Positions 1-34,820 of a stretch of 34,820 bases of DNA are shown here, piece by piece. The position numbers and the translations under genes were made by a program. Below the pieces are notes generated by a model, which was given only the letters and a program-made list of their open reading frames with translations, did not search any database and was not told the origin of the DNA. Source of the DNA: Spirochaetales bacterium. Lineage in GTDB: Bacteria > Spirochaetota > Spirochaetia > Sphaerochaetales > Sphaerochaetaceae. Numbering within the stretch: the first letter of the stretch is position 1; each line of letters starts with the position of its first letter. The stretch is taken from positions 1 through 34,820 of the forward strand of contig DUPO01000026.1 of assembly GCA_012838275.1 (NCBI GenBank), read 5' to 3'.

Positions 1-225
1 GTGAGGATGGGAACCTTCTTTTTATACCCCCTCCTCCGATAGAAGATCACCTTACATGCAACCGGAAAGATCAAGGCGGCAGGGTTGAAAATCGGCGTAT
101 CTCCCTTTAGGGTGATACGCCGAAATGTCATGAAAAAGAGAATGTTCGAAAATCAGGGAGGGAAAGGTCTCTCCCCATGCATTAGTATCCTCCCTTCAAA
201 AGAGGATCGGCTTTGCGCCACTGCC
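1..225. other. Gene-free left edge with one minus-strand hairpin
   Basis: I find no convincing gene here. The only clear structure is the hairpin at 94-121, annotated separately as the probable end of the minus-strand ABC operon. A 79-codon plus-strand reading frame covering 85-324 has no ribosome binding site, overlaps that hairpin and has no recognisable composition, so it is not called. A gene that starts or ends beyond the left edge could contribute a few codons at 1-80, but this cannot be judged. Confidence 0.5.
94..121 (-). terminator. Probable intrinsic terminator of the YtrA-type ABC operon
   Basis: On the minus strand, GGCGTATC pairs with GATACGCC. An inner CCC/GGG pair and a TAAA loop continue the stem after one A/A mismatch. 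The stem is followed by GATTTTC, a short T-run. It lies about 105 bases beyond the stop of the last small gene of the operon, in the right orientation for an intrinsic terminator. The T-run is only four bases long, so termination may be incomplete. Confidence 0.6.
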
Positions 226-414
226 CTACTTAGTGAAGGTTACCCCTGGAACTACCGTAAGTACAGAGTAGGAGACACTCCTGTTGCGGTTTGTTCGTAC
301 CATGTTTTTATCCAGCATGACTGAGCCGAAAATGATACTTGCGAGCAGGTACACCACCAGGAATATACTTCCGATGAGTAGCATGCGATTACTTTTTTTA
401 TGATTGGACTTCAT
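226..414 (-). CDS. Small single-pass membrane protein at the end of the ABC operon
   Basis: This is a 62-residue protein of unknown function. Residues 1-11 are polar and basic. Residues 12-33 form one strongly hydrophobic segment, and a short polar tail follows. The ATG at 414 overlaps the end of the GntR-type regulator gene by 17 bases and has an AAGGAG sequence 10 bases upstream, so it is plausibly translated and coupled to that gene. As the last gene of an ABC-exporter operon it may be an accessory subunit or a sensor, but this comes from position only. It could also be the remnant of a longer membrane protein, because the last 20 residues look unstructured. I recognise no family. Confidence 0.5.
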   Translation of the reverse strand: MKSNHKKSNRMLLIGSIFLVVYLLASIIFGSVMLDKNMVRTNRNRSVSYSVLTVVPGVTFTK

Positions 415-784
415 GATAGTTGTGCTCCTTCTTAAATAGGAGGAAATAGGTTTCTATCTCCTCGAGACTGATCTCCAGGGTCCTCATCGATTCGAAAAGA
501 TTCGGCAGTTCACTTTTGATGAAGTGGTTCCGTTTTTTCTTGAGGACCAGGGACTTGGCGCCCTTGGCGGTAAAGTATCCGATTCCCCGTTGGTTTTCCA
601 GAATACCTTCTTCCTGTAGCATAGAGTACGTCCTGATGACCGTGTTTGGATTTACCTCCAACTGCATCGCCATGTCGCGGACTGAGGGAATACGCTCCTC
701 CTCTATCCACACGGATCCGATGATGAGTTCCTGGACATATTGGGCTATTTGCAAATATATGGGTGAACGGTTATTAAACTGCAT
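398..784 (-). CDS. GntR/YtrA-family transcriptional repressor
   Basis: This is a 128-residue regulator with an N-terminal winged helix of the GntR type (about residues 1-75). It carries the typical RIPSVRDMA and NPNTVIRTY segments and the wing sequence ILENQRGIGYF. The short C-terminal helical tail, with no large effector domain, defines the YtrA subfamily, whose members usually repress the ABC-transporter operon that encodes them. The reading frame is open upstream to a TTG at 805. The ATG at 784 is preferred because GGAGG lies 12 bases upstream and the protein begins as the family does (MQFNNRSPIYLQ). It overlaps the permease stop by 11 bases. The likely target is the near-palindrome at 2484-2503 in front of the operon. 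Confidence 0.9.
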   Translation of the reverse strand: MQFNNRSPIYLQIAQYVQELIIGSVWIEEERIPSVRDMAMQLEVNPNTVIRTYSMLQEEGILENQRGIGYFTAKGAKSLVLKKKRNHFIKSELPNLFESMRTLEISLEEIETYFLLFKKEHNYHEVQS

Positions 785-1562
785 CTGTAGCTTGGACCTC
801 CTCAACCCTAAAGAAAGCTGTAACCCAACAGAACAGGGGAAGCACTACAAAATAGAGGACCTTGGAGAAAACCCTGAATGCCCCTGCAGCACCTCTGGCT
901 GGTTGGAACAGCAACGAGTCGAACGAGAATATCACGTCGAACGTCCTAAGTGACGAGCCGTACTTGATGGAGAAGACGATCTTCACAAACAGCAGGCCGA
1001 GTACGCCCAGGGCAATGCCTATCACTCCTAATGAAAGGACCGTCTTGAAGAAGTGTCCCTTGTGGAAATAGGTCGATCCCAGAAGGAATATTGAGTGCCA
1101 GACCCAATAAAGTGCCAACTGTGATGCCATCGCCCTTGTAAAAGGATTGAACAGGGTGACCGGATTGCCAAAGAAAAGCAACTGTATAGGTTCGGTGATC
1201 ACAGATGAGAGGAAAAACACCGCTATGAGGGCAACCGGGTAGACAAAGGCTGTAAGAACCCCTTTAGCAAGGAATTTTTCCAATGAGGTAGCCGGAAGCA
1301 TCAGCCACTCCTGCTGTCCATTCTTGCTGAACATGTCCTCTGCAAATGCCATGCTGGTTATGATCAGCCCTCCGAAGAAGAGAAAATTAGGAAAAAGCCC
1401 TGCATACACAGCTGAAGAGTACCCGGAATAGGAGTATTGGGTAACAAAGGACTGAATGGTCTCAAATACGAATAATATCAGAAACAGGGTTGCAGCATAT
1501 ATGCTAAGGTCACGCTTGCTCGTCTGCACCTCACGGTTTATCAATAAGCCAAATCTATTCAT
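774..1562 (-). CDS. ABC-2-type transporter permease
   Basis: This is a 262-residue integral membrane protein with about six hydrophobic segments, starting at residues 20-40 after a short cytoplasmic N terminus. It is the membrane partner of the ATPase encoded just upstream. No specific substrate signature was recognised; YtrA-linked exporters of this architecture often respond to cell-envelope stress or antimicrobial peptides (family knowledge, not shown here). The ATG at 1562 is chosen over the in-frame start at 1583 because GGAGG lies seven bases upstream and ATGA overlaps the ATPase stop. Its own stop lies inside the regulator gene, so ATPase, permease and regulator form one translationally coupled unit. 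Confidence 0.85.
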   Translation of the reverse strand: MNRFGLLINREVQTSKRDLSIYAATLFLILFVFETIQSFVTQYSYSGYSSAVYAGLFPNFLFFGGLIITSMAFAEDMFSKNGQQEWLMLPATSLEKFLAKGVLTAFVYPVALIAVFFLSSVITEPIQLLFFGNPVTLFNPFTRAMASQLALYWVWHSIFLLGSTYFHKGHFFKTVLSLGVIGIALGVLGLLFVKIVFSIKYGSSLRTFDVIFSFDSLLFQPARGAAGAFRVFSKVLYFVVLPLFCWVTAFFRVEEVQATDAV

Positions 1563-2464
1563 TTCACGCCTCCTTGCATACATGCGGGGTTCTCAACCAC
1601 CACGTTGAAGAGGGTCTCCAGGTCCAAAGGCTGTCCCTTGCCCCCCTCTTTCTCATCCCTCTCCTTAAGGACCATCCAGCCTCCAAGGACTTTCTCCTTG
1701 TAGGCCACCTCCTCACCCTTATCCGGTTCGGTAGTGACAAGATCCATGACAAACTTGTCAGTGATCGAGTCTACCGTATCATTGAATATGACCGCCCCGT
1801 CATGCAGGATTATCAGGGGATCGATCAAATTTTCCATATCCCTGACCTGGTGGGTGGAGATGATGAAGGTCCTGTCCTCAGTCATCGCAGAGGCAACTGT
1901 CTGGCGGAACTGCCTTTTGGAGGGGATGTCCAAGCCGTTGGTAGGCTCATCAAGGATGAGCAGTGATGTGTTTGAAGCAAGGCCGAAGGCAAGCAACAGC
2001 TTTTTCTTCTGTCCCAAGGACATTTCATTGAGATTCTGCTGCATATCAAGGTCAAAGTCCCTACAGAACTGCTCAAACATCGCATGGTCGAATCTAGGAT
2101 AGAACCCAGAACGCATCTTCAGGTATTCCGATGCCTTCATCTTGGGGAGGGGAAACTCCTCAGGAAGATAGAAAATCTCACCCAGCATCGCAGGCTTGCG
2201 CCCTATGGGATCAAATCCCAAGACCGATGTATACCCTTCATTGGGGAACAGCTGACCGCAGAGCAACTTCAATAAGGTTGTCTTCCCCGATCCGTTCTTG
2301 CCCAGCAACCCGTAGATATTTCCTTTTTTAATTCTCAGATTCAAATGGGAGAACAGCTGGTTCTTTCCGTAGGAGAATCCGATGTCCTGCATGAGAATCA
2401 CTTCACCACTCGACGAAACAACCTCTTTCGACCTTGTTTGTCCGCTTTCTATCTCGTTGGCCAT
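1559..2464 (-). CDS. ABC transporter ATP-binding protein
   Basis: This is a 301-residue ATPase of the kind that drives ABC-2 exporters. The Walker A motif is GKNGSGKTT at about residues 55-63. The signature is MSLGQKKK at 148-155, a divergent form of LSGGQ. Walker B with the catalytic glutamate is LLILDEP at about 168-174, and the switch histidine is in ISTHQ near 205. The start is supported by GGAGG five bases before the ATG. It is the first gene of the operon and lies directly behind the predicted promoter/operator at 2484-2528. The roughly 80 residues after the nucleotide-binding domain are typical of single-domain exporter ATPases and have no further motif. Confidence 0.93.
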   Translation of the reverse strand: MANEIESGQTRSKEVVSSSGEVILMQDIGFSYGKNQLFSHLNLRIKKGNIYGLLGKNGSGKTTLLKLLCGQLFPNEGYTSVLGFDPIGRKPAMLGEIFYLPEEFPLPKMKASEYLKMRSGFYPRFDHAMFEQFCRDFDLDMQQNLNEMSLGQKKKLLLAFGLASNTSLLILDEPTNGLDIPSKRQFRQTVASAMTEDRTFIISTHQVRDMENLIDPLIILHDGAVIFNDTVDSITDKFVMDLVTTEPDKGEEVAYKEKVLGGWMVLKERDEKEGGKGQPLDLETLFNVVVENPACMQGGVK

Positions 2465-2483
2465 ATATGCCTCCTTGGTTACA

Positions 2484-2503
2484 TTAGTGAACTAGGTAAC
2501 TAA
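2484..2503. promoter_or_regulatory. Operator-like near-palindrome, probable YtrA/GntR site
   Basis: The 20 bases from 2484 to 2503 match their own reverse complement at 16 positions, with outer arms TTAGT and ACTAA. The element covers the -10 box and the start region of the promoter in front of the ABC operon. This is the usual arrangement for autorepression by a YtrA-type regulator such as the one encoded at 398-784. Binding is inferred from symmetry, position and family habit. Confidence 0.6.
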
Positions 2504-2528
2504 TACACTAATATTGAATGTTTGTCCA
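2500..2528 (-). promoter_or_regulatory. Sigma-70-like promoter of the ABC operon
   Basis: Read on the minus strand, a -35 box TGGACA (2523-2528) is followed by a 17-base spacer and a -10 box TATTAG (2500-2505), 35 bases before the ATPase start. The -35 matches consensus at five of six positions and the -10 at four of six. The adjoining palindrome at 2484-2503 overlaps the -10 box. Confidence 0.55.
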
Positions 2529-2720
2529 CCCTTTCACCCATACTATTCTTATAAGTTCGCATATTTCTTTTATCAAAAATCATGTTGCTTACTGCTAGTA
2601 CAAAAGCCATATTTGCTGGTAGTATCCTTTCTCGCATATGGACGGTTCGTTTATACGCAACAGCACATCCCAAGAGCCTTGGTTGTTGGGAAAACTTAAT
2701 ACAAAAGGGCCAAATACTAC

Positions 2721-2739
2721 AATTTTTGGTACAAAAATT
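2721..2739. promoter_or_regulatory. Perfect AT-rich inverted repeat before the aminotransferase gene
   Basis: AATTTTTG (2721-2728) and CAAAAATT (2732-2739) are perfect 8-base inverted arms around GTA, 30 bases before the aminotransferase start. It is not followed by a T-run, so it does not resemble a terminator. An operator or a 5' mRNA hairpin for the diaminopropane genes is possible. I saw no convincing -35/-10 pair in 2529-2768, which otherwise holds only non-coding sequence. Confidence 0.4.
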
Positions 2740-2768
2740 TACCATGGACTAGAAAGGGCAAAAAGGTG

Positions 2769-4127
2769 ATGAACAAGAACCTGCAGCTACAAGACAACAA
2801 GACCTATCTTGAACGTCAGAACAAGACCGAATCAAATGCACGAAGCTATCCCAGAAAATTCCCCATAGCCATCAAGAAGGCAAAAGGTTCCTGGATTGAA
2901 GATGTGGAGGGAAATTCCTACCTGGACTTTCTCTGCGGGGCTGGGACGTTGGCCCTCGGGCACAATGATGATGAAGTCAACCAGGCGATGATTGACCTCA
3001 TAACATCCGGAGCGCCCCTTCATACCCTGGACCTTACAACACCCATAAAAGACCGGTTCGTCGGGACCTTGTTCTCATTATTACCCCAAGAGCTTCAGGA
3101 AAATGGTAAGATACAGTTCTGCAGCCCTTCAGGAACAGATGCGGTCGATGCAGCGATCAAGCTGTGCAAGACTGCTACCGGCAGGACGTCAGTCATCGCC
3201 TTCGGCGGAGGCTACCATGGGATGGGCCACGGAGCTTTAGCACTTACTGGCAACCTCCACGCAAAAAACAGGATTAACGGCCTCATGAGTGATGTGCACT
3301 TCATGCCATACCCCTACTCCTACCGCTGCCCGTTCGGACTCGGAGGGGATCGAGGTATCGACGCTGCCTGTGCGTACTTTGAAAAGACCCTCAAGGATCC
3401 TGAGAGCGGCATTACCAAGCCCGCAGCAGTCATCCTCGAACCGATACAAGGAGAAGGCGGGGTGATCCCGGCCCCTGTGAAGTTTCTCCAGACAGTAAGG
3501 CGTGTAACCAAGGAACTGGGCATTCCTATGATAGTCGATGAGATCCAGTGCGGTATCGGTCGCTCGGGGAAATTCTTTGCCTTCGAATATGCATCCATCA
3601 CACCTGATGTCATCCTTGCTTCCAAGGCTATCGGAGGAAGTCAGCCGATGAGTGTGGTCATCTATCACAAGGATCTTGACCTGTGGGAGTCCGGAGCGCA
3701 TGCCGGGACTTTTCGCGGCAACCAGCTTGCCATGACTGCAGGGACTGTAGTGATGGAGCGTGTGAGTGACAGCTCTTTCCTTGAGGAAGTGAATGCCAAA
3801 GGCTCCTTCATAGAGCAGCGGCTGCTCAAGATGAAAGGTTCCTGTCCCATCATAGGGGACATTCGTGCGAGAGGCCTTATGATCGGCATTGAGTTCGTCG
3901 ATCCCAATGGTGAGAAAGACATGCTCGGATCGCTCCCTCCAAGCGGCACCATCGCTGCCAAGATCCAGAAAGAGTGCTTCGAGCACCGCCTTATAATGGA
4001 GAAGGGAGGCCGCTACGGATCGGTGATGCGTTGTCTGTGTGCCCTGAATGTCTCCTATGAAGATATTGAGAAGATGCTTGTGATTTTGGAACAGGCTATA
4101 CGAAAGGTGGCCGGTGATGAAACCTGA
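2769..4127 (+). CDS. dat: Diaminobutyrate-2-oxoglutarate aminotransferase
   Basis: This is a class-III, PLP-dependent aminotransferase of the EctB/Dat group, 452 residues long. It interconverts L-aspartate 4-semialdehyde plus glutamate with L-2,4-diaminobutyrate plus 2-oxoglutarate in the cytoplasm. Visible marks are the glycine-rich GGGYHGMGHGAL around residues 147-158, the PLP-nitrogen-binding aspartate in VDEIQCGIGRSG near 257, and the Schiff-base lysine in ILASKAIGG near 286. The ATG at 2769 is used rather than the GTG one codon earlier; AAAGG-type sequences precede both. Its last 11 bases overlap the decarboxylase gene that follows. No ectA or ectC is nearby, so 1,3-diaminopropane rather than ectoine is the expected route. 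Confidence 0.9.
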   Translation: MNKNLQLQDNKTYLERQNKTESNARSYPRKFPIAIKKAKGSWIEDVEGNSYLDFLCGAGTLALGHNDDEVNQAMIDLITSGAPLHTLDLTTPIKDRFVGTLFSLLPQELQENGKIQFCSPSGTDAVDAAIKLCKTATGRTSVIAFGGGYHGMGHGALALTGNLHAKNRINGLMSDVHFMPYPYSYRCPFGLGGDRGIDAACAYFEKTLKDPESGITKPAAVILEPIQGEGGVIPAPVKFLQTVRRVTKELGIPMIVDEIQCGIGRSGKFFAFEYASITPDVILASKAIGGSQPMSVVIYHKDLDLWESGAHAGTFRGNQLAMTAGTVVMERVSDSSFLEEVNAKGSFIEQRLLKMKGSCPIIGDIRARGLMIGIEFVDPNGEKDMLGSLPPSGTIAAKIQKECFEHRLIMEKGGRYGSVMRCLCALNVSYEDIEKMLVILEQAIRKVAGDET

Positions 4128-5577
4128 TACCGAGTTGCTGTACTTTCTGAACAATGAAGAGAGGACTAAAGAAGCTTACAGGAAGATGGTCACAGAGACA
4201 GTCCAAGCTATCCTTGACTCTCTCTCCGATGACAAGGCATATGCAGGACAGAGCCCCCAGGGTCTTCAGGATATCATTGGCCGCCCAACTCTTCTGCCAG
4301 AGCGAGGCCTTGGATTTCCCAAAGTCCTCGAAGAGGTGAGAAGGACAATACTTCCCAACTTCTTGAGGACCTCATCCACCGACTATCTGGCCCATCTGCA
4401 TAGCCCTGCCCTTCTTGAGAGCATCTGCAGTGAGCTGATACTCTCAACCTTCAACCAGTCGATGGACTCCTGGGACCAGGGGCCTATCGCTACTGAAATA
4501 GAGCTCCAGGTCACTAAAGAGTTGTGTAAGCTCTACGGATACCCTGAGGGCAGTGACGGCATCTTCACTTCAGGCGGCAGCCAATCCAATCTCAGTGCCC
4601 TCATGCTTGCCCGGGACTGGTTCTGCACAACACTCCTAAACCATGATGTGAAGAAGCTCGGACTGCCCCCCTCCTATGCCAAGCTCCGTCTCTATACCTC
4701 GGAGGTATCGCACTTCTCCATGGAGAAGAGCGCCCACCTCCTGGGCCTCGGATATGACGCCGTACGCAAGGTTCCCGTCGACAAGCTTTGCAGGATGGAC
4801 AGCCGAGCCCTTGAGAGCCTCATTCTCTCTGATAAGGAAGCGGGTCTTATCCCCTTCTGTGTGGTAGCCACTTTGGGCACCACCGACTATGGCAGTATTG
4901 ATAGTGTGGATGAGCTGGGTGCCATCACGAGGAGGCACAATCTCTGGCTCCATGCCGATGCCGCCTATGGCAGCGGGGTGAAGCTCTCCGATCAATATGC
5001 CCACCGTCTCGGCCCGATAGAGGTATGCGACTCCATAACAGTCGATTTTCACAAGATGTTCCTGCTACCTATCAGTTGTGGTGCCTTCCTGGTGAAGGAC
5101 GGGAAGAGTCTGGAGGCTTTTTCCCTCCATGCGGACTACCTTAATCGAGAAGAGGATGAGGAGGACGGATATTCCAACCTGGTAGGGAAATCGATGCAGA
5201 CTACAAGGCGTTTCGACGCACTGAAGGTCTGGATGGCATTCCTCACCCGTGGAAAGGATGGGTATTCGAACATCATCGACACTTGCATTGGGAATGCGGC
5301 CTACCTGTATGAGAGGGTATCGGAAAATCCTGTTTTTGAGGTTGCCATCAGACCCGAGATAAGCTCAGTGGTATTCAGGTTGCGGAAAAGTGACGGGACA
5401 AACAAGAAAGTTCGCCGTCTCCTGCTACATACACATGGAGTGGTGATAGGACAGACAGTCTATGCCAACAGGACATTCTTGAAGTTCACCCTGCTCAACC
5501 CCCTGCTGGACCATGAAAAGCTCGATGAACTGTTGCTTCTCATTGAACAGTTGGGTAAAGAGGCTGAGAAGGAGTAA
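4117..5577 (+). CDS. ddc: L-2,4-diaminobutyrate decarboxylase
   Basis: This is a group-II PLP-dependent decarboxylase of 486 residues that would convert L-2,4-diaminobutyrate to 1,3-diaminopropane and CO2. The fold marks are TSGGSQSNLSAL near residues 152-163, the ring-stacking histidine in SEVSHFSMEK near 199, the cofactor aspartate in HADAAYGSG near 281, and the PLP lysine in DFHKMFL near 313. AAAGGTGG sits six bases before the ATG at 4117. The gene overlaps the aminotransferase by 11 bases, so the two enzymes are probably made together. The substrate is assigned mainly from this pairing; alone, the sequence could belong to a related glutamate- or aromatic-type decarboxylase. No carboxynorspermidine genes follow. 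Confidence 0.88.
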   Translation: MKPDTELLYFLNNEERTKEAYRKMVTETVQAILDSLSDDKAYAGQSPQGLQDIIGRPTLLPERGLGFPKVLEEVRRTILPNFLRTSSTDYLAHLHSPALLESICSELILSTFNQSMDSWDQGPIATEIELQVTKELCKLYGYPEGSDGIFTSGGSQSNLSALMLARDWFCTTLLNHDVKKLGLPPSYAKLRLYTSEVSHFSMEKSAHLLGLGYDAVRKVPVDKLCRMDSRALESLILSDKEAGLIPFCVVATLGTTDYGSIDSVDELGAITRRHNLWLHADAAYGSGVKLSDQYAHRLGPIEVCDSITVDFHKMFLLPISCGAFLVKDGKSLEAFSLHADYLNREEDEEDGYSNLVGKSMQTTRRFDALKVWMAFLTRGKDGYSNIIDTCIGNAAYLYERVSENPVFEVAIRPEISSVVFRLRKSDGTNKKVRRLLLHTHGVVIGQTVYANRTFLKFTLLNPLLDHEKLDELLLLIEQLGKEAEKE

Positions 5578-5607
5578 CCTCAGCGCAGATAGATAATGTA
5601 ATTGAGC

Positions 5608-5640
5608 AACAGCCCCCTAGAGTACGGGAGGCTGTTTTGC
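5608..5640 (+). terminator. Intrinsic terminator after the diaminopropane genes
   Basis: AACAGCC (5608-5614) pairs with GGCTGTT (5630-5636), with extra C/G pairs inside the loop, and TTGC follows. It lies 31 bases after the decarboxylase stop. The right half overlaps the last codons of the convergent YczE-like gene (stop at 5617), so the two genes share this sequence. The T-run is short. Confidence 0.6.
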
Positions 5641-6288
5641 TGTTTTGACCTTGCTGAAGTTCCTGAAGGTATCCATAAAGTTTTCATGCACAACCGTAGT
5701 GGGATCAAAGCGGAACAACTTGAAGGTTATCTGCACACAAAAGCCGATGAGTACGGCGGCAAGGATGGTGCCGATCCCAAAAGATCCTCCCAGTAGGGCC
5801 CCGATGACGACTACCAGGATCTCAAGGCCGCTACGGCAGGTTCCGACCGATAGTCTGGTCTTGCGGGTCAGCACCACCATAAGGCTGTCGCGCGGTCCGG
5901 CGCCAAAGCCGGAAGAGATATAGTACACGGTAGCCACCGATATGACAAACAACCCTACCACCATCTGCAACACACCAAGATAGAAATTGGAGAGTGTGGG
6001 AAAGAGATCCAAGCCAAGAAGGAGGTTCATGAACAGGCCTATGAAAACCATATTGCATAAGGTACCCAATCCCAACTTCTCTCCTGCAAGCAGGGATATG
6101 ACACAAAGGACCAGCCCTACAAGGATGGAGACAGTACCGATCTGAATACCAAAAACAGTGGAAAGGCCTGCATGAAAGACTTCCCAGGAAGCATAGCCGA
6201 TATTGGCTTTCATGGTGAGTACAATTCCTACTGCATACAGAAACAAACCTAGAAATAGGCGGATAAACCTGGTTACAAACTTATTCAT
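5617..6288 (-). CDS. YczE/YyaS/YitT-like integral membrane protein
   Basis: This is a 223-residue membrane protein with about five hydrophobic helices and the family's short conserved stretches: GIVLTMKANIGYASWEV at about 20-36 and SGFGAGPRDSLMV near 126-138. YczE-like proteins are widespread; the molecular function is unsettled, though some members are linked to lipopeptide production or transport. The start ATG at 6288 has a weak AGAGG nine bases upstream. It is a single gene between convergent and divergent neighbours, with no operon partner to suggest a substrate. The C-terminal 30 residues are polar and probably cytoplasmic. Confidence 0.8.
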   Translation of the reverse strand: MNKFVTRFIRLFLGLFLYAVGIVLTMKANIGYASWEVFHAGLSTVFGIQIGTVSILVGLVLCVISLLAGEKLGLGTLCNMVFIGLFMNLLLGLDLFPTLSNFYLGVLQMVVGLFVISVATVYYISSGFGAGPRDSLMVVLTRKTRLSVGTCRSGLEILVVVIGALLGGSFGIGTILAAVLIGFCVQITFKLFRFDPTTVVHENFMDTFRNFSKVKTAKQPPVL

Positions 6289-6388
6289 CTGGGAGGGACC
6301 TCTTTGAGTAGCACCTTATCGGGATTTCAAAGGATAATCCAGCCCTTGCATATATCTATGATAGAATATCAAAGCAGGGAGGAAACCA

Positions 6389-7339
6389 ATGCCATTTTTA
6401 CTCTTCCATGGAGATATTACCCAGTTGCAGACAGATGCCATAGTCAACGCTGCGAACAGGAATTTGAAACGCGGGGGTGGTGTCTGCGGTGCCATTTTCA
6501 AAGCCGCAGGGGAAAAAGCCATGCAACAGGCATGCGATAGCCTCGCTCCCATACAGACGGGACAGGCAGTCACCACCCCAGCCTTCAACCTTCCCAGCAA
6601 ATACGTCATTCACGCCGCCGGCCCAGTCTGGGAAGGGGGTATGAAAGACGAGGAAGCTCTTCTTGCAAGCTCTTATAGGAGTGCCCTGGAACTTGCATGC
6701 AGCAAAGGCTTGCGATCCATCGCCTTCCCTCTCCTATCAGCAGGAGTTTACGGCTACCCAAAAAAGCAGGCATACCGAATAGCCGTCTCCTCCATACTCT
6801 CGTTTCTCGAGAATCACGATCTTATGGTATATCTGGTCCTGTTTGAAGAGGTGTTTTTCCAGGACAACTGGCTGCGCAAGCTGAACCTTCGCCAACAACA
6901 ACCAAATGTTTTCCCCTATGCAGCAAGCTTTCAACAGGAGTGCATATCAGAATTTTGCTTCAGGGCGGCAGAGCCCTTGGCAGATGTCACTGCAGAACTT
7001 GATGAATCATTCTCCCAAACCCTCATGAGAATCATCAGGGAGAGGGACCTCAATGAGGTTACAGTCTATAAAGCGGCTAACTTGGACCGAAAGCATTTCT
7101 CAAAGATCAGGAGCAATGAAGGGTATCAGCCAAGCAAGAGGACAGCCATATCCCTAGCCTTATCGCTCAAGCTTGATAGGGAAGAGACAAACAATCTTCT
7201 CAAGAGAGCTGGGTACTGCTTAAGCCACAGCTACCTTTCCGATATCATAATCGAGCATTTCATCATAAGCCACCAGTATGATATCCATATGATCAACGAA
7301 GCGTTGTACTCGCATGGCCAACCCCTTCTCGGATCCTGA
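6389..7339 (+). CDS. Macro-domain protein with C-terminal helical/HTH-like module
   Basis: This is a 316-residue, two-part protein. Residues 1-155 are a macro domain of the ADP-ribose-binding type, with GDITQLQTDAIVNAAN at 8-23, the glycine-rich GGGVCGAIFKAAG at 29-41, and PLLSAGVYGYP at 114-124. Such domains bind or hydrolyse ADP-ribose derivatives on proteins or nucleic acids, or remove O-acetyl-ADP-ribose. Residues 205-315 form a helical module resembling a helix-turn-helix (VYKAANLDRKHFSKIRS...PSKRTAISLAL). I recall a similar C-terminal module in macro-domain and other signalling proteins of Firmicutes. GGGAGG precedes the ATG at 6389. A VWA gene follows 67 bases downstream in the same direction. 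ADP-ribose recognition with nucleic-acid or protein binding is inferred. Confidence 0.88.
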   Translation: MPFLLFHGDITQLQTDAIVNAANRNLKRGGGVCGAIFKAAGEKAMQQACDSLAPIQTGQAVTTPAFNLPSKYVIHAAGPVWEGGMKDEEALLASSYRSALELACSKGLRSIAFPLLSAGVYGYPKKQAYRIAVSSILSFLENHDLMVYLVLFEEVFFQDNWLRKLNLRQQQPNVFPYAASFQQECISEFCFRAAEPLADVTAELDESFSQTLMRIIRERDLNEVTVYKAANLDRKHFSKIRSNEGYQPSKRTAISLALSLKLDREETNNLLKRAGYCLSHSYLSDIIIEHFIISHQYDIHMINEALYSHGQPLLGS

Positions 7340-7373
7340 CAATGTCGCTTTCCAAGTGACCCCTCCCCTTCAC

Positions 7374-7404
7374 TTTCCCCCTATATTCAACATATAGGGG
7401 GAAG
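7374..7404 (+). promoter_or_regulatory. Perfect hairpin holding the VWA ribosome binding site
   Basis: Bases 7375-7386 are perfectly complementary to 7392-7403 (12 pairs), with a five-base loop TCAAC. T7374 and G7404 can extend it by a wobble pair. The right arm contains AGGGGGAA, the only Shine-Dalgarno-like sequence before the ATG at 7407. The hairpin ends three bases before that start codon. If it folds in the mRNA, the ribosome binding site is buried. No T-run follows, so it does not look like a terminator for the macro-domain gene. Confidence 0.7.
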
Positions 7405-7406
7405 AA

Positions 7407-8054
7407 ATGGAAAACAAAGGGACTGACCTGGTGTTCATCCTTGATAAGAGCGGATCGATGATGGGTCTTGAAAAAGATACCATCGGAGGATTCAACTCTC
7501 TGCTGGAAAAACAAAAAGGGGAGAAAGGCATTGTCTGGGTAACCACTGTCCTGTTTGACCACCGGTATACGATTCTGCATGACAGGCTCCCCATACAGGG
7601 GACCGATCCGATTACAGCAAAGGAATATGTCCCAGGGGGGATGACAGCCCTCTACGATGCATTGGGCAGGACTATTGAGTCGTTGCTGGAAATACCATGC
7701 AAACAGATGCATGGGAAAAAATCCTCTGCACTCTTTGTCATAATCACAGATGGCGAGGAGAATGCAAGTCATGATTATACGCTTGAGAGGATTCGCGAAC
7801 TCATTGAACTCTGCAAGGAGAGACAGGGGTGGGAATTCCTCTATCTCGGTGCGAACATCGATGCGTTTTCGGCAGCTTCAAAGATAGGCATCGACCGGGG
7901 TCGGGCCACCCGGTACCATGCCGATTCTCAAGGGGTCAGGGTAAATTTCGAAACGCTGAACAGTGCGATAGGCCAAGTGCGGGCCAGTGAAGGGATGAGT
8001 GACAACTGGAAGGATTCAATCGAAGAGGATTTCAAAAGCCGGAGCAAAGGATAA
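7407..8054 (+). CDS. Small VWA-domain protein
   Basis: This is a 215-residue protein that is essentially one von Willebrand factor A domain. The metal-ion adhesion site is complete: DKSGS at residues 13-17, threonine 80 in GGMTALYDA, and aspartate 115 in ITDGEENA. No signal peptide or membrane segment is visible, so it should be cytoplasmic. Similar short VWA proteins occur widely in Firmicutes, without a settled function that I know of. VWA domains generally bind protein partners through a divalent metal, and the partner may be the macro-domain protein encoded just upstream. Translation may be limited by the hairpin at 7374-7404. A strong terminator follows at 8081. Confidence 0.88.
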   Translation: MENKGTDLVFILDKSGSMMGLEKDTIGGFNSLLEKQKGEKGIVWVTTVLFDHRYTILHDRLPIQGTDPITAKEYVPGGMTALYDALGRTIESLLEIPCKQMHGKKSSALFVIITDGEENASHDYTLERIRELIELCKERQGWEFLYLGANIDAFSAASKIGIDRGRATRYHADSQGVRVNFETLNSAIGQVRASEGMSDNWKDSIEEDFKSRSKG

Positions 8055-8080
8055 GCGGCACATAGTCACAATGAAGTCTG

Positions 8081-8113
8081 GAGCCTGGATTTCAAGAAAT
8101 CCAGGCTCGTTTT
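8081..8113 (+). terminator. Strong intrinsic terminator after the VWA gene
   Basis: Bases 8081-8092 (GAGCCTGGATTT) pair perfectly with 8097-8108 around a CAAG loop, and GTTTT follows. It lies 26 bases after the VWA stop and ends the macro/VWA unit. On the opposite strand no T-run follows, so it would not clearly terminate the convergent efflux operon. Confidence 0.85.
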
Positions 8114-8147
8114 GCAAGCCTGCCTGGCAGTTGCCTTCTAGTCTCCC

Positions 8148-8420
8148 TTACAGGACAAAGTACCCGATTCCCTCTTGGTCATACTTCTTCTCGATCAGAG
8201 TTATTGCCTGTTCTATCCTATCAAGCATCTCTTCCTGGCAGTAGATGATAAGGATGAAGTTCTCTTCAGGCCAGACTTCATTGCCCAGCTTGGGGTTTGT
8301 GCTTCCCACCCCATGGGCAATGGGAATGATGGTATATTTCTTTGGCACACCATAGTGTTCCAATGCATCCAGAAGATCCTCCTGGATGGCTTGGGCCGCG
8401 ACGATCTCTACCCTTTTCAT
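8148..8420 (-). CDS. PG0541-family transporter-associated protein
   Basis: This is a 90-residue cytoplasmic protein with an alternating strand/helix pattern like the PII-related ferredoxin-like folds. It matches what I know of the PG0541 family, small proteins encoded beside RND efflux pumps. The N-terminal MKRVEIVAAQAIQEDLLDAL and the segment KKYTIIPIAHGVGS are the recognisable parts. Its ATG overlaps the stop of the RND pump gene (ATGA at 8417-8420), so expression is coupled to the pump. The role is unknown; a regulatory or assembly function for the pump is a guess from this linkage. Confidence 0.8.
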   Translation of the reverse strand: MKRVEIVAAQAIQEDLLDALEHYGVPKKYTIIPIAHGVGSTNPKLGNEVWPEENFILIIYCQEEMLDRIEQAITLIEKKYDQEGIGYFVL

Positions 8421-11400
8421 AACACTTCTCCTTCTGCAAACGATTCTATGCTCTCCACATCACGCTTCTTTTTGTCACTGTTGAAGAGGGAATAGAGCAC
8501 GGGGGTGAAGAAGATGGTCATGAGAGTGCTTATGGCCATCCCTCCGACAATTGTCTTTCCCAGTGGCTGGATCTGCTCGGCTCCTGCCCCTCCGAAGAAG
8601 GCCAGGGGGATCATGCCGAAGATAGTTGTAAGGCTGGTCATCAAAATAGGCTTGAGACGGTTGCCCCCCGCTTCGATACATGCGCTTCTCAAATCCATTC
8701 CCCGCTTCCGCAGCAAATTGATGTAGTCAATCAGGACAATGCCGTTGTTTACCACAATGCCGGCAAGGACTACTACACCGATGGCAGATATAAGGCTGAA
8801 GGTCTCTCCTGTAAACAGGTAGATCCCAACAACACCAATTGCCATCAGAGGGATGGACAGGAGGATGATAAATGGATTCTTGAGGGATTCGAACAGGCTG
8901 GCCATGACTCCAAAGACAAGGATGATCGCCAGGAGGAGGATGATGATCACATGGCGGAACATCGCATTCATGTCGGCAAAGTCCCCTCCAAACTCAATAT
9001 AGACCTCATCGCTGAGCACCAGATGCTCATCTATGAGGGCTTTGATATCCTTCTCAACTGTGGTTGATGCATAGCCGTCGGCAAGACCGCCAACAACATG
9101 CACTGCTCGAATCTCATCTTCACGATTGATGGAAACAGGTCCTGTCGACCGCTTCACCGTTGCCAAGTTGGCAAGGGATATCTTCTCCCCCAATGGGTTT
9201 CGGACAAAAATCTTATCAATGTCCATCTCACTGGAACGGTCCTCTTTGGAGAGCAGCACTTTCACATTGGTATCACTACCATTTGTCTTGAGCTGGGTGG
9301 CAGTGATGCCATTGAAGCTGTTGCTAACCTCACTGGCGATACCCTGCATGGTCAGTCCATAGGAGTATGCCCTTTCACGGTCTATCTCTATCTCCAGTTG
9401 AGGGAGCCCTTTACTGAAGTCAGTCCTTGGTTCGGTCACTGCTGGCAGGTTTTCAGCTATGAGGGCCCTTATCTCCTCTGCTGTGGAGGCTGCAAGGTCG
9501 AGGTTGTCACTCTTGATGATCACGTCGACAGGGTTAACATTTCCCAACCCCATGGAGAGCGTGGAAAAAGCAAAGGATGCAGCCGGATAATCATCAAAAT
9601 AGGTACGCAGTTTCTCTTGTACTGCAAACATATCATCTATCTGCTCATTACTGTCTGGAAGGGATATTTGCAGCGTTCCGCTATTTCCACCACCTGCACC
9701 GAAGAGCCCCCCGCCGCCTACTGTTACAATGATATCCTTATATCCTCGGATATCATTTTTTGCCTTTTTCTCAATGTCCCTGAGTATGCCTTCTGTCGAT
9801 TCGAGAGTGGAACCTTCTGGAAGGGTAACTGTCAAGGAGACTGAAGTTTCGGACATCGTAGGATACAGAGTCGTATTCATTGCAGAGAAGGCTTGCACAG
9901 TTATGACCATGATGAGGACAACCAACAGGAGTGAGAGCCACTTGTAGTCTATCAGCAGAGCCAGTACACGCTTGTAACCCCTGTCCAGCGCTTCAAAAGC
10001 CGCTTCCATCGCATCATCCAGAACTCTGAGAACTTTGATCCTCAAGGGTTTCTGTTTGCGGGTGTAGATCTTCACATAGGAGCTGGAGAGCACCGGTATG
10101 AGAGTGATGGAGACAACAAGGGAAGCTACCAACGATATGACGATGGTAGCAGCCATGGGCGTAAGCATCTCACCGAGCATCTCCAGGTTGCTACGCAACA
10201 ACAGGATGGGAATGAAGACACAGATTGTCGTCAGTGTCGATGCTGAGATGGCAACGACCATCTCCTTGGTACCGAGCAGTGCGGCAGTCTGCAGCTTGGA
10301 GCCTCTTTCACGGTAACGGAAGATGTTCTCAAGCACGACGATCGAGCTGTCTACCGTCATACCCAGGCCCAGTATCAAACCGGTCAGAGTCATCAGGTTA
10401 AGTGAATACCCCATGAAGAACATTATCAGGATGGTAAGCAACATGGAGATCGGGATGGCCAAGCCGACGATAAAGGTGGACTTCATGCTACGAAGGAAGA
10501 TGAAAAGGACCACCATGACCAAGAGCACACCATACGCCAGCGACTCATACACCGTGGAGATGGTTGATTCGATCATCTCGGTGGTGTCGATGGCGACATA
10601 GAGACTCACCCCTTTGGGCAACTCCGCATTGAGGGAGTCGATAACCTTGTAGATCTCCTTGGCAACCTGAACGCTATTGGCATCGGACTCCTTGGAGACA
10701 GAGAGATAGACACCGCTCTCTCCATTTATATACACCTTGGAGGTTGCATCCTGATAAGCATAGGAGACATCTGCGATGTCCTTGAGCTTTACAGGAACAG
10801 TCGAACTGACAGTCCCTGTGGCTGTGTACTTGGGAAAGGATGTGACAAGCACATCCTCAATCTCTTCAATGGAGGTGAACTGGGCGTCGGTGCGCAACAG
10901 GTAGGAGATAGCACCTTCAGTGATGGAGCCCGCCCCTATCTGGTAGTTCTGCGGATTCAATGCCATTGCCACCTGGCTGAGGGTGACCGAATATGCCTCC
11001 AACCTGTTCTGATCCACAGCAACCTGGATAAATCGGTCCTGTCCGCCGTTGATGACAGTGGATGAGACACCGGCAACACGCTCAAGTTTTGCCTGGATGC
11101 TATCCTTGGCAATTGTCCTGAGTTCGTTGGCATCTTGGCCGTTGGAACCGATGACTGCTATATTCATGATCGGCATCATGTTGGTATTCAGCTTAAAGAT
11201 AGTAGGGCTTGACGCGTCATCGGGGAAAAAGTCTGCATAGAGGTTGAGATTGTCATTTATTGACTGGCTGGCCTTATCAAGGTCGGTGCCATATTTGAAC
11301 TGGATCATCACCATGCTGAATCCCTCTGCTGAGGTCGAATTTATTGATTCGATTCCTCCCACATTGGAAATCGCGGCTTCAAGATTCTTGGTGACCCGCT

Positions 11401-11581
11401 CTTCCATGGTCTCGGGACTGGCTCCAGTATACGAGGAGTAGATGACAACCATCGGAAGGTCCATCTCAGGGAAGAGCTCTACGGCCAGGTTAGGAAAAAC
11501 CACAACGGCCAAGACCATCAGCAGGGTGTAGATGATGAGGACTGTGGTGGGTCTACGTACTACGGTATCGGTTAAACTCAT
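8417..11581 (-). CDS. RND efflux transporter permease (AcrB/HAE family)
   Basis: This is a 1054-residue inner-membrane pump with the standard RND plan: an N-terminal membrane helix (RRPTTVLIIYTLLMVLAVVVF), a large periplasmic loop, a bundle of helices, and a second copy of the same arrangement. In the fourth helix the usual pair of acidic residues (VDDAIVV in AcrB) reads VDSSIVV, so only one aspartate remains. The tenth helix reads VVNNGIVLIDY. It would export drugs, dyes or lipophilic compounds using the proton or sodium gradient together with the adaptor and TolC genes upstream. GGGGAG lies five bases before the ATG, and only 10 bases separate it from the adaptor stop. No local regulator is present. 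Confidence 0.92.
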   Translation of the reverse strand: MSLTDTVVRRPTTVLIIYTLLMVLAVVVFPNLAVELFPEMDLPMVVIYSSYTGASPETMEERVTKNLEAAISNVGGIESINSTSAEGFSMVMIQFKYGTDLDKASQSINDNLNLYADFFPDDASSPTIFKLNTNMMPIMNIAVIGSNGQDANELRTIAKDSIQAKLERVAGVSSTVINGGQDRFIQVAVDQNRLEAYSVTLSQVAMALNPQNYQIGAGSITEGAISYLLRTDAQFTSIEEIEDVLVTSFPKYTATGTVSSTVPVKLKDIADVSYAYQDATSKVYINGESGVYLSVSKESDANSVQVAKEIYKVIDSLNAELPKGVSLYVAIDTTEMIESTISTVYESLAYGVLLVMVVLFIFLRSMKSTFIVGLAIPISMLLTILIMFFMGYSLNLMTLTGLILGLGMTVDSSIVVLENIFRYRERGSKLQTAALLGTKEMVVAISASTLTTICVFIPILLLRSNLEMLGEMLTPMAATIVISLVASLVVSITLIPVLSSSYVKIYTRKQKPLRIKVLRVLDDAMEAAFEALDRGYKRVLALLIDYKWLSLLLVVLIMVITVQAFSAMNTTLYPTMSETSVSLTVTLPEGSTLESTEGILRDIEKKAKNDIRGYKDIIVTVGGGGLFGAGGGNSGTLQISLPDSNEQIDDMFAVQEKLRTYFDDYPAASFAFSTLSMGLGNVNPVDVIIKSDNLDLAASTAEEIRALIAENLPAVTEPRTDFSKGLPQLEIEIDRERAYSYGLTMQGIASEVSNSFNGITATQLKTNGSDTNVKVLLSKEDRSSEMDIDKIFVRNPLGEKISLANLATVKRSTGPVSINREDEIRAVHVVGGLADGYASTTVEKDIKALIDEHLVLSDEVYIEFGGDFADMNAMFRHVIIILLLAIILVFGVMASLFESLKNPFIILLSIPLMAIGVVGIYLFTGETFSLISAIGVVVLAGIVVNNGIVLIDYINLLRKRGMDLRSACIEAGGNRLKPILMTSLTTIFGMIPLAFFGGAGAEQIQPLGKTIVGGMAISTLMTIFFTPVLYSLFNSDKKKRDVESIESFAEGEVL

Positions 11582-11591
11582 ATATTCTCCC

Positions 11592-12533
11592 CTACTCCAC
11601 TATCCGCACAGAGGTGCCATTGGTAAGGAGGGTTTGTCCTTGACTGATGACCATCTGCCCTTCCTTCAAACCTGAAACGACCTCAAGATCATCATCAACG
11701 ACAAGCCCTATCTGTATATATTTCTTTTCCGCAAGTGAATCATTACCTACCACATACACATAGGCCTTGTTTCCCTCATAAAGGACGTTTGATCGTGAGA
11801 TCACCAGCACATCGGTGAGCTTGTCGGTAAGTATGGTGACACTCGGAAACATACCGCTCTTTATCATAAGGTCAGGATCTTCGAGGCTGATCCCAATCTC
11901 AAGAGTCCTGCTTGCCGGATTAAGGACGGGACTTAGGCGTGTCACCTCACCGACAAACTCCCGGGCGGGGTATGCCTTGAAGGTAGCAACAGCCCTGGTG
12001 CCCAACTGCACACTTCCAACATAGCGTTCTGCAATGTCCATCTCAACTTCCAAGGCCTCAAGCATGCCTATGCGAAACAGAGGGGCCTGGGGGGAGACTG
12101 AAGCACCTTTGGCAAAATTGACTGCGAGGATAGTTCCTGAGACGGGAGCCTTTACCTCACTCTCCTTATAGACAACACCGGCACGAGAAGGGTCGATCTT
12201 TGCGAGGACCTTGTCCTTCTCAACCCTGTCGCCAACCTTGGCCTCAAGGTAGGTAAGATTGCCCACCACCTCCGGATAGACATCCAGAGCTTTGGGATCG
12301 ACGACATTCCCGTTGCCCCGTATGTAGTTTTGCATAGTCATGCGTACTACCGGGGCTGCTGAGACTGCGATGGCCGGTTTTTCATCATCACCAGCCACCT
12401 CAGCTCCTGAAGCTGGGTTCAATGCCTTGATATTGGCAAATGGATTGAGGACTATGACTGCAACAGCAGCCGCTATTATCAGCAATAGGATGACAAGGCC
12501 AACCTTTTTCTTTTTATTCGTTTGTTCGCTCAT
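11592..12533 (-). CDS. RND periplasmic adaptor (membrane fusion protein)
   Basis: This is a 313-residue adaptor of the HlyD/AcrA type. Residues 10-30 form one membrane anchor (VGLVILLLIIAAAVAVIVL), with no lipobox cysteine. A barrel-sandwich (lipoyl-like) domain follows, with GNLTYLEAKVGDRVEKDKVLAKI and the matching half VKAPVSGTILAVNFAKGASV. Beta-barrel and membrane-proximal segments complete the protein. The alpha-helical hairpin found in AcrA is almost absent, because the two lipoyl halves are joined by only a short linker. It bridges the pump to the outer-membrane channel. The ATG at 12533 follows the TolC stop by five bases, with AAGGAG 11 bases upstream. Confidence 0.9.
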   Translation of the reverse strand: MSEQTNKKKKVGLVILLLIIAAAVAVIVLNPFANIKALNPASGAEVAGDDEKPAIAVSAAPVVRMTMQNYIRGNGNVVDPKALDVYPEVVGNLTYLEAKVGDRVEKDKVLAKIDPSRAGVVYKESEVKAPVSGTILAVNFAKGASVSPQAPLFRIGMLEALEVEMDIAERYVGSVQLGTRAVATFKAYPAREFVGEVTRLSPVLNPASRTLEIGISLEDPDLMIKSGMFPSVTILTDKLTDVLVISRSNVLYEGNKAYVYVVGNDSLAEKKYIQIGLVVDDDLEVVSGLKEGQMVISQGQTLLTNGTSVRIVE

Positions 12534-12538
12534 GGCTA

Positions 12539-13864
12539 CTACAGCTCCTTCGAAAGGGTATTTGTATCGATATTCAAGTCATACATCAGGTCGACCAGTG
12601 CAGTTACATATTGGTAGTGCAAACCAAGCATATTCTGCTGTGCCTTCAGAAGGTCCCCTTGGATCTTCTCCACCTCAAGGTATCCGGTATAGCCGCCCTC
12701 ATACTGGGCCATGGTCATTCCATAGACCTTCTCGGTGAGAGAGAGGTTCGAACGGGCAACTTCAAATTGCTCAGTGATAGCATTGAGGTTGCTGATGCGG
12801 GCAATAAGGGCTTGTTCCAACTGCTTCTTGGTCTGAGATCGTGTCAGGAGCAACTTGTCTATGGCATCCTGCATCTTTGCCAGGGAGACTTGCGTCTGGG
12901 AACCTGCTATATGTCCATCGAGGGGGATGGATACAGCAATGGAGAACTGGGTGGTATCATTCCACTGATCGGCAGCAGGGAATACCACAGAAAGACTCTC
13001 CGGTTTGGGATACGCATAACTTATTCCATAGGAGCTGCTCAAAATGACAGTGGGCAAGAGGGAGGCCTTGCCCTGTAGGGCCTTGGTGTTCTTCAAGGTT
13101 GCCAAGTTGAGGTCGAGCAGGACCAGGTTGTAGTTCTGTTCAAGGAATAGCTTCAGATATGCCAAGTCCACTGCAAAACCAGAGGATGGCACCTCCCCTT
13201 CCAAATCCAAATCCTCTGCCAGGTCCAGGCCCAACAGCACCTTAAGGGAGAGAAGGGCTGATTCATAGGAGTTCTTGGTCTGGGTGTAGGATGGCTTGAG
13301 AGCTTCATAGGCGAGCTCAGAGGAAAGGAGTTCCAACTCCGAGGCAAAGGAGTTCTCATACTTGGACCTGACCTCTTCATATTGTTTTTTTGCCAAGTCC
13401 AGATTGGCTTGTTGGAGAAGGAGATTCTCCTTTTCCATAAGGAGGTAGTAGAAGGACTTGGTGATATCCCTCTTGAGGATAGCCCTGCCTTGGGCATACG
13501 TGACACTTTGCACCTTATACTCCAGCCTGGCAGCTTCCATCTGCTCTTTGATGGAAGGGTTTAGCATGAGGTTTGCAGAAAGGGTGAGTCCTGTTTGGGT
13601 TTTGAGGTCAGAAGAGCTTATGAAGGTCCCTACTCCGCCACCATATGACAAGGTGGCCTCCACCTTAGGCAAGAAGATGTTCCAAAGAGTATCGACGCCG
13701 CGTTGAGCTCCCTTGAGGTCGACCATGTTCGCTTGTAAGGAGAGATTGTTCCTATAGGCAAGTTCAAGGGCATCGTCCAGTGTTAGGGATCGCGCATGCA
13801 GACCGGGAAATCCCAGCAAGCACAAGAGAAAGACAAGACAGAGCGGCAGATTGTGTTTATGCAT
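12539..13864 (-). CDS. TolC-family outer-membrane efflux channel
   Basis: This protein is about 441 residues long from the ATG at 13864. An in-frame GTG at 13897 would add 11 residues before the signal peptide and is not preferred; GGAG lies 10 bases before the chosen ATG. Residues 1-24 form a signal peptide ending in FPGLHA. The mature part begins SLTLDDALELAYRNN, the usual TolC-family opening, and continues as long amphipathic helices in two repeats. It forms the outer-membrane exit duct for the pump encoded downstream. As first gene of the efflux operon, its upstream region should hold the promoter. Confidence 0.9.
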   Translation of the reverse strand: MHKHNLPLCLVFLLCLLGFPGLHARSLTLDDALELAYRNNLSLQANMVDLKGAQRGVDTLWNIFLPKVEATLSYGGGVGTFISSSDLKTQTGLTLSANLMLNPSIKEQMEAARLEYKVQSVTYAQGRAILKRDITKSFYYLLMEKENLLLQQANLDLAKKQYEEVRSKYENSFASELELLSSELAYEALKPSYTQTKNSYESALLSLKVLLGLDLAEDLDLEGEVPSSGFAVDLAYLKLFLEQNYNLVLLDLNLATLKNTKALQGKASLLPTVILSSSYGISYAYPKPESLSVVFPAADQWNDTTQFSIAVSIPLDGHIAGSQTQVSLAKMQDAIDKLLLTRSQTKKQLEQALIARISNLNAITEQFEVARSNLSLTEKVYGMTMAQYEGGYTGYLEVEKIQGDLLKAQQNMLGLHYQYVTALVDLMYDLNIDTNTLSKEL

Positions 13865-14126
13865 AATATGTATACTCCAAAGGGATAGAAGCATCACATG
13901 CTTAAGGTGTTTCTCAAACCGGCAAGATACTCAGCCTCAGCGCTGAGCTACCTCTTGGAACAGAATCACCAGATATGAAGAATCCATGCTTCCAAAATGC
14001 AATATAGTACTTTTTTGCACTTTATTCTAGCTTAGGAAAAATAGTAAGCAGAGTGTCAAATTTGTTTGCGACGAAACGAATAATCCTATCCGAGGAAACA
14101 ATCATTGATGAGGGAGTGTCTCTCCC
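13865..14126. other. Leader/promoter region of the efflux operon
   Basis: No gene is apparent here. On the minus strand a TTGACA (14056-14061) is present, but no good -10 lies at the right distance, and the later TAGAAT and TATATT boxes lack matching -35 boxes, so no promoter is assigned. A small hairpin (CTCAGC, GCTGAG) lies at 13931-13948. The region begins with the diguanylate cyclase terminator hairpin. Confidence 0.4.
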
Positions 14127-14129
14127 TCA
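14109..14129 (-). terminator. Hairpin overlapping the diguanylate cyclase stop
   Basis: On the minus strand, TGAGGGAG pairs perfectly with CTCCCTCA around an AGACA loop. The TGA of the left arm is the stop codon of the cyclase gene. Only a weak, interrupted T-rich tail (ATCAATGATTGTTT) follows, so this may be a poor intrinsic terminator or an mRNA 3'-end stabiliser. Confidence 0.45.
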
Positions 14130-15274
14130 CTTCCTGCGGTCATGACTTGCATGATACAGGCGCTTTTGCTCATACATCAGCGTGTCCAGTGACTTGACGA
14201 AGGCATCTCCATCCACACTGTCACTGCCTTCATATAAGGAGCAACCGTAGCTTACACTGAGGGGGAAAGGGAGAGTCCCTCTTGAATTGAACCGCTCCAA
14301 TTGCTCATTGAAATGCACAATGTCCCTCTCCAAATCCCCATTGGTGACCCCTTCCTTAAAGAGAATGAACTCATCCCCTCCATAACGGGCGATAAACCAG
14401 CTGCTTCCAAAGCTGTCTAACAGCAGCCGTGAGAAATATCGCAGGCTCTTGTCACCCAATTCATGCCCAAAGGAATCGTTGATTATTTTAAAGCCGTTGA
14501 TGTCCATCAGTATCCCGCCTATTGCACGATCCTTCTTTTGGCGGCCTAGCAGACTCGGGAAGTACTGTTCGCAGAGGCTCCGATTATACAAGGATGTCAG
14601 GTAGTCCTTATTGGCTTGGGTGTTCTGCATGTGAAGATAGACTATTACCAGGGTCAGGGCCAGACTTATTCCCGTCACTTCCATACCGTAAAATAGGATT
14701 TGCAACGCAGATCCGATCAAGACGGGAAGAGGAAAAAACAATAGGAGGGAGAAGTCTTTCTCCTTGAAACTATTCCTGTAGAAGACAAGATAGATGAATC
14801 CCATGAACAGGCCTAAGAGATCAGCAAGTATGATGAGGTAGAAACCCTGGCCCCGTTGATAGACATTGTTGCTGTCGATAGAGAAGATAAAGCCGTTAAA
14901 CAAGCTTGTTACAATTAGGATGAAAGCACCAGCCAATGGAGCAAAAGCTATCAAGCCGATACCCCGTGGAATCCTGACCCATCTTCTTCGCAGCTGGTCA
15001 AGATAGAGTAGGTAGAGGGCTCCTGGAATGGGATTGACCACATAGAACCAGAAGGTGGCAAATGTGAGCAGCTTTCGCGAACCATAAAATATCTTCCCTG
15101 ATAGCAAATCGACTGAAAGTTCTAACAGGATTATTGCAAAGGTTGAGAAGAGCAAAGCGACAAACAAGGAGTCCTGTGCCTGACGACGCCCCCCTGCCCC
15201 AATACATAGAAGAGGACAATGGAGACCAGTATGATGCCGACAACAGAGTTCTGGACATAATACGATAGGGGCAA
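14127..15274 (-). CDS. Membrane-bound diguanylate cyclase, apparent 1-base frameshift
   Basis: The N-terminal half has about seven hydrophobic segments and the C-terminal 160 residues are a GGDEF domain. RYGGDEF is intact, as are DINGFKIINDSFGHELGD and KDYLTSLYNR, so c-di-GMP synthesis is expected. No RxxD inhibitory site precedes GGDEF. The frame carrying GGDEF continues upstream to 15371, but its first 65 residues are unlike a protein start. Another frame from a TTG at 15274, with AGGAGG seven bases upstream, encodes a clear first membrane helix (SYYVQNSVVGIILVSIVLF). It would join the GGDEF frame if the G-run at 15189-15194 (six Cs on the plus strand) had one more base. The gene is either frameshifted or phase-variable, or the sequence has an error there. 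Confidence 0.8.
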
Positions 15275-15635
15275 TGCTCCGCCCTCCTCTCAAGAGTTTT
15301 TTATAGTATAGGAGGAATTTCCTAGATAAAACAGGCTTTTGTCGAATATTACATAAGTATGTTGGCAACACTCTCTAAAAGATCCCATCGGCCATGATCG
15401 GGGACAGGGGGTTCCAACCCTGTCTTTATACTGTATCACACTCTTTTCTTGACCTAATCATCAGAAGCAGGATCTGGCAAAGCACTATGCAAACTTTGTA
15501 TAATTCGTTTTGCAAAAACAGGCATTTTGGTTTTATTGATTTACTTCTTGCTTTATAGGGAGTAATAAACACACAAAATATTTTTTTGAAGGGCCGAATT
15601 CTTGTTTTTCACTCCTTACCACGTTACTGTTAGCT
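15275..15635. other. Divergent intergenic region with hairpin and promoter-like motifs
   Basis: No gene is apparent here. A hairpin at 15403-15424 (GACAGGG/CCCTGTC, loop of eight) is followed by TTTATA on the plus strand. A perfect TATAAT occurs at 15499-15504 with only a weak -35. Around it lies an inverted repeat, TGCAAAC (15488-15494) and GTTTTGCA (15507-15514). A second candidate, TTGTTT-17-TACTGT (15602-15630), ends five bases before the next start codon. On the minus strand, the 11-base palindrome AGGAAATTCCT lies in front of the cyclase gene. Confidence 0.4.
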
Positions 15636-16112
15636 ATGAGTGAATGTACGATAGACAATGACTTTCTCTGTAAGCACAGCTTGTTCGGGGGCCTTACCGA
15701 TGAAGAATTGGAACTGATCCATGGCTATCTGGATGAAAAGACCTACTTGAAGGGGACGCGTATCCTCAAGCAAGGAGAGCCCAACAACTCCGTTTATTTT
15801 ATAGTTACAGGAGATGTCTCCATCGAGAAACGCTCCCTAGAAAAAGAGGGGCAGAAGCGGATCATAACCACCTTGCATGCAGGTGATTCCTTTGGAGAGA
15901 TGGAACTCATCGACATACAGCCTTGTGCGGCAAGTGCGATCTGCCTTACTGACGCCACTATCATCACCCTTTCCAACAAGGATCTCTACACGTTGTCTAC
16001 CACACACCTGAAAACATACACCATGCTCATTCTTAACCTGGCAAGGGATATCAGCCGCAGATTGCGCTCCACAGACACCCTTCTGGCACTCATCTCAAAA
16101 AACAGCCACTAA
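15636..16112 (+). CDS. Stand-alone cyclic-nucleotide-binding-domain protein
   Basis: This is a 158-residue protein containing one cNMP-binding beta-roll of the CRP/FNR superfamily (about residues 15-120) and a short helical tail. No DNA-binding helix-turn-helix follows, so it is not an ordinary CRP. The phosphate-binding cassette reads FGEMELIDIQPCAASA (86-101): the FGE portion is kept, but the arginine that usually precedes A-A is a cysteine (97). Classical cAMP or cGMP binding is therefore doubtful. It may act as a sensor or a partner domain; the diguanylate cyclase gene is divergent from it. There is no clear ribosome binding site before the ATG at 15636. The stop is two bases from the convergent MFS stop. 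Confidence 0.85.
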   Translation: MSECTIDNDFLCKHSLFGGLTDEELELIHGYLDEKTYLKGTRILKQGEPNNSVYFIVTGDVSIEKRSLEKEGQKRIITTLHAGDSFGEMELIDIQPCAASAICLTDATIITLSNKDLYTLSTTHLKTYTMLILNLARDISRRLRSTDTLLALISKNSH

Positions 16113-16114
16113 CT

Positions 16115-17386
16115 TCATCTTGCTGCACCCTTTTCTTCCAAGGTTAGTACCGCAGCTGACTTTTCCTGCTTGTTCTCCTCATGCCGGATCGCCAACAGGG
16201 TTAGGGCCATGAGGGTTGGGAAGAGGACTCCTATCAACATGCCGCTTCTGAGTGCCGACTCACGTGCGCTCAGCTCCTGCAGCCAAGGCAGCCTTTTCAC
16301 GAGGGTTGGATTGACGTCGGCAGTGAGGCCGATGAGCCATGGGCCGATCGAAGCCCCACTATCCCCTGCCGCAGCAAGCATGGCAAACAGGGATGCCCCG
16401 GCAAAGGGGAAATGCCTGGCTCCTATCACAACGGACCCCGGCCACAACAGGCTGCTGCCCAACCCGGTAAGGGCACAAGCAAACAACGAAACCATTGGCC
16501 ATGGTGAAGTGGAAGCTACCAGATAACAGAGTATGCAGAGAAGTGAGCCGTAGAACATCGCTTTCCAGACCGGAAGCCTCTCACCATATTTACCGTATAT
16601 GGCACGTCCTATCCCTAGGAACAATGCGAACAGGCAAAGACCTGCCAAATCTCCCACAGCCTTGGACAGCTGTAGGGCGGATTCCACAAAAGCACTGGTC
16701 CACTGGGACATCGAGACTTCGGTCGCACCTCCGACAGCTATGCCAAACACAACCAGCAAAAAGTATTTTGAATTGAACAGGGTCCTGATCTTGGTCCTGT
16801 GCTCTTCCGGTACTGAGGGGGCAATGGGAACACGCAGGAAGTTGAAGAAATTGACCAGAGGCATGACACTCCAGACCAAAACGACAAAAGGCCAGTTTTC
16901 CCGCCCGAACAGATGGAGCATCAGGGTGGTTCCTACCACCACAACGATAAATCCCCAAGCGTAGAAGGAGTGCAAGAGGCTCATGGCACTCTCCTTGGAG
17001 TCATTTGGTATGCCTTGCACTATCGCACTGAGCAGGAGTTCCAACAGGCCTCCCCCACAACTATAGACGACAGTTGCCAGCATAAGGCCGAAATAGGGGT
17101 TGCTTGGAAACAGCCTTGGAGTGAAAGCAAGCATCAACAGACCTAGAAAGGCCAGGGCATGGCCAAGGGTAATGAAGGGCCTGATACCATACTTGTCCAC
17201 AGGACGGCTGAAGGCGAGGTCGGCTACTATTTGGGTGAAGAAATTAAGCAGGGTCAGTCTTCCTACCTGTTCAAAGGAGAGGGCGAACTCACCCATGAAG
17301 GTGATATAGAGAAGAGGGGCCAGATTACATATCAAGGCCCCAACGAAATTTCCCAAATAACAGGCTCGTATGGTGGATTTGTACAT
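16115..17386 (-). CDS. Major facilitator superfamily transporter
   Basis: This is a 423-residue membrane protein with about 12 hydrophobic helices in two halves, joined by a polar loop near residues 195-210. It resembles the FucP-like/sugar-porter side of the MFS, with R-x-x-D-K-Y-G-like SRPVDKYGIRP between helices 2 and 3. The substrate cannot be read from sequence. The start ATG at 17386 has no Shine-Dalgarno sequence, but a perfect TATAAT ends seven bases before it (17394-17399), so the mRNA may be leaderless. It begins 27 bases after the stop of the YhaN-like ATPase gene, whose last codons hold the -35 box. Confidence 0.88.
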   Translation of the reverse strand: MYKSTIRACYLGNFVGALICNLAPLLYITFMGEFALSFEQVGRLTLLNFFTQIVADLAFSRPVDKYGIRPFITLGHALAFLGLLMLAFTPRLFPSNPYFGLMLATVVYSCGGGLLELLLSAIVQGIPNDSKESAMSLLHSFYAWGFIVVVVGTTLMLHLFGRENWPFVVLVWSVMPLVNFFNFLRVPIAPSVPEEHRTKIRTLFNSKYFLLVVFGIAVGGATEVSMSQWTSAFVESALQLSKAVGDLAGLCLFALFLGIGRAIYGKYGERLPVWKAMFYGSLLCILCYLVASTSPWPMVSLFACALTGLGSSLLWPGSVVIGARHFPFAGASLFAMLAAAGDSGASIGPWLIGLTADVNPTLVKRLPWLQELSARESALRSGMLIGVLFPTLMALTLLAIRHEENKQEKSAAVLTLEEKGAAR

Positions 17387-17393
17387 ATAGGCG

Positions 17394-17422
17394 ATTATAC
17401 GGGTGAAACCTGCCTAGGTAAA
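17394..17422 (-). promoter_or_regulatory. Promoter for a possibly leaderless MFS mRNA
   Basis: On the minus strand, TTTACC (17417-17422) is followed by 17 bases and a perfect TATAAT (17394-17399). The ATG begins at 17386, where transcription would be expected to start. The -35 box overlaps the end of the upstream ATPase gene. Confidence 0.5.
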
Positions 17423-20400
17423 GAAAAGTTTCTCCCTAGCATGGTACACTGCTTGACCCACCACCCCTGCAAGCCACCTACGGACAACTGTCTCATCATC
17501 AGTGTCAGCTTCAAATGCTTCAAAATGTACAAACAGGCTACCCATGATCTCCTCCGGCTGCCTTGGTTGCTTTTCCGAAGCGAACCCCTGCTTTAGCAAC
17601 CAATCTGTAAGAATTTCCTGATTGGATTCAGAAAAATTCTTGATCTCCTTGTCGGCTACAAGCCTGAGCAAGTCATTGCCTGTCATAGGCTCCGTAGCTA
17701 CCCTCCCAAGGATCTGGGACCAGTAGTTCGCACCCCGGTTAAGGTCCAAGTTCGAACGTTCCAAAGTAGGGACATCAAGTATCCTGCAACGACCCTCCTT
17801 TGCGAGATTTTGTGCCGTCTTCAATAGTTCCAAACGGAAACTGAGAGGATGAGACGGGCCAAGAGCCTGCACTATCTGAGCGCAATGGGATAACCCCAGT
17901 TTCAGATAACGATACAGATCCTGACTCTCACAGAATAGGTGCCAGGAGTGCAGCCCCGTAACCGGTTCCCACAGGGAGGGGCCTGCAACAGAGAGGGCCA
18001 CTGCATATTCATGATAATCCTCAAGGGGCTCGGGTATCTGTCTCTTCTCAGGGACATAGGGCTTCAGAGGAGCCACTGATAGTTTATACTCCCTTGCAAT
18101 ATCTTCAAGAGACATCAGATTGACCAGTGAGGGCCCAACAGACTTGAGCCTTTCGACCTCATCGCTCTGGGCGGTCACATAGAATACTTGCCGCTCCCGG
18201 GCTATCTCCGCTATGGCATCCACCATAGCAGAGGCCCTCTCGTCATCGCTATTTGCAAGCAACTCATCAAGGAAAATGGGAAGTGAGACCTCACTGCTCT
18301 TCTCCTGCATAGTAATGAAAGCCATCCTGATGGAGAACAGCAACTGGATTCTTGTGCCGCTGGAGAGCTCTTCCACCTTGTAATTCCTGCCCATAATGGT
18401 ATCGGTGGCGAAAAACCCTTCGTCACTTGCAGAGAGCGTGTACCTGTTGCTGGTAATGCTTGCCAGCCATTCACTTGCCTGCTCGAGAACCTGAGGTTGG
18501 AATTTTTTCTCGCTCTCCTCTTTCAGTTCAGAAGCAAGGACGGTGACCATCCTCATCATAACCTGCTCCTGACGGAAGGTCTCCAACTCCTGTAGGGCCT
18601 CAGCCCGTTGTAACTGCGCCTTGGACAGTGCAGAACCGAACTTCAAGTCGTCATAGGTCTTGATCAGCCCTCCAAGACTCTGCAGTTTTCCATTCAGAAC
18701 TTTCTGTTGCTCTTCAATCTGCTCAGACTGTTGCCGCAAATCCTCAGCCGTGAAAGTGTTTGACAAATCCAAAGCAGCGGGGGATTCCTCTGCTGCGGTA
18801 TCATACAAAGTTAGCGTATGCCTGAGCGCACGTTGGAGGTCTTGCCACTCCTCCACTTGGGAAGAGAGGCGCTTCAGTCGTTCTTCCGCTCCGAAGGGCA
18901 GCCCGCTCGTCTCCCAGAATTGGTGCAGGGCTTCCCTACGCAACTCCTTTTCAGCACGCAAGGACACTCCCTGATGGGAGTTCTTCTCAAGGTCAACCTG
19001 CAATGCGGCCGCTTTTTCCAGTCGTTTGTATAGGCTTTCGCTCATTGTCTTGAGCGCAGCCAAATCACTCTCTTCAGTTTCCAGTTCGTTCTGCAGTGCC
19101 AAAAGGGCCTTGGCACTCCCATCTTTGTCCAGCTCCATTGCCTTTTTTGCATTCACATATGCAATTCGGTAGGTACTCCAGGCTTCCAATCTTTGGGCAA
19201 AATGGAAGAACTGCGCCCCTTCAAGACGCGCTTCATCATCCTGCAACCCAATGGCAAGGGCGGCATCCCTCCAATCATTGACCCAACGGCTCAACTTCTC
19301 TTGAGAAGTCTCAACGAGCCCGTTGGCTAGCTTGCGCTGACGGTTCATCTGTTCAACCTGCCCTGTTGCAGAAATCTGTTCTTCCAAAAGGACATTGAAA
19401 GCCTGACAGGATTCGATATCCCACCTATCAGGGCCTTCAATACCCAGTTCAGCGGTCATCTGCTGCAGTTCTCTTGTTTTCTCCCTATGCTCGTTTTCTT
19501 TCATTTTGAAAGAAGCATCCTTGCCTGAAGCGGGTAACAGCATGGCAATTGCGCCGAGAATTGCAAGCGGTCCTGCAATGAACAGCGTAGGATGCACAAA
19601 AATGCCCAGTGCCGAGGCGAGGATTCCGATCAGACTGACTAGCAAAAGAATCTTTTTCCTGATGCCGGCTTTCAGGGGCCTCCCTTCGTGGCTGCCCTGC
19701 AGTTTCCAGGAGAGGGATATCCAGTCAGAGAGGCGAAGCTGTAGTTTTGAGAGTTCCTTGGCAGTATGTCCGATCTGTTCACACTCTCCCAGAGACTCCA
19801 CAAGCCTTGTATGGGCATCCAGACTGCAACGTAGCGGTTCGCATTCCGAGGCGATTTGTTTCAGTTTTTCAACATATGCCAGGAGAGTCGCTTCTTTCGG
19901 AGGGTCGCTCATCAGCCAAGAGTGTTCCCTCTCCCATTCCTCAAGTGTTTCCTGTGCTTGGGAAAACCCATCGAAACTGGCTTTTTGTGCCAGTGTCGCT
20001 TTTTCAAACTCATCAAGCCTCTTTTTCAAACGCAGAGATTTTTCCCTATCTTGCAGATGTCGCCCCTCAACAGAGCACTCCCTAAACTCTTGGGTAAGCT
20101 CCTCATCAAGGCTGGCATAGTTGTCAAAATCATCTTCAGCTTTTTTTAGGGCCTTCTTCAGTTCTTCCGCTCGTCGGAAAGAATCGGTAGTGATGGAACC
20201 TATGGCAGGATCATACGAGGCCAGTTTGCGCTCCAGAGTTTCGATAGCATCTTTTGTTTCTATCAGAAACAACGCACGCTCAATGACGCCCTTTCTTTCG
20301 GACAAGGAGGGACCCTCATCTATTTCACGTTGCAAAGCATCGATGTCATCCTGTATATGCTGGTGTTCTTCCTGTTCCCGAACGACACTCTTCAGTGATT

Positions 20401-20911
20401 CGATCGCTGCCTTGGCATCTCTTGCTTGCCAGGCAGTCGCCCTGGCGAATGTAAAAATGCCTCCAGCCCTCTCACATGCGGAGCCTAGGTCGATTCCGCC
20501 CTGCATACGGGTACGTACTTCGTGTAGGAAAGTCGCTGCATTGCCAGCATCTTCCTGTAACAGCTCGTGCAGGGTGAACCAATAACTTTCACTCAGTTCA
20601 TCATTGCGTCCGGGTAGTGATGTTTCCTGATCATCAGCCAAGCGTATCTGGCGCAACCTTCCATTAGCGAGGGAGAGATCCCATAAGGATTCATCGGTCT
20701 GTAGGGAAGCGCTCGCCTCTACTTCTTTGCTGACCCCACTCTTCCAGATAAGGGCACGCATTGCGCGTGTTAGGGTGGATTTTCCAACACCATTAGGGCC
20801 CCAGATAATATTCAGGTGCTCTCCAAGCTCTTGTATGGGAGGGAATGTCCCGGCTTCAAAGCCGGGGCTCTTATGTACCCGTATACTCTTGATCCATGCC
20901 TTCCTCTTCAT
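17414..20911 (-). CDS. YhaN/SbcC-like coiled-coil ATPase
   Basis: This is a 1165-residue SMC/Rad50-type ATPase. Walker A is GPNGVGKST at 38-46. The long middle, about 160-830, is mostly coiled coil, interrupted by two hydrophobic helices at about 421-460. That feature is known from YhaN-type proteins and suggests membrane association. The signature is ELSSGTRIQL at 848-857 (usually LSGGQ) and Walker B is PIFLDELLA at 878-886. A further 230 residues (about 935-1165) follow the ATPase end; I recognise no domain in them, and YhaN-like proteins usually end soon after Walker B. ATGA overlaps the phosphoesterase gene, so the two products probably form one nuclease complex for DNA ends or repair. 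Confidence 0.9.
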   Translation of the reverse strand: MKRKAWIKSIRVHKSPGFEAGTFPPIQELGEHLNIIWGPNGVGKSTLTRAMRALIWKSGVSKEVEASASLQTDESLWDLSLANGRLRQIRLADDQETSLPGRNDELSESYWFTLHELLQEDAGNAATFLHEVRTRMQGGIDLGSACERAGGIFTFARATAWQARDAKAAIESLKSVVREQEEHQHIQDDIDALQREIDEGPSLSERKGVIERALFLIETKDAIETLERKLASYDPAIGSITTDSFRRAEELKKALKKAEDDFDNYASLDEELTQEFRECSVEGRHLQDREKSLRLKKRLDEFEKATLAQKASFDGFSQAQETLEEWEREHSWLMSDPPKEATLLAYVEKLKQIASECEPLRCSLDAHTRLVESLGECEQIGHTAKELSKLQLRLSDWISLSWKLQGSHEGRPLKAGIRKKILLLVSLIGILASALGIFVHPTLFIAGPLAILGAIAMLLPASGKDASFKMKENEHREKTRELQQMTAELGIEGPDRWDIESCQAFNVLLEEQISATGQVEQMNRQRKLANGLVETSQEKLSRWVNDWRDAALAIGLQDDEARLEGAQFFHFAQRLEAWSTYRIAYVNAKKAMELDKDGSAKALLALQNELETEESDLAALKTMSESLYKRLEKAAALQVDLEKNSHQGVSLRAEKELRREALHQFWETSGLPFGAEERLKRLSSQVEEWQDLQRALRHTLTLYDTAAEESPAALDLSNTFTAEDLRQQSEQIEEQQKVLNGKLQSLGGLIKTYDDLKFGSALSKAQLQRAEALQELETFRQEQVMMRMVTVLASELKEESEKKFQPQVLEQASEWLASITSNRYTLSASDEGFFATDTIMGRNYKVEELSSGTRIQLLFSIRMAFITMQEKSSEVSLPIFLDELLANSDDERASAMVDAIAEIARERQVFYVTAQSDEVERLKSVGPSLVNLMSLEDIAREYKLSVAPLKPYVPEKRQIPEPLEDYHEYAVALSVAGPSLWEPVTGLHSWHLFCESQDLYRYLKLGLSHCAQIVQALGPSHPLSFRLELLKTAQNLAKEGRCRILDVPTLERSNLDLNRGANYWSQILGRVATEPMTGNDLLRLVADKEIKNFSESNQEILTDWLLKQGFASEKQPRQPEEIMGSLFVHFEAFEADTDDETVVRRWLAGVVGQAVYHAREKLFFT

Positions 20912-22143
20912 CTGAGACCCCCCTGCTCGCTGTTGATCATGGCGAATAGCAAACGCTTCGCCGCTTGGGTCGCCAGCCTGATGTACTCCTCTTCACTTTT
21001 TATGATCGAGTTCTGATCCACGTGCTGAAAAGCAGGGGAATGAAGGCTCTCCATATCAAGGCTCTTGTACTGAGCAGCCATTTTCTTCAATTCAGACTCA
21101 TCAAGGAGTTTTCTCGCCAAAAGGGCTATAGCACTGGTTCCTTCGGAGAGCTCCTGAAGGTCAACATCGAATACCGTGTTGTCCTTCAGGCGTGCGAGCG
21201 GGCGCACTTCCCAATCTCCGATTTGGGTCCAGAGGACTTCCAGTTTCTCTTGAGTAAAGATATTCCTCACATCAAGGGTGCGGGCGATGGTCCCTTCAAG
21301 GATAAGGGAGCAGAGCAAGGTCCCACCAAAAGGAATTTCAGAGGCAAATTCCCTCAGCGCCCGGGATAAGGCCGTCCTGGCCTCATCCTCACTTTGGACA
21401 CCATCGAGGCTGACTGTGCAACTCTCAAAGCGATACGGGCAGAGTGGGACCAGTTTGGGTTCGTCCCAAGTTTTGTCCTCTTCCTTTTCCAGGAGCCAGA
21501 GCCCGTGCATCCCCTCCTCATTACTGTCCAGGGCATAGGGCGACCCACAATAGAAGGCGTTCCCCCCTTTCAGCACTTCAGCCTTATGTATATGTCCAAG
21601 CACCCATAAGGGGACGGAGGTCCGGCTGAAATCATGAAGGGCGACAGGGGCATATCTGCTCGAGGGTGGAGCACCCACATCACAGTGTAGCAATCCCAGA
21701 AGGGGGAGCTCAGTCTCTGTCAAAGCGTGATCGAAACTATCAAGGGGGTTCTGTTGTACCCTACGCTCGGCGAAGGACCAACCCACAAAACGTACACCCT
21801 TATGGTCAAAGTGCTCCCACTCTCCTCCCAAGCCTAATATCTTGATGTGAGGACTCTCCTTTGCTAGGCTGGGAAATGCCGAGTAGTCGTGATTCCCTCC
21901 AACCCCGATCACTTGGATACCTGCCTCACCGAGCTTTTTCAACCCGGAGAGCAACGGTCCGTAGGCCTCGAACCAGTGCTCTTCCTGTTCCACCACATCT
22001 CCGCTAAGTGTCAGGACGTCGGCTTTTAGCTCGAGAGCCTTGCTGACGATGGCATCCCAGCTGGAGTGGCTCAAGAGATTCTCCATGTAGGGGACTGAGG
22101 GTATCCTACCCATGTGAATATCCGAACAGCAAAGAATCTTCAT
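20908..22143 (-). CDS. SbcD/YhaO-like metallophosphoesterase
   Basis: This is a 411-residue calcineurin-like phosphoesterase with all metal-binding blocks in order: SDIHMGR with D8 and H10, SGDVV with D49, GGNHDY with N84, H85 and D86, LLHCD with H153, and LGHIHKAE with H184 and H186. This is the SbcD/Mre11-type nuclease layout. The C-terminal 180 residues would hold the region that contacts the ATPase partner. GGAGG lies four bases before the ATG at 22143. It is the first gene of the pair and overlaps the ATPase start by four bases. By analogy with SbcCD and YhaO-YhaN it should act as an ATP-gated DNA nuclease. Confidence 0.9.
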   Translation of the reverse strand: MKILCCSDIHMGRIPSVPYMENLLSHSSWDAIVSKALELKADVLTLSGDVVEQEEHWFEAYGPLLSGLKKLGEAGIQVIGVGGNHDYSAFPSLAKESPHIKILGLGGEWEHFDHKGVRFVGWSFAERRVQQNPLDSFDHALTETELPLLGLLHCDVGAPPSSRYAPVALHDFSRTSVPLWVLGHIHKAEVLKGGNAFYCGSPYALDSNEEGMHGLWLLEKEEDKTWDEPKLVPLCPYRFESCTVSLDGVQSEDEARTALSRALREFASEIPFGGTLLCSLILEGTIARTLDVRNIFTQEKLEVLWTQIGDWEVRPLARLKDNTVFDVDLQELSEGTSAIALLARKLLDESELKKMAAQYKSLDMESLHSPAFQHVDQNSIIKSEEEYIRLATQAAKRLLFAMINSEQGGLR

Positions 22144-22278
22144 ACCACCTCCAGAATTCGAACCGGAGAAATGCCACCGATTTCAAGGATATGGTCACTA
22201 TACCACAAAACAGAGAGGAAATTCAGGATGGTACTGCAGGGAAGAGCCTTTATGGTCTTTCAGCCTTGTCCTGTCAGC

Positions 22279-22307
22279 TTGACAAATACCTTAGACATAC
22301 TTACTAT
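22279..22307 (+). promoter_or_regulatory. Promoter of the PadR/permease operon
   Basis: A perfect TTGACA (22279-22284) is followed by 17 bases and TACTAT (22302-22307). The -10 box lies inside the left arm of the inverted repeat at 22300-22309, so a repressor bound there would block RNA polymerase. It has the same -35 box, spacer length and -10 box as the promoter of the facing ACR3 gene. Confidence 0.7.
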
Positions 22308-22343
22308 ATGCACATTGAATATAGTCATTGTGAATATAGTAAG
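22300..22343. promoter_or_regulatory. Three half-site operator, probable PadR target
   Basis: CTTACTATAT (22300-22309) and ATATAGTAAG (22334-22343) are perfect 10-base inverted arms. A third copy of the core, ATATAGT, lies between them at 22319-22325, and the two right-hand copies are direct repeats containing GAATATAGT. The array starts over the -10 box and ends 15 bases before the PadR start. Autoregulation by PadR is inferred from position and symmetry. Confidence 0.65.
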
Positions 22344-22358
22344 ATAAAGGATGTACCG

Positions 22359-22748
22359 ATGAAGCAGAAAGAATCTGGATGTTGTGCGAGCAAACACCAG
22401 AAGATGGAACGTTTTTTGGAGATAAGCCTGCTCATGCTCCTGTTTGACAAAAAGGGGTATGGCTATGGGCTGATAGAACAGCTGGAAGATTTCGGTTTCA
22501 CTTCCGAAGACCTGAACATAGGATCGCTCTACAGGAGCTTGAGAAAGCTGGCGGACCAGGGTCTGGTCTCCTCAGTATGGGAGGATGCGGGTCAAGGACC
22601 CAAACGCCGTGTCTATACGATCACAGCAGAGGGCAAGGATGAACTGCATAACTGGATTCCCATACTCAAGGAGAGGAAATCCCGTATAGAGCAGTTGATA
22701 GAGACATATGAAAAAAAGAGTTCTGATACACAAGGAGATAAAAAGTAG
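22359..22748 (+). CDS. PadR-family transcriptional regulator
   Basis: This is a 129-residue regulator with the PadR winged helix (about residues 16-95): ISLLMLLFDKKGYGYGLIEQL, then LNIGSLYRSLRKLADQGLV, and the wing QGPKRRVYTITAEGKDEL. A short C-terminal helix for dimerisation follows. The ATG at 22359 is preferred to upstream starts in the same frame (to 22191) because AAAGG lies eight bases before it and the operator array lies directly upstream. The N terminus carries a cysteine pair and a histidine (SGCCASKH), which could bind a metal or metalloid; this is an inference. The stop is immediately followed by the first permease start. Confidence 0.88.
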   Translation: MKQKESGCCASKHQKMERFLEISLLMLLFDKKGYGYGLIEQLEDFGFTSEDLNIGSLYRSLRKLADQGLVSSVWEDAGQGPKRRVYTITAEGKDELHNWIPILKERKSRIEQLIETYEKKSSDTQGDKK

Positions 22749-23228
22749 ATGGCTACCATCATTATCATTTATGGAATATTGGCTGTCGGGCTGATAGTCT
22801 CCCTTGCCAAAAGCAAGGAAAAGACCAAGATAGCCTTCAAGGTGGCAAAAAAATCCCTGCTCAAGACGGCTCCAGCCCTATTGACAATGCTAGGGATCGT
22901 AGGCCTGATCCTCGGTCTTCTCACTCCAGAGAAGATATCGAGCCTGATAGGGGCTGAAGCCGGTATTTTTGCTACCCTTACTGCTGCGCTCATCGGCTCT
23001 CTGACATTGATACCCTCCCTAGTGGCTTTTCCCTTGGCAGGGTCACTTTTGCGATCGGGGGCAACTGTGATGACCATATCCGCCTTCATCACAACCCTAG
23101 TCATGGTTGGAATAGTCACTTTCCCCATGGAGATGAAGGTCTTGGGCAAGAGATTCACCCTCCTTCGCAATGGTCTGGGAATCATTGCAGCGCTTTTGAT
23201 AGCTTTCCTGATGGGGGTGATCCTATGA
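22749..23228 (+). CDS. Half-size permease, first half (DUF318/ArsP-like)
   Basis: This is a 159-residue membrane protein with about four hydrophobic segments. It resembles the N-terminal half of permeases of the DUF318 (PF03773) group, which includes ArsP, a methylarsenite exporter. The conserved stretch is SLTLIPSLVAFPLAGSLLRSGA, near residues 77-98, where family members carry a P-x-x-x-x-P-L motif. The next gene encodes a related half, so the working transporter is probably a heterodimer of both products. The ATG follows the PadR stop without a gap, with GGAG 11 bases upstream. The substrate is not shown; the facing arsenite exporter makes a metalloid plausible. Confidence 0.8.
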   Translation: MATIIIIYGILAVGLIVSLAKSKEKTKIAFKVAKKSLLKTAPALLTMLGIVGLILGLLTPEKISSLIGAEAGIFATLTAALIGSLTLIPSLVAFPLAGSLLRSGATVMTISAFITTLVMVGIVTFPMEMKVLGKRFTLLRNGLGIIAALLIAFLMGVIL

Positions 23229-23764
23229 AAAAATTCCTGAAACAATTCAAATTGCCACTCGGAGTCGCCCTGGTCTACATACTTCTGTTTGTATTTTCCC
23301 CTGACATCGCCAGGCGTTCTTCAGAGGTGACATGGGAGTATTTCCTTGAGATGGCTTTTATCCTTCCTCCAGTTTTCATTCTCATGGGACTGATGGAGGT
23401 CTGGTTACCGAAGGACAAGATACAGAAGTGGCTGGGCAATGATTCAGGGCTCAGGGGAGGATTCTTCTCCCTTGCACTGGGGACCCTGCCGACAGGACCG
23501 GTCTACGTTGCATTCCCCTTAGCAGCTTCACTGCTGCACAAAGGTGCGAGCATAACCAATGTGGTCATTTTTCTGGGGTCCTGGGCAGCTTTGAAGATCC
23601 CTCAACTTATGGTTGAGATAAAGTTCCTCGGACTCCCTTTCGCCCTCACCCGCTTTGCCCTGACCACCATCGCCCTGATCATTATGGGTCTGTTCATGAA
23701 GGCGATGCTGACTAGGTTTCCTGACAAGGAGTGGCTGAAGAGCAGGGAGAACCTGCCGGATTAG
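23225..23764 (+). CDS. Half-size permease, second half (DUF318/ArsP-like)
   Basis: This is a 179-residue membrane protein with about four to five hydrophobic segments. Its central stretch LGTLPTGPVYVAFPLAASLLHKGA parallels that of the preceding half-size gene, as expected for the two inverted repeats of a DUF318/PF03773 permease. The start overlaps the previous stop (ATGA at 23225-23228), so the two halves are translated together. The stop at 23762-23764 overlaps the stop of the convergent ACR3 gene by three bases. It is either half of a split full-length permease or a natural two-subunit form. Confidence 0.8.
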   Translation: MKKFLKQFKLPLGVALVYILLFVFSPDIARRSSEVTWEYFLEMAFILPPVFILMGLMEVWLPKDKIQKWLGNDSGLRGGFFSLALGTLPTGPVYVAFPLAASLLHKGASITNVVIFLGSWAALKIPQLMVEIKFLGLPFALTRFALTTIALIIMGLFMKAMLTRFPDKEWLKSRENLPD

Positions 23765-24819
23765 GATGCCGGGGGGAACCATGCCCTGGTCCTGTTGGCT
23801 ATCCTGACCAGGGCGAGCATGATGGGTACCTCGACCAGGACCCCCACTACCGTCGCCACGGCTGCTCCGGAGCGAAGCCCGAAGAGTGAGATTGCAACGG
23901 CAACCGCCAGTTCAAAGAAATTGGAGGCCCCTATCATCCCTGCAGGAGCTGCTACATCATGGGGCAATTTCCATAGCTTTGCCCAAAAGTAGGCAATAAA
24001 AAAGATAACAAAGGTCTGTATGGTTAGGGGGATGGCTATCAGCAGGATATGAAGGGGGTTTTCAACAATGGTACGGCCTTGGAATGAGAAGATGATAAGC
24101 AAAGTGAACAGCAGGCCGACAATGGTGACGTTCTTGAATTTGGGAATAAAAACATCTTCAAAATATGCCGATCCCCTACTTTTGGTGATGAGGGTGCGAG
24201 ACAGCCATCCGGCGGTGAGGGGTATCACGACAAACAGCACGACTGAGAGGAAAAGGGTTACCCAAGGTATTGCTATGCCGCTGATGCCGAGCAAGAGGCC
24301 GACTATAGGAGCGAAGGCTACGAGGATGATCAGATCATTTGTAGCTACCTGCACCAGGGTATATGCGGGATTCCCCCTGGTGAGATGGCTCCAGACGAAT
24401 ACCATGGCCGTACAAGGTGCCGCCCCTAACAGGACAGCCCCAGCCAGGTACTCCTTCCCAAGGGTGAGAGGTATCAGGTTCTTATAGGCTACGGTAAAGA
24501 AGAACCAGGCTATGAAATACATGCTGAAGGGCTTGATAAGCCAGTTAGTTACCCATGTGATGACAAGTCCCTTGGGATTCTTCCCTATCTCCTTGACGCT
24601 TGCAAAATCAATCTTAAGCATCATGGGGTAGATCATGAGCCAAATGAGGATTGCCACAGGGATGGAGACGTTCGCGTATTCGAACTGTGATAGGAATTGG
24701 GGAACTCCAGGGAGAAATACTCCTACGAATACTCCCAGGACCATACATGCCAAAACCCAAAGTGTCAGATATTTCTCAAACAGGCCGATCCCTTCACCTT
24801 TATGTTCGCCTTTTTGCAT
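23761..24819 (-). CDS. acr3: ACR3-family arsenite efflux transporter
   Basis: This is a 352-residue transporter of the bile/arsenite/riboflavin superfamily with about ten membrane helices. ACR3 hallmarks are present: LGAAPCTAMVFVWS, with the essential arsenite-site cysteine near residue 136, and GASNFFELAVA, with the conserved glutamate near 312. It exports trivalent arsenite (sometimes antimonite) from the cytoplasm. The frame is open to a TTG at 24837, but the ATG at 24819 is preferred, with GAGAGG five bases upstream. No arsR or arsC is in the window. The promoter at 24882-24910 matches that of the convergent PadR operon, so PadR may control both. Confidence 0.93.
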   Translation of the reverse strand: MQKGEHKGEGIGLFEKYLTLWVLACMVLGVFVGVFLPGVPQFLSQFEYANVSIPVAILIWLMIYPMMLKIDFASVKEIGKNPKGLVITWVTNWLIKPFSMYFIAWFFFTVAYKNLIPLTLGKEYLAGAVLLGAAPCTAMVFVWSHLTRGNPAYTLVQVATNDLIILVAFAPIVGLLLGISGIAIPWVTLFLSVVLFVVIPLTAGWLSRTLITKSRGSAYFEDVFIPKFKNVTIVGLLFTLLIIFSFQGRTIVENPLHILLIAIPLTIQTFVIFFIAYFWAKLWKLPHDVAAPAGMIGASNFFELAVAVAISLFGLRSGAAVATVVGVLVEVPIMLALVRIANRTRAWFPPAS

Positions 24820-24881
24820 CTTTGCCTCTCCCTCCAACTTTTTTGCTTATTGTGCCAGATTCTTTTGTAAATCCTAGTCAA

Positions 24882-24910
24882 ATAGTAGTATTCGTATGGA
24901 TGCATGTCAA
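24882..24910 (-). promoter_or_regulatory. Promoter of the ACR3 gene
   Basis: On the minus strand, TTGACA (24905-24910) is followed by 17 bases and TACTAT (24882-24887), the same -35, spacer length and -10 as the PadR promoter. The nine bases beginning at the -10 (TACTATTTG) differ by one base from those at the PadR promoter (TACTATATG), which form part of its operator. Confidence 0.6.
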
Positions 24911-24974
24911 CATTTGCTTGATAGGCACAGAGAGTATCCCCGTTGTACTCCTAATGCGCTTCAAATAGAGGATA

Positions 24975-25018
24975 TTTACCCCTTTTAGGCGGTGCAGCCA
25001 AGGGGAAAAGGGTGTAAA
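24975..25018. other. Nested hairpin with two alternative pairings
   Basis: TTTAC (24975-24979) and CCCTTTT (24980-24986) pair with AAAAGGG (25006-25012) and GTAAA (25014-25018), leaving one bulged base. Inside, GGC (24988-24990) pairs with GCC (24997-24999). The same left arm can instead pair CCCCTT (24979-24984) with AAGGGG (25000-25005). It lies between the two promoters, outside both predicted transcripts, so an unannotated small RNA or DNA-level element is possible. Function unknown. Confidence 0.35.
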
Positions 25019-25207
25019 ACAGAGAGTTTCATCAGATAAATGAAAAAATATTATACGAGTAAAATACTTTCTTTTTTTTCTTCTTTACCATGTCTGAAAA
25101 GGGTTATTGGTTACTTTAAGCCTATATTATTGTAATATTTTTCTGAAGAACGCCCTGTTTAAACCTAGCATTATAATATTGTATAAAGAATTAATTTTTC
25201 CCTTCCC

Positions 25208-25236
25208 TTGATTAATCGCTTTATGAATAGTACTAT
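25208..25236 (+). promoter_or_regulatory. Promoter of pckG
   Basis: TTGATT (25208-25213), a 17-base spacer and TACTAT (25231-25236) lie 41 bases before the pckG start. The leader would be about 35 bases long and contains AGGAG seven bases before the ATG. Confidence 0.55.
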
Positions 25237-25277
25237 AAAAGTGGAATTGATAAGAAACTATCCAAAGGAGCTATTAT

Positions 25278-27173
25278 ATGGGTTCAAAGTACACATCGTT
25301 ATTAAAGGAAAAGTTGAGTGAGGCTAGCTATGCGAAACTCATGAAGCTTGAGAATGAAAAAGTCAATGATTTTATTGGAAGCTTTGCAAAGCATTGCAAT
25401 CCCGCTTCCATCTATATTTGTGATGACAGCAAAGCGGACGAGGAGTACATAAAGGCGAAAGCGCTTGAAATTGGAGAAGAGTTCCAATTGGCCAAGAAAG
25501 GTCAGACCATCCACTGGGATGGATATGGCGACCAGGCTCGCGACAAGGTCAACACCCGTTACATGGTCTACAAGGAAAACCTTGAGAACATGAAGAGCCT
25601 CAACTCTGTTGAGTATGAAAAGGGATATGCTGAGATCATGGGCATTGCAGAGAATATCATGGAAGGAAAGGACACTGTAGTGAAATTCTTCTGTGAGGGA
25701 CCTGCTCATTCCGAATTCACCATACCTTGTGTACAGTTCACAGACTCCTGGTACGTCGCCCACTCAGAGGCAATCCTCTACCGCCCCGGATATGAACACT
25801 TCCTAAAAATGCAAAAGAAAGATGACTTTTTCAGCTTTATCCATTCAGCAGGCGAGCTTGACGAGAGGAACACCTCAGTAAACATTGACAAGCGCCGTAT
25901 CTACATGGATACCCAGAACAACATTGTCTACTCCATGAATGCCCAGTATGCCGGAAACTCCATCGGCCTGAAGAAGCACTCCATGCGCCTTGCCATTAAC
26001 AAGAGTGGAAAGGAAGGTTGGTTGTGCGAACACATGTTCCTCATGGCAGCCATTGACAAGGACAAGAAGAGAAGGACCTACTTTGCTGGTGCTTATCCCT
26101 CAGCTTGTGGCAAGACTTCCACTGCAATGATCCCCGGAGAGGAGATCGTAGGTGACGACATCGTATATTTCCGCAACATCAACGGCGAGTTCAGGGGTGT
26201 CAACGTAGAACAGGGAATTTTCGGTATCATCAAGGATGTCAATGCTGAAGACGATCCCGTCATCTTCGACAACCTGATGATCGAGCAGGAAATTATTTAC
26301 TCCAACGTACTCAGAGGACCCGACAACAACCCGTACTGGCTTGGTTCAGGTCTTGATACCCCCAAGAAGGGTGATAACCACAGCGGTAAGGACTGGTATG
26401 AAGGCAAGAAGGATGCGAATGGGAATGAAATTCCTGTAGCACACGGAAACGCCCGTTATACCATGCGCCTGGACTATCTCGAAAACTTCGACAAGAAGGG
26501 TTTTGATGCAAAAGATGGTGTTGTGGTTGAAGGCATCCTTTACGGCGGACGTGACAGTGACACCAGTGTCCCTGTTGAAGAGTCAGCCACGTGGGAAGAT
26601 GGTATCCTCATAAAGGCTTGTACCCTGGAGAGTGAGACCACCAGTGCTACCCTCGGTAAAGAGGGCGTGCGTAACCCAAGCCCGATGGCAAACATGGACT
26701 TTGTCTCCTACCCTCTTGGCGAATACACCAAAAATAACATTGATTTTGTTAAGGGCATGAAGCAGATTCCCAAGGTTTTCTCAACCAACTACTTCCTCAG
26801 GGATGAGAATGGCAAGTTCTGTAACGACAAGCTGGCCAAGAAGGTTTGGTTGCACTGGGCAGAAGGCCGTATCCATAACGAATATGAAGCTTTTGATACT
26901 CCCAATGGCAAGATTCCTCTGTTCAAGGATCTGAAGGTTCTGTTCAAGAAACACCTCGACTATGACTATACAGAGGCTGAGTACACCTACCAGTTTACTT
27001 TCCGCTGTACCAAGTGGATCGAGAAGCTTGAGAGATCCAAGGCTTACTTCAAGAAGATGGATGCTCACGCACCTGCATTCATCTTTGAGAAATGGGATAA
27101 GCAGATTGCCAAGATCGAAAAGGCCAAGGCCAAGTTCGGCAATGAGATCAAGCCAGGTGTCTACAAGGCTTAA
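25278..27173 (+). CDS. pckG: Phosphoenolpyruvate carboxykinase (GTP)
   Basis: This is a 631-residue cytoplasmic enzyme interconverting oxaloacetate plus GTP with phosphoenolpyruvate, CO2 and GDP. The GTP-type signature is clear: the P-loop AGAYPSACGKTSTAM at about 270-284 with its reactive cysteine near 277, followed by the metal site in VGDDIVYFRN. Length and motifs fit the GTP family rather than the ATP family (PckA). In an anaerobic fermenter it may run in the carboxylating direction toward oxaloacetate and succinate as well as in gluconeogenesis. It is a single-gene transcription unit with a good ribosome binding site, its own promoter and a strong terminator. Its low-rarity codon choice suggests high expression. 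Confidence 0.95.
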   Translation: MGSKYTSLLKEKLSEASYAKLMKLENEKVNDFIGSFAKHCNPASIYICDDSKADEEYIKAKALEIGEEFQLAKKGQTIHWDGYGDQARDKVNTRYMVYKENLENMKSLNSVEYEKGYAEIMGIAENIMEGKDTVVKFFCEGPAHSEFTIPCVQFTDSWYVAHSEAILYRPGYEHFLKMQKKDDFFSFIHSAGELDERNTSVNIDKRRIYMDTQNNIVYSMNAQYAGNSIGLKKHSMRLAINKSGKEGWLCEHMFLMAAIDKDKKRRTYFAGAYPSACGKTSTAMIPGEEIVGDDIVYFRNINGEFRGVNVEQGIFGIIKDVNAEDDPVIFDNLMIEQEIIYSNVLRGPDNNPYWLGSGLDTPKKGDNHSGKDWYEGKKDANGNEIPVAHGNARYTMRLDYLENFDKKGFDAKDGVVVEGILYGGRDSDTSVPVEESATWEDGILIKACTLESETTSATLGKEGVRNPSPMANMDFVSYPLGEYTKNNIDFVKGMKQIPKVFSTNYFLRDENGKFCNDKLAKKVWLHWAEGRIHNEYEAFDTPNGKIPLFKDLKVLFKKHLDYDYTEAEYTYQFTFRCTKWIEKLERSKAYFKKMDAHAPAFIFEKWDKQIAKIEKAKAKFGNEIKPGVYKA

Positions 27174-27199
27174 GCAGCTTTCTAAAATAGCTTACTACA

Positions 27200-27236
27200 G
27201 AGGGACCGTTGCAGGAAATGCAACGGTCCCTCTTTT
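27200..27236 (+). terminator. Strong intrinsic terminator of pckG
   Basis: Bases 27200-27212 pair perfectly with 27220-27232 (13 pairs, starting GAGGGACCG) around a seven-base loop, and TTTT follows. It lies 27 bases after the pckG stop and just before the convergent potassium channel stop. Confidence 0.9.
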
Positions 27237-27254
27237 GGCATTGTGGCAGTATCC

Positions 27255-28265
27255 TTATGCTTTGCTGGAGGCAATGGCTCTGAGTAACTCTATCTTGTCA
27301 GGCTTTCCGAGCACCAACATGCTGATCCCAGGAGGAAGCCGTTCGTCTGGGCCCGGATTGAATCGTAACTTCTGTCCTGGATTTCTGATGGCTATGATTA
27401 TCAGCCCTGTACGTTGGGGAATGCCGGCTTCCCTGATCATGAGATCAGAAATCTCGGAGGCAGTCTCTACAGTGACTTCTCCAAGCTCCAGCAATTCATC
27501 ATCAAAACGAGTGACGATATCCAAGAAGGAAACGACATGGGGCTTGAGCATGAGATACGCCATCCTTATCCCACCAATCTCATTGGGAGAAATGGTCTTG
27601 TCAGCCCCGGCGCGTTTCAGCTTTTGTGCAGAGCCTTTCTCGATCGACCGGGCTACAATGTAGAGCTTGGGGTTCAATCCCCGTGCAGTTAGGATCGTAT
27701 AGACATTCTGTGCGTCGTTTTCAAGACAACTCACCAAACCCTTGGCTTGCGTGATTCCGGCTTGGATAAGCACATCCTCGTTAGTCGCATCTCCACAAAT
27801 TCCCGCAACCCCCTCCTCCTCAAGCTCCAATGCCCGTGATTCAAGGTGTTCGACTACAATAAATTGTGTTTTAGAAAGGGCAAACTGTTCGATGACACTG
27901 GAACCTGTCTGGCCGGCACCGCATACAATGATATGGTCAGCCATCATGGCAATCTGTTTCTCCATGGCTCTTCTCCTAATAATCCGCTTCACCCCACCAT
28001 CGATAAGAAACGATACCGCTTCCAACAATGAGAAGGAGACAATCCCTATTCCGCCAAGAATGATGAAGATAGTGAATATCTCCCCTGCAGGTGACAAGTT
28101 GACAATCTCGCGGTTGCCAACAGTCGATATGGTTATAATGGTCATGTAGAGCCCGTCGACAAATGATGAGTTGGTGAGAACCATATACCCCACCGTCCCT
28201 ATCGCTATGAGGGTGACAACTAGAGTAAGGACTATCCAACCTCTCGCTAGGGAATTTTTCTTCAT
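27255..28265 (-). CDS. Two-TM potassium channel with RCK domain
   Basis: This is a 336-residue channel of the MthK/Kch type. Residues 9-29 are the outer helix, 37-52 the pore helix and filter, and 61-88 the inner helix with a glycine hinge (GGIGI). From about 111 a TrkA-N/RCK Rossmann domain follows, with HIIVCGAGQTGSSVIEQF, and a TrkA-C domain covers the last 80 residues. The filter reads TVGNREI: asparagine replaces the tyrosine or phenylalanine of TVGYG, and arginine replaces the second filter glycine. Potassium selectivity is therefore uncertain. GGAG lies five bases before the ATG at 28265. It is a single gene, convergent with pckG. Confidence 0.88.
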   Translation of the reverse strand: MKKNSLARGWIVLTLVVTLIAIGTVGYMVLTNSSFVDGLYMTIITISTVGNREIVNLSPAGEIFTIFIILGGIGIVSFSLLEAVSFLIDGGVKRIIRRRAMEKQIAMMADHIIVCGAGQTGSSVIEQFALSKTQFIVVEHLESRALELEEEGVAGICGDATNEDVLIQAGITQAKGLVSCLENDAQNVYTILTARGLNPKLYIVARSIEKGSAQKLKRAGADKTISPNEIGGIRMAYLMLKPHVVSFLDIVTRFDDELLELGEVTVETASEISDLMIREAGIPQRTGLIIIAIRNPGQKLRFNPGPDERLPPGISMLVLGKPDKIELLRAIASSKA

Positions 28266-28674
28266 TGTATCTCCTACACTCTGACGTATCTTAGGTTCTT
28301 TTCGTCAATATTTGGATCCACTACATGCCCATCCTATGAGCAACGACATACAAACCTTACCGGTCATATGTCCCTTCAACAGGATGGGGACCAATTCGAC
28401 AAGGAGCGACTCCCTTTTTCCAAGGGTGACTAACGTCCCCAGTCAAATACTAGCATCCTTCCCTTTGGAATACGATAAAATTCAAAATATATATGCGGAC
28501 CTATACTGATTCCATATATGGTCACCGTATGCAGAATTTACCAAAAAACGCCGGTAGGCATACTAGCCAAAATCCTTCTCAAACACATCATGGCTCATAT
28601 CGTACAGTAGACCTAGTGGAATAGGCCTACTGAACGATATGCTATGAGGTACGTACAATGTCTCTGAACTCGTT
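28266..28674. other. Gene-free region between the channel and the hydrogenase operon
   Basis: This 409-base region has no supportable gene. It contains a nested inverted repeat at 28386-28440 (GGGGAC/GTCCCC enclosing CCCTT/AAGGG), the 10-base palindrome CCATATATGG at 28511-28520, and the long hairpin at 28596-28641. On the minus strand, TTGACG stands at about 28300-28305 before the channel gene, but no -10 of good quality lies at the right distance. The 65-codon frame at 28312-28509 starts with TTG without a ribosome binding site and is not called. Confidence 0.45.
28596..28641 (-). other. Long hairpin beyond the hydrogenase operon
   Basis: CATATCGT pairs with ACGATATG. After one mismatch CAGTAG pairs with CTACTG, and after a second mismatch CCTA pairs with TAGG, around a six-base loop. 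That gives 18 pairs in 20 positions. It lies 34 bases after the hydA stop on the minus strand. No T-run follows on either strand, so it is not a standard intrinsic terminator. mRNA 3'-end protection, a processing site or a remnant mobile element are alternatives. Confidence 0.55.
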
Positions 28675-30468
28675 TTAAAAGCTATCAAACAAGGCGTACT
28701 GCCCCCGTTTGGTATAGGTGGTATGCAACAGATGATGGGATTTTTCACCCAACGGTTCGATGAGGAAATCCTTGTACAGGGCTTGAATCTCACTGTTTTC
28801 GTGAGATTTTCTCACTTCGAAATTCCTATCCTCCTGATAGATGGAAGCTGCTCGCTTCTTACGTATTGCCTCATTGGTGGGTATGGGTTGCCCCCCTCCA
28901 CCCAGGCACCCTCCAGGGCATGCCATGACCTCAATGAAGGCATACGGGGATGTACCTTCTTGTATCTGTTCCATGAGGGTGCGAGCGTTACCTAAGGTAT
29001 TAGCTACAGCAACCCGTAAGGCTGTCCCGTTGATGTCTACAGTGGCCTCCTTAATCCCATCCATACCCCGTAAATCGGTGAAATCTATAGAAGGGAGGCT
29101 CTTTTTGGTAAGCACCTCGTACGCGGTACGAAGGGCTGCTTCCATTACCCCTCCTGTTGCTCCGAAGATGACGGCAGCTCCTGTGGACATGCCTAAGGGG
29201 CTGTCAAACTCTTCTTCTGGTAGCGAGGCGAACTGGATGCCTACCCGTTTGAACATTGATGCAAGCTCACGAGTGGTCAGGGCGTAATCCACGTCAGCGA
29301 AACGTTCGCCTTCAGAGAGGGCCATCTCTTCTTTCCAGAATTCAAAGGCCCCATCCATCTCGCTCCTTCCCGCCTCAAACTTCTTGGCGGTGCAGGGCAT
29401 GATGGAAACGACACGGATATTCCTTGGATCGAGACCAGCCTGTTGGGCATAATAGGTCTTGGCGATGGCGCCGAACATCTGCTGGGGAGACTTGCAGGTG
29501 GAAAGATGATCCAACTGCTCAGGGTAGAAGTGCTCAATATATTTGATCCATCCCGGCGAGCAGGAGGTTATCATGGGCAAGACACCTTTCTTCTGGATAC
29601 GGCTAATCAATTCGTGGCCCTCCTCCATGATGGTGAGGTCCGCAGCAAACTGTGTGTCAAACACCTTGGAAAAGCCAAGTCTTCGCAGGCCCGCTACCAT
29701 CTGGCCGGTCACCAGAGCACCCCAAGGCATTCCCATCGCCTCTCCAATACCGACACGGATGGCAGGGGCTGTCTGCACAATGGTAGTGAGGTTGGGATTA
29801 GCAATATCTGAGAAGACCTCCTCTATATGGGATCTCTCAGTTATTGCTCCGGTAGGACAGACTAGGGCACACTGTCCGCAGTTGGTGCACACCGAGCTGC
29901 CCAGACCCTTATCCATGAAGGTGGAGACCTTGCTGCGTAAGCCTCGTCCGATGATGTCGATGGCATGCACCCCTTGAACTTGGGAGCAGACCTCCACACA
30001 CCGGTTGCAGAGGATACACTTGTTGGGGTCACGAACCAAGGAAGAGGAGCTGTAGTCCAAGGGGATCAGGTTTCTCTTTGTCCGTTGGAACCTGCTCTCC
30101 CTGACACCAAGCTGTTGTGCCAGGCTTTGCAGTTCGCAGTTGGTATTCCGTTCACAGGTGAGGCACTCCAAGGGGTGATTAGCGAGCACCAGCTCCAGAT
30201 TGAGCTTCCTTGATGCGCGTATCCGCTCATTGTTGGTAGAGACCTCCATCCCTGGCAGAGCTGACGTTATGCAGGAGCGTACCAGGCGCTTGGAGTTTTT
30301 CACCTCCACCACACAGATGCCACACGAGCCGTGGGAGGAGATATCCTCAAGATGGCAGAGCGTTGGGATCTTGATGCCGACCTGCAGACAGGCATCCAAG
30401 ATTGTGGTTCCCTTCACTACAGTAACTTCTTGAGAGTCTATGCAGAGTGTTATCATCTCGTTAGCCAT
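28675..30468 (-). CDS. hydA: [FeFe] hydrogenase catalytic subunit of a trimeric enzyme
   Basis: This is a 597-residue soluble hydrogenase subunit. An N-terminal [2Fe-2S] domain has C38, C49, C52 and C66. A His-Cys3 cluster site follows (H98, C102, C105, C111). Two [4Fe-4S] motifs lie at C151-C161 and C194-C204. The H-cluster domain has L1 TSCSPGW near 301-307, L2 MPCTAKKFE near 357-365 and L3 MACPGGCLGGGGQP near 515-528. It would make or oxidise H2, passing electrons to HydB and HydC. The ATG at 30468 has AGGAGG six bases upstream and overlaps hydB by eight bases; an upstream GTG at 30504 is not preferred. The C-terminal small-subunit-like tail ends with KRGQYALFDSF. Confidence 0.93.
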   Translation of the reverse strand: MANEMITLCIDSQEVTVVKGTTILDACLQVGIKIPTLCHLEDISSHGSCGICVVEVKNSKRLVRSCITSALPGMEVSTNNERIRASRKLNLELVLANHPLECLTCERNTNCELQSLAQQLGVRESRFQRTKRNLIPLDYSSSSLVRDPNKCILCNRCVEVCSQVQGVHAIDIIGRGLRSKVSTFMDKGLGSSVCTNCGQCALVCPTGAITERSHIEEVFSDIANPNLTTIVQTAPAIRVGIGEAMGMPWGALVTGQMVAGLRRLGFSKVFDTQFAADLTIMEEGHELISRIQKKGVLPMITSCSPGWIKYIEHFYPEQLDHLSTCKSPQQMFGAIAKTYYAQQAGLDPRNIRVVSIMPCTAKKFEAGRSEMDGAFEFWKEEMALSEGERFADVDYALTTRELASMFKRVGIQFASLPEEEFDSPLGMSTGAAVIFGATGGVMEAALRTAYEVLTKKSLPSIDFTDLRGMDGIKEATVDINGTALRVAVANTLGNARTLMEQIQEGTSPYAFIEVMACPGGCLGGGGQPIPTNEAIRKKRAASIYQEDRNFEVRKSHENSEIQALYKDFLIEPLGEKSHHLLHTTYTKRGQYALFDSF

Positions 30469-33400
30469 GTGCAACCTCCTCTCTTTCAGTGTTGCGGATA
30501 TCACAACGCATGCATCGTGAAGCCTCCTGGCGTGCCTGTTCTCCCAGATACCCCCTATTCACCTCGGCAAAGTTCCCCTTGCGTTCCGTGATCTTCAGAT
30601 GTCTCGGTGCGACAGGCTGTATAGTATCTATCTCAGTGGGTATCTCATTGTCGTAAGAAAACTTCTCAAACAAGGAGGCAAACCGTCTGGTACCGGTAAG
30701 GTCATAATCAATGACGGAAGCGGCATCCTTGGCATACCCCATAGCCTCTGCAGCGGTGGAGGGTCCGGTAACAACATCACCGATGGCATAGACCCCTTGC
30801 AGATTGGTCTTGAAAGAGTACCGTCCTATGGAGGCATTACCCACCTCCGTAGTAGCAAGTCCCTCACGGGTGAGCAGGCCATCATCGACCTGCTCCCCTA
30901 TTGCAACGATGACCGTGTCACAGGGGATTCGACGGATCTTGCCGGTGGAAAGGCTCTTTCTTCTGCCGGAAAGGTCGTACGGACCGCCTTCCATCTCCAT
31001 GACCTCAAAGGCTTCAACCTCACCTGTATCGTTTCCTATGACTTGGACCGGTGCGCTCATAAAGGAGAATTTGATTCCTTCTGCAAAAGCCTCCTCTATC
31101 TCACTCGTGTTCGCTGGCAGGTCTTCCTTGGCACGGCGGTAAGCTACGGTGACAGAGCACCCTCTTCGCCAGAGGGTCCGGGCAGTGTCGATGGCCACAT
31201 TTCCGCCGCCTATGATGACGACGCGGTTGCCGATCACAACCGGCTCGTCTTTTTCCAGTTGTTCAAGCAGGGTAGTTCCCTGCAACACTCCAGAAAGCTC
31301 GATACCCGGGATCTGCAGCTCCATATGGCTGTAGGAACCTATGGCAAGGATTACCGCTGAAAACTCATTCTGCAAGGCATGCATGCTCAGTTGGTCTCCC
31401 AGCTCAACATTGAAGACAAATTTGATGCCCAGCATGGTGAATATCTCGAGTTCCTTATCCAATACCTCCTTAGGAAGCCGGTACGAGGGAATACCGTACC
31501 GCAACACGCCTCCAGCTTTCTTTTGGGCTTCATAGACGGTCACCTCATGTCCAAGCCTGACCAGATAGAAAGCTGCAGTCAGACCAGCAGGGCCTGCTCC
31601 TACTATGGCAATGGACTTTCCTGTGGAAGGTGCCTTTGTATCGATAAGCTTCTGATAGATTGCCCTCTCTCGCCCCATCTTGTATATGGTATCAGCAAGA
31701 TAGCGATGGATCTCACCCTGATGTACCGCTTGATCCAAGCTTTCACGTCTGCATCTCATCTGGCAGTGGAAGTGACAGATCCTACCTATGGTGCCAGGTA
31801 GTGGATTGTCCTGCAGCGTCGAGGCAAAGGCCTCCTCCAGGCGGTTCTCCTTCAACAGCTGGATGTAGGCAGGAATATCCATGTGCATGGGACAGGAGTT
31901 GGAGCAAAGTGCGGTGATGAGGTCCTCACACGTCCCGCTTGAGCAGTGATGGCGAAGAATATGGTCTTCGTACTCCTCCTTGAAATAGGTTAGGGTTGTC
32001 AGTACAGGGTTGGGTGCACTCTGCCCAAGACCGCATACTGCAGTGTCACAGATGTTGAGACCAAGCTCCTTCATCAAAAGAAGGTCCTTCTCCTGTCCCC
32101 TTCCTTGGACTATGCCATTGAGCAAGGCCAACTCCTGGGCAAGGCCCTCCCTACAGGGGACGCACTTGCCACAGGACTCCTTGTGGGTAAACTCAATGAA
32201 ATATCTGGCGACATCAACCATGCAGTTATCCTGGTCCATGACGACCATCCCTCCCGATCCCATGATGGCGCCCATGGTGGAGAGGGTCTCATAGTCGATG
32301 GGGGTATCGAACTTGGAGGCAGGGATACAACCACCAGAAGGTCCTCCTGACTGCACTGCCTTAATTTTCTTGTTGGCCGAGGATGAACCTCCGCCTATCT
32401 CATAGATGAGTGTGGTGAGCTTCTCCCCTAGGGGCAGTTCTACCAGGCCTGTATTCTTCACCTTCCCAACCAAGGAGAACACCTTGGTCCCAGGGCTTTC
32501 AGCGGTACCTGTCTTTCTGAACCAGGAGCTTCCCATGCCGATGATGACAGGGATATTGCACCAGGTCTCCAGGTTGTTGATGGTTGTAGGGTAGCCCAGA
32601 TATCCTTTTTGTGCAGGGAACGGGGGCTTCATCGCGGGTCTTCCGGCCCTCCCTTCCACAGACGCAATAAGAGCAGTCTCCTCTCCGCAGACAAAGGCTC
32701 CGGCGCCCTCCACTATCTCTATGTCAAAGCTGAAGAGGGTGTTGGGTATCTCTTTACCGAGCAACCCAACCTCCCTTGCCTGCTGGACAGCAAGCTTAAG
32801 GCGCTCAACCGCCAAGGGATACTCCGCACGAACATAGACGATCCCGAGGGAAGTACGCATCGCATAAGAGCCGATAAGCATCCCCTCTATGAGCATATGG
32901 GGGTCGCTCTCCAACTCGTTACGATTCATATATGCCCCAGGGTCGCCTTCATCAGCATTACATATCAGGAACTTCTTATCCGCTTCATTCTTGTTCATCA
33001 GCTCCCATTTCAAACCGGTGGGGAATCCAGCCCCGCCCCGGCCGCGAAGCTTGGAATTCTTAACCTCTGCCAAGACCTCTTCCCTATCCATCTCCCAGAC
33101 AGCCTTGAAAAAGGCAGAGTAGCCTCCAACTGCGAGGTACTCCTCCAAGGATGTGGGGTCTATGAGACCTGCATGTCGCAAAACAATCTTCTTCTGTGCC
33201 TTGAAATAATCGATTTCATTCCATTCGGGGATATCTTCAAACCCATGCCCATAGGAAAAGCTAGACCCCAGATGGTCCCACTCTGTTATCTTGCAGAGGA
33301 CGCGATCAGGGGGAAAGGATCGCTTCTCAATGGAGGAGAAGATCCAGGGGATATCATCGATGGTCACCTTGTCCAGTATGAGCAGAGGCATATCTGGTAT

Positions 33401-33622
33401 ATATACATTCACCAACGGTTCATTGGCGCAAAAGCCAAAACACCCAACACCTCGTACCTGCATTGTCAGCCTATTGGAGGATACATGAGCACGGATTGCT
33501 TCAAGAAGTTCTCCAGCGCCGTTACCAAGTCCGCACGTTCCCACTCCTACCGCTATATCTACGCATCCTGGCCTGAGAAGGCGCTCACCTTTAGCTTTGA
33601 GTTCTTGTAATAGTTGTTTCAT
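30461..33622 (-). CDS. hydB: HydB (NuoF-like) fused to a GltD/NfnL-type flavoprotein
   Basis: This is a 1053-residue fusion. Residues 1-110 are a thioredoxin-like [2Fe-2S] domain (C30, C61, C65; the usual first ligand position is glycine). Residues 115-545 are NuoF-like: FMN/NADH site GRGGAGFPTGLKWE near 193, CNADEGDPGAYMNR near 221, and a [4Fe-4S] site with C484, C487, C490 and C530. From about 556 the protein becomes GltD/NfnL-like: cysteine-rich linker (C573, C577, C616, C620, C624), FAD site GAGPAGLTAAFYL near 675, pyridine-nucleotide site GGGNVAIDTAR near 805 with downstream YRR, and C-terminal GDVVTGPSTAAEAMGYAK near 948. Ordinary HydB ends instead with two ferredoxin-type clusters. ATGA overlaps hydC. 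Linkage of NADPH to NADH/H2/ferredoxin is inferred. Confidence 0.92.
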   Translation of the reverse strand: MKQLLQELKAKGERLLRPGCVDIAVGVGTCGLGNGAGELLEAIRAHVSSNRLTMQVRGVGCFGFCANEPLVNVYIPDMPLLILDKVTIDDIPWIFSSIEKRSFPPDRVLCKITEWDHLGSSFSYGHGFEDIPEWNEIDYFKAQKKIVLRHAGLIDPTSLEEYLAVGGYSAFFKAVWEMDREEVLAEVKNSKLRGRGGAGFPTGLKWELMNKNEADKKFLICNADEGDPGAYMNRNELESDPHMLIEGMLIGSYAMRTSLGIVYVRAEYPLAVERLKLAVQQAREVGLLGKEIPNTLFSFDIEIVEGAGAFVCGEETALIASVEGRAGRPAMKPPFPAQKGYLGYPTTINNLETWCNIPVIIGMGSSWFRKTGTAESPGTKVFSLVGKVKNTGLVELPLGEKLTTLIYEIGGGSSSANKKIKAVQSGGPSGGCIPASKFDTPIDYETLSTMGAIMGSGGMVVMDQDNCMVDVARYFIEFTHKESCGKCVPCREGLAQELALLNGIVQGRGQEKDLLLMKELGLNICDTAVCGLGQSAPNPVLTTLTYFKEEYEDHILRHHCSSGTCEDLITALCSNSCPMHMDIPAYIQLLKENRLEEAFASTLQDNPLPGTIGRICHFHCQMRCRRESLDQAVHQGEIHRYLADTIYKMGRERAIYQKLIDTKAPSTGKSIAIVGAGPAGLTAAFYLVRLGHEVTVYEAQKKAGGVLRYGIPSYRLPKEVLDKELEIFTMLGIKFVFNVELGDQLSMHALQNEFSAVILAIGSYSHMELQIPGIELSGVLQGTTLLEQLEKDEPVVIGNRVVIIGGGNVAIDTARTLWRRGCSVTVAYRRAKEDLPANTSEIEEAFAEGIKFSFMSAPVQVIGNDTGEVEAFEVMEMEGGPYDLSGRRKSLSTGKIRRIPCDTVIVAIGEQVDDGLLTREGLATTEVGNASIGRYSFKTNLQGVYAIGDVVTGPSTAAEAMGYAKDAASVIDYDLTGTRRFASLFEKFSYDNEIPTEIDTIQPVAPRHLKITERKGNFAEVNRGYLGEQARQEASRCMRCDIRNTEREEVAHG

Positions 33623-34116
33623 GCTTTCACCTTCTTTGCCATAAGCTGCTTCAGAAGCGTAGCTAGCTTGTCTGCTGTCATCTTGCTATAGATCACCTCA
33701 TCGACCGCTAACACCGGAGCTAATGCACACTGGCCGAAGCAGGCTACGGTGCGCACGGTAAAGCGCATGTCCTCAGTTGTATAGGATGATTCGTCCTCGC
33801 CTTCTTCTGTCTCGATCAGACCCAGCATTGCCATCACATCATCAAGCAGCGGTTTTGATCCTCTTGTGTGGCATGCGGTTCCCCGACAGACGGTAATAGT
33901 GTGTTCACCTTGAGGCTTTAGATTAAAGAAGGAGTAGAATGTTGCCACAGAGTAGACCTGTGAAAGTGGGACTTGCATCTTCTCCGCTATATACAGGAGA
34001 GCTTGTTCGTTGAGGTAGGTATGTTCTGTGTTTCGCTGCACCTCTTCAAGAACAGAGAGAAGTGCTCCAGGCTTGCCTTTGTAGGTCGCTATGATAGTGT
34101 CAAAGAGTTCATACAC
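33619..34116 (-). CDS. hydC: NuoE-like [2Fe-2S] subunit of the hydrogenase
   Basis: This protein is 165 residues long from a GTG at 34116, chosen because AGGAGG lies six bases upstream; the frame is open to 34155 but those residues do not look like a start. Early residues form the helical NuoE N-terminal domain (LNEQALLYIAEKMQVPLSQVYSVATFYSFF). The C-terminal thioredoxin-like domain binds a [2Fe-2S] cluster through VCRGTACHTRG and VACFGQCALAP, which supply four cysteines. It passes electrons within the HydABC complex in the cytoplasm. It is the first gene of the operon, followed by hydB through ATGA (33619-33622). Confidence 0.92.
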   Translation of the reverse strand: MYELFDTIIATYKGKPGALLSVLEEVQRNTEHTYLNEQALLYIAEKMQVPLSQVYSVATFYSFFNLKPQGEHTITVCRGTACHTRGSKPLLDDVMAMLGLIETEEGEDESSYTTEDMRFTVRTVACFGQCALAPVLAVDEVIYSKMTADKLATLLKQLMAKKVKA

Positions 34117-34407
34117 AAGAGACCTCCTTGAAAAAAACGATTGACTAGAACCCAATATATTGATAATCCTAAAAAGGGTTGTTGTTCATCTTCTAAGGCC
34201 GGTCTACTACATTCTAAGGTAGTTTGTATATCAACGCAAATATTTTCTTGTATTTCTTTCGAACAAAGTCTAACGGACCAAAATTGATATGATTGAAGGT
34301 ATATTATTTCATTATTGCCATATATATGACTGCAAGAAAAAGACAAAATACCCTTTGGTTTGACCCAGAGGCATAGTTTCCCTATCCTTACAAGAGGAGG
34401 AGCGACT
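34117..34407. other. Divergent leader region of hydC and yjbQ
   Basis: No gene is apparent here. On the minus strand a candidate promoter for hydCBA reads TTGCGT (34234-34239), 17 bases, TAGAAT (34211-34216); the -35 is poor. The sequence CCTTAGAA occurs twice on that strand (plus-strand 34191-34198 and 34212-34219), exactly 21 bases apart. One copy overlaps the -10, so tandem regulator sites are possible. TTGATATG-type AT-rich sequence near 34284-34320 may hold the yjbQ promoter, but no pair of boxes is convincing. Confidence 0.35.
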
Positions 34408-34820
34408 ATGAAAACATACAGAAAAGAACTTTTCTTCAACATTCCCAAGCGCAGGGGCCTGGTAAACATAACTGACGAAGTGCAGAGGGCAGTACACGAC
34501 AGCGGGATTAAGGAAGGCCTGGTCTTGATAAATGCGATGCACATCACCGCAAGCGTATTTATCAACGATGATGAATCAGGCCTGCATCAGGACTATGAAG
34601 TCTGGTTAGAAAAGCTGGCACCAGAGAAGCCTTACTCCCAATACAAGCACAATGGCTATGAAGACAATGCTGATGCGCACCTGAAGAGAACCATCATGGG
34701 TAGAGAGGTCATGTGTGCTATTACTGATGGCAAGCTGGACTTCGGTCCCTGGGAGCAGATCTTCTACTATGAACTTGATGGGAAAAGGCAGAAGAGGGCT
34801 TTGATTAAGATTATTGGGGA
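34408..34820 (+). CDS. yjbQ: YjbQ/UPF0047 family protein, cut by the window end
   Basis: 137 codons are visible and the family is about 138-140 residues long, so only the last residues are missing. It begins [22 protein letters not shown]. It carries the family blocks HITASVFIN near 45-53, [16 protein letters not shown] near 79-94, IMGREV near 96, and [19 protein letters not shown] near 107-125, ending [11 protein letters not shown]0047 proteins such as YjbQ have been reported to show a weak thiamine-phosphate synthase activity; the true role is uncertain. GAGGAGG lies seven bases before the ATG. The gene is divergent from hydCBA and has no visible operon partner inside the window. Confidence 0.9.

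Follow-up and report, generated by a model that had tools for sequence, protein, structure and literature searches.

A conserved operator between a macro domain-HTH gene and a VWA gene suggests a one-component transcription factor that may sense ADP-ribose

The window analyzed here, i.e., a 34,820-nt stretch of DNA from a Spirochaetales bacterium (contig DUPO01000026.1 of assembly GCA_012838275.1), contains a gene for a 316-residue protein composed of a macro domain and a C-terminal helix-turn-helix-like module (macro-HTH; 6389–7339, + strand), which is followed by a gene for a 215-residue VWA protein (7407–8054, + strand). Between these genes lies a 19-bp near-palindrome, TGTCGCTT-N3-AAGCGACC, which is conserved together with a −10 box at a fixed distance. 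The macro-HTH protein is probably a one-component transcription factor, more plausibly an activator than a repressor, with the VWA gene as its main target. This reading of a transcription factor and its target is based on the conserved promoter between the two genes, which is also found before unlinked ADP-ribosylglycohydrolase genes. In the proposed mechanism, an ADP-ribose-type ligand would bind to the macro domain, and the Cro/C1-like module, probably as a dimer, would bind to TGTCGCTT-N3-AAGCGACC centered at −42 and activate a promoter that has a −10 box and lacks a −35 box. The VWA gene would be the main target, joined in other genomes by ADP-ribosylglycohydrolase genes, and a hairpin would hide the VWA ribosome-binding site in read-through transcripts.

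The gene pair and its surroundings

An earlier note, made from the sequence of this window, had described two genes in the same direction ended by a strong terminator. The two-gene layout is borne out by the open reading frames, both of which are on the + strand. The terminator-like hairpin (8081–8113, + strand) is indeed stable, with a 12-bp stem (8081–8108) and a folding energy of −21.4 kcal/mol; however, it is followed by GTTTT, i.e., a T run of four bases only. Neither protein of the pair matches the PADLOC anti-phage models, and no ADP-ribosylglycohydrolase gene lies beside the pair in the window.

Directly 5′ of the pair region, positions 2766–5577 contain a diaminobutyrate aminotransferase gene (TIGR00709) and an L-2,4-diaminobutyrate decarboxylase-like gene, which probably form a 1,3-diaminopropane/norspermidine route, and a YczE-like membrane protein gene (5617–6288) stands ahead of the pair. 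After the pair, on the opposite strand, 8148–13897 encodes P-II-like, RND-type pump, adaptor-like and TolC-like proteins.

The macro domain

The earlier note had also proposed an ADP-ribose-binding macro domain fused to a helix-turn-helix-like module, and this architecture is supported by a Pfam Macro match at residues 19–132 (E 2.7e-40), by weak HTH matches in relatives of the protein, and by an AlphaFold2 model (mean pLDDT 88) with two domains, i.e., a macro domain at residues 1–155 (6389–6853, + strand) and a helical module at residues 197–308, both with pLDDT >90, connected by a linker at residues 161–192 (6869–6964, + strand; pLDDT <50) that is predicted to be disordered. The closest fold to the macro domain is YmdB (5cms; Z 28, 43% identity by VIA-align), and the domain shares with MacroD-type macrodomains (YmdB, MacroD1/2) the fold, the ADP-ribose cleft, and the NAAN and SGxYGYP loops. 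It differs from them in its fusion to an HTH module and in the catalytic motif, in which GGGVCGAIF replaces GGGVDGAIH, so that the MacroD catalytic Asp/His become Cys33/Phe37. Among 60 relatives, C33 is present in 47 and F37 in 48, whereas Asp/His are kept in 12. For macro domains of the Cys/Phe type, in which the catalytic residues are replaced, sensing of ADP-ribose or a related molecule is a more likely role than its cleavage, while the 12 domains with Asp/His may be active enzymes.

The C-terminal module

The C-terminal part of the window protein has no significant Pfam match, and in its relatives the modules show weak Cro/C1-type matches (HTH_19 in 5/10, HTH_3 in 4/10, as well as HTH_31; E about 0.001–0.005). 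In the AlphaFold2 model, the helices at residues 208–218, 223–229, 234–242, 250–259 and 264–273 follow the Cro/C1 order, as judged from the whole-protein model alone. The fold-search matches listed cover the macro domain only and thus are not evidence against an HTH fold in the module (residues 197–308; 6977–7312, + strand), for which a Cro/C1-like identity is suggested by the weak profile matches together with the predicted fold. The putative recognition helix, RKHFSKIRS (residues 234–242; 7088–7114, + strand), is preceded by D233 and belongs to a near-invariant DR[KR].FSKIR motif. The module resembles Cro/C1-type (XRE) regulators, e.g., lambda cI, in its predicted helix order and putative HTH motif and in the palindromic site at the proposed controlled promoter, but differs from them in the weak sequence match, the extra C-terminal helices and the macro sensor.

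In a tree based on few columns, the module of the window clusters with one member of its genus, apart from the other genus members, which suggests horizontal transfer. In Coriobacteriia, the matches (L257–L270) are mostly small stand-alone proteins of ~140–170 residues aligned to the module over their whole length, apparently a related and undescribed HTH family.

The operator and its promoter

The putative operator TGTCGCTTTCCAAGTGACC (7343–7361, + strand; center at about −42) is followed after exactly 20 nt by a −10 box, TATATT (7382–7387, + strand), and by a predicted transcription start, the A at 7394 (+ strand), where the consensus has a pyrimidine-A. Across 77 non-redundant upstream regions, the consensus logo reads T-GTCGCTT-N3-AAGCGAC-C, followed by a TATCCT/TATAAT-like −10 box and the pyrimidine-A; the invariance of the outer bases is partly by construction because the dyad search fixed them, while no constraint was placed on the inner bases, on the T and C at the flanks, or on the −10 box and its spacing. 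The T-A of the −10 box is found at a single spacing of 20 nt in 76 of the 77 loci. No −35 box is visible in these aligned regions, and the extended −10 TG is partially conserved (44/77 and 49/77 loci).

The operator pattern occurs only once in the whole genome from which the window derives, once per genome in 10 of 24 genomes of the genus, and about once in most of 16 named genomes. In 905 kb of sampled DNA, 76 sites were found at ≤2 mismatches, compared with 4 in shuffled sequence. One half-site reads GTGAC in six loci whose helix is of the K/R type, the window among them, a finding that counts against the proposed recognition of the operator by this helix. As a cause of the GTGACC half-site in Sphaerochaeta-like genomes, an exchange of H and L in the recognition helix was considered and dropped, given the exceptions L098, L135 and L160.

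An RNA hairpin, i.e., a terminator or processing site of the macro-HTH mRNA, could in principle produce such a palindrome in place of a DNA operator, since a 7-bp stem is possible and T runs follow it in a few loci (L139, L161 and L127). However, it is the sequence itself that is conserved and not its pairing alone, including a T ahead of the dyad and a C behind it, T runs are missing from most copies, the distance to the −10 box is fixed, and an Rfam search of the window and 12 loci gave no family for the intergenic element, all of which makes an RNA element very improbable.

The position of the operator bears on the sign of control. Lambda cI acts on PRM from a site centered at −42, and this position, together with a −10 box lacking a −35 box, makes activation the most likely mode for the macro-HTH protein. 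The main alternative, though rather unlikely, is repression: the macro-HTH protein would sit over the −35 region of the VWA promoter and come off once its macro domain has bound ADP-ribose, as has been proposed for Nudix-HTH regulators of ADP-ribosylglycohydrolase systems. The site does overlap the −35 region, the partial extended −10 TG (44 and 49 of 77 loci) could give basal transcription without a −35 box, and negative regulators have been suggested for related systems (section 3.8 of PMC9503650). However, contact with RNA polymerase is the better explanation for a spacing of exactly 20 nt in 76/77 loci and for the missing −35 box, and the position of repressor operators is usually less fixed.

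Folding further predicts a hairpin, TTTCCCCCTATA/TATAGGGGGAAG (7375–7403, + strand), between the VWA ribosome-binding site and the stretch 5′ of the predicted start; this hairpin would hide the Shine-Dalgarno sequence in read-through transcripts only. Averaged over 75 loci, the Shine-Dalgarno sequence had an unpaired probability of 0.20 with its own upstream stretch, compared with 0.29 with swapped stretches (p 2e-5), 0.39 with the own stretch shuffled, and 0.71 for transcripts from the predicted start; part of this effect reflects a general pyrimidine-rich composition, since the swapped control also lowers accessibility. The predicted hairpin fits a device against VWA synthesis from read-through mRNA, so that most VWA would come from the controlled promoter.

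Association of the module with the operator

The strict promoter and the module were scored in 245 evenly drawn Clostridia genomes, with the promoter found in 55, the module in 68 and both in 52 (Fisher 5e-35, a value that is too small since the genomes are related). Of the module genomes, 16/68 lack the strict promoter, and 3/55 promoter genomes have no detected module. These three genomes would agree with another DNA-binding protein acting on the operator while the module merely travels with the operon. However, among 79 viral contigs selected by their VWA gene, the operator tracks the module and not the VWA gene: all 15 loci with the module have an in-register operator at the VWA or module gene (variant forms counted), compared with 1 of 64 module-less loci, whose contig ends just upstream. 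Further evidence against a different binder is given by stand-alone modules of ~163–171 residues, which have no macro domain and are divergent from VWA across the operator (L283–L286), an arrangement also observed in a spirochaete of another family (G033), where a stand-alone HTH gene faces VWA across the operator. Targets unlinked to the module keep the operator as well, with the ADP-ribosylglycohydrolase or VWA gene located on a different contig from the module in L278–L280. In L170/L171, the operator lies ahead of a stand-alone module gene.

Half-sites also change along with the recognition helix. In a clade whose helix reads S/T-R/K-Q in place of D-R-K/R (K/R235 to Q), one or both half-sites are changed (TTGAC, TTTAC or GTCAC), whereas members of the class with a D-R-K or S-R-K helix keep the canonical site; the TTTAC form is single-copy and confined to genomes of the Q clade. 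Independent origins of this change were considered and rejected, as the tree gives a single origin (support 99/87). Thus, the helix/operator change counts as one event, which supports recognition of the operator by the module but does not prove it. Taken with the co-occurrence in Clostridia and with the viral, stand-alone and unlinked loci, this change suggests that the C-terminal module probably binds the operator, as a dimer, and makes a different binder quite improbable.

The operator and −10 box are also found before a type I restriction hsdR gene (L281, 2703, − strand) and before a SIMPL-ADP-ribosylglycohydrolase gene pair (L276, 577, + strand); these genes are possible further members of the regulon, or the sites may be there by chance.

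Distribution and gene neighborhoods

The earlier note had called for the adjacency of the two families to be tabulated across genomes, with a chance adjacency in one lineage as the outcome that would count against a functional unit. In the genus of the window, 16 genomes encode the full macro-HTH protein followed by VWA on the same strand, mostly with a gap of ~65–100 bp, and the genes around the pair differ between three settings. When GTDB was scanned with the C-terminal module, >580 relatives were obtained, and 71 of the 80 loci kept have a same-strand VWA gene, mostly directly downstream, in Clostridia and Bacilli (Bacillota), Chloroflexota, Actinomycetota and Spirochaetota. Such adjacency greatly exceeds chance expectation, and as it recurs across phyla it is not the accident of one lineage. 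The module was also found on viral contigs, in two phage records and in seven plasmid-collection records.

In some loci, an extra gene, e.g., a DNA alkylation repair enzyme gene in L074, separates the macro gene from the VWA promoter. The distance from the extra gene to VWA is steady in most such loci (~75–126 nt), which ties the intergenic element to VWA instead of the macro gene. An ADP-ribosylglycohydrolase (PF03747) gene lies directly after VWA or between both genes in about nine loci, and several loci have McrB-like and McrC genes immediately upstream.

The constant adjacency, together with YmdB, a hydrolase, being the closest macro fold, might also be explained by direct interaction of the two proteins, in which the macro-HTH protein would act as an ADP-ribose hydrolase together with VWA, a metal-dependent partner. 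However, Cys/Phe stand in place of the catalytic Asp/His in most members, VWA has its own predicted regulated promoter, the macro-HTH and VWA genes can be unlinked (L279), and stand-alone modules remain associated with VWA although they lack a macro domain, so there is little probability in such a two-protein unit. The suggestion of a signaling or defence unit built on ADP-ribosylation survives in part: the pair is widespread, ADP-ribose-related and often near McrBC, phage or plasmid contexts, but the intergenic promoter fits a transcription factor and its target rather than two partners in one complex.

Two viral contigs (L154 and L155) carry genes for macro-HTH, ADP-ribosylglycohydrolase and VWA, with an operator before each of the last two. 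Behind these come genes for an AAA_28 (NadR-kinase-like) protein and for another macro protein, and, judged by its predicted gene products, the whole is an ADP-ribose/NAD cluster.

Relation to known systems and implications

NrtR, a Nudix-HTH repressor of NAD metabolism that senses ADP-ribose, likewise combines an enzyme-derived ADP-ribose-binding domain with a DNA-binding domain in one protein, a combination that is predicted for macro-HTH; the two differ in their targets and in the folds of sensor and HTH, which are unrelated. DarTG and macro-sirtuin modules are likewise two-gene units that contain a macro domain and lie near defence genes, but the pair described here has no ADP-ribosyltransferase or sirtuin partner. 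The macro-HTH/VWA system resembles, and would work like, those in section 3.8 of Iyer et al. 2022 (PMC9503650), in which ADP-ribosylglycohydrolases are accompanied by Nudix-HTH or WYL factors and vWA chaperones. As described in that section, they share with the present loci a proposed network of sensor-HTH factor, ADP-ribosylglycohydrolase and vWA with no coupled ADP-ribosyltransferase; among the present loci, the ADP-ribosylglycohydrolase gene lies next to VWA or behind the operator in genomes other than that of the window. They differ in that here the sensor is a macro domain (with no Nudix or WYL factor), the core target is VWA and the operator is defined. The hosts named in the section are actinobacteria, planctomycetes and proteobacteria, whereas those of the present loci are mainly Bacillota, Coriobacteriia and Spirochaetota, and the section does not mention the macro-HTH/VWA arrangement. 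The literature searched, which included few subscription journals, gave no precedent for macro-HTH regulators or for macro domains as sensors in bacterial transcription.

Since the macro-HTH protein appears to control VWA through an operator that is conserved from spirochaetes to Clostridia, bacteria may switch genes via ADP-ribose sensing by a macro domain. More tentatively, and with rather more doubt than confidence, these proteins could form an undescribed, widespread class of macro-domain activators, with copies on phages and plasmids, that read ADP-ribose-type signals, e.g., from phage- or defence-driven NAD+ consumption, and switch on VWA and ADP-ribosylglycohydrolases to deal with ADP-ribosylated macromolecules. 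If so, macro domains would be bacterial transcription sensors of ADP-ribose, the operator would mark ADP-ribose-responsive genes in hundreds of gut and anaerobic bacteria and could serve as a reporter for ADP-ribose signals in phage infection, and a large orphan VWA family would gain a function. The definition of the operator makes this reading directly testable.

The VWA protein

The Pfam match of the VWA protein is weak (E 8e-4, below the curated cut-off), and the predicted fold is a single confident VWA domain (pLDDT 92, pTM 0.90). A complete metal site, as the earlier note had read from the sequence, is confirmed by the MIDAS residues D13, S15, S17, T80 and D115, none of which varies among 50 relatives. 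The protein has no apparent transmembrane segment or signal peptide, in agreement with a cytoplasmic location. For the vWA proteins of related systems, a role as chaperones of modified proteins that bind peptides in a metal-dependent manner has been proposed (Iyer et al. 2022, PMC9503650), and by analogy the VWA protein may also bind modified proteins with the help of its metal, a role that is the weakest step of the proposed mechanism.

The single VWA protein of the window gave nothing as a query against viral sequences. Many phage contigs (L174–L239) encode close VWA homologues without module or operator. No ADP-ribose theme is seen among the neighbors of these module-less viral VWA genes, which are mostly genes of nucleotide metabolism and phage replication, often ribonucleotide reductase, dUTPase and ThyX.
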